Shown: positions 1 to 57,510 of the stretch, piece after piece
How positions within the stretch are numbered: the first letter of the stretch is position 1
Layout: every line of letters starts with the position of its first letter
Made by a program: the position numbers and the translations under genes
Source: Desulfoluna sp.
GTDB lineage: Bacteria > Desulfobacterota > Desulfobacteria > Desulfobacterales > Desulfolunaceae
DNA: 57,510 nucleotides
Reading direction: 5' to 3'
NCBI RefSeq assembly: GCF_030145185.1
Contig: NZ_JAQYWB010000040.1
Location: 1 to 57,510, forward strand
The notes under the pieces: model-generated
What the model saw: only the letters and a program-made list of their open reading frames with translations
The model's database searches: none
Told to the model about the DNA's origin: nothing

Positions 1-2
1 CA

Positions 3-794
3 GACAGCGTTCTCCATATTGAAGGGATCTCTTTCAAACGAGGTAACCGAGAGGGGCTCAAGGGCATTGACGCCCATATTGAGAATGGCCTTTTTCATGC
101 CATCCTGGGACCCAACGGGGTCGGGAAGAGCACCTTGATTGAAATTCTTGCCGGGCAATTGGAACCGGACTCCGGGACGACCTCTCTGTTTGGGACCCCG
201 ATGAAAAAATTCTCGGCCCGCACCGTGGCCCAGAACGTGGCGGTGGTGGCCCAGAGCCATGATGTGCGTTTTGCCTTTTCCGTGCGGGACGTGGTGATGA
301 TGGGGCGGCATCCCCACATTGACCGGTTTGGATCCCCGTCGACGGAGGATTTCAGACTGGCGGAGGAGGCCATGGCCGTAGCCGAAATCCACCACCTGGC
401 CGATAGGCCCATCACCGAGGTGAGCGGGGGCGAGCGCCAGAGAACCCTTTTTGCCCGGGCCCTGGCCCAGGACACCCCCGTTTTAATCCTGGATGAGGCC
501 ACCAGCAACCTCGATATGAAACATACCTTAAGCCTTTTGTCCGTGGTTCGGGAGAAGGTGAAACGGGAAAACAGATGCGCTGTCGGGGTGTTTCAGGACA
601 TTAACACCGCCGCGCTTTTTTGTGACCGTTTTCTGTTTTTAAAAGAGGGCAAAGTGGCGGTGTCGGGCTCTGTGGAAGAGACGATAACACCTGAGATCCT
701 CTGGGAGGTGTTTGGGGTCAAGGCGCGCGTCATGGAAGATGCAGTCACTCACAGCCGTCAGGTACTCTTCAGTTCCGGAGGGTTTTATGGGTAG
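3..794 (+). CDS. ABC transporter ATP-binding protein, FecE/BtuD type (5'-truncated by window edge)
   Basis: This is the ATPase of an iron-chelate/vitamin B12-type importer and would energise uptake with the binding protein that follows. The frame is open from the first bases of the window, so the N-terminus lies upstream. Walker A GPNGVGKST is encoded at 108-134, before the first in-frame ATG (135), so that ATG cannot be the start. Further on come a Q-loop (VAQSHD), the signature VSGGERQR and Walker B VLILDEAT. Its stop overlaps the start of the binding-protein gene by 8 bases, indicating translational coupling. The permease is presumably just outside the window. Position next to cobB suggests a corrinoid or cobalt-chelate substrate, but the FecE family also moves siderophores and haem, so substrate is inference. 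Confidence 0.9.
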   Translation, partial: DSVLHIEGISFKRGNREGLKGIDAHIENGLFHAILGPNGVGKSTLIEILAGQLEPDSGTTSLFGTPMKKFSARTVAQNVAVVAQSHDVRFAFSVRDVVMMGRHPHIDRFGSPSTEDFRLAEEAMAVAEIHHLADRPITEVSGGERQRTLFARALAQDTPVLILDEATSNLDMKHTLSLLSVVREKVKRENRCAVGVFQDINTAALFCDRFLFLKEGKVAVSGSVEETITPEILWEVFGVKARVMEDAVTHSRQVLFSSGGFYG

Positions 795-1722
795 ACGAAT
801 CGGTCTCCTTATTTTTATCGTTTTCAGCCTAGTGTGTCTCTGGCCCCCCATCTCAGGAGCCGCTCAGATTACCGATGCCTCCGGGCGGGTCGTGACCTTT
901 GATAAACCCTTTTCCCGGATTGTCTCCCTTTACAGCGCCCATACCGACAATTTGCTCGCGATGGGGGCCGGTGAGGCTTTGATCGGTGCTTCCAAAGGGC
1001 ATGAGGTCGGGGATATTCCCCGTTTCTCCTATCATGACGGCACGGAACGCTTTCTGGCCGCTCGACCCGACCTGGTGCTTATTCGTCCCATGATTGAACG
1101 GGGATACGGCAGGCTGGTTTCAAGCCTTCGAGCCCGGGGCATCACCGTGATCTCCCTTCAGCCCGGAACGGTGGCTGAGATGATGGATTACTGGGTGGCC
1201 TTAGGAAAACTCAGCGGGCATGAGGCCGAGGCCCGATCCATGGTGTCGACATTTGAAAAAGAGACGCAGCGCATCCAGGGACTCACCCAGGGGATGCATG
1301 AGAAACGGACAGTTTTTTTTGAGGCCATGCACGCCAAGCTGCGTACGTTCTCCAAAGAATCCATGGCAGCCTGGGCCTTAGGGCTCGCAGGGGGCGTCAA
1401 TGCGGCAGAGGACGCGGTCCCGTCCAAGGGCAGCAACATTGCCATTTATGGCAAGGAACGCCTGCTCGCAAAGGGTGCGAGCATCGACGTTTATCTGGTG
1501 CAGCAGGGACGGATGAACCGCGTCACCCGAGAACAAATTGAAAAAGAACCGGGTTTTTCCCTGATCCGTGCCGTGCGCGATGGCAAGATTTACTTTGTGG
1601 ATGAAGCCCTGGTTTCTCGACCCACGCCCGCTCTTCTTGAGGGCGTCAGGCGCATCGGACAGCTTCTTTACCCCACTCTCTTTGAAACGACCACAGAAGG
1701 ACTGGCAGTGCATGGGCAGTAA
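787..1722 (+). CDS. Periplasmic substrate-binding protein of the ABC importer (BtuF/FepB-like, PF01497 type)
   Basis: About 311 residues. The start ATG at 787 is chosen because it is followed at once by a signal peptide (MGRRIGLLIFIVFSLV, then a small-residue cleavage region around SGAAQ). An upstream in-frame start at 712 would bury that signal behind 25 extra residues. The mature protein opens with DASGRVVTFDKP and VSLYSAHTDNLLAMGAG, typical of class III binding proteins for corrinoids and siderophores, and ends near GVRRIGQLLYPTLF. It overlaps the ATPase gene by 8 bases. Its last about 70 bases lie in the first copy of a 100-bp-offset tandem duplication that repeats the junction with cobB. 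Corrinoid as ligand is inferred from neighbours. Confidence 0.88.
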   Translation: MGRRIGLLIFIVFSLVCLWPPISGAAQITDASGRVVTFDKPFSRIVSLYSAHTDNLLAMGAGEALIGASKGHEVGDIPRFSYHDGTERFLAARPDLVLIRPMIERGYGRLVSSLRARGITVISLQPGTVAEMMDYWVALGKLSGHEAEARSMVSTFEKETQRIQGLTQGMHEKRTVFFEAMHAKLRTFSKESMAAWALGLAGGVNAAEDAVPSKGSNIAIYGKERLLAKGASIDVYLVQQGRMNRVTREQIEKEPGFSLIRAVRDGKIYFVDEALVSRPTPALLEGVRRIGQLLYPTLFETTTEGLAVHGQ

Positions 1723-1833
1723 GGCGACTCACCGCCTTGATCGTGAGCGGCGCATCGGACAGCTTCTTTATCCCACTCTCTTTGAAACGACCACAGAAGG
1801 ACTGGCAGGGCATGAGCAGTAAGGCGACTCACC
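1649..1833 (+). repeat. Tandem duplication of the binding-protein/cobB gene junction
   Basis: An 85-base segment at 1649-1733 recurs at 1749-1833 (offset exactly 100) with three differences that I can count (at 1671, 1709 and 1715 of copy 1). Each copy holds the end of the binding-protein gene, its TAA, and an ATG overlapping that stop. In the present arrangement the binding protein stops in copy 1 (1720-1722) and cobB starts in copy 2 (ATG 1812). A 36-codon frame from the copy 1 ATG (1712) runs through to the TAA at 1820-1822. Confidence 0.95.
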
Positions 1834-3215
1834 ACAAGATGGGCTTTCTCATCGGCGGCACCTCAAGCGGCAGCGGCAAGACCACCCTCTCCTTAGGGTT
1901 GATGGCGGCATTGAAACGGCGTGGGCATTCGGTGGCACCCTTTAAGGTCGGTCCGGATTACATCGACCCCGGCCATCATCGTCGTGTGACGGGGAGAGCC
2001 TCACGGAACCTGGACGGTTGGATGCTCAGCCGTGACTATTGCCGGCAGGCTTTTTTCCGCACCATGGCAGAGACAGATCTGGCCGTGGTGGAAGGGGTGA
2101 TGGGGCTCTTCGACGGGTTCTCCGGCACTGATGAGGCGGGCTCTTCGGCCCAGATGGCCAAGTGGCTCGGGCTTCCCGTGATTCTGGTGGTGAACGCCGC
2201 CAGCATGGCCCGAAGCGCAGCGGCTTTGGTGACGGGTTTTCAACATTTTGATCCTGAACTCAATTTTCTCGGTGTGGTCTTCAATAATATCGGCAGCCAG
2301 AGCCATCTCAATTATCTCACCGAGGCACTGTCTGCTCACAGCGATTTGCCCTGTCTGGGCGGGATTCCCAGGGACGAAGCCCTGCGGATTCCCGAGCGGC
2401 ACTTAGGGCTCGTCACCGATGAGGAATATCTCCTGTCCAGAGGAGAGACCGATCACCTCGCCGACACCGTGGAGGCCCATATCAATCTGGATCTGCTGCT
2501 TGAACGGGCCGGGTCCCTTTGTCTTCCGATCGAGGGGCGTGAAGAGCCGACACAATCCGGATGTGCAGAGCTGAAGATCGGTGTGGCCATGGACAGTGCC
2601 TTTTGTTTTTATTACCCGGATAACCTTGAAGCCCTGCAAAAGGCAGGTGCGACCCTGGCATTTTTTTCCCCGGTAGAGGATCAGGCCCTCCCCGAAGGGA
2701 TCAGCGGTCTTTATTTCGGGGGGGGCTATCCCGAACTCTTTGCAGAAAAACTAAGCGTCAACACCCCCATGCGGGAGGCTGTCAAAGTGGCGTCCGAATC
2801 GGGGATGCCGATCTATGGCGAGTGCGGTGGCCTGATGTATCTCTCCGAGGCCATCACGGATTTCGACGGAAAACGCTGGGCCATGTCCGGCTGCCTCTCC
2901 CTTGAAACCGAGATGCAGGAAAAACGCTGTGCCCTGGGGTATCGGGAGATCACCCTGAAGGAGGCGTCTCTGCTGGGGCCTTCAGGCACCACCGTGCGGG
3001 GACATGAATTTCATTACTCCAAACCCGTGAATCATCCGGCCCTTGATAAAATCTATCGGGTGACCCCGCGTACCGATCGCACCCTCCCCGACGAGGGCTA
3101 TGTTAATGGCAACACACTGGGCAGCTACGTTCATCTTCACTTCGGAAGCTCTGCCGGAGTGGGGGAGGCGTTTGTGGCCCGATGCAACGCATATAAGGAG
3201 TCAACGAAACGATGA
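1812..3215 (+). CDS. cobB: Cobyrinate a,c-diamide synthase
   Basis: Amidates side chains a and c of the corrin ring using glutamine and ATP (CbiA/CobB family). About 467 residues from ATG 1812; a second Met at 1839 is also possible. The N-terminal ATPase domain has the P-loop GGTSSGSGKTT and the family motif KVGPDYIDPGHH. The C-terminal class I glutamine amidotransferase domain carries the nucleophile Cys338 in GECGG and a late catalytic His in GHEFHYS. The ATG comes from the second copy of the duplicated junction; the ancestral arrangement would have been an 11-base overlap with the binding-protein stop. The 3' end overlaps cbiC by 4 bases (ATGA). Confidence 0.95.
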   Translation: MSSKATHHKMGFLIGGTSSGSGKTTLSLGLMAALKRRGHSVAPFKVGPDYIDPGHHRRVTGRASRNLDGWMLSRDYCRQAFFRTMAETDLAVVEGVMGLFDGFSGTDEAGSSAQMAKWLGLPVILVVNAASMARSAAALVTGFQHFDPELNFLGVVFNNIGSQSHLNYLTEALSAHSDLPCLGGIPRDEALRIPERHLGLVTDEEYLLSRGETDHLADTVEAHINLDLLLERAGSLCLPIEGREEPTQSGCAELKIGVAMDSAFCFYYPDNLEALQKAGATLAFFSPVEDQALPEGISGLYFGGGYPELFAEKLSVNTPMREAVKVASESGMPIYGECGGLMYLSEAITDFDGKRWAMSGCLSLETEMQEKRCALGYREITLKEASLLGPSGTTVRGHEFHYSKPVNHPALDKIYRVTPRTDRTLPDEGYVNGNTLGSYVHLHFGSSAGVGEAFVARCNAYKESTKR

Positions 3216-3829
3216 AACCCCAGGATATTGAAGACCTGAGCTTTAAAATAATTGGAGAAGAGGCCGGTGACCACGGGTTCTCTGATGCCGAGTGGCCCAT
3301 TGCACGTCGGGTGATCCATACCAGCGCCGATTTTGACTATGTGAACAGCCTTCGGTTTCATCCCGAAGCCATCGAAAACGGGGTCGCGGCCATTCGTGCC
3401 GGTAAACCCATTTTCACGGACACCAACATGGCCCTTTCCGGGATCCGCAAGATGGAGGTGAAATCCTTCGGGGGAAGCGTCACCTGCCTGGTGGCCGATC
3501 CCGAGGTGGCTGCCATCGCCAAAGCCAAGGGGATTACCCGGTCTAAAGCGGCAGTGGACGCCTTGGTCGGCCAACTCGACGGGGCCATCTACGCCGTGGG
3601 GAATGCCCCCACTGCCTTGCTTCGCATTCTGGAACTGGTGCGTGAAGGGCGCGTTAAACCTGCCCTTATCGTGGGCTTCCCCGTAGGATTTGTGAACGCT
3701 GCCGAGTCCAAGGCCGAGCTTTTAGAGACGCCGGGCGTTCCTTACATCACCAACGTGGGACGCAAAGGGGGTTCCAATGTGGCTGCTGCCGCTGTTAACG
3801 CCCTTTTAATCATGGCGTCATCCAGATAG
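3212..3829 (+). CDS. cbiC: Cobalt-precorrin-8X methylmutase
   Basis: Moves the methyl group from C-11 to C-12 to give cobyrinic acid (CbiC/CobH). 205 residues, normal for the family. The conserved catalytic His is His36 in RRVIHTSADFDY. Other family blocks are FTDTNMALSGI and the closing VGFPVGFVNAAESK. An AAGGAG ribosome-binding site lies about 10 bases upstream, inside the end of cobB, and the ATGA overlap points to coupled translation. It ends the first corrin operon segment; 350 bp without a gene follow. Confidence 0.96.
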   Translation: MKPQDIEDLSFKIIGEEAGDHGFSDAEWPIARRVIHTSADFDYVNSLRFHPEAIENGVAAIRAGKPIFTDTNMALSGIRKMEVKSFGGSVTCLVADPEVAAIAKAKGITRSKAAVDALVGQLDGAIYAVGNAPTALLRILELVREGRVKPALIVGFPVGFVNAAESKAELLETPGVPYITNVGRKGGSNVAAAAVNALLIMASSR

Positions 3830-4182
3830 GGGCAACCGGAACCGTTCTATTTTTTAAAATAATATCTGCGTTGTTTGTTCCGATTATGCCCCAACCAGAT
3901 GGGATGAGAGGATGCCTCACCGCGCCGGGTGGGGTGCTCTTCTGTTTTCATCGGCATGCATGGGAACGGTGGCGCCGATTGTGTCATTGAAAGATTCATC
4001 AAAGCAGACAGAAGAAGTTGGAGGCATGCAGCGCTGAAGGGGCGTCTGTCAATCGTCAACCCGGCTTTGATGGAGAATGCGGGCAGTTTTCCGCTTTAAA
4101 TCAGTCGTTTTTCTGGGTTCTTGTGAAAAATCGGCTCCAATCAACCGTTTGAACAGCAAACGGGAATTCAAGGAAGTTTGTT
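3830..4182. other. Intergenic stretch without recognisable gene
   Basis: I see no supported coding frame. I looked specifically for a cobalamin riboswitch before cbiL and found no B12-box-like core. The sequence probably holds the promoter for cbiL and following genes, but no convincing -35/-10 pair stands out. AAGGAAG about 8 bases before the cbiL ATG is its ribosome-binding site. Confidence 0.5.
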
Positions 4183-4911
4183 ATGTCTGAGAACAGAGGT
4201 ACGCTTTATGGTATTGGCGTAGGTCCGGGAGATCCCGACCTCATCACAATGAAAGCCGTCAAGGCCATGATGGACGTGGATGTTATCTTTACGGCATCTT
4301 CATCCAAAAACAGCTTCAGCCTGGCCGTGGACATTGCCAGGCCCCACCTCCCGGAAAACGTGGCGGTGGAGATCCTCCCCTTCCCCATGACCAGTGAACA
4401 GGGCGTGACCACCAAAGCGTGGAAAGAGAACGCCGACCGTATCGCAGAGGTCTTGAGCTCCGGTAAAAACGCTGCCTTTCTTACCCTCGGAGACCCCCTG
4501 ACATATTCCACCTTCGGGTATATCCTCCAGTACATGAAGGCGGATCACGCCGATTGCCCCGTGGTGACCATTCCCGGTATCACCTCTTTTCAGGCAGCCG
4601 CTGCCCGCATCAACACCCCCCTCGTGGAAGCCGAAGAGTCTCTTGTCATCACCTCCGGTGCGTACGGTGGCGAGCATGTCCGCCGTGTGGCCGCGACCTC
4701 TGAGAACGTGGTCCTCCTGAAAGCCTATAAAAATGTCGATGATATCGCCAATGCCCTCTCCGACAGCGGGCTCCTTGAAAACAGCTGCGCCATCAAGAAA
4801 TGCGGCCGTGAAGGCGAAGAGATCATCTGGAACGTCGGTGATCTGAGAGAGGTGAAGCCCGATTACTGGACGCTCATCATTGCCAAGCAGAAGAACGGAC
4901 TGGCAAACTGA
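4183..4911 (+). CDS. cbiL: Cobalt-precorrin-2 C(20)-methyltransferase
   Basis: SAM-dependent tetrapyrrole methylase adding the C-20 methyl group, the first committed methylation of the corrin branch. 242 residues. Family motifs are YGIGVGPGDPDLITMKA at the N-terminus, LGDPLTYST in the middle and the SAM-pocket block VTIPGITSFQAAAARI. The ATG at 4183 follows AAGGAAG. A single base separates its stop from the ATG of the downstream membrane protein, so the two are almost certainly co-transcribed. Confidence 0.94.
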   Translation: MSENRGTLYGIGVGPGDPDLITMKAVKAMMDVDVIFTASSSKNSFSLAVDIARPHLPENVAVEILPFPMTSEQGVTTKAWKENADRIAEVLSSGKNAAFLTLGDPLTYSTFGYILQYMKADHADCPVVTIPGITSFQAAAARINTPLVEAEESLVITSGAYGGEHVRRVAATSENVVLLKAYKNVDDIANALSDSGLLENSCAIKKCGREGEEIIWNVGDLREVKPDYWTLIIAKQKNGLAN

Positions 4912-4912
4912 G

Positions 4913-5968
4913 ATGGCCGGAAATCGCAAGGGAAAAGGCAGCTATAAGAAGCTGGTGATCTCCCTGGGCGTTACGGCAGCCATGATCGCAGCAGGCCTGA
5001 TCTGGATTGACGGGGTCACCCCCCATGGGGTGGTGACCCGCGTCGGCAAACCTCTGCTGCGGCTCATTTGCTTTATCTCCCTGGGTCTGGTCGCCGGTCA
5101 GGTGATTGAATCCACCGGCTGGACCCGGTATCTGGCGAAAGTGGCCGGACCGCTCTTCCGATTCGCAGGCCTGGGTGATCGCTGCAGTGCAGCGTTTACA
5201 ACAGCCTTTGTCTCGGGAGTGGCCTCCAATTCGATGCTCTACGGTTTTTATAAAGATGGCAGCATCAGCCGCAGGCAGCTCTTCATGGCCAACTTTCTGA
5301 ACCAGTTCCCGGCCTATTTTCTTCACCTGCCCACCACTTTTTTTATCGTCATCCCTCTGGTTGGCAAGGCAGGGCTGGTTTACTTCGGCCTTACTTTTAC
5401 GGCCCTGATCCTTCGGTGCCTTTTTCTTCTGGCCCTGGGCCATGTAACATTGGGTGGTGAAAAGGAAGGGGGCGCAGAGGTGGAGGGTCGAGAACCCACG
5501 GCCAAAGGGTGGACGGCGGTGAAGGACGGCATTCGAAATCGCTTTCCCAAACGCGCGGCCACCATCATCACCTGGGTGATTCCCATCTACGTGGCGGTCT
5601 TTTTTGTCCATCGCCTGGGGTTCTTCGATTTTATGAATGAGGCCCTGGCGCACCTGGCCGTCTCGAAGATCATGCCCGTGGAGTCCCTCTCCGTGGTGGT
5701 GCTGGGTTTTACCGCTGAGTTCACGTCCGGCTTTGCTGCGGCAGGCGCTTTGCTCGAGGCAGGGGTTCTCACCGTTAAACAGACGGCCCTGGCCCTTCTC
5801 ATCGGCAATATCATCGCCTTTCCGATTCGGGCTGTCAGGCACCAGCTGCCCCGCTACGCAGGCATCTTCTCCCCTGTCATGGGAACCCAGATCCTGCTCA
5901 TCGGTCAGTTTTTGAGGATCTTCTCTCTGATGGTCGCAGGCGTGCTCTACTATTGCTTCGTTCCGTAA
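4913..5968 (+). CDS. Nucleoside-recognition ('Gate', PF07670-like) integral membrane protein in the corrin operon
   Basis: About 351 residues, with roughly eight hydrophobic stretches. ATG 4913, two bases after the cbiL stop, is preferred over a TTG at 4880 inside cbiL. The hydrophobic pattern and blocks such as FTTAFVSGVASNSMLYGF, NFLNQFPAYFLHLP and LGFTAEFTSGFAAAGALLEA resemble the Gate/nucleoside-recognition family, which includes SpmA/SpmB-like proteins and the gate region of nucleoside and FeoB transporters. No corrin enzyme matches it. Tight coupling to cbiL suggests a transport role linked to cobamide synthesis (cobalt, a lower-ligand nucleoside or a corrinoid), but substrate is unknown and this is inference. 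Confidence 0.75.
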   Translation: MAGNRKGKGSYKKLVISLGVTAAMIAAGLIWIDGVTPHGVVTRVGKPLLRLICFISLGLVAGQVIESTGWTRYLAKVAGPLFRFAGLGDRCSAAFTTAFVSGVASNSMLYGFYKDGSISRRQLFMANFLNQFPAYFLHLPTTFFIVIPLVGKAGLVYFGLTFTALILRCLFLLALGHVTLGGEKEGGAEVEGREPTAKGWTAVKDGIRNRFPKRAATIITWVIPIYVAVFFVHRLGFFDFMNEALAHLAVSKIMPVESLSVVVLGFTAEFTSGFAAAGALLEAGVLTVKQTALALLIGNIIAFPIRAVRHQLPRYAGIFSPVMGTQILLIGQFLRIFSLMVAGVLYYCFVP

Positions 5969-6369
5969 ACGTGGCAAAAGCATGCCTCCGACGGCCAGGG
6001 GATAATCCCCTGGACCCCAGGTTGCGAATGCTCCGGGCCTTCGTTCCTCAGGTCCGTCACATTCGCTGACGAGCTACGCCCGTGGCCAATGATGTGGGGA
6101 GTGCAGGCGCAGGCATAAGGTTTGGGCGTTGGGTGGTTGCCATGTTGCAACTGAAAATGTGAATTTAAGCTTGAGTCTCGGTTACAGGGCGCCACAGGTG
6201 TCCACAGTATGCACTTGCTACGCACGTTGCATACCGCCTCACGCAATGCGAATGCGGATGTATTTCAGCTCTGAATGACGTCGCCCGACTCGCATTCGCA
6301 AACCAGCTGTCAAGGTGGCACACCTTGCCGCCGGAGGCTTGTTTTTTAAGCCTATAAAGGTTTTTTAAT
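5969..6369. repeat. Repeat-filled gap before cbiD
   Basis: No gene. 5983-6068 is one copy of a dispersed repeat (gcctccgacggccagggg... ending in cacattcgct) that recurs at 9471-9555. 6290-6338 is an inverted copy of another family (core hairpin aaggtggcacacctt, ending gccgccggaggc) seen in the other orientation at 17136-17184, 44064-44112 and 44251-44300. AAAGG at about 6356-6360 is the likely cbiD ribosome-binding site. Confidence 0.8.
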
Positions 6370-7461
6370 ATGGCAAAAAAACGAACATTACGAAGTGGGT
6401 TTACCACTGGCACGGCGGCTACAGCGGCGGTGACGGGGGCGGTGAATCTTCTTCTCACCGGGGTTTGCCCGGAGTGTGTCCGGGTGCCTTTTTTAAGTGA
6501 AGGGCATGTGGACATTCCCCTTGTCTCCTGTGGGATGGAAGGGGAGGTGGCGGTGTGTACCGTTATGAAAGACGGTGGGGATGATCCGGATATTACCCGG
6601 CACGCCATTATCGGCGCGCGGGTGAGGCGGGGAGATTCTGCCGGAGCGGCGCTTGTGCTGACAGGTGGCGAAGGGGTGGGGCGTGTGACTCGGCCCGGCC
6701 TGGAAGTCCCGGTGGGGAAAGCGGCCATCAACTCCGGGCCGGTGAAGATGATTCATCGGGCAGTGGAGGTCCTTCGTCTTGAGACGGGGGATGAATCTCC
6801 GCTGGAGATCGAAATTTTTGTTCCTGAAGGCGAGGTGATGGCAGAAAAGACCCTGAATAAGCGCCTGGGCATCGAGGGGGGAATCTCTATCCTCGGGACC
6901 ACAGGGGTCGAGCGGCCCCTCTCCCATGAAGCCTATGAAGCCACGGTCCGTTCTTCCATTAAGGTCGCCAAGGCTATCGGGGGCCACAGCGTGGTCTGCA
7001 CCACCGGGCGTCGCAGTGAGCGGTTTGCCATGGAGGTGTTTCCGGAACTTTCGGAGCCCTGTTTTGTCCAGATTGGCGATTTTTTTAAAAGCTCCATGGA
7101 GACGGCGGGTGCTGAATCCATGGATGTTGTCCTGGCGATCTTCTTCGGTAAAGCCGTTAAGATGGCGGCGGGCATTCCTCATACCCATGCGGCCAAGTCG
7201 GACCTTAACTTGAGGTTCCTGGCCGACCTGGTGGAAGAGATGGTGGACGATGTGGAGCTGGTTAACAACGTGGCCCACTCCAACACCGCCCGTGAGGCCT
7301 TTACCTGGCTTGAAGGCCCCTGCCCGGAGGTGATCGCCCGTGTGGGCGAGCTGGCTGCTGCCTCGGCGTCTCGGTTTGCAGGGGGCGGTATTAACACCCG
7401 GTGCCTTATTTTTGATTTTGATGGAAACGTGGCAAGCGACAGCATGAAGGAGCCGTCATGA
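6370..7461 (+). CDS. cbiD: Cobalt-precorrin-5B C(1)-methyltransferase
   Basis: Methylates C-1 after ring contraction; specific to the anaerobic corrin pathway. 363 residues, full length. The N-terminal family signature SGFTTGTAATAA is clear, with GGEGVGRVTRPGL and the glycine-rich TTGRRSERFA further on. The ATG at 6370 lies just downstream of a dispersed repeat. The 3' end overlaps cbiET by ATGA. Presence of cbiD together with cbiG marks the oxygen-independent route. Confidence 0.96.
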   Translation: MAKKRTLRSGFTTGTAATAAVTGAVNLLLTGVCPECVRVPFLSEGHVDIPLVSCGMEGEVAVCTVMKDGGDDPDITRHAIIGARVRRGDSAGAALVLTGGEGVGRVTRPGLEVPVGKAAINSGPVKMIHRAVEVLRLETGDESPLEIEIFVPEGEVMAEKTLNKRLGIEGGISILGTTGVERPLSHEAYEATVRSSIKVAKAIGGHSVVCTTGRRSERFAMEVFPELSEPCFVQIGDFFKSSMETAGAESMDVVLAIFFGKAVKMAAGIPHTHAAKSDLNLRFLADLVEEMVDDVELVNNVAHSNTAREAFTWLEGPCPEVIARVGELAAASASRFAGGGINTRCLIFDFDGNVASDSMKEPS

Positions 7462-8678
7462 AACAAACCATCACCGTGATGGGCTTTGGCCTGTCAGAGA
7501 AGGATCTTCCCCAGACATCCCTCGATCTTATCGCAGACGCTGACCTTCTCGTGGGGGGGAAGCGGCATTTATCCGCATGTGGGGCGATCTCTGCTGAAAA
7601 AGTGGTGATTGAAGGAAAAATGTCCGCTATTCTGGATCGCCTGGAAGAGCCGGTGGCAGCGGGCAAAAAAGTGGTCATCCTCGCCTCGGGCGATCCCCTC
7701 TATTACGGCATCGGCTCTCTGGTCACAACACGCTTCGGGACGGACGCCGTGAGGGTGATTCCGAACGTTTCGGCCGTGGCCGGGGCCTTTGCCAGATTGG
7801 GCCTGGCCTGGCAGGATGCCGGGGTGGTGAGCCTTCATGGCCGCGGGATGTCACCAGAGACTCTGGAGATTCTTGTGGGGCATGAAAAAACAGCCCTTTT
7901 CACCGACCCCACCAACAGCCCTGATGCCGTCGCCGCATGGCTTCTGGATCAGGGGGTGAGAGCCGAAGCCTGCCATGTTTTTGAATCCATGGGAACTCCG
8001 AACGAAAAACACACCCACACCCCACTCACCCAGGTTGCGGAAGGCTGTTTTGCCGATCCCAACATGATGGTGATCCTGGGGGCTGCGCTTCAAGTAGAGC
8101 CCCCTTTTATCGGGCTGGGCATGCCCAGTGACGCCTTTTCCCACCAGCGAGGCTTGATTACCAAGCCCGAAGTTCGGGCCGTGACTCTGGCCAAGCTGGG
8201 CCTCAAGCCCGGGCAGGTGCTCTGGGATCTGGGTGCGGGCAGTGGGTCGGTCTCTATTGAAGCCTCCCGTTTTGTGAAGAAGGTGTGCGCGGTGGAGCAA
8301 AAAGCCGAGCGTGTGGCCGATATAAAAACCAATATGCGCCGTTTTGGCGTCATGAACATGACGGTGACGGAAGGCTCACTTCCCGACGCCGCAACCGAAC
8401 TTTCCGATCCGGACGTTGTCTTCATCGGAGGCGGCGGAAAAGGCCTTGATGCCATTATCCGCATGGCCTCTGACCGTATGGGAGAAAACGCACGCATGGT
8501 GGTGAACACCGTGCTCCTCCAGAGCCTCGGCACCGCCGTGACCGCCCTTGAAGATGAAGGGTTTTCCGTGGAGGTGCTGCAACTCAACGCAAGTATCTCC
8601 ACCACCGTGGCCTGGGATATCATGCTTAAAGGAACCAATCCGGTCTTTATCGTCACCGGAATACGAGGAGTAGGTTGA
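7458..8678 (+). CDS. cbiET: Fused precorrin C(5,15)-methyltransferase / C-12 decarboxylase
   Basis: A bifunctional CbiE-CbiT (CobL-type) protein of 406 residues. Residues 1 to about 200 are the CbiE tetrapyrrole methylase (VMGFGLSEKDLP, LVGGKRHL, SGDPLYYGIG). Residues from about 230 form the CbiT class I methyltransferase with the SAM-binding motif LWDLGAGSGSVSIEA and the acidic block FIGGGGKGLDAI. It overlaps cbiD by 4 bases and its TGA shares one base with the cbiF ATG. Confidence 0.95.
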   Translation: MKQTITVMGFGLSEKDLPQTSLDLIADADLLVGGKRHLSACGAISAEKVVIEGKMSAILDRLEEPVAAGKKVVILASGDPLYYGIGSLVTTRFGTDAVRVIPNVSAVAGAFARLGLAWQDAGVVSLHGRGMSPETLEILVGHEKTALFTDPTNSPDAVAAWLLDQGVRAEACHVFESMGTPNEKHTHTPLTQVAEGCFADPNMMVILGAALQVEPPFIGLGMPSDAFSHQRGLITKPEVRAVTLAKLGLKPGQVLWDLGAGSGSVSIEASRFVKKVCAVEQKAERVADIKTNMRRFGVMNMTVTEGSLPDAATELSDPDVVFIGGGGKGLDAIIRMASDRMGENARMVVNTVLLQSLGTAVTALEDEGFSVEVLQLNASISTTVAWDIMLKGTNPVFIVTGIRGVG

Positions 8679-9457
8679 TGACAGACGTAAAATACCCCAT
8701 TACATTTACGGGTGCAGGTCCCGGCGACCCCGAACTCATTACCGTGAAGGGCAAACGCAGCCTGGAAGAGGCCGATCTGGTGATCTTTGCCGGATCCCTG
8801 GTGCCCGAAGAGCTCCTGGTCTGGACGCGGGAGGATTGCGAATGCTTGAGCAGCGCTTCCATGGATTTGGACGGCATGGTAGAGAAGATGGCCGAAGGCT
8901 ATCGCGCCGGGAAAAAGGTGGTACGCCTCCATACCGGCGACCCGTCTCTTTACGGTGCCATTGACGAACAGATGCGCGATTTGGATAAGCTGGACGTGCC
9001 TTACAACGTCATTCCCGGCGTCACCGCAGCCTTTGGGGCCGCCGCCGCCATGAAGATGGAGTACACCCTCCCCGAGGTGACCCAGACCCTGATCCTTACT
9101 CGCGCCGAAGGCCGCACCCCGGTCCCCGAAGGCGAGTCCCTGGACTCCCTGGCCTCCCACGGCGCCTCCATGGCCATCTACCTCTCCAGCGCCCTGGCGG
9201 AAAAAGTTTCGAAACAGCTGGCCGCACACTATGGGGAAGAGTCCACCTGCGCCGTGGCCTACCGCGTGAGCCAGCCCGATGAGAAAATTATCTACACCAC
9301 CCTCGCTAAATTGCCGGAAACCATGAAAAACGAAGGCATCAGAAAAACCGCCCTCATCATCGTGGGCAAAGGCGTTGGCGGCCACAACGCCGCCAAATCC
9401 AAACTCTATGATGCCACCTTTACCCATGAATACCGGGACGGCGTGGAGAAGGCGTAA
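8678..9457 (+). CDS. cbiF: Cobalt-precorrin-4 C(11)-methyltransferase
   Basis: Tetrapyrrole methylase acting at C-11. About 259 residues. ATG 8678 overlaps the cbiET stop by one base and has GAGGAG about 10 bases upstream; a TTG three bases earlier is less likely. Motifs are TGAGPGDPELITVKG, AGSLVPEE, the SAM-binding LHTGDPSLYGAIDEQ and IPGVTAAFGAAAA, all typical of CbiF/CobM. It closes the cbiD-ET-F unit and is followed by a repeat-rich gap. Confidence 0.95.
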   Translation: MTDVKYPITFTGAGPGDPELITVKGKRSLEEADLVIFAGSLVPEELLVWTREDCECLSSASMDLDGMVEKMAEGYRAGKKVVRLHTGDPSLYGAIDEQMRDLDKLDVPYNVIPGVTAAFGAAAAMKMEYTLPEVTQTLILTRAEGRTPVPEGESLDSLASHGASMAIYLSSALAEKVSKQLAAHYGEESTCAVAYRVSQPDEKIIYTTLAKLPETMKNEGIRKTALIIVGKGVGGHNAAKSKLYDATFTHEYRDGVEKA

Positions 9458-10058
9458 GGGAAAAGAGCGTGCCTCCGGCGGCCAGGGGCTGAGCCCCTGG
9501 ACCCCAGGTTGCGAATGCTCCGAGCCCTCGTTCCTCGGGCACGTCACATTCGCTTATTGAGATACATATGAATTGCTTTGGAGTGCCCTTGGAACTTTTC
9601 GACCAGTCATTGTTTCAATGTAACCAAATTTGGTTCAGCAAGAAGTTTGTCGAACTCGGAGGCGGTCAAATTTAATTGCCTGCAGTATTTGTCCAACACT
9701 GTTTGGGTTGCGACATTGTGAATTTCGGCAATTTTTCTCTCGTTCCCAGGCTCCGCCTGGGAATGCACTCCGGAGGCTCTGCCTCCATGCTTGAGATCGT
9801 TTCACCCTGTAAGTTTTATTTGTCACGTCGTAGCTTCTTATACCGGCAAGGCGGAGCCTTGCAAATGACGCTCCCAGGCAGAGCCTGGGAGCGAGACAAG
9901 GGTGATGAGAATCCGGTGAGGGGGAGAGAAGGGCTATGAATACAGACTTGTGAATGCTGATATGGTTTGATCCGAGGAACGGGGGCCAAGCCATATCCAC
10001 AACCGGAAAGTTTTTTGCGGAGCTTTTTTTCAAAAAAGCGACCCGCCGGAGGCATGTT
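9458..10058. repeat. Repeat-rich gap before cbiG, with a palindromic REP-like element
   Basis: 9471-9555 is a copy of the gap repeat also found at 5983-6068. 9738-9898 is a palindromic element whose ends are ctcgttcccaggctccgcc and its imperfect inverted complement (cccaggcagagcctgggag), with inner hairpins ggaggctctgcctcc and caaggcggagccttg; related copies lie at 17438-17597 and 25395-25500. 10001-10054 is a hairpin repeat (agcttttttt then aaaaaagc, ending cgccggaggcat) repeated at 12721-12773. No gene is supported here. Confidence 0.85.
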
Positions 10059-11087
10059 TTGAAGCATCAGTCATTAAAAATATGGGCCGTCACAGCGTGC
10101 GGGGCACGCCTTGGCCAAAGGCTGTGTGATGCCCTTGGGGGCGAGCTGTGCCTGCCTGAGAAACCCTGGGCCTCTGAGTTTTCCGGGGCGCGGGTGGTTC
10201 CATCGCTTCGGGAAGGGATCGCCGACGGGTTCCACGGGGCGGATGGGCATGTCTTTGTCATGGCCACAGGCATCGTGGTGCGGATGATCGCGCCGCTTCT
10301 TGTGAGCAAGGCCGCAGATCCGGCGGTGGTGGTGATGGACGAGGCGGGGCGTTTTGCTGTCAGCCTGGTGTCGGGCCACATCGGCGGGGCCAATCGGCTG
10401 GCCGAAGAGGCCGGGGCGGCGGTGGATGCTGTGCCTGTGATTACCACGGCCACGGACACCCACGGGATCCCCTCGGTGGACGGGGTGGTGTCCGAGCGGG
10501 GGCTCGTTGTGGAGAACCCCTCAGCCATAAAAGCCGTTAATATGGCCCTTCTGGAGAAGAGAAGACCGCTTCTCTGGGATCCCATGGGGTTTTATGCGGA
10601 TATGGTTGAGTTGTATGCCTCTGTCGCCGATCGCGCTTCTGCCGATGTGGTGGTGGACTGTGATACGGCCTCTGTGAAAGCAGGGGCGCTGGTCATCCGG
10701 CCAAAGGTCGTGACGGTCGGTGTCGGGTGCAACCGGGGTACGGATGTGGAAGAGATTGTGGAGGTGATCGGGCGTGCATTTCAGGCGGGAAAGATAGCGC
10801 GTCTTTGCCTGAAATCCCTGGCCTCCATTGATGTGAAAGCTGATGAGGAGGGGATCCTTCAAGCCGCCGAGCGTTTTGGCGTACCCCTCTCATTTTATAC
10901 CAAGGACCAACTCAGCGGCACCGAAGGGGTGGTGACACCCTCGGCGGCCGCTTTAAAACACGTAGGGACGGTGAGTGTATGCGAAGCAGCAGCGATTCAG
11001 AGTGCAAACATGGGGCGGCTTGTGGTGCCCAAGGTGAAGGGGAAAAATGTAACGGCGGCGCTGGCAATGGTGTCCTTTACATTATAG
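10059..11087 (+). CDS. cbiG: Cobalt-precorrin-5A hydrolase
   Basis: Opens the ring lactone and releases acetaldehyde in the anaerobic pathway. About 342 residues from TTG 10059. That start sits 6 bases after GGAGG at 10048-10052, which belongs to a dispersed repeat. The longer frame from ATG 9954 would translate the repeat itself and lacks family similarity. Motifs include HVFVMATGIVVRMIAPLL, VVVMDEAGRFAVSLVSGHIGGAN and the C-terminal VTVGVGCNRGT domain. Its last 109 bases overlap the only usable start of cbiH. Confidence 0.9.
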   Translation: MKHQSLKIWAVTACGARLGQRLCDALGGELCLPEKPWASEFSGARVVPSLREGIADGFHGADGHVFVMATGIVVRMIAPLLVSKAADPAVVVMDEAGRFAVSLVSGHIGGANRLAEEAGAAVDAVPVITTATDTHGIPSVDGVVSERGLVVENPSAIKAVNMALLEKRRPLLWDPMGFYADMVELYASVADRASADVVVDCDTASVKAGALVIRPKVVTVGVGCNRGTDVEEIVEVIGRAFQAGKIARLCLKSLASIDVKADEEGILQAAERFGVPLSFYTKDQLSGTEGVVTPSAAALKHVGTVSVCEAAAIQSANMGRLVVPKVKGKNVTAALAMVSFTL

Positions 11088-11854
11088 GTATTGGGCCCGG
11101 CAGCCTGGACCATATGTCCATGCGTTGCGTGGACATGATCAAAGGCGCGGACGTCATCGCCGGGTACACCGTTTACGTGGACCTGATCAAAGAGTTCATC
11201 GACGGCAAAGAGGTGATCGCCACCACCATGAAAAAAGAGGTGGATCGCGTGAAGGCGGCGGTAGAGACAGCACTTACCGGCAAAAAGGTGGCCCTGGTCT
11301 CCAGCGGGGATCCTGGCATCTACGCCATGGCGGGCCTCGCCCTTGAGATCATCAAAGAGAAAGGGGTGTCCGCCCATCGTCCCGGTGAAGGCGATCCGGA
11401 AGAGGGCGGTCTCACCGTGGAGGTCGTGCCAGGTATTCCCGCCCTTTCCTCCGGTGGGTCCCTTCTGGGTGCTCCGTTAACCCACGATTTTGCCTGCGTC
11501 AGCCTGAGCGATCTTCTGACGCCCTGGGAGCTTATCGAAAAGCGCCTTAACGCTGTGGCCGAAGCGGATTTTGTCATGGTGATCTTCAACCCAAAAAGCA
11601 AGAAGCGAAACTGGCAGCTGAACAAGGCCCAGGAGATTGCCCTGAAGCATCGCAGCGGCGATACCCCGGTGGGCATTGTAAAGAGCGCTATGCGTGAGGG
11701 CCAGGAGGTGACCATCGTGCCCCTGAAGGACCTTCATGAAGCCGATGTGGATATGCTCACCACCGTTTTCATTGGCAACAGTGCTTCTGAGGGGTATCTT
11801 GATTTCATGTTCACCCCACGCGGGTATGGAAAGAAATATGATCTGAAATCATAA
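10979..11854 (+). CDS. cbiH: Cobalt-factor III / precorrin-3B C(17)-methyltransferase
   Basis: Methylates C-17 with ring contraction (CbiH/CobJ). 291 residues if ATG 10979 is used. Family similarity begins only at YIIGIGPGSLDHMS, about 32 residues in, and no ATG, GTG or TTG lies in frame between 10979 and that motif. The gene therefore has either an N-terminal extension inside cbiG, a non-standard start (ATT or ATA near 11080), or reading by frameshift from cbiG. SSGDPGIYAMAG and VVPGIPALSSG are the SAM-site blocks. A short acidic/Gly insertion (around PGEGDPEEGG) precedes the second of them. Confidence 0.9.
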   Translation: MRSSSDSECKHGAACGAQGEGEKCNGGAGNGVLYIIGIGPGSLDHMSMRCVDMIKGADVIAGYTVYVDLIKEFIDGKEVIATTMKKEVDRVKAAVETALTGKKVALVSSGDPGIYAMAGLALEIIKEKGVSAHRPGEGDPEEGGLTVEVVPGIPALSSGGSLLGAPLTHDFACVSLSDLLTPWELIEKRLNAVAEADFVMVIFNPKSKKRNWQLNKAQEIALKHRSGDTPVGIVKSAMREGQEVTIVPLKDLHEADVDMLTTVFIGNSASEGYLDFMFTPRGYGKKYDLKS

Positions 11855-11878
11855 AGACAGGCAGGCATAAGGCAAACC

Positions 11879-12400
11879 ATGGAAAAAGGGTACATTCAGG
11901 TCTACACAGGCAAGGGCAAGGGCAAGACCACGGCATCCATCGGCTTAAGCGTCCGAGCGGCCGGGGCCGGTTTCAAGGTGCTTATCGCTCAGTTCATGAA
12001 GCAGGGCGACTACTCCGAGATTAAGGCCCTGGAACGGTTTAGCGACCTTATCACCGTGCGTCAGTTTGGGGCCGGTGGCTGGGTCAAAGGCAAACCCTCC
12101 GATAAGGAGAAGGCCCGGGCCCGGGAGGGCTATGCCCTTTTGAAGGAGGCTTTGAGCGGCTCCGACTATGACGTGGTGGTGATCGAAGAGGGCAACCTCG
12201 CCGTCAAGTATGGCCTGATAACCCTTGAGGAGATGTTGGGCCTCATGGAGATGAAACCCGAAGGCACCGAGCTCATCATCACCGGGCGCTACGCCCACGA
12301 AGAGGTGATGGCCCGGGCCGACCTGGTGTCGCAGATTGAGCCCGTTAAGCATTACTTTGCCGACCAGGGCGTCAAAGCCCGAGTCGGCATCGAAAAATAG
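11879..12400 (+). CDS. cobO: Cob(I)yrinic acid a,c-diamide adenosyltransferase
   Basis: Transfers the 5'-deoxyadenosyl group from ATP to cobalt(I) corrinoid (CobA/CobO/BtuR family). 173 residues. The P-loop is TGKGKGKTT at residues 10-18, followed by AAGAGFKVLIAQFMKQG. The Walker-B-like block reads VVVIEEGNLAVKYGL, where relatives usually have a DE.N.A sequence, so the first acidic residue and the following glycine differ from the common form. 24 bases separate it from cbiH. Confidence 0.93.
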   Translation: MEKGYIQVYTGKGKGKTTASIGLSVRAAGAGFKVLIAQFMKQGDYSEIKALERFSDLITVRQFGAGGWVKGKPSDKEKARAREGYALLKEALSGSDYDVVVIEEGNLAVKYGLITLEEMLGLMEMKPEGTELIITGRYAHEEVMARADLVSQIEPVKHYFADQGVKARVGIEK

Positions 12401-12780
12401 CGGGTTCGCATATGCTCTGAACCCTTGCTTGTCGCGCCGTAGCCCACCGACGTTGGTTGAATGATGACACCCAGCCATGGGCGTAGGCGGATTCCTCGGG
12501 TTCATCACATTTGCTTACGGGCTGCGCCCGTGGTTAACGGTGTGGCTTTATAGTTCGTTGTTGTCCATGCCACACCGGAGCACGGCGCACAAGGGCACAA
12601 GGGTGTTCAGGTGGTGATGTGAACACACGGATAGCCCATACGATGATTAAGGTTGGTGAAAATAAATAATGACACCTTGCAGCCGGAGGCATTGCTTTTT
12701 GTCCTTTTATTTTTTTCCTGCAACCGGAACGTTTTTGCGGAGCTTTTTTCAAAAAGCGACCCGCCGGAGGCATCTTTTTT
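12401..12780. repeat. Repeat-filled gap before cbiP
   Basis: About 12545-12660 is a partial copy of a long dispersed repeat also present at about 41400-41600 and, inverted, at about 44610-44830 (recognisable blocks: accggagcacggcgcac, gttcaggtgg, gatgtgaacac). 12721-12773 is a near-copy of the hairpin repeat at 10001-10054; its GGAGG (12766-12770) lies 10 bases before the cbiP ATG and acts as the ribosome-binding site. No gene seen. Confidence 0.8.
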
Positions 12781-14295
12781 ATGAAAACCGCTGACGATAA
12801 AAAGAAGCCGGCCCGTTGTATTGCCGTGTTCGGCACAGGGTCGGATGTGGGCAAGAGCGTGGTCACCACAGGGCTTTGCAGGCATTTTGCCGAGCAGGGG
12901 CTCAAGGTGGCACCTTACAAGGCTCAGAACATGTCCAACAACTCCGGGGTGACCCCAGAAGGGCTGGAGATGGGCCGGGCGCAGATCATTCAGGCCGAGG
13001 CGGCCGGGGTGGTCCCCTCGGTGCTGATGAACCCGGTGCTGTTGAAACCTACCGGTGAGACCGGGTCACAGGTGGTGGTCATGGGTAAGGTTGAGGGGGA
13101 CGAATCCGCTGCCGACTACCACAAGAAGAAAGAACGCTACTTTAACATTGCCGCCGACGCCCTGGATCGTCTGCGGGAAGAGAACGACCTGGTGATTATG
13201 GAAGGGGCCGGCTCCTGCGCGGAGGTGAACCTCATGGCCGGGGATATCGTGAACTTTCGCATGGCCGATTATGCCGATGCCGACGTGATCCTGGTGGCTG
13301 ACATTCATCGGGGCGGGGTCTTCGGGCAGGTGGTGGGCACCATGGCCTGCCTGCCGGATCATTATGCCGACCGGGTCAAGGGGGTCGTCATCAATCGCTT
13401 TCGGGGCGATATTTCACTTTTTAAAGATGGGTGCGAATGGATTGAAGCCAAGAGCGGAAAACCCGTCCTCGGAGTGCTTCCCTGGTACCGGGATTTTTAC
13501 ATTGGCTCCGAAGACTCCGTGGTCATCGAGCAGCCCAAAGGGAAGTCCTCCCTGACCGGCACCAAACCCGCCGGGGCCGTGATCCGACTTCCCTTTATCT
13601 CCAATTTCACCGACTTCGAGCCTCTCATGCAGCGAGAGGAGATCGAACTCTGCTACCTCGACCGCCCCTGTGATCTCTCTGAATTTGCTTTCGTCATCAT
13701 CCCCGGATCCAAAAACACCCGCAAGGATCTTGTCTGGCTCAAAGAGACGGGCTGGGATCGTCAGATCAAGGCTTTTTCGGAAGCCGGTGGCCATGTGACC
13801 GGTATTTGCGGTGGCTATCAGATCCTGGGAGAAAAAATCGAGGACCCTCAAGGGGTGGAAGGCGTGGCTGGTACGGAAGAGGGGCTGGGGCTTCTTCCTG
13901 TCACCACCGTGATGAAGGCCCCCAAGACCACCACACTCAGCCGGTTCACTTATGAAGGCATCGAGGGCACCGGCTACGAGATTCATATGGGCACCACATC
14001 CCGCCACGGCGGTGAACCCCTGGTGAGTGTTCTGGAGCGAAACAGCCAGCCCGCAGGGGACACCGATGGCTGCAAAGCCCCTTCTGGAAAAGTCATGGGA
14101 ACCTACATGCACGGGATCTTCGATTCACCGGCTATTGTGGATTCCTGGTTTAAAAATCTCGGTATGGAGGTTCTTGCTTCCAAAACAACCGGGGGCCTTG
14201 ACGCGCGCATGGAAGCCTACGGCAGGCTTGCCGAACACACACGAACACACCTGGCCATGGAAAAAATTAACGCCATGGCGAAAGACGAGGCATAA
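12781..14295 (+). CDS. cbiP: Cobyric acid synthase
   Basis: Amidates the b, d, e and g side chains of adenosylcobyrinate a,c-diamide (CbiP/CobQ). 504 residues, normal length. The N-terminal ATPase domain has FGTGSDVGKSVVTTGLCR and APYKAQNMSNNSGVT. The C-terminal glutamine amidotransferase domain has the nucleophile Cys343 in ITGICGGYQILG and a late His in YEIHMG. The Shine-Dalgarno GGAGG is part of a dispersed repeat. cobU starts one base after its stop. Confidence 0.97.
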   Translation: MKTADDKKKPARCIAVFGTGSDVGKSVVTTGLCRHFAEQGLKVAPYKAQNMSNNSGVTPEGLEMGRAQIIQAEAAGVVPSVLMNPVLLKPTGETGSQVVVMGKVEGDESAADYHKKKERYFNIAADALDRLREENDLVIMEGAGSCAEVNLMAGDIVNFRMADYADADVILVADIHRGGVFGQVVGTMACLPDHYADRVKGVVINRFRGDISLFKDGCEWIEAKSGKPVLGVLPWYRDFYIGSEDSVVIEQPKGKSSLTGTKPAGAVIRLPFISNFTDFEPLMQREEIELCYLDRPCDLSEFAFVIIPGSKNTRKDLVWLKETGWDRQIKAFSEAGGHVTGICGGYQILGEKIEDPQGVEGVAGTEEGLGLLPVTTVMKAPKTTTLSRFTYEGIEGTGYEIHMGTTSRHGGEPLVSVLERNSQPAGDTDGCKAPSGKVMGTYMHGIFDSPAIVDSWFKNLGMEVLASKTTGGLDARMEAYGRLAEHTRTHLAMEKINAMAKDEA

Positions 14296-14296
14296 A

Positions 14297-14824
14297 TTGG
14301 GGTCTTTTACCTTTGTTACGGGCGGTTGTCGGAGCGGAAAGAGCTCTTACGCCCAGAAGTTCGCCGAATCCCTCTCCGCCGACAACCGGCTTTACGTGGC
14401 CACCCTCGAGCCCATGGATTCCGAAATGGAGAGACGGGTGACCGATCATCAGGCCCAGCGTGATGAGTCCTGGTACACCATCGAAGAACCGTATGACATT
14501 GTCAATGTGATCGAAGAGGAACAGGGCAAGGCCGGGGTCATTCTCGTGGACTGCATTACGCTCTGGGTCACCAACCTGTTTATGGCGGAACAGAGCGAAG
14601 AGGAGATCCTGAAAATGGTGGATGCTTTTGCCGTCGCCGCCGCAGCCTCTGAGGTCCCCGTTGTGACCGTCTCTAACGAAGTGGGCATGGGCATTGTCCC
14701 GGATAATGCGCTTTCGCGTCAGTTCAGGGACATTCAGGGCGCCGCCAACCAGCGCCTTGCCGCCAGAGCCCACAAGGTGGTCTTCACTGTTTCGGGTATT
14801 CCCATGACGGTCAAAGGGGCTTAG
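14297..14824 (+). CDS. cobU: Adenosylcobinamide kinase / guanylyltransferase
   Basis: Phosphorylates adenosylcobinamide and activates it to the GDP form for lower-ligand attachment. About 175 residues from TTG 14297, which follows the cbiP TAA by one base and is preceded by GAGG. The P-loop is TGGCRSGKSSYAQ, and His51 in VTDHQAQR matches the position of the GMP-accepting histidine. CITLWVTNLF and VSNEVGMGIVP are family blocks. The stop TAG is part of a TTAG target duplication of a MITE inserted immediately afterwards, so the insertion left the reading frame intact. Confidence 0.94.
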   Translation: MGSFTFVTGGCRSGKSSYAQKFAESLSADNRLYVATLEPMDSEMERRVTDHQAQRDESWYTIEEPYDIVNVIEEEQGKAGVILVDCITLWVTNLFMAEQSEEEILKMVDAFAVAAAASEVPVVTVSNEVGMGIVPDNALSRQFRDIQGAANQRLAARAHKVVFTVSGIPMTVKGA

Positions 14825-15068
14825 CCCGGATATTTCATGATAAAACGACCATTTCAAAACAATAACGAGCTATTACAGAGGCTTATCGAAAAAGATATAG
14901 ATATTTCAAAAATGAAAATGTAATTCACCATTTTCTACTCGCGTTTCTCACCCTTCGGGCGAGCCGAGTGCACCCATCTTCTGCGTTAGCAGAGCTTTGA
15001 AGTAAACCACTACATCTGCAGCTCTGATGCCTTGAATATGGGTGCACTCGACTCGTGAAATATCCGGG
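14825..15068. mobile_element. MITE-like element, copy 1 (244 bp, 13-bp terminal inverted repeats)
   Basis: Ends are CCCGGATATTTCA and its exact inverted complement. TTAG directly flanks both sides (14821-14824 and 15069-15072). A second copy of nearly equal length lies at 36811-37055, sharing internal blocks such as ttctcacccttcgggcgagcc and gtaaaccactacatct. It has no transposase. Length, inverted ends and target duplication fit a non-autonomous element moved by an unlinked transposase. Confidence 0.9.
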
Positions 15069-15171
15069 TTAGAAAAGCCAAATGCGTTCCTCCAGGTTCA
15101 CGCTGGAGGGAACGCGCACGCGACCAAAAGCAGCGAGGCTTGTTGTGGGCCGTATGAAAAACGTGTGAACC

Positions 15172-15942
15172 ATGAAGAGCATGAAGGACATGAAAATGAG
15201 CATGAAAGAGTCAGGTCTGGATTTGAAGTCGGCAATGCAGTTTTCCACTATTCTTCCCGTGGGATCGGACAATGTGTTTCGACCTGTGGGGCAGGTGGCG
15301 ATGTTTCCGGTGGTGGGGTTGATCCTCGGGGGGATTCTGGCGTTAACAGATGCGCTTTTGTCCCAGCTGTGGCCGCCTATGGTGGTCGGGATCCTGGATA
15401 CGGTGCTTCTCATGATCCTGACGGGTGGTTTTCATCTGGATGGACTGGGGGACACGGCTGACGGCCTGTTCAGCCACCGACCCAAGGAGAGAGCCCTTGA
15501 GATCATGAAGGACAGCCGAAGCGGGGCCATGGGCGTTCTTGCCATGATCGCCATTCTTTCCATGAAGTGGGCGGGGCTGGCCTCCATGGCGGAACCGGGC
15601 TGGAGTCGGGCGCTTTTGCTGATAGCGATCCCATCCCTTGCCCGGGGCAGCCAGATTATCGGCATTGGTCTTCTTCCCTATGCACGCAAAGAGGGGACAG
15701 CCCATGATTTGTTCGGGGACGTGTCCCTGGTCAAGCGGCTTCGGTTTGTGATTCTCCCTGTCTTGCTGGTTCTGCTTACCGGGGGGCGCGGCGTGATGGT
15801 TCTTCTCGTTCATGCACTCCTGACGGCTGTCCTCCTGCTCTGGTACAGAAAAAAAATGGGGGGCATCACCGGTGATATGCTGGGTGCCATGACAGAGATT
15901 ACCGAAGGGTTTCTCTTTGTGGCGGCCGCGGCGGCGCTTTAG
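15172..15942 (+). CDS. cobS: Adenosylcobinamide-GDP ribazoletransferase (cobalamin synthase)
   Basis: Integral membrane enzyme that joins adenosylcobinamide-GDP to the lower-ligand riboside. Up to 256 residues. The catalytic acidic motif GGFHLDGLGDTADGL and the following DSRSGAMG block are clear, and several membrane segments surround them. The start is uncertain: five in-frame ATGs (15172, 15181, 15190, 15196, 15202) lie in a Met/Lys-rich stretch, and AAGGA at 15184-15188 best suits ATG 15196. That stretch resembles a short repeat (gaagagcatgaag) also seen inverted near 45080, so the outermost start may be artefactual. Confidence 0.93.
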   Translation: MKSMKDMKMSMKESGLDLKSAMQFSTILPVGSDNVFRPVGQVAMFPVVGLILGGILALTDALLSQLWPPMVVGILDTVLLMILTGGFHLDGLGDTADGLFSHRPKERALEIMKDSRSGAMGVLAMIAILSMKWAGLASMAEPGWSRALLLIAIPSLARGSQIIGIGLLPYARKEGTAHDLFGDVSLVKRLRFVILPVLLVLLTGGRGVMVLLVHALLTAVLLLWYRKKMGGITGDMLGAMTEITEGFLFVAAAAAL

Positions 15943-16047
15943 GTCGCAAGGAGGCACGGTTTACTTTCGATTTTTACAGAGTGTGCTTGCGGGCCATTCG
16001 GTGTATAATAAAAGATATAAGTACATGAAAAATAAGGAGTTCAGGAT

Positions 16048-17127
16048 ATGATTATCGGCCATGGAGGCAACATATACAAGTTGGCGAAGGATCTGGGAGT
16101 GACCCCTGGTGAGATTACCGATATGAGCAGCAACCTGAACCCTTTGGGACCGCCTGAAGGGCTGATGGAACACCTGGCATCCAAGCTTTCCACCATCGTC
16201 AGTCTCCCGGAAGTGGATGCCGGGCATATCAAGGAACTACTCGCCGCGAAGTATGGCATCTCCCCGTCTACCCTTCTCGCCGGAAATGGGACCACCGAGT
16301 TTATCTACGCCATCCCCAGAGCCCTGGACACAAAGCGGGCCCTGATCGTCGGCCCCACCTATGCCGACTATCGCGATGCCTGTGAGATGTACGGTGCCGG
16401 AGCGGATTTTCTGACGACCCAGAAAGAGAACGCTTTCTGCATCGATCCCCAAGACATCGCCAAGGCCGCAGACGGTTATGATACGGTGTTTCTCTGCAAC
16501 CCCAACAACCCCACCGGCACCCTGGTGGCTCCTGAAGCCATCAAAGCCATGGCCGAAGCCCGGCCCGATATTCGGTTTGTCATCGACGAATCCTATCTTC
16601 CCTTTGCCTGTGATGCATACGGGAAGAGTGTGGCGCGCTACGGCCTCGCCAACGTGGTGGTTTTGAACTCTATGAGCAAGGTGTTTCGTATTCCGGGCCT
16701 TCGCGTGGGGTTTTTGATGGCCCCTGAAGCCCTCATCGCCGAGTTTTCCAAATATGTGTTGCCCTGGTGTGTGAACGCCATGGCTCAGGCGGCTGTCAGC
16801 TTTATCCTCTCCGGCGGCGAGGCCATCGACGCCTTTCTTACGGCGACCCGTGCCTATGTGAAGGAAGAAAAAGAGCGGTTTGTCGCCGCCCTCGACAAGA
16901 TGCCGGGTATCATCCCCTATGGTGCCGAGACCTATTTCGTGATTTGTGAGCTGCAAGGCGAGAACACCGCAGCTGCCCTCTGGACGGCCCTGGCCGAAGA
17001 GGCTTTCCTGATTCGCGATTGCACGAATTTTATCGGTATCGAAGGGGAATTCGTTCGGTTCTCACTGAAAAACAAAGAGACCAACGACCGGCTTCTTACT
17101 CTCTTGGAAAAGCACCTGAAAAAGTAA
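16048..17127 (+). CDS. cobD: L-threonine-O-3-phosphate decarboxylase (PLP, class I/II aminotransferase fold)
   Basis: Makes (R)-1-amino-2-propanol O-2-phosphate, the linker of the nucleotide loop. 359 residues. MIIGHGGNIYKLAKDLG at the N-terminus is diagnostic of CobD rather than HisC. CNPNNPTGTL and the PLP lysine Lys211 in SMSKVFRIPGLRVGF are intact, and Arg in VRFSL near the C-terminus would bind the carboxylate. AAGGAG lies about 9 bases upstream, with a TATAAT-like hexamer at 16005-16010 but no clear -35. HisC-like activity is a less likely alternative given the context. Confidence 0.93.
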   Translation: MIIGHGGNIYKLAKDLGVTPGEITDMSSNLNPLGPPEGLMEHLASKLSTIVSLPEVDAGHIKELLAAKYGISPSTLLAGNGTTEFIYAIPRALDTKRALIVGPTYADYRDACEMYGAGADFLTTQKENAFCIDPQDIAKAADGYDTVFLCNPNNPTGTLVAPEAIKAMAEARPDIRFVIDESYLPFACDAYGKSVARYGLANVVVLNSMSKVFRIPGLRVGFLMAPEALIAEFSKYVLPWCVNAMAQAAVSFILSGGEAIDAFLTATRAYVKEEKERFVAALDKMPGIIPYGAETYFVICELQGENTAAALWTALAEEAFLIRDCTNFIGIEGEFVRFSLKNKETNDRLLTLLEKHLKK

Positions 17128-17970
17128 AAAAAAGTGCCTCCGGCGGCAAGGTGTGCCACCTTGAAAGCGGGTTTACGAATGCGTATCGGGTATCGTAATT
17201 TGTGGGGTAATGCGTCCGCATTCGTGCGACGTGTAAGGCCATGCAACCTGTGTCACAAGGGCATGGCCTGAGGGGGCTTCAGCACAGTCAGCGGTTGGGT
17301 CTACTTTCTCTACAATTTCTCAACGGTTCTTATTTTTGGGCGCGCCGTGCTCCGTCGCGGCATTTAAGTGATCCCGGTGGGAGGGCGTCGCTCGTTGGGA
17401 TGTGATAACGGATGCGAGGCAAGTTTTGGCTGTTTTTTCGTTCCCAGGCTCTGTCTGGGGGTGTTGGGTGCAAGGCTTTGCCTTACCAGTAAGGGAAACC
17501 GTGGCGTGGGGGTGAAATTCACAGGTTATGGTGGTCCCAAGCATGGAGGCAGAGCCTCCGGAGAGCATTCCCAGGCGGAGCCTGGGAACGAGAGAAAAAG
17601 AGCCGCGGCGGAGCGCGGCGCGCCCAGAAGGATGCCGCGGTGTTTCCATGCCATTCTCAAAACCCTGGCAGTATTCACTCTTGGTGGGCACCCTTTCTCT
17701 TCAACGTCTCAACGGTGCTTTTTTACGGGCGCGCCGTGCTCCGTCGCGGCATTTACGTGATACCGGTGGGAAAGAGTCGCTCGTTGGGATGTGATACCGG
17801 ATGCGAGGCATGTTTTGGCCGTTCATGTTTTTGAACCAGACCCATTGATGAAGACCTAAGACGTCAGCCACCAACCCATGGCTTTCTCATAATGGATAGA
17901 GCGCAGCGACTCCTCGAACCAAGCACCAAGCACGAAGAACGAAGAACGAAGAACGTTTTTGATAAAACCT
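17128..17970. repeat. Repeat-dense gap between cobD and the mscS-type gene
   Basis: 17136-17184 is a copy of the gcctccggcggcaaggtg repeat. 17293-17430 and 17681-17822 are direct repeats of about 140 bases (block gcgcgccgtgctccgtcgcgg then ctcgttgggatgtgata). Between them, 17438-17597 is an inverted-orientation copy of the palindromic element at 9738-9898. 17935-17956 is a short tandem gaagaac array. No coding frame here is supported. Confidence 0.85.
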
Positions 17971-19137
17971 TTACTCCCCGACTTCGGCGATGCGTCCCTG
18001 AGTGTCCGTATTATTAGCTTGTGTTCCTACTTGTCTATCTTCCCACGGCAGGGTCTCCACATAGAGAGACTGGCTCGGGAAGGCAAAACCGGTGCCTTCT
18101 TCTTCGACGATCTCTTTAATGGCGCAGATTAACTCCTCTTTCAGCCCCAGCCACTCTCCCCAGACCGTTGTCCGAGTAAAACAGTAGATTTTCATGTCGA
18201 TGGAGGAGTCCGAGAAGTTATCAATGCGGACGAAGAGGGGCGCTGTCGGTGGATTTACGAAGTCTTTATTGTCGCTGATCCAGGTTTCAATTCTCTCCCG
18301 GATCGTGCGAAGCTGTTTGACCGTGGTGCGGTATTCGAGGCCCACGAGCCAGGAGATGCGGCGATAGGTCATGGAGGTAAAGTTGATGACGGTGTTGTCG
18401 GACAAGAGGGTGTTGGGGACAAAGACCGGGGCTTTATCGAATCGCCGGATGCGTGTGGAGCGGAACCCGATTTGTTCCACGGTTCCTTCCACCACGCCGT
18501 TGACCTGAATCCAGTCCCCGATTTTAAAGCGCCGTTCGGCCAGGATCAGGATGCCGGAGATGAGGTTTTTAAAAAGATCCTGGGCGCCCAGGGCCACGGC
18601 CACACCGAAGAGCCCGAGGCCGGCGATGATGGGGCCGACCCGGATGCCCCAGATTTCCAGAATGGTGGCGGCGCCGATAATGGCCAGGGCGGCCCGTGTG
18701 GCCTTGAAGAACCAGTCCAGCAACGATCGGTCAAAGAAATCTTCCAGTTTTCGGAACAGATGGGAGATGGGCAGGATGATATTGAAAAAGCTCCAGAAGA
18801 GGGTGAAGACCACCATGGAGCGGATTAACTTGTCCAGGAGAAAGGCCGCTGTGCCTTCAAAGCCAAGGTACTGCCGGGCGAAGAAGAGGCCGAGGACGAT
18901 GGGCAGAAGATTCAAGGGGGGCTCTAAGGCCGTGAGGATCTTGTCGTCGAGTTGGGTCTCTGTCTTGGATGTGAAATGTTCCAGGCGGTGGAGAATCGAC
19001 CTGGAGATGGTTTTTCGGAGAAGGAGAAAACCAAGAAAAATGGCCATGGCCACCAGAATGCGGCCAATGTCGATACCTAAAAGGCCATTTTTCCAGACAT
19101 CAAGAACTAAATCACCGAAGGCTTTCAACGGTTCCAT
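17971..19137 (-). CDS. Small-conductance mechanosensitive channel (MscS family)
   Basis: Inner-membrane tension-gated channel. About 388 residues from ATG 19137; a longer TTG frame to 19242 would add 35 residues that do not resemble the family. Several N-terminal membrane segments precede the pore helix block GLGLFGVAVALGAQDLFKNL, then the beta-domain motifs RRFKIGDWIQVNG, VEQIGFRSTRIR and VFVPNTLLSDNTVIN. It lies alone on the reverse strand inside the corrin region, divergent from cbiB, so a role in cobamide synthesis is not implied. Confidence 0.92.
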   Translation of the reverse strand: MEPLKAFGDLVLDVWKNGLLGIDIGRILVAMAIFLGFLLLRKTISRSILHRLEHFTSKTETQLDDKILTALEPPLNLLPIVLGLFFARQYLGFEGTAAFLLDKLIRSMVVFTLFWSFFNIILPISHLFRKLEDFFDRSLLDWFFKATRAALAIIGAATILEIWGIRVGPIIAGLGLFGVAVALGAQDLFKNLISGILILAERRFKIGDWIQVNGVVEGTVEQIGFRSTRIRRFDKAPVFVPNTLLSDNTVINFTSMTYRRISWLVGLEYRTTVKQLRTIRERIETWISDNKDFVNPPTAPLFVRIDNFSDSSIDMKIYCFTRTTVWGEWLGLKEELICAIKEIVEEEGTGFAFPSQSLYVETLPWEDRQVGTQANNTDTQGRIAEVGE

Positions 19138-19371
19138 GGCTGTGTGTGCTCCCTTCACGCGGGTCAAGAAACAAGAATGTGTTAAAAAGTTTATATCATC
19201 GCTTTTTTTGCCCCTGACTTCAAGCGAGAAATTCTTCCCCAATCTGCGTGCTTACCTTGACTTTGCGGGTGGCTTTCACTAATCAGGAAAAGGTCGCCCT
19301 CGTCTTTGTTTGCCATGAAAGGGCGTCGGTACGTTTAGAACGATGGATACATTATCAACAGAGGACGAGTC

Positions 19372-20340
19372 ATGTTTCCCATTTCCGAGTGGTATATTTT
19401 ACCTGCAGCCTTTCTTCTGGATCTTCTTGTGGGGGATCCCGCTTTTATTCCGCACCCCATCTGCTGGATGGGAAATCTGATTACAAAGGCCGAGGCCCCG
19501 TTCAGGCGTCTGAAGCTTCCCACCGTGGTCTCCGGCGGGCTGTTTTCTGTTGCCATGGTGGCGGTGGTCTGGGCTGTGGCCACGGCTGTGATGGCTCTGG
19601 CTTCCTTTTTACATGCCGACCTGGCCCGGGTGGTGGAAATCCTGATGATCTGGTTTGCCCTTTCTACCCGTTCTCTTAAAAAGGCGGCCCTTGAAGTCTC
19701 TGATGCTCTTCGCATGGGCGGCCTTGAGGCGGCACGCGTTAAAGTGGGCATGATCGTGGGGCGAGACACCTCGGAACTGGATGAGCGCGGGGTGCTGAAA
19801 GCGGCTGTGGAGACCGTGGCTGAGAATCTCGTGGACGGGGTGATCTCTCCCCTGTTCTTTGCCGCCATCGGCGGGGCGCCCTTTGCCATGGCATATAAGA
19901 TGATTAATACCCTGGACTCCATGGTGGGGTATCGCAACGAGAAGTACCTGTATTTTGGCAGGGTCTCGGCCCGTGTGGATGATGTGGCCAACTTCATCCC
20001 CGCTCGCCTCTCTGTTTTTTGTGTGGCGGTTGCAAGCTATGGACTCACGCGGCGTTGGAAAGAGATTTTAACCTCTGCCTGGCGTGATGGTCGCAATCAC
20101 CTCAGCCCCAATGCCGGTTTCCCGGAGGCGTCCTTTGCCGCAGCCCTGGAGGTGACCATGGGGGGGCCTTCTGTCTATTTTGGGAAGGTGGTTGAAAAGC
20201 AATACATCTGTGGGGAGCACAAAAACAATCCGTATGGTGCCTCCACCGTGGAGAAAGCCTGCCGGTTGATGGTCTGGTCGGCGGCGGTGTCTCTGTTTGG
20301 GGCCATGACCCTCGCTCATTTAATGAATATGGTGGCCTGA
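19372..20340 (+). CDS. cbiB: Adenosylcobinamide-phosphate synthase
   Basis: Membrane enzyme that couples the aminopropanol phosphate linker to adenosylcobyric acid, using the product of cobD. 322 residues. The N-terminal FLLDLLVGDPAFIPHP, then VGRDTSELDERGV, ETVAENLVDGVISPLFF and GYRNEKYLYFGRVSARVDDVAN (split here: the last block begins GYRNEKYLYFG) are characteristic. A TTGACT hexamer near 19257 with TAATCA 17 bases later is a possible promoter in the divergent region. It is separated from the other corrin genes by the mscS-type gene. Confidence 0.94.
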   Translation: MFPISEWYILPAAFLLDLLVGDPAFIPHPICWMGNLITKAEAPFRRLKLPTVVSGGLFSVAMVAVVWAVATAVMALASFLHADLARVVEILMIWFALSTRSLKKAALEVSDALRMGGLEAARVKVGMIVGRDTSELDERGVLKAAVETVAENLVDGVISPLFFAAIGGAPFAMAYKMINTLDSMVGYRNEKYLYFGRVSARVDDVANFIPARLSVFCVAVASYGLTRRWKEILTSAWRDGRNHLSPNAGFPEASFAAALEVTMGGPSVYFGKVVEKQYICGEHKNNPYGASTVEKACRLMVWSAAVSLFGAMTLAHLMNMVA

Positions 20341-20557
20341 CAAAGGCCGGTTGTGGTATAGGGTATTCTTTTTTGATTCAACGATGTAGCATGCGAAATA
20401 TGTGCAGAAAAGTTCCGTTGCAATCCGGTTGTGGGTAAGTCCGCATCCGGCTGCCCGTGTGCTGCCATGCCATAAATAGAGTCCGGAGTTCGGAGTTCGG
20501 AGCATCCCGAGGTGCGCGGGGAGTCACGCATCGGAAGTGAAACCAAGAGATACTATC

Positions 20558-21496
20558 ATGAATATCGCATTTGATTTGATGAAGGTAACGGAGGCTGCAG
20601 CCATTGAAGCAGCCAAATGGGTGGGTACCGGACGAAAGAAAGCCGGAGACGGTGCAGCGGTGGCTGCCATGCGCCAGGCCTTTTCATCCATCGACCTTGC
20701 CGGGCGTGTGGTGATCGGGGAGGGCGAGAAGGACGAGGCCCCCATGCTGTATACCGGGGAAGAAGTGGGCAACGGCCGTGGCCTTGCCGTGGATATCGCC
20801 GTGGACCCTGTGGAAGGGACCAACCTGATGGCTTTAGGGCGTCCCAACGCCATTGCCGTGCTGGGTGCGGCACCCCGTGGGTCCATGTATGACCCCGGTC
20901 CAAGTTTTTATATGCAGAAGCTGGTGGTTCCCAAGGAGGCGTCACAGGTTGTGGACATCGACGCCCCGGTGGAGGACAACCTTGATCATACGGCCAGGGC
21001 TTTGGGCAAAGACGTTCGCGATCTGGTGATTTTTGTCCTCGACAAGCCGCGCCATGTGGAATTGATTCAGCGTATCCGAGCCAAGGGCGCCAGGGTTCAG
21101 CTGCACACTGACGGTGATGTGGCCGGATCCCTGATGGCCGTGACCCCGGGGTCCGGTGTGGATATGATGCTGGGAACCGGTGGGACGCCTGAGGGCGTGA
21201 TCTCTGCCTGTGCTGTGGTGGCTCTGGGTGGGGCCATTTTTGGTCGCCTTGCTCCCAAGACCGAAGCGGAGCGTAAGACGGTTCTCGAGTACGGCACAGA
21301 TATCGACAAACTCCTGACCACCAACGATCTGGTGGACAGCGACAAGGCTTGCTTTGTTGCCACAGGTATCTCCGGCGGGACCTTTCTTGCCGGTGTCGAA
21401 AATGACGCCTCGGGAATTGTGACCCACTCCATGGTTCTTGACGGCGGGTCAGGGCACCTTTGCATGGTCCGCTCCGTTCATACAAATATCGGATAA
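20558..21496 (+). CDS. glpX: Fructose-1,6-bisphosphatase, class II
   Basis: Gluconeogenic phosphatase. About 312 residues. ATG 20558 is preferred to GTG 20537 because family similarity begins with MNIAFDLMKVTEAAA. The lithium-sensitive phosphatase motif DPVEGTN is present, with IGEGEKDEAPML and the phosphate-binding GTGGTPEGV. The region upstream has a small tandem repeat (agttcgg at about 20480-20500). Not part of the corrin pathway. Confidence 0.95.
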   Translation: MNIAFDLMKVTEAAAIEAAKWVGTGRKKAGDGAAVAAMRQAFSSIDLAGRVVIGEGEKDEAPMLYTGEEVGNGRGLAVDIAVDPVEGTNLMALGRPNAIAVLGAAPRGSMYDPGPSFYMQKLVVPKEASQVVDIDAPVEDNLDHTARALGKDVRDLVIFVLDKPRHVELIQRIRAKGARVQLHTDGDVAGSLMAVTPGSGVDMMLGTGGTPEGVISACAVVALGGAIFGRLAPKTEAERKTVLEYGTDIDKLLTTNDLVDSDKACFVATGISGGTFLAGVENDASGIVTHSMVLDGGSGHLCMVRSVHTNIG

Positions 21497-21535
21497 CGGA
21501 CGTCTTTTTTTCCGTCTTTTATCCATAGAAAAGCC

Positions 21536-21557
21536 CCTCCGGCAGTTCTGCCGGAGG
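21536..21557. terminator. Hairpin after glpX
   Basis: Perfect 10-bp stem (cctccggcag / ctgccggagg) with a 2-base loop 40 bases after the glpX stop. No U-run follows directly, so it may be a weak terminator or an mRNA 3'-protecting stem. Confidence 0.5.
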
Positions 21558-21728
21558 CCAAACCTTTCCCCTAATCTTTTAAAGAGGCTTTGACAAACAG
21601 GTGCAGCCGATCTTTCCGACGTGCCACGGAATCGTTATGCAATCGAAATTAATCAGTCAAGAAAGCGATCCTTACAACCCCACGCCCCTGTCTGTACTTG
21701 ACAAACGCTTCATCGATTGGAGAGCTCT

Positions 21729-23222
21729 ATGATCATCCTGAAAAGTGCCGATCTGTCCCGGCGGCGATTTACCAACATTGTGGTCCCTGTTTGCGAAAAA
21801 AAATCCGTTACCGCTGAGGCCAAACTGGCGGCCCTGGTGGACGACGTGCTTTCTTTGCCTGAATTTGAGGGGAAGGAAGACGACGTCCTGATGCGTTATT
21901 CCACCGGTGGCATCAAGGCAGATCGCCTCATTTTTCTTGGCCTGGGCAAAGCCAAGCAGGTGGATGAGGAAGGTTTGCGTCGGATGTCTGCCAAAGGGGT
22001 GCGCCGTGCCTTGGAGCTGGGTCAGTCCAAGGTCTCTATCGTGATGCCCGATATCGAAACCCTCAAGATTGATCGGGACCGTCAGGTCTTCGCCGTGATT
22101 GAGGGCGCCTTGATGGCCAATCATCTTTTTCATCGCTATCGGAGTAAGAAGGCGAGCAAGGTGAAGCCCCTTGTCGCTATTGAGGTCCTTATTGCCCGAA
22201 ATGAGGTGAATCGCTTGCGTGCGGTGGCGGAAAAAGCTGTGATGCTGGTCACCGGCTCTCTTCTGGCGCGGGACTGGGTCTCGACACCTCCCATGGACAA
22301 GATCCCAGAGAAATTTGCCGCCATGGTGGAAAAGAGCCTGGAAGAGGTCTCGATTCCTGTGGAGATTAAAGACCACAAGGAGCTGGCCAATATGCACTTC
22401 GGGGCCATGTTGGGGGTGGCTATGGGCAGCGACAGCCCGGCGCGTCTGGTGGTGGCGGATTACCATCCCGAAGGGGCCACAAAGACGGTGGTGCTTGTGG
22501 GCAAGGGCGTGACCTACGATTCGGGCGGACTCAACCTTAAGCCCGCCGATGGCCTTAAAGACATGAAGAGCGATATGGCAGGGGCCGCCGCCGTGGCGGG
22601 GACTCTCTATAACGTGGGGCAGCTTCGACCTGATGTGCGCGTGGTGGGTGTGATGCCTCTGGTGGAGAATATGCCATCTGGAAAAGCGCTGCGCGTCGGT
22701 GACGTGCTGAAGAGCCACTCCGGAAAGACCATTGAAGTGGGAAATACCGATGCTGAAGGGCGTCTGATTCTGGCCGATGCCCTGTCCTGGGCGGCCAAGA
22801 CCTATAAACCTGATCTTATGATTGACCTGGCGACGTTGACCGGCGCCTGTGTGGTGGCGCTGGGGCAGGATATAGCAGGGGTGTTTGCCAATGACGACAA
22901 GCTTGCCAAAGCCATCACCCTTTCGTCAGATCGGGTCCATGAGCGCTGCTGGCCCCTTCCCATGCCCGAGGATTACAAGGTGCATTTGAAAAGTGAGATT
23001 GCCGACATTGCCAATGTGGCCGGGCATCGATGGGGGGGCGCCACGACGGCTGCCCTCTTCCTCTCGGAGTTTGTGGGGAAATCCCGATGGGCTCATATCG
23101 ACATCGCCGGTCCGGCTTTTACCCACAAAGACAGCCCTTATATTCGTCCCGGGGGCACAGGCTTCGGTGTTCGTCTGCTTTGCGATCTGCTGTTTGATGA
23201 AGAGAGCGCCCTGAAAATCTGA
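21729..23222 (+). CDS. pepA: Leucyl aminopeptidase (M17)
   Basis: Cytosolic two-metal exopeptidase. About 497 residues. ATG 21729 is preceded by GGAGAG at 5-6 bases; a TTG at 21717 is less likely. The C-terminal catalytic domain has VGKGVTYDSGGLNLKP with the metal-binding lysine and aspartate, MKSDMAGAAAV, and the signature NTDAEGRLILADAL. The N-terminal half is the usual regulatory domain. The gene ends at a strong terminator shared with the convergent neighbour. Confidence 0.97.
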   Translation: MIILKSADLSRRRFTNIVVPVCEKKSVTAEAKLAALVDDVLSLPEFEGKEDDVLMRYSTGGIKADRLIFLGLGKAKQVDEEGLRRMSAKGVRRALELGQSKVSIVMPDIETLKIDRDRQVFAVIEGALMANHLFHRYRSKKASKVKPLVAIEVLIARNEVNRLRAVAEKAVMLVTGSLLARDWVSTPPMDKIPEKFAAMVEKSLEEVSIPVEIKDHKELANMHFGAMLGVAMGSDSPARLVVADYHPEGATKTVVLVGKGVTYDSGGLNLKPADGLKDMKSDMAGAAAVAGTLYNVGQLRPDVRVVGVMPLVENMPSGKALRVGDVLKSHSGKTIEVGNTDAEGRLILADALSWAAKTYKPDLMIDLATLTGACVVALGQDIAGVFANDDKLAKAITLSSDRVHERCWPLPMPEDYKVHLKSEIADIANVAGHRWGGATTAALFLSEFVGKSRWAHIDIAGPAFTHKDSPYIRPGGTGFGVRLLCDLLFDEESALKI

Positions 23223-23245
23223 TTCTTAGATGATTTTTTATGATG

Positions 23246-23284
23246 AAAGGCCGAATTTCCAATGGGAAGTTCGGCCTTTTTTTA
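23246..23284. terminator. Bidirectional rho-independent terminator
   Basis: Stem aaaggccgaa paired with ttcggccttt, extended by tttcc/ggaag, followed by seven T on the plus strand and preceded by three A. It lies between the convergent pepA and MBL-fold genes and can end both transcripts. Confidence 0.9.
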
Positions 23285-24079
23285 TGAGGCTTTCTTCGCC
23301 TGCCGTCTTTCCCGGTAATACCGTTTCATTACCGGAGAGAACCGTTCCAGTTTTCTGAACCGCTTCAATCCCGGGGGCAGCCCTTTATCGATCTCTTTCA
23401 GCATGGCGTCCACGATGGCAGGAAAATCGGTCACCTGCTGTGGGCCACCATGGGCCATGAGGAGATGTTTTACATCAAGATGGCGGAGTTTTTCGATGCT
23501 TTCCCGCATCTCTTTTTTCATGGAGACCGGAAAAGGGGGGCGGTAACCGGACCCGACTTTCAGGATGACATCCGCGGCATAGAGGGTTTGGGTTTCCGCG
23601 TGGTAGAGCACCACATCGTGGGAGGTGTGTCCCGGGGTTTCAATGACCTGCCAGTCTTCAAACCCGGGAAGTCTGTCTCCCTCTTTGAGGGGGTGATCGT
23701 AGAGAAGGTGTTTTTTGTAATAGATCATCTCGAAGGGGTATTTCAGGGTCCACGCCACAAAGTGGCCTAGCATGATGTCGATTTTGTGTTGGAGTCCTCC
23801 GGAAAAACCAGCGTACCATTGATTGATGTCTTTTGGGGCGGCCACGGGAATCGCGTGGCGTTTGCGAAGGGTGGGGGCTCCTCCAGCATGGTCCGGGTGG
23901 GTGTGAGACGCCACTGCCAGGGCGATCTGGCTCATCGGTCGATTCAGGCGGCGTTTCATGACCTCTTCAATACGTGGGACATCGCTTCGGCAGCCGGAAT
24001 CGATCAACAGTACCCTGTCTTCATAGACGGCCAGGTAGAGGGTTTCGATATAGCCGTCCACGGCATGGATCGTGAACAT
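23282..24079 (-). CDS. MBL-fold metallo-hydrolase
   Basis: About 265 residues. The metal-binding motif ASHTHPDHAGG (HxHxDH), a downstream His in ETPGHTSHDV, an Asp in AADVI and a final His in MAHGG make a complete glyoxalase II/beta-lactamase-fold centre. ATG 24079 has AAGGA 9 bases upstream; an ATG at 24088 directly abuts that AAGGA and is less likely. The C-terminus (residues about 200-265) is basic and helical. Substrate is not predictable; it stands alone. Confidence 0.88.
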   Translation of the reverse strand: MFTIHAVDGYIETLYLAVYEDRVLLIDSGCRSDVPRIEEVMKRRLNRPMSQIALAVASHTHPDHAGGAPTLRKRHAIPVAAPKDINQWYAGFSGGLQHKIDIMLGHFVAWTLKYPFEMIYYKKHLLYDHPLKEGDRLPGFEDWQVIETPGHTSHDVVLYHAETQTLYAADVILKVGSGYRPPFPVSMKKEMRESIEKLRHLDVKHLLMAHGGPQQVTDFPAIVDAMLKEIDKGLPPGLKRFRKLERFSPVMKRYYRERRQAKKAS

Positions 24080-24194
24080 GGGAGGCATTCCTTGATGGGT
24101 GGGTCGTAGGTGTCAGGTGATAGTTAAAGTAAAGTTTAGGTATGGGGTGGGTTTCTGTCAAGGCATGATTGGTGTTGGAGAAAGGGGGGGAGAG

Positions 24195-24413
24195 TCAGGC
24201 GATGATACAATTTTTGTCACGTTTGGGCTTTTGGGGAGGCTTGGGCTGAAAATGGAGACAGGGACGGCCTGAGCTTTTAAAAACGGTCACAGAGGGCAGG
24301 TTGGGCCCTTTAAAACCCATGATCCGACATCCGTAGGGGTGTTGTTTGTCCCAGGTGACAAAGAAGTGGGCGCATGCCCTGCAATTAATTCGTTTGTGAG
24401 TCGTCATCGTCAT
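24195..24413 (-). CDS. Small Cys-rich conserved protein (putative zinc-binding)
   Basis: About 72 residues from ATG 24413 (ATG 24407 also possible). A longer frame to 24509 would run through the tRNA terminator. Four cysteines in [20 protein letters not shown] and SGRPCLHF, plus aromatic residues and a basic tail, suggest a small zinc-binding fold. I recall short proteins of this pattern in Desulfobacterota but know no function. It lies just beyond the terminator of the first tRNA-Leu gene on the same strand. Confidence 0.65.
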
Positions 24414-24513
24414 TAAACGCAGTTTTGGAGTGTTCGGGGTTTTCGTTATTTTTTTTAAGGGGCGGTCTCTGATCTGCCGTTTTTTTATCACAGGTAGGGA
24501 TGAAGACAAAACA

Positions 24514-24546
24514 AAAAAGCCGCTGGATATAAATCCAACGGCTTTT
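24514..24546 (-). terminator. Terminator of tRNA-Leu copy A
   Basis: On the reverse strand, stem aaaagccgttggat / atccagcggcttttt with one mismatch, followed by a T-run. It begins 11 bases after the tRNA 3' end. Confidence 0.85.
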
Positions 24547-24556
24547 GTTTTTTAAC

Positions 24557-24641
24557 TGGTACCGAAGGGGAGACTTGAACTCCCACGGGTTGCCCCACAC
24601 GGCCCTCAACCGTGCGCGTCTACCAATTCCGCCACTTCGGC
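24557..24641 (-). tRNA. tRNA-Leu (GAG), copy A
   Basis: 85 nt including encoded CCA. Acceptor GCCGAAG pairs with CTTCGGT, so the first pair is G1-U72. The anticodon loop is TTGAGGG (anticodon GAG), the variable arm TGGGGCAACCCG makes it a class II tRNA, and the T-arm is GGGAGTTCAAGTCTCCC. Reads CUC/CUU codons. Same sequence as copies B and C. Confidence 0.97.
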
Positions 24642-24653
24642 AAATGTGAAAGC

Positions 24654-24683
24654 TTTATAGCATCGGGATGCAGGCTTGAGCAA
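24654..24683 (-). promoter_or_regulatory. Promoter of tRNA-Leu copy A
   Basis: Reverse-strand TTGCTC (24678-24683) and TATAAA (24654-24659) separated by 18 bases, ending 12 bases before the tRNA 5' end. The same arrangement recurs at copies B and C. Confidence 0.75.
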
Positions 24684-25011
24684 GGGTTTTTGAGGCGGTT
24701 TCATCTTTTTTTGGGGCCGTTTGGGGCAAGGGGCCGGAAAAGAAGATTTTAATGCACTCGGCTTCGAAGATTATATCGGCAGCCTGGTGGAAAGGGGAGA
24801 GCAGGATACCCGCTTGGAACATGGATGGACCTGTCTTGGCGAGAGACATTTATGAAGCCTTGACGACGTCAACCACGCTTCAACTGCCCATGCTTGGCTT
24901 TTTTATCACTGATGGAGCGCAGCGACTCCCAAGCACACCGCACGAAGCACCTTTTTTAAACACCCATGCCCGTGCTGATGGCTGAGAAAGAGTGGGTATC
25001 AGAAACAAAAA

Positions 25012-25039
25012 ACCCCCTTGCTGTTTCCAGCAAGGGGGT
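25012..25039 (-). terminator. Terminator of tRNA-Leu copy B
   Basis: 12-bp perfect stem (acccccttgctg / cagcaagggggt) with a 4-base loop, followed on the reverse strand by a T-run. Confidence 0.9.
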
Positions 25040-25045
25040 CAAAAA

Positions 25046-25130
25046 TGGTACCGAAGGGGAGACTTGAACTCCCACGGGTTGCCCCACACGGCCCTCAACC
25101 GTGCGCGTCTACCAATTCCGCCACTTCGGC
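25046..25130 (-). tRNA. tRNA-Leu (GAG), copy B
   Basis: 85 nt with encoded CCA; identical to copy A as far as I can align it, including G1-U72. Lies 489 bases from copy A within a duplicated block. Confidence 0.97.
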
Positions 25131-26092
25131 AAATGTGAGAGCGTTATAGCATCGGTATGCGGGCTTGAGCAAGGGTTTTTGAGGCGGTTTCATCTTTTTT
25201 TGGGGCTGTTTGGGGCAAGGGTCCGGAAAAGAAGATTTTAATGCAATCGGCTTCGGGGATTATATCGGCAGGCTGGTGGAAAGAGGAGAGCAGGATACCC
25301 GCAGGGAACATGGATGGACCTGTCTTGGCGAGAGACATTTATGAAGCCTTGACGACGTCAACCACGGTTCAACCGTCCATGCTTTGTCAGCGGCGTCTTC
25401 TCGCTCCCAGGCTCTGCTCTGCCTGGGAGTGTCGGGTGTAAGGCTCCGCCTTGCCTGTACGAAAAGCCATGACGCAGGGGGGGGGGGCATGGTGGTTGTG
25501 AGAAAGCGTATGTGTTGTGTTTTTATGGTGACGTAACCCGAGCATGGACCCCCGGTCATCCGGTTGTTCCTGCGTTGCAGAGTATTTCAGGTTGCGGTCA
25601 GGCCGTATGCAACGACTCTCCGGAGAGCCGGGGAAGACGATTCCATCGAGCATGGCGGCCTTTTTGATACGCACCTGTTTCTGGCTTTGTGGGCCCGGCC
25701 GGCTTGACGGTACCCTGCGATTTTCGTCTTTCCCGCGCAGGCGGGAATCCATGTATGAAAATCCGTATCGTCCTCATTTTTACAATGAAGTACCGGGTGG
25801 ATGTGTCGGGTGCGCCGTGCGCACCGTCAGGCGTATCGCAAACCGGAAACACCGAATTTTGAAATAAGACTCGTGGTCATCGTTAACTGGCGAGGCCGAT
25901 GGTCCTCTCTACGGTAGAAGGTGCGGGAGCCGCACCCTACGCGGTGATGAAAAGACGTGACGTATTGGCATTTGAATCATTCTGTGATTTGCCTCGATCG
26001 ACCTGGCAAAGGCAAGCTGAATAGTTACGAACGTTTTTAAACATCCATGCCCATAATGATGGCTGAGAAAGAGTGGGCATCAGAAAACAAAA
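25131..26092. repeat. Long gap between tRNA-Leu copies B and C, with repeats
   Basis: 25131-25385 repeats the flank of copy A. 25395-25500 is a partial palindromic REP-like element (ctcccaggctctgctctgcc, then taaggctccgccttgcc) that decays after an 11-base G-run at 25477-25487. 25729-25753 holds cccgcgcaggcggg, a common short palindrome. The remainder to 26041 shows no gene I can support. Confidence 0.75.
25143..25172 (-). promoter_or_regulatory. Promoter of tRNA-Leu copy B
   Basis: Reverse-strand TTGCTC (25167-25172) and TATAAC (25143-25148), 18-base spacer, at the same position relative to the tRNA as in copy A. Confidence 0.75.
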
Positions 26093-26122
26093 AACCCCCT
26101 TGCTGTTTCCAGCAAGGGGGTT
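26093..26122 (-). terminator. Terminator of tRNA-Leu copy C
   Basis: Same stem as at copy B (cccccttgctg / cagcaaggggg) with a reverse-strand T-run. Confidence 0.9.
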
Positions 26123-26128
26123 AAAAAA

Positions 26129-26213
26129 TGGTACCGAAGGGGAGACTTGAACTCCCACGGGTTGCCCCACACGGCCCTCAACCGTGCGCGTCTACCAATT
26201 CCGCCACTTCGGC
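26129..26213 (-). tRNA. tRNA-Leu (GAG), copy C
   Basis: 85 nt with CCA, same sequence as copies A and B, G1-U72. Its downstream flank matches copy B; its upstream flank does not, so it marks one boundary of the duplication. Confidence 0.97.
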
Positions 26214-26225
26214 AAATTCAAAAGG

Positions 26226-26254
26226 GTTATAGCATTGGCTTTCGGGTTGATCAA
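26226..26254 (-). promoter_or_regulatory. Promoter of tRNA-Leu copy C
   Basis: Reverse-strand TTGATC (26249-26254) and TATAAC (26226-26231) with a 17-base spacer. The surrounding sequence has diverged from copies A and B but the hexamers are kept. Confidence 0.7.
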
Positions 26255-26452
26255 GCCTTTTTGCAGGGGGTTTTACCTTTTTTTTAAAAGATATTTTAAG
26301 GCGCTTGAAGCATTCAGAAAATGTGTGGGACGTTGATCCTCGGCTGGCGCTTGATCGTTGATCGGACGAGGCTCGATGGACTGATGGCGCGTCTTTTGCC
26401 GGGCTTATTCCGGCGGTATCCGGGAGGCTATAGCGCTTATGCGACAAATAAA

Positions 26453-26485
26453 AAACCCCCGTCTTGTGTTCACAAGACGGGGGTT
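26453..26485 (-). terminator. Terminator of tRNA-Leu copy D
   Basis: Long perfect stem (acccccgtcttgtg / cacaagacgggggt), followed on the reverse strand by a T-run. Confidence 0.92.
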
Positions 26486-26491
26486 TATATA

Positions 26492-26576
26492 TGGTGCCGA
26501 AGGGGAGACTTGAACTCCCACGGGTCGCCCCACACGGCCCTCAACCGTGCGCGTCTACCAATTCCACCACTTCGGC
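26492..26576 (-). tRNA. tRNA-Leu (GAG), copy D (adjacent to secG)
   Basis: 85 nt. Differs from copies A-C by G1-C72 in the acceptor stem, U11 in the D-stem and GGGGCGACCCG in the variable arm. It starts 10 bases after the secG stop on the same strand, so it is probably processed from the secG transcript. secG followed by tRNA-Leu(GAG) also occurs in Escherichia coli (secG-leuU), which marks this copy as the likely ancestral one. Confidence 0.97.
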
Positions 26577-26586
26577 AAATCTGCGT

Positions 26587-26886
26587 TTATTCGCTCTGTG
26601 TATCTGCAGGAGCACTCTGCTCGGCGGCAGGAGGTGCTGTGATCACGGAGTCGGTTTTCTGTGTGCCTGAGTCATAGGCAAGGAAGAGCGATGTGACCAT
26701 GAAAATGACCGCAATGGCTGTGGTTGCCTTGCTCAAAAAAGTGGCTCCACCTGAGGGACCGAAGAGCGTTTGGCTGCTCCCGCCACCGAAGGAGGCTCCC
26801 ATGTCGGCGCCTTTTCCTGTTTGGAGAAGGACAATGAGAATCAGGCCAACACAGACCAGAATATGAATTATTTTAACAAAAAGCAT
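26587..26886 (-). CDS. secG: Preprotein translocase subunit SecG
   Basis: Small inner-membrane subunit of SecYEG. 99 residues with two hydrophobic helices (VKIIHILVCVGLILIVLL and ATTAIAVIFMVTSLFLA) around the conserved loop GKGADMGASFGGGSSQTLFG. The C-terminal tail is Ala/Pro/Gln-rich. It follows tpiA by 21 bases and precedes tRNA-Leu copy D, a classical gene order. Confidence 0.95.
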   Translation of the reverse strand: MLFVKIIHILVCVGLILIVLLQTGKGADMGASFGGGSSQTLFGPSGGATFLSKATTAIAVIFMVTSLFLAYDSGTQKTDSVITAPPAAEQSAPADTQSE

Positions 26887-26907
26887 GGGTTAGCCATCCA
26901 TTTATCA

Positions 26908-27666
26908 TCATTTGTATCGAACAATCCCACTGAAGGATTCAGTTTCGAGGCTGGCTCCTCCGACGAGGGCACCGTCCACATCTTCAAGGGCCATTAATTC
27001 AGCTATGTTGCCTGATTTGACGCTGCCACCATATAGGATCCTCATGGCATTGGCAAGTTCTTTCTGGAAGCCGTCAGCGACAACTTTCCTCAAAAAGGCA
27101 TGAACTTCCTGGACCATTTCGGGAGTGGCCGTGTTGCCTGTGCCGATGGCCCAGACGGGCTCGTAAGCGAGGACTGCCGAAGACAGTTCAGCGGCAGACA
27201 ACCCTTTTAATCCCATTTTGACCTGGGTTTCGAGAACCTCGAAGGTTTTTTCCGCCTTTCGTTCTTCATCGGTTTCACCGATGCAGATCACGGGAATCAG
27301 GCCAGCGGAAAGGGCTGCTTTAAGCTTGGCGTTGACGGTTTCGTCGGTTTCACCGAAGAACTGGCGTCGTTCTGAGTGCCCGATGATGACGTGGGTGCAA
27401 CCACAGGATCGGATCATTTCGGCGGATATTTCTCCGGTCCAGGCACCTTTGGTTTCCCAGAACATGTCTTGGGCGGCCACGGCAATTGGGCTGGTCTTCA
27501 GGCATTCACAGACGGGGTAAAGGGCGGTGAATGTGGGGGCCACCATCACGTCCACATCGATGTCTGCGGGGATGGCTTTATTCAGCGCCTCTGCAAAAGC
27601 GATGGATTCGGCACAATCCTTATGTAGTTTCCAGTTGCCGGCGATGAGGGGGGTACGGTTTGCCAT
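26908..27666 (-). CDS. tpiA: Triosephosphate isomerase
   Basis: Interconverts dihydroxyacetone phosphate and glyceraldehyde 3-phosphate. 252 residues. Active-site lysine in GNWKLHKD, histidine in HVIIGHSERRQFFGE and glutamate in LAYEPVWAIGTG are present, as is the phosphate-binding YGGSVK. AAGGAG lies about 8 bases upstream. A strong stem-loop fills the gap between it and gapA. Confidence 0.98.
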   Translation of the reverse strand: MANRTPLIAGNWKLHKDCAESIAFAEALNKAIPADIDVDVMVAPTFTALYPVCECLKTSPIAVAAQDMFWETKGAWTGEISAEMIRSCGCTHVIIGHSERRQFFGETDETVNAKLKAALSAGLIPVICIGETDEERKAEKTFEVLETQVKMGLKGLSAAELSSAVLAYEPVWAIGTGNTATPEMVQEVHAFLRKVVADGFQKELANAMRILYGGSVKSGNIAELMALEDVDGALVGGASLETESFSGIVRYK

Positions 27667-27682
27667 ACGAATCTCCTTAACG

Positions 27683-27708
27683 GTCGGACCGGCCTTAGCC
27701 GGTCCGAC
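27683..27708 (-). promoter_or_regulatory. Intercistronic stem-loop between gapA and tpiA
   Basis: Perfect 11-bp stem (gtcggaccggc / gccggtccgac) with a 4-base loop, occupying half of the 50-base gap, directly before the tpiA AAGGAG. It lacks a T-run, so it is more likely an mRNA processing or stabilising element, or a leaky attenuator, than a full terminator. Confidence 0.7.
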
Positions 27709-27716
27709 ACGGGTGA

Positions 27717-28718
27717 TTACAGTTTGGATGCGATCATGGCGGCCAGGTCGACCATGCGGGTGGAGTAACCGGCTTCGTTGTCGTACCAGGAGAGGACCTT
27801 CACCATGCCGTCGATGACGTCGGTGGAAGGGGCATCAACGCTTGAAGACGCGGGGCACCCATTGAAATCGATGGAGACAAGGGGCGCTTCGCAGTAATCA
27901 AGGATCCCTTTGAGCTCGTTGTCGGCAGCCTTTTTAAAGGCGGCATTGATTTCTTCTTTGGTGGCAGGCTTTTCCAGGTTTACCACCAGGTCTACCAGGG
28001 AGACGTTGGGGGTAGGGACGCGGATGGACATGCCGTTGAGCTTGCCCTTGAGCTCGGGGAGTACGAGGGCCACGGCTTTGGCGGCACCGGTGGTGGTGGG
28101 AACCATGGAGCAACCGGCGGCGCGGGCACGCCTGAGATCCTTGTGGGGGGCGTCCAGGATACGCTGATCCCCGGTGTAGGAATGGATGGTGGTCATCAGG
28201 CCTTCTTTGATACCGAAGGCTTCATGGAGCACCTTGGCGACAGGCGCCAGGCAGTTGGTGGTACAGGACGCGTTGGAGACGATGTGGTGATTGGCCGCAT
28301 CGTAGTTTGCATCGTTAACGCCCATGACAATGGTGGTGTCGGGGTTGGTGGCGGGGGCGGAGATGATGACTTTTTTTGCGCCGGCGGCCAGGTGCTTGGA
28401 GGCACCGTCCCGGTCACGGAAGAAACCGGTGCATTCCATGGCGATGGCCACGTCCAGTTCTTTCCATGGCAGGTTTGATGGATCTTTTTCTGCGGTAACG
28501 CGAATTTCTTTGCCGTTTACGATGATTCCGTTTTCGGCGGCTTTTACTTCGCCGTCGAAACGACCGTGTACGGAATCATAGGCCAGAAGGTGGGCGATGG
28601 TTGCAATGTCGGTGAGGTCGTTGATGGCAACCACTTCAACCGTAGGGTTGTTGAGGGCTGCTCTGAAAACCATGCGACCGATACGTCCAAATCCGTTGAT
28701 ACCGATTTTGATGCTCAT
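27717..28718 (-). CDS. gapA: Glyceraldehyde-3-phosphate dehydrogenase
   Basis: Phosphorylating glycolytic dehydrogenase. About 333 residues. ATG 28718 with GGAGGAAG upstream is the start; the frame to 28736 adds six unrelated residues. The NAD fold opens with IKIGINGFGRIGRMVFRAA, the active-site cysteine lies in SNASCTTNCLAP, and the C-terminal SWYDNEAGYS is intact. It heads a gapA-tpiA-secG-tRNA unit. Confidence 0.98.
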   Translation of the reverse strand: MSIKIGINGFGRIGRMVFRAALNNPTVEVVAINDLTDIATIAHLLAYDSVHGRFDGEVKAAENGIIVNGKEIRVTAEKDPSNLPWKELDVAIAMECTGFFRDRDGASKHLAAGAKKVIISAPATNPDTTIVMGVNDANYDAANHHIVSNASCTTNCLAPVAKVLHEAFGIKEGLMTTIHSYTGDQRILDAPHKDLRRARAAGCSMVPTTTGAAKAVALVLPELKGKLNGMSIRVPTPNVSLVDLVVNLEKPATKEEINAAFKKAADNELKGILDYCEAPLVSIDFNGCPASSSVDAPSTDVIDGMVKVLSWYDNEAGYSTRMVDLAAMIASKL

Positions 28719-28879
28719 GGGTCTTCCTCCGTCCAACGTTGGGTCAGGACCTGTTGGAGATGTGTTGGTGAAAAATGAAGGTCACGTTTGAAAGGGGCTC
28801 CCGATGTCTGGGGTGCAAGTACATGCAGGCCATCCCAAGGGAATGCGCGGGTGGCTCCTTAAACGTTGATACGGGGATG

Positions 28880-28905
28880 AAGTGAGTGACTCCATCCCCG
28901 CTTCT
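28880..28905. other. Hairpin between the EIIA-type gene and gapA
   Basis: Interrupted stem ggggatg/catcccc with inner agt/act pairs, downstream of the EIIA-type gene on the reverse strand. No T-run. It may be a weak terminator separating rapZ-EIIA from gapA. Confidence 0.4.
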
Positions 28906-28962
28906 ACTTATATCGCGGTCGCCCCGATGGCGATCGTTTATTGCTCGGGTCTCAGGGACAAA

Positions 28963-29373
28963 TCAGCGTTTGGCCCCGTTCAGGATGCTGCTGGCAAGAG
29001 AGATGCTGCGTTTGCCTGTATTTTCGAGTAGATGTGCGGTGGCGGTTAAATCGCCTTTTTTTTGTTTGCCGACCGCTGAGATCAGCAGGGGAAGGTTCAC
29101 CCCTGAGATCACTTCCACCTGGCCTTCCTCAAGAAAAGAGAGGGAGAGGTTGGAGGGGGTTCCGCCAAACATGTCGGTGAGAATCAGCACCCCGTCTCCA
29201 GAGTTAACCTCTTTGATGGCCTTGGCGACTTTGTTGTGCAGGTCATCCACGCTTTTGGTGATGTTGATGGAGACAGGTTTGACCTGCTCCAGGGTCTCTT
29301 TTTGTATGAATTCGGCCGTCTCAATGAGAATTTCACCGAGATTACCGTGGGTAACGACCAGTATGCCAATCAT
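28963..29373 (-). CDS. PTS EIIA component, mannose family (regulatory type)
   Basis: 136 residues, single EIIA-Man domain. MIGILVVTHGNLGE places the phosphorylatable histidine at His9, and LILTDMFGGTPSN is the second family block. No EIIB, EIIC, EIID, HPr or EI gene lies nearby. With rapZ, ptsN and rpoN upstream on the same strand it fits a regulatory phosphorelay rather than sugar uptake; that is inference from context. Confidence 0.92.
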   Translation of the reverse strand: MIGILVVTHGNLGEILIETAEFIQKETLEQVKPVSINITKSVDDLHNKVAKAIKEVNSGDGVLILTDMFGGTPSNLSLSFLEEGQVEVISGVNLPLLISAVGKQKKGDLTATAHLLENTGKRSISLASSILNGAKR

Positions 29374-29424
29374 TTATAAACCTCGTGTGGGGCATCTGTG
29401 CGGGCAGGAAAATCCTGCGGGCAC

Positions 29425-30300
29425 TTATTCATCCTGCCCGATGTCCCGGTGCAGGAGTCGGATATCAGGAAAACGAGCTCTCAGGTGGTTGTGGATTTCG
29501 GTGGCGATGGCCACGCTTCGGTGGCGTCCGCCGGTGCAACCCACCCCCAGAGTGAGATAATGCTTCCCCTCTTTTTGGTACATGGGAATGAGAAAGTCCA
29601 GAAGATCGGTGTACTTCGATAAAAAAGTATGGGTTCCCTCGCCGTTCAGGACAAAGTTTCGAACCGCCGGGGAGAGACCGCTGTGGGGTTTCAGCTCCGG
29701 TACAAAATAGGGATTCTCAAGGAATCGGACGTCCACGACCAGGTCGGCGTCTTCGGGGACGCCGTACTTAAACCCGAAGGAGACGACGGCAATCTTCAAG
29801 GCGATTCCATCGCAGGAGTCGGCGGCCAGATTCGAGATCTCTTTTTTCAGCTTGTGAACGTTGAAGGTTGAGGTGTCTATGATTCGGGTTGCGTCTTCGT
29901 TGCGCAGGGCGAGCAGCTCGTCTCGTTCCTGTTTGATGGCGTCCACGACGCCTTTGTCACCCACGGCCAGGGGATGGGTGCGACGCGTTTGGGAAAACCG
30001 TCTTGTCAGGGTGGCGACGTCTGCTTCGATAAAGATGACCTTCAGCTTGTGACCGGCCTGACGTAAGCCATCGAAAACAGTTCGATAGGATTTGAGAAAG
30101 GTGCGTTCACGAAGGTCCATGCCGAAAGCTATGCCTCGGTAATGGCTATCCTTTTCAATGGGGATTTCCAGAAACTTGGTCAGAAGGGTCACGGGGAGGT
30201 TATCTACGCAATAATAACCAGCATCCTCAAATGCAGCCAGTGCGGTACTTTTTCCGGATCCTGACTGGCCTGTAATGATGAATATGTTGAAGATGTTCAT
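29425..30300 (-). CDS. rapZ: RNase adapter / nucleotide-binding protein RapZ (YvcJ)
   Basis: 291 residues. Walker A is TGQSGSGKSTALAAFEDAG, then YYCVDNLPV. The C-terminal domain has VDVRFLENPYFV and GCTGGRHRSVAIATEI, the segment linked in E. coli RapZ to sensing glucosamine-6-phosphate and binding small RNAs. Whether it controls glmS here is unknown. Lies between ptsN and the EIIA gene, as is common next to rpoN. Confidence 0.95.
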   Translation of the reverse strand: MNIFNIFIITGQSGSGKSTALAAFEDAGYYCVDNLPVTLLTKFLEIPIEKDSHYRGIAFGMDLRERTFLKSYRTVFDGLRQAGHKLKVIFIEADVATLTRRFSQTRRTHPLAVGDKGVVDAIKQERDELLALRNEDATRIIDTSTFNVHKLKKEISNLAADSCDGIALKIAVVSFGFKYGVPEDADLVVDVRFLENPYFVPELKPHSGLSPAVRNFVLNGEGTHTFLSKYTDLLDFLIPMYQKEGKHYLTLGVGCTGGRHRSVAIATEIHNHLRARFPDIRLLHRDIGQDE

Positions 30301-30451
30301 GGAGATAACTCCGTTTGTCGCCCTGATCTATCCTGGGCAAAACAGCCATCAGGCTTTTTGCCTGGTGGGGCGAAGTGTTTCAGCACTTTTTTCTGGCGTA
30401 ATTGCCGATGGCTGGCGCCGTCCGAGTCGAAAGAGAGACGATCTCCGGGGG

Positions 30452-30910
30452 TTAGTTTTTGTTGTCCTCGCTTTGAATAATCGCATGGATTTCATCACGG
30501 GAAGCGGCCGTCATCAATTTTTTGCGGAAGAGATCATTCTTCAGCATCTTTGAGAGCCGTGCCAGGAGTTTAAGATGCTGCCCGGTGGACTGCTCAGGAG
30601 TGACGAGGACAAAAAAGATATGGGCCGGTCGTCCGTCCAGGGAATCAAAATCCACCCCTTGACGGCTCATGCCGAACCCGACCACCATGCGATCCAGTTC
30701 TGCAATTTTTCCATGGGGAATACCAATGCCATCTCCGATGCCGGTACTTCCCAGTTGCTCTCTTTCCATAAGGACCCGAACCAGGTCTGGATGGTGGAGG
30801 CCGGTAAGACTCGCAATGGGAGCGGCGAGTTCTTCCAGAATTCCTTTTTTGTCCCGTGACGTGAGTTCGGGGATAATCGTTTCCAGCTGCAGTACATCAA
30901 GGATTTTCAT
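30452..30910 (-). CDS. ptsN: PTS EIIA-Ntr nitrogen regulatory protein
   Basis: 152 residues. The phospho-acceptor histidine lies in GDGIGIPHGKI, with FFVLVTPEQSTGQHLKLLARLSK (only part of the block quoted by families) forming the second half of the domain; the core is LVTPEQSTGQHLKLLA. Typical partner of RpoN in nitrogen/carbon and potassium regulation. A terminator at 31124-31154 separates it from hpf, so it starts its own transcript. Confidence 0.95.
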   Translation of the reverse strand: MKILDVLQLETIIPELTSRDKKGILEELAAPIASLTGLHHPDLVRVLMEREQLGSTGIGDGIGIPHGKIAELDRMVVGFGMSRQGVDFDSLDGRPAHIFFVLVTPEQSTGQHLKLLARLSKMLKNDLFRKKLMTAASRDEIHAIIQSEDNKN

Positions 30911-31123
30911 AATGATTCACCCAGAGAGTGTCTATTGGCCTGTCCGGCGGTGTGTTTTGTTATCAGTCCAGTGTATTCGACCATGCTCCGTCACCTGTGT
31001 ACGGGGCGTCCGGCAGGTTTGGGACCTCTACTTTCATATCAGTGGATGGCCCATCTTTCAAGACCTGATGCGTGCGGTAACGTCGAGATTCTCGGAGCGG
31101 CCGCACCTGATTTTGCCCATGAA

Positions 31124-31154
31124 AAAAGGTGCCTGCACCGAGCAGGCACCTTTT
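31124..31154 (-). terminator. Terminator downstream of hpf
   Basis: Perfect 13-bp stem (aaaaggtgcctgc / gcaggcacctttt) with a 5-base loop; A/T tails on both sides. It ends the rpoN-hpf transcript 125 bases after hpf. The rest of 30911-31278 shows no gene and probably holds the ptsN promoter. Confidence 0.9.
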
Positions 31155-31278
31155 AAATGGGAATTTTTTAGCCGATATAGCCGAAGTTGTCAAATAGGTT
31201 TAACCCTGTTCAGGTGTCCGGCTATCTTGCCATATGAGGGCGTGGTGCCCAATGAATCAGCGATGGGATGCCAGGGGA

Positions 31279-31695
31279 TCAGGCCAGTTGACGATCGTCA
31301 TCGGAATCGAATTCGTCAAAATCGTCCAGATCATCAACATCATCCACATCAACAGGGGCTTCGTTGATCTCTTCGGCCAGGGTCGGGCGGATCCCAGGAT
31401 TGCCTGTTTTCCGGGCCTGAAGTTTCTTTTTATTTTTGGAAAGCTGCTGCTTGATTTTATCCACGGCGAGGTCGATGGCAGCATACATGCCTTCGCTTGT
31501 CTCGGTGGCGTGGACGATTGTCCGGCCGCTGGTCACATTGATTTCGGTAATGTGCCGAATCTTCTCCACGGAGAAGACGACGTTGGCTTCGGACGGGGCG
31601 TCAAGCAGTTTCTCTATACGTTCCAGCTTTTTGGCGGCGTATGCTTTGAGTGCATCGGAAGGGTCAATGTTCTTAAATGTTACAGATACTTGCAT
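31279..31695 (-). CDS. hpf: Ribosome hibernation promoting factor
   Basis: 138 residues. The N-terminal YfiA/HPF fold starts MQVSVTFKNIDPSDALKAYA and includes ITEINVTSGRTIVHATE and YAAIDLAVDKIKQQL. The long-HPF C-terminal dimerisation domain is absent; instead there is a strongly acidic tail (VDVDDVDDLDDFDEFDSDDD). It follows rpoN by 11 bases, the usual order. Confidence 0.93.
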   Translation of the reverse strand: MQVSVTFKNIDPSDALKAYAAKKLERIEKLLDAPSEANVVFSVEKIRHITEINVTSGRTIVHATETSEGMYAAIDLAVDKIKQQLSKNKKKLQARKTGNPGIRPTLAEEINEAPVDVDDVDDLDDFDEFDSDDDRQLA

Positions 31696-31706
31696 AGATG
31701 AACCTC

Positions 31707-33143
31707 CTAGTATTGTTTTCGTTTGCTTGACGGCAATATTTTCATTGCCTCACGGTACTTGGCGACCGTGCGTCTTGCGATATCTACGTTGGCCTCCTTT
31801 ACCAGAATTTGAACAATTTTTTCATCGCTGAAGGGTTTTTTTGGATTCTCCCCTTCAATAATCAGCTTGATTTTGTTCTGCACACTGGCCGATGCAATGG
31901 CAGCACCATGAACACGATTGATGGAGCTGTTGAAAAAGTATTTCAGCTCAAAGATACCCTGAGGCGTAAAGGCGTACTTGTTGGTGGTGACCCGGCTGAT
32001 GGTGGACTCGTGCATGCCGATATCCTGGGCCACATCCCTCAGTACCATGGGCTTCAGATGGGAAATCCCCTTGTCAAAGAACTCGGCCTGAAATTTCAGG
32101 ATGCTCTCCATCACGCTGTAGATGGTTTTCTGCCGCTGGTGGATGCTCTTGATGAGCCATGCGGCAGAACGCATCTTGTCTTGCAGATAGTCCCTCGTGT
32201 CACTGGGAATATCCTGACCTTTGGAGAGAGCCTGTCGGTAGTAGGGGTTCACGCGGAGTCGAGGCATGCCGTCGTCGTTGAGGGCGATGATGAATTCACC
32301 CTCCTCTTTGTAGACGTAGATGTCCGGGGTAATATAATGGGGCTCTTCGGTGCTGAACGGGCGGCCTGGCTTGGATTCAAACTCCTTGATAATGTTCACA
32401 GTGGAGATGATACTGGGCAGGCTGATTTTCAGGGCTTTGCTGATGGCCTTGTAGTTTTTATTCTCCAGCTCTTTGATGTGATGGGTCACGATCTCTTTCA
32501 TGACCCGGGTCTCCACGCCGAAATGGCGGGCCTGAATCAAGAGACATTCCCCTAAGTTCCGTGCGCAGATGCCGGGGGGATCAAAGGTCTGAAGCTCTTC
32601 CAGGACATCTTCTACGAGCTCTACTGAATGGCCGCACTCTTCCGAGATCTCTTCGACCGTGGCGGTGAGGTACCCGTCACTGCTCAGGTTACCGATGATG
32701 AGGCAACCAATCTCCTCGGTGTCATTGTCCGGGCAGGTCATCAGAAGTTGCCAGAGAAGGTGATCATCCAGCGATTTTTTCTGTGAAATAAAGGCTTCGT
32801 ATTTCGGGGCCTCTTTCTGCTCGGATTCATACTGGGCCTTGCCCGTGGAGTTGTATTCTCCCAGGTAGTTGTCCCAGTCAATGTCACTGCCAATTTTTTC
32901 GTCGATCTTTACCTCGGAAGTTGAATTATCTTCCGGTACCGGCTTCTCGTCCTCGTGGCTTTCCGATTCCCGTTGTGCTGTCTCCTGAATCTCTTCAAGG
33001 GCCGGGTTTTCTTCCAGCTCCTGCGAGATGGCATCGACCAGCTCGAGACGGGAGAGTTGCAGGAGTTTGATGGCCTGCTGAAGCTGGGGGGTCATCACCA
33101 GTTGTTGGGAGAGGCGCAGCTGTTGCCTGAGTTCCATTGCCAT
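31707..33143 (-). CDS. rpoN: RNA polymerase sigma-54 factor
   Basis: About 478 residues. ATG 33143 gives the standard opening MAMELRQQLRLSQQLVMTPQ; the frame to 33176 adds unrelated residues. Region I is Gln/Leu-rich, region II is acidic (residues about 50-110), the core-binding and DNA-binding domains follow, and the C-terminal RpoN box reads ARRTVAKYREAMKILPSS. It is the partner of the PilR-type activator and of the promoter at 46816-46831. Confidence 0.98.
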   Translation of the reverse strand: MAMELRQQLRLSQQLVMTPQLQQAIKLLQLSRLELVDAISQELEENPALEEIQETAQRESESHEDEKPVPEDNSTSEVKIDEKIGSDIDWDNYLGEYNSTGKAQYESEQKEAPKYEAFISQKKSLDDHLLWQLLMTCPDNDTEEIGCLIIGNLSSDGYLTATVEEISEECGHSVELVEDVLEELQTFDPPGICARNLGECLLIQARHFGVETRVMKEIVTHHIKELENKNYKAISKALKISLPSIISTVNIIKEFESKPGRPFSTEEPHYITPDIYVYKEEGEFIIALNDDGMPRLRVNPYYRQALSKGQDIPSDTRDYLQDKMRSAAWLIKSIHQRQKTIYSVMESILKFQAEFFDKGISHLKPMVLRDVAQDIGMHESTISRVTTNKYAFTPQGIFELKYFFNSSINRVHGAAIASASVQNKIKLIIEGENPKKPFSDEKIVQILVKEANVDIARRTVAKYREAMKILPSSKRKQY

Positions 33144-33290
33144 AACTACAACTTCACGGTTTCCATTACGGTTCACACAGTTGGGTTGCCAGTCGCATCG
33201 CTATTGATACGCCGACCGAAGCCGCCTGTCGGACGGTTCAATCCATCGAAATATTTCGGGCGCCTCCATGGTGCAGAGAGGCGCTGACTC

Positions 33291-34013
33291 TCAAAGGGTA
33301 AAGCTTTCGCCCAGATAAATACGGCGGGCGATATCACTGGATGCTATTTCCTCGGGGGAGCCGGTTGCAATGACTTTCCCATCGCTCATGATATATGCGT
33401 TGTCACAGACGCCCAGGGTTTCACGGACGTTGTGGTCTGAGATCAGCACTCCGATGCCATTTTCCTTGAGCATGGCAATAATATTTTGGATGTCGATCAC
33501 CGCAATGGGATCGACGCCTGCAAAGGGTTCGTCCAGGAGAAAAAAGGCCGGCTTGATGGCCAGGACCCGGGTGATCTCAAGTCGCCTGCGTTCTCCGCCT
33601 GACAGCACTGCCGCCTTGCGATCTGCCAGGTGGCTGATGCGGAGCTCTGCCAGAAGGGTCTCAAGGCGTTCTTCCTGTTCCTGCTTAGAGATGTTGAGCA
33701 GCTCCAGGATGGCCATGACGTTGTCCCGTACCGACAGGGATTTGAAGATGGACGATTCCTGGGGAAGGTAGCCGACCCCGCATCGTGCCCGTTTGTAGAC
33801 CGGGTAGTCAGTGATTTCCTGTTCGTCAATGAACACGGTGCCTGAATCCGGGCGTACAATACCCGCAGCCATGTAAAAGGTGGTGGTCTTTCCGGCGCCG
33901 TTGGGTCCGAGGAGCCCGATGACCCGATTGCTCTCCACATGAATGGAGACACCGTCCACAACGGCACGACCGCCGTATGTTTTTACAAGGCTGTTTAAAA
34001 CAAGCTCTGTCAT
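33291..34013 (-). CDS. lptB: LPS export ABC transporter ATPase
   Basis: Powers extraction of LPS from the inner membrane with LptF/LptG (not in the window). 240 residues. Walker A GLLGPNGAGKTTTFYM, signature VLSGGERRRLEITR and Walker B FFLLDEPFAGVDPIAV are typical of LptB, as is GVGYLPQESSIFK. It lies between lptA and rpoN, the common order. Confidence 0.97.
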   Translation of the reverse strand: MTELVLNSLVKTYGGRAVVDGVSIHVESNRVIGLLGPNGAGKTTTFYMAAGIVRPDSGTVFIDEQEITDYPVYKRARCGVGYLPQESSIFKSLSVRDNVMAILELLNISKQEQEERLETLLAELRISHLADRKAAVLSGGERRRLEITRVLAIKPAFFLLDEPFAGVDPIAVIDIQNIIAMLKENGIGVLISDHNVRETLGVCDNAYIMSDGKVIATGSPEEIASSDIARRIYLGESFTL

Positions 34014-34224
34014 AAAATCCCGATCTTTCCTCTTCGCGTCTGTTTTCTTATTCGGGCCTTTTCAAAAGGATCATGCATCCTTTGCCGATATCAAGAGCAA
34101 CCCGCCCTCTTTGTCTGTTCAGCTTTTTTAGGATGTGACTCACCATACCACACGGGGTTTGAAAAAGCACTTGGCTTGTTGCCCCAATCCCTGGCGGGAG
34201 CACCGACTCCCAAGGCTTCAAGCT

Positions 34225-34752
34225 TTATGGTGTCTTTTCATCCGGGGCAAAGGAAAATCCTTTTTCTCCGGGGACAAGTTTGACCTCAACCCGTTGGCTG
34301 GCGTCGCTGTCCACGTTGATGGCCCCGGATTGACGATTGATGACAATGGTTTTCCCTGTGAGGGTGTTTTCACCGCTGACCACGCGGGGTGGGCCTCCGG
34401 TGAGGGTGACCACCTCTTTGCGGAGGTCGTAGACGGCTTTCTCGGATGTGGTTCGTTTCTCCTCAAAGACCATGATCACGTTGCCTTCGGCCTCGATGAG
34501 GGAGAGCCCCTTGGTGGTGTCGCCTTTCTGTTTGCCGTCTTCGTAATGAAGCTGGACTTTGTCGGCGGTGAGGATGGCTCCGTCCCGGGTGATACGGACA
34601 TTGCCGGAGAAGAGGGCGTAGCGACCCTGGCTGTCTGAGGTGAGGTGATCGGCATTGATGCCGATTTCACCCTCCACAGCGCTTCCGACACCGGGCAGGG
34701 CAAGCAGGATCAGCAGGAGAACCCAGAGGTGTTTACCGGGGAAGTGTTTCAT
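34225..34752 (-). CDS. lptA: LPS transport periplasmic protein LptA
   Basis: 175 residues with an N-terminal signal peptide (LWVLLLILLALPGVGSAV). The OstA-like beta-jellyroll repeats read INADHLTSDSQGRYALFSGN and VRITRDGAILTADKVQLHYE. Bridges LptC and the outer-membrane LptD. Its start overlaps the end of lptC by 20 bases. Confidence 0.93.
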   Translation of the reverse strand: MKHFPGKHLWVLLLILLALPGVGSAVEGEIGINADHLTSDSQGRYALFSGNVRITRDGAILTADKVQLHYEDGKQKGDTTKGLSLIEAEGNVIMVFEEKRTTSEKAVYDLRKEVVTLTGGPPRVVSGENTLTGKTIVINRQSGAINVDSDASQRVEVKLVPGEKGFSFAPDEKTP

Positions 34753-35338
34753 CTATATTTCCTTTGCTCTCTTCACGAAGTGTTCCTTTTACGTTTCCGT
34801 CCAGTTCGAGTCGTCCGACCGTGAGGTCGAGGAACAGGGTGTCTCCAAAGAGATTGGAGATGCCGTCCGAGATGGCAACTGGCGTTTTTGACGTGATGGT
34901 ATGGGCCGCTTTGGCGTAAGAGAGGGCGTCACTTTTAATGGTGAGGGCGCCTCGTGTGACCACCACGTTCCCTGTGACCGTCATATTGCGGGTCTGGGTG
35001 TTGAGAGATCCTTTGTCCGCTGTCATGACGGTAATATTTCCCGACTTTTCAAAATAGCGGGCGGTGAGCTCGATGAACTCTGCCCGGTTTTCCGTGCTGT
35101 AGAGGTGGACGGTGTCCGCCTCCACGCTCCATTCATCGACCCCCTGACGCGAGGCCGTGTGGCGCATCTTGTCCAGGGAGAAGGTGGCCTTGCTGTCTGT
35201 GCCGGAGGAAGGACCTGTCTCTTCCCCTGAACGATGGGTGACCAGAATAACCAGCGTGGACAGGGCCGTGGCTGTAATGACAGCGATCAGCACACGTCGA
35301 ATGATCGTTCGTGTGGGGAGGGCGCTTCCGTGCTTCAT
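34733..35338 (-). CDS. lptC: LPS export protein LptC
   Basis: About 201 residues. ATG 35338 overlaps the kdsC stop by ATGA and is preferred to the frame start at 35368. One N-terminal membrane anchor (VLIAVITATALSTLVILV) and a periplasmic OstA-like domain (VTGNVVVTRGALTIKSDAL). Membrane-bound partner of LptA. Confidence 0.9.
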   Translation of the reverse strand: MKHGSALPTRTIIRRVLIAVITATALSTLVILVTHRSGEETGPSSGTDSKATFSLDKMRHTASRQGVDEWSVEADTVHLYSTENRAEFIELTARYFEKSGNITVMTADKGSLNTQTRNMTVTGNVVVTRGALTIKSDALSYAKAAHTITSKTPVAISDGISNLFGDTLFLDLTVGRLELDGNVKGTLREESKGNIDETLPR

Positions 35339-35856
35339 GCGAGAAATCTTTCGATGGCCTCCGCCCAAAGCCCTTTGGCTTTGAGGATTGCCTCGCAGGT
35401 TTCCCGGACGGCCCCTTTGCCCCCCGGATGGGTTGTGGTTATCGCCGCGAGTTCTTTGACCTCGGCGGCGGCATCCGCCACGGCAATAGAGAGTCCGACG
35501 CGCCGCATAATGGGCAGGTCGGGGAGGTCATCACCGATAAAGGCCATGCGATGAGCCGGAACGCCGGATTGGTCGATAACCTTTGCCAGGGCCGCCGCTT
35601 TGTCGGAGACGCCGTGGAAGAGGAAGGGGATGCCGAGGTTTTTGACGCGGGCTTCAAGGGCCCCGGCGGACCGTCCGGTGACGATGGCTGTCTGGATGCC
35701 GGCGTCCATGAGGAGGCGCAGACCCAACCCGTCTTTGACGTTGAAGTTCTTGATCTGACTGCCGTCATCCTGATAGATCACCTCGCCCTGGGTGAGGACG
35801 CCGTCGACATCCATGATCAAAAGATCAACAGAGGCGAGTTTCTCTTTTTCTTTCAT
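35335..35856 (-). CDS. kdsC: 3-deoxy-D-manno-octulosonate 8-phosphate phosphatase
   Basis: HAD-family phosphatase giving free KDO. 173 residues, the short cap-less KdsC form. Motif I is LLIMDVDGVLTQG, motif II TAIVTGRSAGA, motif III/IV FIGDDLPDLPIMRRVGL. Overlaps both kdsA and lptC by ATGA, so the five genes kdsA to lptB read as one operon. Confidence 0.96.
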   Translation of the reverse strand: MKEKEKLASVDLLIMDVDGVLTQGEVIYQDDGSQIKNFNVKDGLGLRLLMDAGIQTAIVTGRSAGALEARVKNLGIPFLFHGVSDKAAALAKVIDQSGVPAHRMAFIGDDLPDLPIMRRVGLSIAVADAAAEVKELAAITTTHPGGKGAVRETCEAILKAKGLWAEAIERFLA

Positions 35857-36680
35857 GCCTTGCCTCCGCCGTTTACGATGGCTTTTATGGCCACGATCTG
35901 GGGGAGAAGAGCTTCCATCATGCCGAAGGTCACCGAGTTGGGGCCATCACACAGGGCGTTGTCCGGATCAAAGTGGGTCTCCATAAAAAGGCCGTCGGCA
36001 CCGGCGGCGATGGCCGCTTTGGCCAGGGGGGGTGCCTGGCGTCTGTCGCCTCCGGATTTGGTGCCCTGGCCGCCGGGGAGCTGGACCGAATGCGTGGCAT
36101 CAAAGATGACGGGGCAGCCGGTCTCCTTCATAATGCCCAGGCTGCGCATGTCCACCACGAGGTTGTTGTATCCGAAGGAGGTGCCTCTTTCGGTCAGGAG
36201 AATGTCATTGTTTCCGGCGGACTGTGCTTTTTTGACAATATTTTCCATGTCCCAGGGGGCGAGGAATTGTCCTTTTTTGATGTTGACCGGTTTGCCGGTT
36301 TTGGCGGCGGCAACAATCAGGTCGGTTTGGCGGCAGAGCAGCGCTGGAATCTGGAGGATGTCCAGAACCTCTGCGGCTTCTATGGCCTGCTCCGGGGAGT
36401 GGATGTCTGAAATAACGGGGATGCCGAATTCACGGCGGATCTCTTCCAGGATGCGCAGTCCCTCTTGGGGGCCGGGGCCGCGAAAGGCGTCGATGCTGGT
36501 GCGGTTGGCCTTATCGTAGGATGCCTTGAAAATATAGGGCACCCCCTCTTTTCGGGTGAGCCGGGAGAGAAATTCAGCGATCCGCAGGCAGATATCCCGG
36601 GTTTCGATGACGCAGGGGCCGGCAATGAGAAAGGGGGGGGCTTCGGGTCCGGTGCGTAACGAATTTATGGGGTCTGTCAT
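35853..36680 (-). CDS. kdsA: 2-dehydro-3-deoxyphosphooctonate aldolase (KDO-8-P synthase)
   Basis: Condenses phosphoenolpyruvate with arabinose 5-phosphate. 275 residues. Family blocks FLIAGPCVIETRD, FKASYDKANRTS, FRGPGPQEGLRIL, DILQIPALLCRQTDL and GADGLFMETHFDPDNAL are all present. First gene of the KDO/LPS transport operon; AAGGAG lies about 9 bases upstream. Confidence 0.98.
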   Translation of the reverse strand: MTDPINSLRTGPEAPPFLIAGPCVIETRDICLRIAEFLSRLTRKEGVPYIFKASYDKANRTSIDAFRGPGPQEGLRILEEIRREFGIPVISDIHSPEQAIEAAEVLDILQIPALLCRQTDLIVAAAKTGKPVNIKKGQFLAPWDMENIVKKAQSAGNNDILLTERGTSFGYNNLVVDMRSLGIMKETGCPVIFDATHSVQLPGGQGTKSGGDRRQAPPLAKAAIAAGADGLFMETHFDPDNALCDGPNSVTFGMMEALLPQIVAIKAIVNGGGKA

Positions 36681-36810
36681 ACAAAGCTCCTTAACGTGTA
36701 AGGGGTTGGTTCATGGTGGCTTCGCAGCCTGTGGCTCAGGGGCTGTGATCATACACACCTTTGTCTCAGGTCGGTACCCGATCACAGCATGGCCCATGCG
36801 AAACGCTTAG

Positions 36811-37055
36811 CCCGGATATTTCATAAGAAAACAACCAAGACTAAGGGAAAATTAGTAATTACAGTCTTTTGCAGCAATGTTTTCCGTTGTTTCAAAAATG
36901 CAAAATGTAATCCACGGTATGCTGTCTGATTTTCTCACCCTTCGGGCGAGCCGGGTGCTCTCATCTGCCGCGTTATCAGAGCTTTGAGGTAAACCACTAC
37001 ATCTTCAGCTCTGATGCCTTGCATATGAGCGCACCCAACTCGTGAAATATCCGGG
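36811..37055. mobile_element. MITE-like element, copy 2 (245 bp)
   Basis: Same 13-bp inverted ends (CCCGGATATTTCA) and similar interior as 14825-15068. The left flank is TTAG (36807-36810) and the right flank GTAG (37056-37059), a target duplication with one change. The rest of the gap 36681-37377 shows no gene. Confidence 0.88.
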
Positions 37056-37377
37056 GTAGGGTGGTATTTTTTTTACGGCAGCATTCCATGCTTTAGGTAC
37101 GGAATTTGCTGTGGCCGGTTGATCTATGGGATGTATCTCGGAAGCCCGGCAAAAGTCAAGAAGCCAAAAGAGCCCTTGATAACCCATGGCTTTGCTGGTA
37201 TCAGATAAGGTTGAAATGCCATACTGGCCATGATTGCCAAGGGTATCGGGTGGTTCTCGGTCGCGAGAGACCCGGGGATCATGGCTTCATTTGAATGCAT
37301 CCTGAATGAATTTTCATTTGGGTTTTTTATCATTGCCCCACCTTAATAAATTAGTGCGGGTGTCTGGAGATGTAAGC

Positions 37378-38778
37378 TTGAGACAAAAAAAAGAAAGCAA
37401 AAAAGGCCGCTTGGTGGTCCTGCTTTTTCTTGTGATCCTCGTGGTGGCCGGATGGCTTGGCTTCAGTCGCCTGGAGGGGACCCCGCCTGTGGTAGGTCTG
37501 AATCTCTCTTTGGAAACATTGGGGAGCCGGGCCCGGTTGACGGGGACGGTGTCTGATGAGACCAGTGGGCTTCGCGAGGTGTGGGTCGCCCTTTCCCGGG
37601 GCGGTGTCGATAAAGTGATTTACAGTAAAGTCTGGCCGAGTGATGGATTCCCTGGCAAGGGAAGTACCTTCTCTGATGCCATTGATGTGGATGCAGACCC
37701 TGGCAAATTGGGTTTGACAGACGGAAAGGCCTTGCTGCGTATTCGAGCCACCGACCATTCCCTTCGAAACTGGCTGAAGGGGAACACCACATATATTGAA
37801 AAAGAGATCACCATCGATACGAAGCCTCCCGGGGTGGATATTCTGACCCGCAACCACAATGTGGCCACGGGTGGGACTGGGGTGGTCGCTTACCGGGTTT
37901 CGGAAGAGGTTTCCAAGAGTGGTGTGCGTGTTGGAAAGAACTTTTTCCCCGGATATTCCGGCTATTTTGAAGGGCATGAGAACGTTTATGTCGCTTTTTT
38001 TGCGCTCAGCCATCTCCAAAAGAAGGGGATGGAAATCTGGGTAGAGGCCGAGGATGCGGCCGGGAATCTGACAAAGGCCGGGTTCTACCACTATATTATG
38101 GGAAAACAGTTTAAGCGCGATCGCATCAACATCGGCGACAGCTTTCTCAATGCTAAAATACCGGCCATGAATGTCGATGCCTTTGGCGCTGTCCCGGACA
38201 GCAACCTGAATAAATGGTTGATCATCAACAGCAAGATGCGGGCCGCCAATAACCGGACGATTCTTGCCAGTGGCCTCAAAACCGAACCCCGTATGCATTG
38301 GAAGGGGACCTTTAAACAACTGCCTGGCTCTGCCTCCCGTGCGAATTATGCCGATCATCGATCGTATTATTACAAGGGAAAACGGGTGGATCAAAAATAC
38401 CATCTTGGCTTGGATTTAGCCTCGATCCGGCAGGCGGAGGTTCCCGCAGCCAATGCCGGAACGGTGGTGTTCGCCGAAGAAGTTGGGATCTATGGTCGGA
38501 CGGTGGTCATTGACCATGGGTTCGGGCTTCTCTCCAGCTATTCCCATATGAGTTCGGTCCGTGTTAAAGAGGGGGATGTCTTGAGAAAAGGTGACGTCGT
38601 GGGTCGGACGGGTGTGACCGGGCTGGTGGGGGGCGATCATCTCCATTTTGGAATGATTGTTCACAATATTTTTGTCAACCCCATCGAATGGTTTGATGGC
38701 CATTGGATTAAAAACAACATCACGTCCAAGCTGGATCAGGTGAAGCGGGACCTCGCACGGACCGGAGGGCGGAAATAG
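37378..38778 (+). CDS. Membrane-anchored M23-family metallopeptidase
   Basis: About 466 residues. TTG 37378, 8 bases after GGAGA, gives a short basic N-terminus (RQKKESKKGR) and one membrane anchor (VVLLFLVILVVAGWLGF); earlier starts at 37306 or GTG 37360 are possible. Residues about 50-300 form an extracytoplasmic region with Ig-like or beta-rich character. The C-terminal LytM domain has the zinc ligands HLGLD and HLHFG and the block VVIDHGFGLLSSYSHM. Likely a cell-wall endopeptidase or an activator of one. Confidence 0.9.
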   Translation: MRQKKESKKGRLVVLLFLVILVVAGWLGFSRLEGTPPVVGLNLSLETLGSRARLTGTVSDETSGLREVWVALSRGGVDKVIYSKVWPSDGFPGKGSTFSDAIDVDADPGKLGLTDGKALLRIRATDHSLRNWLKGNTTYIEKEITIDTKPPGVDILTRNHNVATGGTGVVAYRVSEEVSKSGVRVGKNFFPGYSGYFEGHENVYVAFFALSHLQKKGMEIWVEAEDAAGNLTKAGFYHYIMGKQFKRDRINIGDSFLNAKIPAMNVDAFGAVPDSNLNKWLIINSKMRAANNRTILASGLKTEPRMHWKGTFKQLPGSASRANYADHRSYYYKGKRVDQKYHLGLDLASIRQAEVPAANAGTVVFAEEVGIYGRTVVIDHGFGLLSSYSHMSSVRVKEGDVLRKGDVVGRTGVTGLVGGDHLHFGMIVHNIFVNPIEWFDGHWIKNNITSKLDQVKRDLARTGGRK

Positions 38779-38946
38779 GGCGCGGTGGGTTGTTTAAGTC
38801 ACGATCCTGCGATCACTTCAGGGGTGACAGCGTCAGTTTTTCAAGGCGTATCGGGTGCAATCCAATCGGGCTTGTATTTCGACATATCGGGCCTGGGTCG
38901 GGAAAGACTATCAGACAAATGATCAATCAATTTGGAGCTGAATACG

Positions 38947-40119
38947 GTGGGCAAATCATACAAGGTTGAAAAAAGTTACGAAGAGATCAATGCCAAGATC
39001 AAAACAGGTGAGGTTGTGGTGGTCACCGCCGAAGAGATGATCGGTATTGTTGACGAAAAAGGCCCGGTTGAGGCCGCCCGACAGGTGGATGTGGTCACCA
39101 CGGGAACCTTTGCGCCCATGTGTTCGTCTGGAGCTTTTCTTAACATTGGCCAGTCCACGCCCACGGTGCGCACCACGGCCACCTGGTTCAATAATGTTCC
39201 CGCCTACTCGGGAGTGGCGGCTGTGGATTGTTATCTCGGGGCCACGGCGGTCTGTGATGATGATCCGTTGAACAAGGTCTATCCTGGGGAGTTTCGCTAC
39301 GGGGGAGGCCATGTCATCGAGGATCTCGTGGCTGGCAAGACGGTCTACATTCGTGCGGACAGCTACGGCACCGCCTGCTACCCCAATCTTCATATTGAAA
39401 AAGAGATGACCCTTGAGAGCCTGCCGTCGGCCACGCTCTGCAACCCGCGAAACGGCTACCAGAATTACAACTGCGCGGTAAACCCCTCCGACAAGACCAT
39501 CTACACCTACATGGGGACCTTGAAACCCAAGATGGGCAATGCCAATTATTGTTCGGCCGGGGAGCTTTCTCCCCTAATGAACGACCCCTTATACAAAACC
39601 ATTGGCTTCGGAACGCGGATTTTTCTCGGCGGGGCCCAGGGGTATGTGGCTGGACCGGGAACGCAGCATAGGCCAGGAGGAGCGCGCGGTGAAAACGGAG
39701 TGCCGCTTTCTCCCGCCGGGACGCTCTGGACCATGGGTGATTTGAAGAAAATGTCACCAGAGTGGCTGCGCGGGGTGAGCATGAGGGGCTACGGTTGTTC
39801 GCTTTCTGTGGGCCTGGGCATTCCCATTCCCATCTTGAACGAAGAGATGGCGCAGTTCACCGCAGTTCGAGACGAGGAAATTTTCACTCAGATTGTGGAT
39901 TACAGTGATGATTACCCCAAAGGTGTGTCCCGCAGCCTGGGTCAGGTAAGCTACAAAGAGCTCAAGAGCGGCAGTATTACCGTGGATGGGGAGACCATTC
40001 AGACCGTTCCCCTGTCCAGCATGGTCAAGGCCCGGGCTGTGGCCGAGACCCTGAAAGGGTGGATCCAGCGGGGCGAGTTTCTCCTGGGGGTTCCTCAGGA
40101 ACTTCTGCCCGTCGAATAA
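38947..40119 (+). CDS. Homocysteine biosynthesis protein (HcyBio, DUF39 family)
   Basis: About 390 residues. GTG 38947 is preceded by TGGAG at about 9 bases; a TTG at 38932 is the outer alternative. The family, described in anaerobes and methanogens, is linked to making homocysteine from aspartate semialdehyde and sulfide. Cys-containing blocks FAPMCSSGAFLN, GTACYPNL and MRGYGCSLSVGLGIP are prominent. The partner protein with NIL and [4Fe-4S] ferredoxin domains that often lies next to it is absent here. A terminator follows immediately. Confidence 0.88.
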   Translation: MGKSYKVEKSYEEINAKIKTGEVVVVTAEEMIGIVDEKGPVEAARQVDVVTTGTFAPMCSSGAFLNIGQSTPTVRTTATWFNNVPAYSGVAAVDCYLGATAVCDDDPLNKVYPGEFRYGGGHVIEDLVAGKTVYIRADSYGTACYPNLHIEKEMTLESLPSATLCNPRNGYQNYNCAVNPSDKTIYTYMGTLKPKMGNANYCSAGELSPLMNDPLYKTIGFGTRIFLGGAQGYVAGPGTQHRPGGARGENGVPLSPAGTLWTMGDLKKMSPEWLRGVSMRGYGCSLSVGLGIPIPILNEEMAQFTAVRDEEIFTQIVDYSDDYPKGVSRSLGQVSYKELKSGSITVDGETIQTVPLSSMVKARAVAETLKGWIQRGEFLLGVPQELLPVE

Positions 40120-40126
40120 ATTGTTT

Positions 40127-40156
40127 AAGCGCCGGATTCCTTCCGGCGCTTTTTTT
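40127..40156 (+). terminator. Rho-independent terminator after the HcyBio gene
   Basis: Stem agcgccgga / tccggcgct with a 5-base loop, followed by six to seven T. Confidence 0.93.
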
Positions 40157-40651
40157 GGGGGAGAGCCCCTTCAACTCATGAAGCCGGGCCTTCCTCTTCT
40201 ATTTTTGTATTGCTGATGTCATGGGACCGGTATATGATCACGGTCATTGCACGGCATGATTATTGATGGCTCAATCAACATGTCGAAAGACCGAGTCATA
40301 AGGTATGGACCCGACGACATCCGCATGTGTACGAGCCTTTCAATTTTTCCGCATAAGCCACGTTACCGTGGTTGCCTGTCTTTATTCCGATGTTTCATTG
40401 ATGGCCTCGCAAAAAGTTGTGCTGGCGTCTGTTGGCATCAACGATGGTGCGGTTTCCCTCAGCTGCATGAATAGATGCTGTATGGTGCGCTGAATCGTGA
40501 CTTTTTACGAATGCATTTTCATTTATTATGATTAAAAAAAGGCCTGTGCCGGTCATGCGGATTGCCCCTTCGGGTGTTTATGCGATGGCAAAACGGGTGA
40601 GCTGCGGTATGACCTGGCTCTGCAGGGCTGAAAGTAAAAGGCGAAAATAAA
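40157..40651. other. Gap of about 500 bp without supported gene
   Basis: Short frames here lack ribosome-binding sites and protein-like composition. I see no repeat family from elsewhere in the window. It probably contains the lepB promoter. Confidence 0.5.
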
Positions 40652-41293
40652 GTGGCATTGAAAAAGAGATCCCCTGCTGAATCGACTCCGGCCAAAGGTC
40701 CCCTTCGTGAGAACGTCGAAGCGATCGTCATTGCTCTTATCCTGGCGTTGTTTATTCGGACCTTCGTGGTCCAGGCGTTTAAAATTCCTTCGGGCTCCAT
40801 GCTTAACACCCTTCAGATCGGTGATCATATTCTCGTGAATAAGTTCATCTACGGCGTCAAAATCCCCTTTATTCAAAAAACGGTTATTCCCGTCAAAGAT
40901 CCGAAACGCGATGATATCGTGGTGTTCATTTACCCGGAAGATCCCAAGAAGGATTTTATCAAACGGGTTGTGGGGGTCGAAGGGGATGTGATTGAAGTTC
41001 GAAATAAAGTGCTCTATGTGAACAACGCACGTGTGGAAAGGGATTACACCATCCATACCGATCGGCGGGTGTTGCCTGCAGAGTTCACCCAACGGGATAA
41101 CTTTGGGCCGGTCACGGTTCCCAAAGAGTCGCTTTTTGTCATGGGAGATAACCGTGACAACAGCCATGACAGTCGCTTCTGGGGATTTGTTCCCCTGAAG
41201 GCCGTGAAAGGGAAAGCCTTTTTGATCTATTTTTCCTGGAACGGGCGGGATAATTCGGTGCGCTGGAGTCGTATGGGAGATATTCTCAGGTAA
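40652..41293 (+). CDS. lepB: Signal peptidase I
   Basis: 213 residues from GTG 40652. One N-terminal membrane segment (VIALILALFIRTFVVQA) precedes the catalytic serine Ser49 in IPSGSMLNTLQIGD. The general base is Lys104 in FIKRVVGVEGD, and the C-terminal box MGDNRDNSHDSRFWGFV is intact. Removes signal peptides of exported proteins. Not clearly co-transcribed with its neighbours. Confidence 0.96.
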   Translation: MALKKRSPAESTPAKGPLRENVEAIVIALILALFIRTFVVQAFKIPSGSMLNTLQIGDHILVNKFIYGVKIPFIQKTVIPVKDPKRDDIVVFIYPEDPKKDFIKRVVGVEGDVIEVRNKVLYVNNARVERDYTIHTDRRVLPAEFTQRDNFGPVTVPKESLFVMGDNRDNSHDSRFWGFVPLKAVKGKAFLIYFSWNGRDNSVRWSRMGDILR

Positions 41294-41772
41294 AAGAAGG
41301 CTAAAGACGAAAAACAGGCTAAAGGCTAAAGGCTAAAGGCGAAGGAAGTCGGTCCATTCGATGCGCCAAAACCGACAGCGTGGGGTTTCACCAAGTATAA
41401 TTTGGGTCCTGGCCATCGTTTGGCCAGCGACCTTAAAAAAACCGAGAAAGACGGATTGAAACGGAGCGCCGCACTCCGGTGCGGCTTTTTTAGTTCGTCG
41501 CTACCCATGCAGCACCAAAGTGCGGCGCGCAAGGGTGCTCAGGTGGCAATGTAAACACGCTGATGGCCGAAACGATGATCAATGCCATAATTTGGAATAT
41601 CGAGCCTGTTGCCAAGCAGAAAACAGACAATCTGCCAACAACGGTAGTGGCGCGTAAATCCTGTTTTTAAGACCTGTTTATCAAACTTTTCAAAAGTTTG
41701 GCCCCCGGCAGGGCCGCCGGAGGCTTTTTTAGCCCGTCAATATATAAATATAGATTTCATATTCGAGGTGCC
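41294..41772. repeat. Repeat-filled gap between lepB and pyrB
   Basis: 41310-41342 is a small tandem ggctaaa array. About 41400-41600 is a copy of the long dispersed repeat found inverted at 44610-44830, including a ggagcgccgcactccggtgc hairpin. 41671-41724 is a hairpin repeat (aaacttttcaaaagttt then gcccccggcagggccgccgg) repeated at 44184-44236 and 44981-45024. Frames inside these repeats are not genes. Confidence 0.85.
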
Positions 41773-42708
41773 ATGAAATTAAGGAACAAGGATATTCTGG
41801 ACATAGAGTCCCTCTCTGCCGAAGAGATCGGGCTGATCCTTGACACGGCAGAGAGGATGCGTGAGATCTCCCAGCGTCCTGTAAAGAAGGTCCCCACCCT
41901 GCGGGGAAAAACCATCATTCTTTTCTTCCACGAGCCCAGCACGCGCACCAAGACCTCCTTTGACATTGCCGCCAAACGAATGAGCGCCGACAGCATCTCC
42001 ATGGCGGCAAGTTCAAGCAGCCTGGTCAAGGGGGAGACTCTGGCGGATACGGCACTGACCCTTGAGGCGATGAATCCGGATATCATCGTGATGCGTCACT
42101 CCTCAGCGGGGGCTCCCCATATGATGGCCCAGCGGGTGAAGGCCTCGGTCATCAACGGCGGGGACGGCATGCACGCTCACCCCACCCAGGCGCTTCTGGA
42201 CATGCTCACCATTCGGGAAAAGCTTGGAACGATTGCAGGCAAGCGGGTCGCCATCATCGGGGATATCGCACACAGCCGGGTGGCCCGGTCCAACATCAAC
42301 GGCCTGATCAAGATGGGTGCGTCTGTGGTGGTCTCCGGTCCGCCTACCATGCTCCCCTTTGGTGTGGAGCATCTGGGCTGTGATGTGACGGGATCTGCCG
42401 ATGAAGCCGTGGAGGGTGCCGATGTGGTGATGATGCTTCGGATTCAAAAGGAGCGCCAGGAGAATTTTCTCTTCTCATCGGTCCGGGAATATTCGCGAAA
42501 TTACGGGATGACCCGTGAACGGCTTATGCGCGCCAACGAGGGGGCCATTGTGATGCATCCCGGCCCCATGAATCGTGGGGTTGAGCTCACCAGTGAGATC
42601 GCCGACGGTCCCTGGTCCGTGATTCTGGATCAGGTTACCAACGGGGTGGCTGCGCGTATGGCACTATTTTATCTTTTGGCAGGAGGCCGTGATGCTGACA
42701 GTGATTAA
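41773..42708 (+). CDS. pyrB: Aspartate carbamoyltransferase, catalytic subunit
   Basis: Second step of pyrimidine synthesis. About 311 residues. ATG 41773 with GAGGTG upstream is the start; the frame to 41698 is repeat sequence. Carbamoyl-phosphate site [29 protein letters not shown] and MHPGPMNRG are present. No pyrI regulatory chain is next to it. Overlaps pyrC by 17 bases. Confidence 0.97.
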
Positions 42709-43966
42709 AAACGGCAAGGTGGTGGATCCGGGCAATGTGGTGGGACACTATGATGTCTGGATCATGGACGGATCTGTTGATGAGGTGGTTCCTTCTGGCG
42801 AGAAGGCGATTCCCGTCGATGCAGAGGTGATTGACGCAGAAGGGCTTCTGGTGGTCCCAGGCCTCATTGATGTCCACGTGCATCTGCGCGAGCCTGGTGA
42901 AGAGTACAAGGAAACCATTGAAACAGGCGCTCTGTCGGCGGCTGCCGGTGGGTTTACAGCGGTTTGCGCCATGCCCAACACCAAACCCGTAAACGACACC
43001 CCTGAAGTGACCTCTTTTATAGTGAAACAAGCCCGCGAGGCCGGTTATGCGAAGGTTTATCCGGTTGCGGCCATTACCGGCGGGCTCTCCGGGGCCTCCC
43101 TCTGCGAGTACGGGGAGTTGAAACGAGCCGGGGCTGTGGCCATCAGCGATGACGGGCGCCCCGTGGAAGACGGCCAGATCATGCGCCGGGCCATGGAGTA
43201 CGCCAAAGGCTTTCAGATGCTGATCATCTCCCATTGCGAAGAGCTCTCCCTGGTGGCCGGCGGCTGCATGAATGAGGGACTCACCGCCACCCACATGGGC
43301 CTTGCAGGGATCCCCAACATTTCAGAGTCCATGATGGTGATCCGGGATATCAGCCTGGCCGAACTCACCGGCGCCCATCTGCACGTGGCCCATGTGAGCA
43401 CGCCGGAGTCCATCGAGGCCATCCGCGAGGCTAAAAAGCGCGGAGTCTCCGTCACGGCTGAAACCGCACCCCACTACTTTACCCTGACGGATGAGGCGGT
43501 GAAGGGCTACAACACCAATGCCAAGATGAATCCCCCCCTGCGGACGGAAAAAGACCGTCAGGCTGTACGAGCAGCCCTTGCCGATGGCACCCTGGACGTC
43601 ATCGCCACCGATCATGCCCCCCACTCCATCCTTGAAAAAGACCTGGAGTTCAATCGAGCCATGAACGGCATCATCGGCCTGGAGACGTCGTTGCCTTTGA
43701 GCCTGGAACTGGTCCGAGATGGCGTGCTGACCCTGGAACAGCTCGTGACGCGCATGTCCAAAAAACCGGCACAGATCTTAGGCCTTGATAATTCGCTGAC
43801 CCAGGGCAATACAGCCGATATCACTCTGATTGATGAACATGCAGAATGGACGGCCGTGGCCTCTGAGATGCACTCGAAAAGCACCAACACCCCTTTTGAA
43901 GGCTGGGCCTTGAAGGGGAGGGCGGTGCAGACGATTGTGGATGGAAAGACGGTGTATGGGGGGTAA
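42692..43966 (+). CDS. pyrC: Dihydroorotase (PyrC/class I type)
   Basis: About 424 residues. ATG 42692 lies 5 bases after AGGAGG; the GTG at 42689 is too close. Metal-binding [19 protein letters not shown], the histidine block [13 protein letters not shown] and catalytic ATDHAPHS make a complete amidohydrolase. Translationally coupled to pyrB. The stop is followed at once by repeat sequence. Confidence 0.97.
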
Positions 43967-45301
43967 AAAAAGGCTATAGGTAAGCGGCGATAGGCTATCG
44001 GGCAAGAAAAAAATAAGGGCACAAAAAGCAGTGCCTTCTATGGTTAAACTCGGGGCAAAAACGTGCCTCCGGCGGCAAGGTGTGCCACCTTGAAAGCAGG
44101 TTGCAAATGCGCTTTGCCCCTCGTTCCTCGGGTCAAATCACATTCGCCTTGGGCTTTAGATTTACCCAAGATTGTTTTTCAAAACCTGTTTATCAAACTT
44201 TTCAAAAGTTTGGCCCCCGGCAGGGCCGCCGGAGGCATCTTTAACCTGGCTGCCTCCGGCGGCAAGGTGAGCCACCTTGAAAGCGGGTTTGCGAATGCAC
44301 TATGGGTGTCGGTACTCTCAGCACCTCACGTCCGCATTCGTGTGAAGGGTAAGGGGGGGACGTGTCGCGTTGTAGTCCTTTGACGTGGGGCGAATGGTAA
44401 CGCACAGACACGGGCGTAGGCGGACTTGTCACGGCGTAGCCGGCTTTTCCAAGCGTAGCTGAACGCGAAGACGGATTTCTTGGGTCAAATCACATCCGCA
44501 TTTGGGTCGCCGAAATCTAAAATATGTATTTAAGACCTGTTTGTTAAACTTTTCGGCCTGGTCCAACTCAGGGTTATACATTTTGAATGTAGCTCATAAT
44601 ATTGGCCACATTTATTGAGAAGTTGGCCTCAATCATCGTTTCGGCCATCAGCGTGTTTACATCGCCACCTGAACACCCTTGTTCCCTGGAGCGCCGCACT
44701 CCGGTGCGGCATGGGTAACGACGAACTAAAAAGCCGCACCGGAGTTCGGCGCTCCGTTTCGGTTCGTCTTTCTCGGTTTTTAAAGGTCGCGGCTCAAACG
44801 ATGACCAAGGCCGAGAAGTTGAATAAAAATGCGTTTAACGAACGGAAACACCAATCGTATTTTATAACGGAGTGGAGGCACCACAGCACCCTTCCGGGCG
44901 CGCCGTGCTCCGCTGCGGCTTTTTTTGCCGGGGGCTTGGCCCCGGCCAGTGTTACCCTAAAATAGCCATTATTGAACACATCCAACTTTTCAAAAGTTTA
45001 GCCCCCGGCAGGGCCGCCGGAGGCATACGCTGAATAGTTACGAAGAACAATGCTTTTAGCGGCGTAGCCGCCTTCATGCTCTTCAAGCGCTTCATGGTAG
45101 AAACGCCTTTTTTTGTTACTTCTGATGCACCGCCAGCCTTCGCCATTTAAAACGCTACCTTGTGTCTTAGCGCCTTTGCCCGAGAATGTTTTTTAAATGC
45201 TGGAGCGTAGCGACTCCTTGCCGATAGCCTATGGCCGATCACCTATAGCCCGTTTTTTTTAACCCAGAACCCATTCGGATAGAAGGACACCCCACTGACT
45301 C
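43967..45301. repeat. 1.3-kb repeat cluster framed by an inverted repeat
   Basis: 43972-44006 (ggctatagg...ataggctatcgg) and 45217-45250 (ccgatagcct...cctatagcc) are inverted copies of about 35 bases. Between them lie two gcctccggcggcaaggtg repeats (44064-44112, 44251-44300), two aaacttttcaaaagttt hairpin repeats (44184-44236, 44981-45024) and an inverted copy of the long repeat (about 44610-44830). No gene is supported, although several long frames cross the repeats. Confidence 0.85.
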
Positions 45302-46690
45302 ATGCCCAATAAACCTCATATTCTCGTTGTGGATGATGATCTCGGAATGCGTGAGTTTCTTGAGCTGATGCTGACCCAGGAGGGGTACAAGGTGACCCTT
45401 TCGGATTCTGGAAAAGACGCAGTAAAAAAAATCAAGAAATCTGAGTATGATCTGGTCTTGACGGACATTCGTCTGGGAGACTTGACAGGTCTGGATGTCC
45501 TGCGGGCTGCCAAGCAGAACAAAGAAGAGACCGCCGTGGTGCTCATTTCCGCCTATGCCACAACGGAAACAGCCGTCGAGGCGATGAATGAAGGTGCCTA
45601 CGACTACGTGCCCAAGCCCTTTGACAACGAAGAACTCAAAGACACCCTCCGCAGAGCCCTCGAACTTCAGAGCATTGCCGCCGAAAAAGAAAAACTCTCC
45701 GAAGAGACTCAGGAGGTCCTTCACTTCGGGAGTATGATTGGAAGCAGCGGCCCCATGCGCCGAATTTATACTCTGGTTGAGCAGGTGGCGGACACGAAGA
45801 CCAATGTCCTGATCACCGGCGAGAGCGGTACCGGCAAAGAACTGATAGCCCATTCCATCCACCTCTTGAGTGGTCGTAAAAAAGAGTCCTTTGTGGCCGT
45901 CAACTGCGGTGGCATTCCCGAAACCCTCATGGAAAGCGAGCTTTTTGGCCACCTCAAGGGCTCTTTTACCGGGGCCACCCACGACAAAAGAGGGCTCTTC
46001 GAAGAGGCAGGGGGCGGCACGATCTTTCTTGATGAGATCGGCGAACTCTCTGTGGCCCTGCAGGTTAAACTCCTCCGAGTGGTCCAGGAACGAAAAATCA
46101 AGCCTGTAGGCGGCACCCGCGAAGTAGACGTCGACGCCCGCGTCATCTGTGCCACCAACAAGAATCTTGAAGAGGAGGTGATGGAAAAACGATTCCGAAA
46201 AGACCTCTTCTACCGCCTGAACGTCATTGAAATTCGAGTCCCCCCCCTTCGCGAGCGCAAAGCCGACCTTAAGCCCCTGTCCCAGTTTTTTCTGGAAAAA
46301 TATGCCCGCGAGATGGGAAAAGACATAACAAAGATTTCATCATATGCCATTGATTTGTTGAAAAATTACGATTTTCCGGGTAATGTAAGGGAACTCGAAA
46401 ATCTCATCGAACGCAGTGTGGCCCTCTCTGCCACCAACATCATTCTCCCAGAAAGTCTCTCCATGTCTTCAAAGCGAAGGCGATGGATTGAAGGGGTCTC
46501 AAACCGGCGTTTTGATCTGGATGAGGTCGCTACCGGCGTGGATCTCACCGAAATCTTGGAAGCCATCGAAACCGCTTATATGGAAAAGGCCCTGGAATTC
46601 ACCAAAAGAAACAAAAGCAAGGCCGCTGAACTGTTGGGACTCTCCTTCCGGTCCTTCCGGTATCGGTGTGACAAGTTGAATATTTTGTAA
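45302..46690 (+). CDS. pilR: Sigma-54-dependent response regulator, PilR type
   Basis: 462 residues in three parts. The receiver (1-120) has the acidic pocket VVDDD and phospho-acceptor Asp55 in LVLTDIRLG. The AAA+ domain (about 140-375) has Walker A ITGESGTGKELIAHS, the sigma-54 contact loop as GSFTGA and Walker B TIFLDEIGEL. The Fis-type HTH closes with AAELLGLSFRSFRYRCDKL, the form typical of PilR. A PilS sensor kinase is not adjacent. The gene directly precedes pilin genes and a sigma-54 promoter. Confidence 0.93.
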   Translation: MPNKPHILVVDDDLGMREFLELMLTQEGYKVTLSDSGKDAVKKIKKSEYDLVLTDIRLGDLTGLDVLRAAKQNKEETAVVLISAYATTETAVEAMNEGAYDYVPKPFDNEELKDTLRRALELQSIAAEKEKLSEETQEVLHFGSMIGSSGPMRRIYTLVEQVADTKTNVLITGESGTGKELIAHSIHLLSGRKKESFVAVNCGGIPETLMESELFGHLKGSFTGATHDKRGLFEEAGGGTIFLDEIGELSVALQVKLLRVVQERKIKPVGGTREVDVDARVICATNKNLEEEVMEKRFRKDLFYRLNVIEIRVPPLRERKADLKPLSQFFLEKYAREMGKDITKISSYAIDLLKNYDFPGNVRELENLIERSVALSATNIILPESLSMSSKRRRWIEGVSNRRFDLDEVATGVDLTEILEAIETAYMEKALEFTKRNKSKAAELLGLSFRSFRYRCDKLNIL

Positions 46691-46815
46691 ATGTGACAAT
46701 TTTTGTCAGCCACAGTGCCTTATAATGTCAGTATGTGTTTGGTATGTATCTGTTGATTCATGCTTTTGTCCTGATATACTGCATGATTTAAGATGTTTAT
46801 AACTTTAATTTTTTC

Positions 46816-46831
46816 TGGAACGAATACTGCA
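46816..46831 (+). promoter_or_regulatory. Sigma-54 (-24/-12) promoter of the first pilin gene
   Basis: TGGAACG-aata-CTGCA matches the consensus TGGCACG-N4-TTGCA with GG (46817-46818) and GC (46829-46830) at the required 10-base spacing. Predicted transcription start is about 46842, just ahead of the AAGGCGG ribosome-binding site and ATG 46858. A PilR-type activator is encoded directly upstream. Confidence 0.8.
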
Positions 46832-46857
46832 TTATTAAAATAGTGAAGGCGGCAACG

Positions 46858-47253
46858 ATGAAAAGCGACTCAACAAATCAAAGTGATACGAATGGATTTA
46901 CTCTGATTGAGTTGTTGATTGTGGTAGCGATCATTGGGTTACTTGCCGCCGTTGCGATTCCGAATTATTCTAAAGTTCAGTGTAAATCGAAACAAGCTGA
47001 GGCAAAAAAAGCACTTAATGATATTCGGACAGCCCAGGAAGCTTATTACGCGGAATCAGATTCTTATGCTTCAAGACTGATATCGCTTAATTATTTTCCA
47101 CGTCAGCCTGGAAGATATACGATTTCAATCGTGACTTCTTCCCGGATAACTTTCACAGCTCAAGCTTCAGGGTTTATAAATAATAAACTCGATTCATGGA
47201 GTATGGATGAACAGGGGCTGCTGAAGAATACTCAACCGGGATGTAGTAACTAA
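46858..47253 (+). CDS. Type IV pilin-like protein (first of two)
   Basis: About 131 residues. ATG 46858 follows AAGGCGG; GTG 46843 is the outer alternative. Prepilin cleavage is expected after Gly13, before FTLIELLIVVAIIGLLAAVA, with the conserved Glu at +5. The head domain has a single pair of well separated cysteines (Cys near KVQCKSKQ and PGCSN at the end) that could form the C-terminal disulfide loop. The leader is longer than in the second pilin. Could be a minor pilin or an alternative major pilin. Confidence 0.92.
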   Translation: MKSDSTNQSDTNGFTLIELLIVVAIIGLLAAVAIPNYSKVQCKSKQAEAKKALNDIRTAQEAYYAESDSYASRLISLNYFPRQPGRYTISIVTSSRITFTAQASGFINNKLDSWSMDEQGLLKNTQPGCSN

Positions 47254-47256
47254 ATT

Positions 47257-47272
47257 TGGCACTGATCTTTCG
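47257..47272 (+). promoter_or_regulatory. Possible weak sigma-54 element before pilA
   Basis: TGGCACT-gatc-TTTCG starts four bases after the first pilin stop. The -24 half is a good match, but the -12 half has TC in place of the near-invariant GC. It could be a degenerate second promoter. Confidence 0.3.
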
Positions 47273-47374
47273 ATTCAACTTACATAAAATGGATGTGTTG
47301 ACCCGTGGTTGAAAGAATGATAACTGTTTCATGAAGCTACGGGTTATTTAACGAAAAAAATAGGAGAAAATACC

Positions 47375-47842
47375 ATGATGAAAAAAGACAGCAAAGGTTT
47401 TACTCTGATCGAATTGATGATCGTTGTGGCGATTATCGGTATTTTGGCCGCGATTGCGATTCCAAACTTTCGAAATTACCAACTCAAGTCAAAAGAGTCT
47501 GAAGCTAAAGTCAACTTGGCGGCAATTGCTGTTGCGCAGGAAGGTTATTTTGCCGAGTTTGATGGATACCCTACTTGCGCTCCAAACCCAAAGGCTCTAA
47601 TACCTGGAAAGAAAGCTGTATTTGTGAAGATACCAGATTCAGCCGATTTTAAAGGCTACGAAAAGATTGGTTTTGAGCCTAAAGATACTAAAGTTTATTA
47701 TCAGTACGAAATTGCGAAGGTTGGTAATACTAGCTTTTTAGGCACAGCGAAGGCAGACTTAGATGGAGACAAGACTAATGGCGAGTTCCGAGTCAAAAAT
47801 GATTCGGGGGTTTGGAAGTTCTCTAAATTGACAGATTACTAA
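47375..47842 (+). CDS. pilA: Type IV major pilin PilA
   Basis: 155 residues with a short leader cut after Gly8 before [25 protein letters not shown] lies about 8 bases before the tandem ATGs. The head carries few aromatic residues in its first half and one Cys (PTCAPNPK). Length, short leader and position after PilR fit the major pilin. Codon use and base composition are more AT-rich than the corrin region. Confidence 0.94.
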
Positions 47843-47952
47843 GACATTAAGTCCAGACATTTTCTGTCTTGATAAATCCATTTTCAGATGGAGAAGATAA
47901 GGGCAGGTATCCATAAAGATATCTGCCTTTATTATATTAAAGAGAGTGTTTT

Positions 47953-48795
47953 ATGCTTTTTTTTCGGAGAAATCATGCTGTATCATCGGTCATTGTTGCG
48001 TCAATATTACTTGTACTTGTCCAGTTGCCGCAACATGATTACAGAGGCAAATGGGTGCAGAGGCCCTTCATCTTTAATATCGATACCCGACTGATATCTC
48101 TTATATCTATTGGGCATGAAGAAGTTATTGCCGATTACTTATGGCTTCAACTTGTATCTCGTTTTGGTTCTGCGATTAAAAATAAGCAGGATGCTGAATT
48201 TGTTTATGAATATTTGGAATATATCACTGATATTTCCCCTATGTTTGAGGGCGTTTATGAGTTTGCTGGCATGATCCTGCCGAGTGTATTTAACGATGTT
48301 GATGGTTCTGTTTTTTTTGTTGAGAAGGGGTTGGCAAGTGTCTCAACAAGAGATAATCGTTATTGGAAACTTCTATTCTATCAGGGGTTCAATTATTTTT
48401 TTTATAAAAATGATTACAGTAAAGCTGCATTTTATATGGAACAGGCGGCGACGTACTCACAGTCACCCAAATATTTGCCATTGCTTGTAGCACGCCTTTA
48501 CTCTATGGCAGATAAGGAGGGAGATGGTATAGGTTTTCTTGATTCTGTAATTGCTTTGACAGATGATCCTTACCTTTTGGTGGAATTAAATAAACGCAGG
48601 GATGAGCTTGTTGCCGATTTAGGGTTGGAAGCGATGCAGAGTGCTGTGGATTTATTCCGGTCGTCCTTTTTGGTGATACCATGTGAATTATCTTTTCTTG
48701 TTTTTATGGGGTTTATTCAGGACCCATATCTTTTCGATTTGTTGGATTACTATGAAATAAGAGGCGATGGGGTTGTAGTTTTAAGGGTTAAATAA
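47953..48795 (+). CDS. Membrane-anchored TPR-like protein of pilus cluster (PilG-like position)
   Basis: 280 residues. One N-terminal membrane segment (VSSVIVASILLVLVQL) precedes a helical periplasmic or cytoplasmic region with TPR-like helices (FYKNDYSKAAFYMEQAATYS). The block LISLISIGHEEVIADYLWLQ resembles small proteins found beside pilA-ABC genes in Deltaproteobacteria. In Myxococcus xanthus pilA is followed by pilG, pilH and pilI; this gene holds the pilG position, but I cannot confirm homology. Frame is AT-rich. Confidence 0.8.
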   Translation: MLFFRRNHAVSSVIVASILLVLVQLPQHDYRGKWVQRPFIFNIDTRLISLISIGHEEVIADYLWLQLVSRFGSAIKNKQDAEFVYEYLEYITDISPMFEGVYEFAGMILPSVFNDVDGSVFFVEKGLASVSTRDNRYWKLLFYQGFNYFFYKNDYSKAAFYMEQAATYSQSPKYLPLLVARLYSMADKEGDGIGFLDSVIALTDDPYLLVELNKRRDELVADLGLEAMQSAVDLFRSSFLVIPCELSFLVFMGFIQDPYLFDLLDYYEIRGDGVVVLRVK

Positions 48796-48825
48796 TCTAT
48801 ACTTAGGGCGGTTTGTGCGTGCTAT

Positions 48826-49740
48826 ATGAACTCACTATTGTCATTGCAGAATGTATCAAAGTCTTTGGGGTTTCATTTTTGGCAGAAGAAGAAAGATGTT
48901 TTGAAAGACATCTCCTTAAATATTGAGAGCAATGAAATTATGGGTCTCGTTGGTCACAATGGGGCAGGGAAAACAACGCTGTTCAAGATTATCGTGGGTT
49001 TTATGAAGGCTGATCGGGGGGCTGTTCATTTCAGCTCTCACTTTGGTCAGGACCCTCGTTTTCGCATTGGATTTCTTCCTGAGTCACCCTATTTTTACAG
49101 TCATTTGTCAGCTAGAGAGTGCTTGGGGTTGTATATATCTTTATTCGGTATGTCTTTGAAAGACTCAACTATTCTCATTGAAAATAGTTTAAATGAAGTT
49201 GGCCTTCAGGATCATTCAAATGCGTTGTTAAGAAGCTATTCGAAAGGAATGCTTCAGCGATTTGGCATAGCACAGGCCTTGCTCAACGATCCTGAATTAT
49301 TGATTCTTGATGAGCCTATGTCAGGTCTTGATCCTGAGGGAAGAAGGGATATGCGGTCTGTTATTATGAATAGGGCAGAGCGCGGGAAGGCAGTTGTTTT
49401 TTCATCTCATATTTTAAGTGATGTTGAGGATATTTGCGATCGAGTTGTTGTTCTTAAAGGAGGCGAGATCGTGCAGATCCTTTCGAATGAAGAAACCAAT
49501 CGATATCGCAGTTGGATTGTTGAGTTCAGAGGGGAAATACCACGGCACGATTTACAGATGCCCATGTTTAAATCTGCACAGACATTGAAGCATGGTGGGT
49601 ATCGCTTGACACTATCAACGATAGATGATGTGAACATGGTACTTAAAGTCATCATTAATTCTGGCGGAAGGATAGAGGATGTAAAGGAAATGTATTCGAG
49701 CCTTGAAACTCTTTTGCTGCCCGGAGAATGTAAGAGGTGA
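48826..49740 (+). CDS. ABC transporter ATPase of pilus cluster (PilH-like)
   Basis: 304 residues. Walker A GLVGHNGAGKTTLFKII, signature RSYSKGMLQRFGIAQALL and Walker B LLILDEPMSGLDPEGRRDM, with H-loop VVFSSHIL. CcmA/NatA-like export ATPase. Directly coupled to the permease gene. Myxococcus pilH, an ABC ATPase required for pilus assembly, occupies the same place in its cluster, so a role in pilus biogenesis is inferred. Confidence 0.92.
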   Translation: MNSLLSLQNVSKSLGFHFWQKKKDVLKDISLNIESNEIMGLVGHNGAGKTTLFKIIVGFMKADRGAVHFSSHFGQDPRFRIGFLPESPYFYSHLSARECLGLYISLFGMSLKDSTILIENSLNEVGLQDHSNALLRSYSKGMLQRFGIAQALLNDPELLILDEPMSGLDPEGRRDMRSVIMNRAERGKAVVFSSHILSDVEDICDRVVVLKGGEIVQILSNEETNRYRSWIVEFRGEIPRHDLQMPMFKSAQTLKHGGYRLTLSTIDDVNMVLKVIINSGGRIEDVKEMYSSLETLLLPGECKR

Positions 49741-49742
49741 AA

Positions 49743-50513
49743 ATGCATTTGAATAAATTATTTTCTATTGCTCTTAATACGTACAGAGAATCTGTCAGAG
49801 ATAAAATTTTTTATACTTTTTTTGCTTTTTCGATAATTATAATTGGATTGTCATTTTATTTGGGTCGCTTATCGATTGGTGAATCAAGAAAAATATTACT
49901 TGATGTGTCTTTTGGAACTATGTCAGTAATAGGTACTCTTGTTTCTGTTTTTGTTGGAATTAGCTTGGTCTATAGAGAGATAGAAAGAAAAACAATTTAT
50001 AATATTTTATCAAAACCCATAGGTAGGGGAGAGGTTGTTATCGGCAAGTTTTTGGGTTTAAGTACCGCACTTGTGCTGATGGAAATACAGATGTTTGCGA
50101 TGATGGTTGTTTTAATGTTTTTACAAGGTCATCCGATTAATATCAATTTGTTTCCAGCATTTTTCTCTATCTTATGTGAAATAGAATTAATACTTGCCTT
50201 TGCCGTTATCTTCTCAACAATGAGTTCTCCTATACTCAGTGGTATTTTTACTATAGCCTTCTATATTGTTGGAAATATTTCTCATAGCATTTATGATTTA
50301 TACCGTTTGTCGAGCGAGAGTGTTGGCTGGGTATTGCAAATACTATATTATGTCTTACCTGATTTTAATAAATTTAATTTCAGGGCTCATGCTCTTTATA
50401 ATATTCCGATCGAAGTTCCTCACTTGTTTCTATCTTTCTGTTATGTAATATTATATCTTACAATTCTTTTAAAATTTGCAATTGTTGTATTTGAGAAGAA
50501 AGATTTAGAGTGA
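49743..50513 (+). CDS. ABC transporter permease of pilus cluster (PilI-like)
   Basis: About 256 residues and six predicted membrane segments (for example TFFAFSIIIIGLSFYLG and ILAFAVIFSTMSSPILSGIF). ATG 49743 lies 5 bases after AGAGG; the GTG at 49737 overlaps the ATPase stop. ABC-2-type permease with RESVRDKIFYTFF and SKPIGRGEVVIGKFLG blocks. Forms the exporter with the preceding ATPase; substrate unknown. Confidence 0.9.
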   Translation: MHLNKLFSIALNTYRESVRDKIFYTFFAFSIIIIGLSFYLGRLSIGESRKILLDVSFGTMSVIGTLVSVFVGISLVYREIERKTIYNILSKPIGRGEVVIGKFLGLSTALVLMEIQMFAMMVVLMFLQGHPININLFPAFFSILCEIELILAFAVIFSTMSSPILSGIFTIAFYIVGNISHSIYDLYRLSSESVGWVLQILYYVLPDFNKFNFRAHALYNIPIEVPHLFLSFCYVILYLTILLKFAIVVFEKKDLE

Positions 50514-50561
50514 TTGTGGATTCTTCCCATATTAGAGTGGGTAACTCAGGAGAGAACCGAA

Positions 50562-50786
50562 ATGCTTTGTGTCGTGACAGATACAGGCAGGTCTCCGATG
50601 GTAGGCAGGGGGATGCTTAAACTCATAGCATGTGGCAGTGAGTTGATCCTACCGCAAACTTTATGGTGCGGTATTACCCATTCAAATCGTGAAAGAGCCG
50701 TAATTGTAACCTTGCTATTGATTCTCGATAGGCTTTTTATCAAAAATTGTGTCCGAACTTTTGATGGTGTGGCCTGTAAGGTTTGA
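50562..50786 (+). CDS. Short hypothetical frame after the ABC permease
   Basis: 74 codons from ATG 50562, which has AGGAGAG about 7 bases upstream. It is not recognisable, with one hydrophobic stretch (AVIVTLLLILDRLFI). No motif. It could be a small gene or the remnant of something larger; the ribosome-binding site is the only support. Confidence 0.25.
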   Translation: MLCVVTDTGRSPMVGRGMLKLIACGSELILPQTLWCGITHSNRERAVIVTLLLILDRLFIKNCVRTFDGVACKV

Positions 50787-50962
50787 TGCTTCAGGTTATT
50801 ATAAAGAAACTTTCTTAAAGACAACGAATACAAAGATAATTAAGAGAATGTAAATTTCAATAGCTTAAAGATTGAATGGTTTTCGGCTATAAATGAGCTA
50901 TATGGGTCAGTTTTTTGAACCCATCGTATTTTTATCATCAAGACTAATTTTTGGGGATTCCA

Positions 50963-53008
50963 ATGGGCTCAAAGTGGTTTGTTGTTTTGAGTGGCTTGTT
51001 TGTTTTACTTATTTATAGTAATACGTTTAATGCCTCTTGGCATTTTGATGACGATCAAAATATTTTACAAAATGAGTCTATTCATATATCAGATTTATCA
51101 CCCCACTCCTTGAAGCAGGCCTCAGGTTTTAAGCCGACCATTTCGTGGCTGATTAACATGAGGCCCGTTTCATTTTTGAGCTTTGCTTTTAACTGGTATT
51201 TGGGGGGTACCCATGTTTTCGGTTATCATATTGCTAATATAATAATACATTTCACAAATTCTATCTTGTTGTTTTTTCTTACGCGTTCTTTATTGGAGTT
51301 GACAGGCGAAAAATCTGAAAAAAGAATTCTTTTCATATCATCTCTGTCAGCATTGCTATGGGCCATTCATCCCATTCAAATCCAGTCGGTGACTTACATC
51401 GTCCAGAGAATGAATTCTCTGGCAGCTTTATTTTATCTTTTGGCTTTGCTGTTTTATTTAAAAGCCAAATCAAGTGATAAAAGAATAATATATTATTTGG
51501 TTTTTTTTGCGTTATTCATTTTGTCTGTCGGAAGTAAGCAGAACGGAATCCTTTTACTGGTTTCAATATTGCTTTTAGAGAATGTGTTTTTTTTGAATTC
51601 GAACGATTGCAAGCAACGTCGTTGTTTGGCATTATTTAATGTTATTTTTGCTTTGTGTTGTGCTTTTGTCCTTCTTGATTTTTTCTTCGAATGGTCATCG
51701 GTATATGATGCATACCGTTTAAGAAGTTATACTAAAGTACAAAGATTTTTGACAGAATTTAGAGTGGTGATTTTTTATCTTTATTTATTGGTATATCCAG
51801 TGTCGAGTAATTATTCTATAGCGCATGAATTTTTTATTTCCAACTCATTCATTGATCCAATATCGACATTGTTTGCTTTTATTACTATCATTATTATCCT
51901 TTGCATAGCGGTGATTTTAGTAATGCGTAGGCATAAATTGATCGGGTTCTCGATTTTGTTTTTTTTTACGAGCCATTTGTTAGAATCAACATTTATTCCC
52001 CTTGAAATTGCTTTTGAACATCGAAATTATATCCCTTCATTTTTTTTCAATATTCCTGCGTCTTGTCTAATTTATAAGGGAATATATGAGTCAGGCTACA
52101 GTAAGCTAACCAAGGGGCTGATACAAATGTTATGTGTGCTTCTTCTTATGATATTGGGCCTTAGTACATACACTCGTAATGAAGACTGGAAGTCAGAACG
52201 CTCTTTATGGGCTTCTGCTTTGCCGCATGCTGAAAATATGGCTCGTGTGTATCACAATTTATCCGCAACATACACGAACAGTGACCATGACCAGGCAATA
52301 CGGATTGCATTTAATAAAAAGGCCATGGAATTGAATGATTCCACAAAAAATAAAGCAAAGATCATTTCTTTAAAAAATATTGCGATTGTTTATATTGAGA
52401 AGGGCGACTATTCAAAGGCGCTATGGTACCTTATAAAGGCTTATGGGTATCTTAAGAGCGATTCGGACGCATTGCTAATCGCAAAAATGCAGCTTAGTGA
52501 AGGGAAATACTCAGAGGCGTTACGCTGGATAGATTATGTTAGTATTAGCGAGATAAGTCTTCCGGAGCGCAAAGACTATTATCGCCTCAAATCTGTTATA
52601 TATATTAAGACAAATAAATTTACTGAAGCCAAGAATCAGTCTATACAGTATGTAAAACTTGGAGGTGATTTGACGACTCCTTATTATTTTCTTGCTTATA
52701 CAAATATGCGTATTCATAATTATGATAAAGCAGAATTGTATTTAAATAAAATTCCTCACTCAAATAGAAACTTTTTATACTACGTTTATTATTTGCAACT
52801 TGCAGCTTTGATAGACGATCAAAATAAAATTAACGATGTAATAACTTCTATGATAAAGTCATTTCCTATACCTGATATCTTAAGTGAAGTGAAAAGATAT
52901 AAAGATCTAAAAGATGTTCCTATTGTTCAAGTTACTGAAGTAGAGACTATTATCAAAAAAAAGATATCTTCTGTTGATTCTGTAATTCAGAATGATATGG
53001 GTTACTAA
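50963..53008 (+). CDS. Multi-spanning membrane protein with C-terminal TPR region (TMTC/GT39-like, candidate pilin O-glycosyltransferase)
   Basis: About 681 residues. ATG 50963 is preferred to TTG 50951. Roughly ten membrane segments fill residues 1-400; the first loop holds an acidic motif (WHFDDDQNIL) like the catalytic Asp pair of GT-C enzymes, and HPIQIQSVTYIVQRMNSLAA is a hallmark of bacterial TMTC-like proteins. From about residue 420 there are TPR-like helices (YIEKGDYSKALWYLIKAYGY). Relatives lie beside pilA in many Deltaproteobacteria, so transfer of a sugar to pilin is plausible but unproven. Confidence 0.85.
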   Translation: MGSKWFVVLSGLFVLLIYSNTFNASWHFDDDQNILQNESIHISDLSPHSLKQASGFKPTISWLINMRPVSFLSFAFNWYLGGTHVFGYHIANIIIHFTNSILLFFLTRSLLELTGEKSEKRILFISSLSALLWAIHPIQIQSVTYIVQRMNSLAALFYLLALLFYLKAKSSDKRIIYYLVFFALFILSVGSKQNGILLLVSILLLENVFFLNSNDCKQRRCLALFNVIFALCCAFVLLDFFFEWSSVYDAYRLRSYTKVQRFLTEFRVVIFYLYLLVYPVSSNYSIAHEFFISNSFIDPISTLFAFITIIIILCIAVILVMRRHKLIGFSILFFFTSHLLESTFIPLEIAFEHRNYIPSFFFNIPASCLIYKGIYESGYSKLTKGLIQMLCVLLLMILGLSTYTRNEDWKSERSLWASALPHAENMARVYHNLSATYTNSDHDQAIRIAFNKKAMELNDSTKNKAKIISLKNIAIVYIEKGDYSKALWYLIKAYGYLKSDSDALLIAKMQLSEGKYSEALRWIDYVSISEISLPERKDYYRLKSVIYIKTNKFTEAKNQSIQYVKLGGDLTTPYYFLAYTNMRIHNYDKAELYLNKIPHSNRNFLYYVYYLQLAALIDDQNKINDVITSMIKSFPIPDILSEVKRYKDLKDVPIVQVTEVETIIKKKISSVDSVIQNDMGY

Positions 53009-53819
53009 TCAATGATATTGTCGCGGCTATGACAGGCTTTCCTATTCATGCGACATTCACTTTCTTTCCGAGGTACCGCGAGGCGGTAAGAATATTAATA
53101 TAAGGGATTATGAAAACCATTCGGAAGGGAAACCGGAAAAGGAGATATAAAAACGATGTTGGGTGGATTTCAAGCTATGGTCGTATAAGTTGTATGGTCG
53201 GATACGGTAGCGTTTCGGGTAGGTTTTTGTAGAGCAATGGGGTCAAATTTGCATAGAACCTAGTCGAAGAGCCTTCAATGTCGCACCATGTTCATATTTG
53301 CGGTTTGTATGTAGCAACGGCCAATACATTTAAACAAGGAGCTTTTGAACTAAGGTATTGTGCCCTATCGACTTTTTGGGCTGTTTTTTTGTCGTCTAAC
53401 GACGCCGTAGAATAAGTCCCCGCTGAAATTTCATGGTGAATGCTATGCTGAAATTAGTCAAAGAAGTGTCAACTGTGTAGAATTTGACTGTTACTTTACC
53501 AGAATTCAACGTCTTTTTAACAAATAACCCTGAATTTTGAAAAACAGACTTATTCTATAGGGTCAACTTAGGGGTAGTATGGCCGTATAGCAACCAACAG
53601 TAAGTGCAGGATAAGCGATCAATGGAAATAGAAATTGGTAAAATGGGGTATGCACTATGCCTTAGCGGCCCAAGATATCGAGGGCTTGAGCCAATTGCAC
53701 AACTATATTTTGGTAATTCCTAAAAGCTTTGGTACGACTTTTCTCTTTCAGAGGCTCTATTCGGGCTAACGGTTTTGTCGGTAGTATTTGATTTGTTTGG
53801 TCTTAATGTGTGGGGGCTT
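53009..53819. other. AT-rich gap with a small inverted-repeat element
   Basis: Apart from the 150-bp element at 53408-53557 I see no supported gene. A 41-codon basic frame from about 53110 lacks a clear ribosome-binding site. The sequence looks like decayed mobile DNA. Confidence 0.5.
53408..53557. mobile_element. MITE-like element with TA-flanked inverted ends (150 bp)
   Basis: TAGAATAAGTC at 53408-53418 has its exact inverted complement at 53547-53557. Counting the outer TA as target duplication leaves 9-bp inverted ends (GAATAAGTC), as in IS630/mariner-type non-autonomous elements. No coding capacity. No second copy in the window. Confidence 0.65.
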
Positions 53820-54677
53820 ATGAGTTCTTCAGTCAGCGTTATTTTACCTGCTTATAATGAAGTGACAAGTATTGGTGCAGTAGTCTCCGCTATCAGGTGT
53901 ATTCATCCTGAGTATGAGGTTATTGTTGTCAGCGATAGTTCTACAGATGATACAGCGCGCGTTGCCAAGTCGTTAGGTGCTATTGTTTATGAACATCCCT
54001 ACAATATAGGGAATGGAGCAGCAGTAAAGACAGGAATGCGTCATGCTTCTGGAGATGTACTGGTCACCATGGATGCCGATGGTCAGCATGATCCAGCTGA
54101 TATTCAAAAGTTGGTTTCGTATATTCCTGAATACGACATGGTGGTCGGTGAGCGCTCTTTAAATGGGCAGGCATCAGTCCGGAGGGCCGTGGGTAACTAT
54201 TTATACAATGGATTTGCATCCTATGTAGCAAAATTCAAAGTCAAAGATCTGACCTCTGGCTTTCGGGCTGTTAAGCGTGAAGTAGCTTTGGAATATTTGC
54301 ATCTTTTTCCTAATACATACTCTTATCCGACCACCTTGACTATAGCTGTTCTTCGAAGTGGGTTTAGTCTGAAATACATGCCAATACGAGTCAAGTCTCG
54401 TAAAAATGGAAAAAGCGGAATCCACCTGGTTAAGGACGGGACCCGCTTTTTGATGATTATTATTAAAATATGCACACTCTATTCACCTTTAAGGGTTTTT
54501 TTGCCTGTCAGTGGCATGATGTTTCTTTTAGGGTTTATTAACTATGCATATACGTATCTGTCTGGAGGCAGGTTTACGAACATGAGTGCTACATTATTTA
54601 TGTCTGGAGTGATCATTTTTATGATGGGGATCATTTCTGAACAGATATGTCAGATGCGCTATGAATATAAAAAATAG
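53820..54677 (+). CDS. Family 2 glycosyltransferase (polyprenyl-phosphate sugar transferase type)
   Basis: About 285 residues. ATG 53820 after GGGGG gives the standard opening SSVSVILPAYNEVTSIGAVV; the frame to 53775 adds unrelated residues. GT-A motifs are VVSDSSTDD, NIGNGAAVKTGMRHASGD and the metal-binding TMDADGQHDPADI. Two C-terminal membrane segments follow, as in dolichyl-phosphate mannose synthase-like enzymes. A lipid-linked sugar donor for the membrane transferase upstream is a reasonable guess. Overlaps the next gene by 17 bases. Confidence 0.9.
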   Translation: MSSSVSVILPAYNEVTSIGAVVSAIRCIHPEYEVIVVSDSSTDDTARVAKSLGAIVYEHPYNIGNGAAVKTGMRHASGDVLVTMDADGQHDPADIQKLVSYIPEYDMVVGERSLNGQASVRRAVGNYLYNGFASYVAKFKVKDLTSGFRAVKREVALEYLHLFPNTYSYPTTLTIAVLRSGFSLKYMPIRVKSRKNGKSGIHLVKDGTRFLMIIIKICTLYSPLRVFLPVSGMMFLLGFINYAYTYLSGGRFTNMSATLFMSGVIIFMMGIISEQICQMRYEYKK

Positions 54678-55722
54678 AATACTCGTCATTACGAGAAATT
54701 ATCCACCTAAAATTGGCGGGCTTGAAACGTTTAGTTTTAATTTGATCCAAAATTTTGAAAAGAGGGCATCAACATATAAAATCACACTCTCAAAAAGCAA
54801 TATTCATTTATTATGGTTTATTCCCTATAGTTTATTTCTTGCCAGTTTCATGATTAAGAGATATCGCATACAGAAAGTGCATTTATGTGATGGTGTTTTA
54901 TCCCCTATTGGCTTCATTTTGAAAGCATTCTTTCGTATTCAGGTGACTGTAACAATCCATGGCTTAGATATTACGTACAGTAATAGGTCTTATCAATTAT
55001 TCATTCCGAGAATTTTATCGCATCTTGATAAAATTGTTTGTGTTAGTCGTTCAACATTGACGGAGTGTGTTAACAGAGGGATGTCCGCATCGAAATGCAT
55101 CGTGATTGGTAACGGAGTTAATGCCAATGACTTTAAGCTTAACTTGCCTAAAAATGAAATCTCATACAAGTTTAAAAAGATAGTAGATTTTGAGGTTAAC
55201 TCTAAAAAAATTCTTCTTACAGTCGGTCGTTTGGTGCAAAGAAAGGGTGTGGTCTGGTTTTTAGAAAATGTGTTTTATAAATTGGATGAGAACTACATCT
55301 ATTTAATTGTAGGCTCTGGACCAGAGTATGGTAGTATTGCTAAAACAATTATGAAATATTCTTTAGAAAATAGGGTTAAGGTATTTAGTGGATTAAGTGA
55401 TTTGGAAAGAAATATAGTGTATCACTCTTCAGATCTGTTTATTATGCCAAATATTATCGTTGATGGGGATGTAGAGGGGTTTGGTATTACAGCCATTGAG
55501 GCGGGCGTATGTGGTCTTCCAGTTGTTGCATCCGATCTTCAAGGTATCAAGGATGCTGTTGTAAATGAGATTACGGGCATTTTGATACAAGTGGAAGATA
55601 GTGTAGGTTATTCTTCAGCCATTATAAATCAAAGTTATAACCGTAAAGTTATAGCAGAATATGTAATGAAGAATTTCTCATGGGATAAATGTATAGATGC
55701 GTATTTCAGTCTGTTATTTTAA
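54661..55722 (+). CDS. Family 4 glycosyltransferase
   Basis: 353 residues, GT-B fold. N-terminal ITRNYPPKIGGLETFSFNLI, linker region CVSRSTLTECV and VIGNGVNANDF, and the donor-site block VDGDVEGFGITAIEAGVCG with its EX7E-type acidic pair. TVGRLVQRKGVVWFLEN is the usual start of the second domain. Coupled to the GT2 gene. Very AT-rich. Acceptor unknown; glycan assembly for pilin or cell surface is inferred. Confidence 0.9.
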   Translation: MNIKNRILVITRNYPPKIGGLETFSFNLIQNFEKRASTYKITLSKSNIHLLWFIPYSLFLASFMIKRYRIQKVHLCDGVLSPIGFILKAFFRIQVTVTIHGLDITYSNRSYQLFIPRILSHLDKIVCVSRSTLTECVNRGMSASKCIVIGNGVNANDFKLNLPKNEISYKFKKIVDFEVNSKKILLTVGRLVQRKGVVWFLENVFYKLDENYIYLIVGSGPEYGSIAKTIMKYSLENRVKVFSGLSDLERNIVYHSSDLFIMPNIIVDGDVEGFGITAIEAGVCGLPVVASDLQGIKDAVVNEITGILIQVEDSVGYSSAIINQSYNRKVIAEYVMKNFSWDKCIDAYFSLLF

Positions 55723-55735
55723 TTTATTTTCAGTG

Positions 55736-56819
55736 ATGTCCGGTTAGGTCTTTGCATGGTGCTTTTTACGTTTTTTTGTTTTTTCCCTTGCCGTAGTAGT
55801 GGAGTCCGGTGCACCGCATAGCTCATTAAAAATGGTCGCCCGTAGCTCTCTGATTCTTTCAATAGAGACCTTTTCGTTGTGTTCCTCGTGGCAATATATT
55901 GCCATTAAAAGATATGAAATGAGGCCACCAAGAATCTGGACCATCAGTCCATACTCGCTACGTGCTATAAGGTGATAAACTTTCAAATGGTGTTTCCACC
56001 ATTTAAAAAAGGACTCAATAGTCCATCTCAGTTTGTAAACTTCTGCAACCTGATGGGCTTTAAGGTCAAATCGATCTGTGGCAACGTAATAATCCTTGCC
56101 ATCTACCTTGTAACCCACAACCCTGACGGGAATTTTGGTCAGGTTGGCTCGTGAGGAACCAAGAAGGACTTTGGCATCATAAAATATAAAGTTCTCGCCC
56201 TCATTGATCTGATATTTTTCAAGAACAGTTCTTGTCGTAAGTGCTTTAATACGACAAACAAAATGTTTGCCCTGATCTTGAAGGCTATCGAAGTCATTAT
56301 GACATTGATAACCACGATCCATGACACCGGTCTGTTCTGGGGAGAGAATAGAACTGACAAAAGGACGCTCAGCTCCATTGCCCTCTGTCAGATAAACCTT
56401 TGTTGGAATTCCTTGATTGATATTGAAACCAAAATGGCCCTTAGCTTTTTTTGAGCCTTTTCTGTAGTCAGCCCAGTACATTGACAGGCATGCATCGATA
56501 AGGCTGCCATCTATGGCAATAAGCTCCCCGAACTGCGAAAATTCTTTGGGTAGGAGATGGCTCGCTTTTTTTGACAGCTCTTTGAAGACGACTTGAAGCT
56601 GCTCAAGTCCACGAGAATTGATGGCCTCTGAAAAGCTGCTCCGGCTTATCCCACCGTCAGGAGCGATACACTGCTTTGCAAATTCGTTTTCGGATAAATC
56701 CTGTATGAGATCTCTGCCCGTAAGCGTTCAGGGGGCTATAGTTCGCTTTCTGTTGTCGCAAACGTTCAATATTACTGACAATTAACGAAGAATCGATCAA
56801 AACAACTTAAACTAGACAT
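55736..56819. mobile_element. IS4-type insertion sequence (inactive)
   Basis: Contains a frameshifted IS4-family transposase on the reverse strand. Imperfect inverted ends can be proposed: atgtccggtt-aggt at 55736 and, inverted, atgtctagtttaagt ending at 56819. I could not define a clear target duplication. It abuts the IS66 remnant on one side and the GT4 gene on the other. Confidence 0.6.
55744..56800 (-). pseudogene. IS4-family DDE transposase, frameshifted
   Basis: The long frame (55744-56727) encodes LIAIDGSLIDACLSMYWADY with the first catalytic Asp, GVMDRGYQC with the second, and YKLRWTIESFFKWWKHHLKV with the Glu (YREK-like) motif. It has no ATG, GTG or TTG before the Met at 56481 and ends upstream at a TGA (56728-56730). 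The missing N-terminus continues in another frame (SNIERLRQQKANYSPL, from TTG 56798-56800); deleting one A near 56727 would join it to TLTGRDLIQDLSENEF. The gene is therefore a recent pseudogene or needs a frameshift. Confidence 0.8.
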
Positions 56820-56847
56820 GCGCTCACTAGTGTGATAGCACTATGTC

Positions 56848-57417
56848 ATGGAGATTTTAGAACCGCCATCACAAAAAGATTATGTGAAAACCCCTCAACC
56901 TGTGCAAGTATACATCCTGCATCTTGAAGGACTGTTGGCGTCTCATCAGGTACGCATAAACGAGCTTGAAGCGGTCGTTGAGAAGCTAAACGAAAAGAAC
57001 GGCAAAAATTCAACTAACTCCAGTAAGCCTCCCTCTTCTGATTCTCCATACAAAGAAAAGAAAGAGACCGAAGCACCCGCAAAATTCCCTAAGAAGAAAG
57101 ATTCTCTCCCTAAGGGAGGGCAACCCGGGCACAAAGGGCATCAACAAGAGTTGTTACCCCCAACAGAGACACACGATATTTTTCCGACGCAGTGTTCTTG
57201 CGGGTGCCGAAACTTCGAGGGTGTCCATTTTGAAACGTTTTATACCCATCAGAATATTGAGCTTCCACCACCCCGTTTGGACATCCGCCACTTCATCTTG
57301 AATAAGTGCAATTGTCCATCATGTGGTCAGTCTGTAAAGGCTACCGTACCCGAAAATACTCCCGAAGTGTCAGCGGCGTCTTTAATCTGCATGCTCACTG
57401 GCGGTACGAAAGTGTAG
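56848..57417 (+). pseudogene. IS66-family transposase TnpC, 3'-truncated
   Basis: 189 residues of N-terminal TnpC: a leucine-zipper-like coiled coil (YILHLEGLLASHQVRINELE), the Asn/Ser/Pro linker NGKNSTNSSKPPSSDSP, a basic GGQPGHKGH block and a zinc-finger part (CSCGCRNF and CNCPSCG). The family is normally about 500 residues with a DDE domain; here the frame stops right after the zinc finger and the following 90 bases are pyrimidine-rich and unrelated. tnpA and tnpB are not seen. The fragment is probably dead. Confidence 0.8.
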
Positions 57418-57510
57418 TCAATTTTCTTCCTTTCTTTTTTTCTTCAGTTCCCACATTTTAAAATTATTTTCTTCATCTTCTTTATTTTCTTCATAATTTC
57501 CTTTCCCACA
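57418..57510. other. Pyrimidine-rich, AT-rich tail of window
   Basis: Long T and C runs, no frame and no repeat from elsewhere in the window. It may be the edge of the DNA that interrupted the IS66 element. Confidence 0.4.

Follow-up and report, generated by a model that had tools for sequence, protein, structure and literature searches.

Concerning the supply of cobalt to corrin synthesis, the closest described system is itself a predicted one. In the relevant passages of Rodionov et al. (2004; PMC545781), delta-proteobacteria that possess cbiK are stated to have no homologues of known cobalt transporters, and cbtX (COG3366), which encodes a transmembrane protein and clusters with cbiK, is predicted to specify a cobalt transporter; for Desulfovibrio, the same passages describe cbiK-cbiL and btuCDF as lying under a B12-element. 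CbtX also appears among the predicted transporters in the corresponding part of Zhang et al. (2009; PMC2667541), and a periplasmic cobaltochelatase is named in Desulfovibrio vulgaris in the relevant section of PMC4063343. According to the portion of PMC8980893 dealing with FeoB, the Gate domain occurs in this Fe2+ importer. A bench test of CbtX was not found in the open-licence literature.

In the current study, a Gate-domain membrane protein gene of Desulfoluna sp. was analysed within a window of 57,510 nucleotides (the whole stretch of DNA under analysis), which is the entire contig C98 of the source genome. We consider it probable, at roughly 60%, that this gene encodes a CbtX-type inner-membrane importer supplying cobalt(II) for corrin synthesis. 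The operon in which it lies comprises the following features:

1..794, + strand: BtuD-like ABC ATPase, 5' end lost at the contig edge (Pfam match from profile position 28 of 137)
712..1722, + strand: BtuF-like periplasmic binding protein (PF01497, 47 bits; below the cut-off of the BtuF model; start uncertain)
1770..3215, + strand: cbiA, cobyrinic acid a,c-diamide synthase (NF002204, 529 bits; start assumed)
3212..3829, + strand: cbiC (PF02570, 272 bits)
4183..4911, + strand: cbiL, precorrin-2/cobalt-factor II C20-methyltransferase (TP_methylase; TIGR01467, 215.5 bits against a cut-off of 163.25), directly upstream of the Gate gene
4913..5968, + strand: Gate-domain membrane protein (CbtX-like), 351 aa ORF with two repeated halves
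6370..7461, + strand: cbiD (PF01888 match at G000:C98:6388-7173), after a gap of ~400 bases behind the Gate gene
7458..8678, + strand: methylase fusion taken as cbiE/cbiT (PF00590 and Cons_hypoth95)

The cbiL stop codon (TGA, 4909-4911) is separated by a single base from the ATG of the Gate gene at 4913. The best NCBIfam model for the product of 1..794 is a corrinoid ABC ATPase, with a score under its cut-off. In the part of the window that was scanned, further neighbours backed by Pfam or NCBIfam are CbiG, CobQ, CobU, CobS and CbiB, together with a profile-supported aminotransferase in the same gene neighbourhood that was taken as CobD; inspection by eye gave the names CbiF, CbiH and CobO. 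A 92-base intergenic repeat occurs at 5976-6067 and 9463-9554 (88% identical), one copy lying between the Gate gene and cbiD. A search for cobalamin riboswitches found none in the window itself. The cbiK gene of this genome is on a different contig from the Gate gene, C33, which ends in BtuC and carries two tandem cobalamin riboswitches ahead of CbiK and BtuC (L133:2587-3272, minus strand). Since C33 ends in BtuC and the window opens with a truncated BtuD-like gene, the two contigs are probably joined, as the gene order of other Desulfoluna would suggest. A second CbiK, with no obvious signal peptide, is encoded on contig C71.

The Gate domain (PF07670) was identified at residues 48-125 with 33.3 bits, above the cut-off of 29.6, and it is the only Pfam domain within the 351 aa. 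The protein shares the Gate domain with FeoB, likewise a metal-ion membrane protein, but differs in its length and in its lack of an N-terminal G-protein domain; a gene of the source genome that matches Gate twice was named FeoB-like by eye, and profile comparison of the Gate family with this FeoB-like protein, another Gate protein and a CNT-like protein (one sequence each) gave no match. The Gate domain is likewise what it has in common with SpmA/SpmB-type proteins and PRK10519; the latter model (NF007811) is its best NCBIfam match, yet at 24 bits falls far short of the cut-off of 111, and among NCBIfam matches up to E 0.1 there was no Spm model. Three Desulfoluna species with named loci encode proteins 90-92% identical across the entire length. 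Searches of solved structures by sequence (E up to 1), of plasmid and phage collections and of viral contigs returned no match or relative. AlphaFold, run on a seven-row alignment (A1), gave a poor model (mean pLDDT 44).

The preliminary description had proposed a membrane protein of roughly eight segments; its membrane nature is upheld, but the hydropathy averaged over 67 relatives displays nine hydrophobic peaks, as does the alignment of 81 Gate proteins. Profile comparison of residues 35-195 with residues 196-351 yielded a probability of 92 (E 6e-7, 89 columns; 82 when forced to be global), and the protein is therefore a two-fold repeat. All 67 order-clade rows have H138, R168, E269, R306, R309, H310, Q311, Q332 and R335 in common, while among 14 distant Gate proteins histidine is found at 138 in four, glutamate at 269 in nine and histidine at 310 in none. 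H138 and H310 were considered as a symmetric pair across the repeats; their equivalence needs an alignment gap and is not claimed.

Of 132 Gate proteins, 105 combine H138, E269 and H310, a count equal to that of the rows in one clade of a quick tree, here called the signature clade (SH-aLRT 98). Six further cbi-linked proteins form a divergent branch that groups with it in a clade of 111 (SH-aLRT 98), outside of which the chelatase-linked and other Gate proteins fall; the tree program cautioned about long branches, including one within the divergent six. The signature family is a clade apart from the other Gate proteins collected, in a tree composed without SpmA/SpmB sequences. Gate genes away from cbi genes nest within the signature clade. 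The divergent cbi-linked branch (L239-L244) keeps H138 and has leucine at 269 and arginine at 310, which weakens E269 and H310 as ligands needed by every cbi-linked member.

Searching the order Desulfobacterales with alignment A1 gave matches at E 1e-10 or better in 80 of 194 genomes, and the 68 with a Gate match of at least 200 bits were defined as carriers. CbiD was found in 62 of the 68 carriers compared with 31 of 126 non-carriers; in those 62 it lies within 10 kb of the Gate gene in 43 (42 on the same strand) and on another contig in 19. Sixty-six loci were read in which the Gate ORF is at least 290 aa (shorter ones were dropped), including those of Desulfoluna and excluding the window, with neighbours labelled by BLAST using the window proteins and starts left uncurated. 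The usual order in many relatives is CbiK, BtuC, BtuD, BtuF, CbiA, CbiC, CbiL, Gate, CbiD, parts of which are absent or on other contigs in some; Desulfoluna spongiiphila (L007) has CbiK and Gate within a single gene run. CbiL is located no more than 300 bases upstream of the Gate gene in 57/66 loci and CbiD no more than 600 bases downstream in 39/66, and such recurrence across genomes confirms that the place of the Gate gene beside CbiL exceeds chance. The close tie of a transporter-like Gate protein to corrin synthesis, asserted from the window alone, is accordingly borne out in the order, where homologues were not mostly outside cobalamin loci: 61 of 66 have at least one cbi/cob gene on the same strand within 10 kb.

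The five order loci without such a gene are L046 (beside CbiM/CbiQ), L051, L054 (beside BtuF), L061 and L172 (short contig). At L051 of genome G191 (L051:790-3425, minus strand), the gene immediately downstream of a signature Gate gene is HgcA-like, its product having a CdhD domain and five hydrophobic segments. A ferredoxin of 91 aa, in which Fer4 occurs in two stretches, is encoded next, and we take the two genes to be an hgcAB-like pair; neither CbiD nor CbiC was found in this genome (91% complete). Genome G029, with its Gate gene in an ECF run and no CbiD, was considered as one lacking B12 synthesis, a reading given up in view of its CbiC match. Small two-segment proteins occupy the CbiN position beside CbiM/CbiQ-like genes at L064:13629-13937, L065:7354-7662 and L066:12103-12375, and they matched no Pfam family.

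In the phylum sample, a search with alignment A2 matched 84 of 345 genomes, and CbiD is present in 61 of the 68 carriers (at least 265 bits) compared with 105 of the 277 others; these carriers include one without the residue signature (G105), one whose gene is interrupted by stops (G492) and 19 whose neighbourhood was unread. The G492 copy (G492:C47:5759-6745) matches at 312 bits with six internal stops and is apparently broken, in a genome that keeps CbiD. Of the 60 carriers from outside the order, 55 have CbiD and five are without it. Forty loci were read there, and in 16 of them a cbi gene lies no further than 8 kb away. The other 24 are detached from cbi genes at this distance, which would, taken alone, count against a link to B12, but 23 of the 24 genomes carry CbiD (the exception being G300, L229). 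Detached Gate genes adjoin genes for a ChaN-M1-PDZ protein, ZIP, Usp, PanB, pseudouridine synthase and others. In one branch, signature Gate genes precede a large ChaN-peptidase M1-PDZ protein (confirmed in L203 and L213), whose chain in L203 also contains a cation-efflux domain; the same neighbour in L209, L220 and L214 is recognised by size or contig end only. Tree labels are provisional for the ChaN of L209, L212 (which ends at a contig edge), L214 and L220 and for the ZIP of L232.

The Gate protein may replace the cobalt ECF importer CbiMNQO. The latter is an ATP-driven, multi-part complex of unrelated proteins, as opposed to a single Gate protein, for which the same job is proposed. CbiN was found in none of the 194 order genomes and in five of 160 phylum genomes with CbiD (0/61 with and 5/99 without Gate, too few to weigh), and because of this rarity CbiM was chosen for the comparison. 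The sample was hand-chosen and consisted of 40 Gate-positive (at least 265 bits) and 40 Gate-less genomes, all with CbiD and few contigs; proteins were unread in 13 of the former, and four of the latter (G229, G264, G296, G402) have weaker Gate matches. CbiM was regarded as cobalt-type if it lies within 30 kb of CbiD or if a second copy is present, the second-copy sign having been added after the first result. With CbiD positions listed for 32 and 37 genomes, respectively, CbiM is near CbiD in 1/32 Gate-positive and 13/37 Gate-less genomes (Fisher 0.0009), two or more CbiM are present in 1/40 and 12/40, and either sign in 2/40 and 19/40 (2e-5). Allowing one vote per family, which handles shared ancestry only in part, either sign is seen in 2/17 and 11/24 (p 0.04). 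The comparison covers CbiM signs, NiCoT and similar cobalt importers being outside its scope, and 21 of the 40 Gate-less B12 genomes have no cobalt-type CbiM by the chosen criterion. CbiM or CbiQ also lies within 10 kb of the Gate gene in 8/66 order loci, and replacement is therefore not a strict rule; what is observed is a tendency, that is, partial mutual avoidance.

By gene place and published description, the Gate protein looks like CbtX. As described for CbtX, it is a membrane protein clustered with cbiK: 37 of the 68 order carrier genomes have cbiK on the strand of the Gate gene, no more than 10 kb away. A B12 riboswitch over cbiK, btuCDF and cbiL is likewise recovered, RF00174 having been found at least once in each of the eight sources picked for the search, with the two on C33 among them, and presence where CbiMNQO is missing is matched as the above tendency. 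The preliminary description had offered an undescribed transporter, a label that has to be withdrawn given that cbtX/COG3366, as presented in 2004 in the cited passages of PMC545781, already has the same place and the same logic; the gene belongs to an already predicted family, for which that prediction is strengthened. Among the imports guessed at from the window, cobalt fits the logic of CbtX, while a lower-ligand riboside or a corrinoid found no specific support.

The same operon poses the puzzle of why the cobalt-inserting CbiK is usually secreted: 39 CbiK genes lie within 12 kb of Gate in the 66 loci, and by a hydropathy rule 28 encode a signal peptide, eight do not and three are fragments. 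It is unlikely, in our estimation, that the Gate protein moves a tetrapyrrole for the secreted enzyme (sirohydrochlorin outwards or cobalt-sirohydrochlorin inwards), with BtuCDF returning the cobalt product to CbiL, and quite unlikely that it is specifically the missing carrier by which sirohydrochlorin exits, to be given cobalt by secreted CbiK and returned as cobalt-sirohydrochlorin by BtuCDF. Such a role would suit an operon that is often headed by signal-peptide CbiK with BtuCDF next, and in which the Gate gene abuts cbiL; the substrate of CbiL is the product of CbiK. High-scoring CbiK is, moreover, somewhat commoner in Gate-positive (50/62) than in Gate-less (18/31) CbiD genomes of the order, and some distant Gate genes adjoin CobN-like or ChlI/D-like chelatase genes. 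Those same 18 Gate-less genomes (e.g. L071) nevertheless have the enzyme, the CbiKs fetched from Gate-less genomes having hydrophobic N-termini as judged by eye, and the signal-less CbiK at eight of 39 positions near Gate (a second copy in L043 and L044) also tells against it, as does the avoidance of cobalt-type CbiM, which a tetrapyrrole carrier does not predict. A strict dependence of Gate on secreted CbiK is weakened by both the Gate-less CbiK genomes and the signal-less CbiK near Gate. Among the distant homologues, those of L153, L154 and L156 lie beside BtuF, BtuC (and BtuD in L156) and a receptor-sized gene, confirmed as a TonB receptor in L156, followed by a ~190-aa gene and a 353-aa gene, the latter confirmed in L156 as a member of the archaeal-type family DUF2117; those of L155, L157, L158 and L159 lie near Pfam-confirmed CobN-like and/or ChlI/D-like chelatase subunits, and L245 and L246 are possibly chelatase-linked, only a 1136-aa neighbour having been seen.

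Another, doubtful, possibility is that B12 operons recruited a transporter of divalent metals in general (Ni2+/Co2+/Fe2+) or an accessory of ECF and BtuCDF systems. The DUF4198-CbiM-CbiQ genes beside Gate in L043-L046, the ZIP neighbour in L226 and the cation-efflux domain of the ChaN-M1-PDZ protein in L203 lend this some weight; the occurrence of CbiD in 61 of the 68 phylum carriers, however, ties the Gate gene more closely to B12 than a role in nickel or iron transport would require. Import of a corrinoid intermediate or a lower-ligand riboside is very improbable. BtuCDF is close by, and in G191 the Gate gene abuts the HgcA/HgcB-like pair, HgcA being a protein that needs a corrinoid; BtuCDF of the same operon, however, already fits corrinoid import, the operon builds the corrin ring de novo, and no lower-ligand gene was recognised among those adjoining genes that were identified.

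Cobalt import is favoured by the operon position, the co-occurrence with CbiD, the avoidance of CbiM, metal-gene neighbours such as the ZIP gene of L226 and the DUF4198-CbiM-CbiQ-ABC run of which the Gate gene is the last in L046 (labels by BLAST and eye), the 2004 prediction and the precedent of FeoB. Counting against it are neighbours without a metal link (e.g. PanB, Usp, pseudouridine synthase), CbiM/CbiQ near some order loci, the absence of E269/H310 in L239-L244, the five carriers without CbiD, the FeoB-like comparison without a match and the mostly secreted CbiK near Gate, for which cytoplasmic cobalt would not be needed. As the operon is under a cobalamin riboswitch in relatives, the Gate gene would be co-expressed with it and the protein made when coenzyme B12 is scarce. 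The two repeated Gate halves may form the path through the membrane, with H138, E269, H310 and the conserved arginines and glutamines as a candidate metal site or gate. The substrate, transport direction, energy source and metal ligands, like the junction of C33 with the window, are what we infer from these data.

For the way in which anaerobic sulfate-reducer relatives get cobalt for B12, no bench proof was found in the open-licence literature. With the present analysis, the 2004 prediction gains genome support from the order and phylum samples, in addition to named residues.
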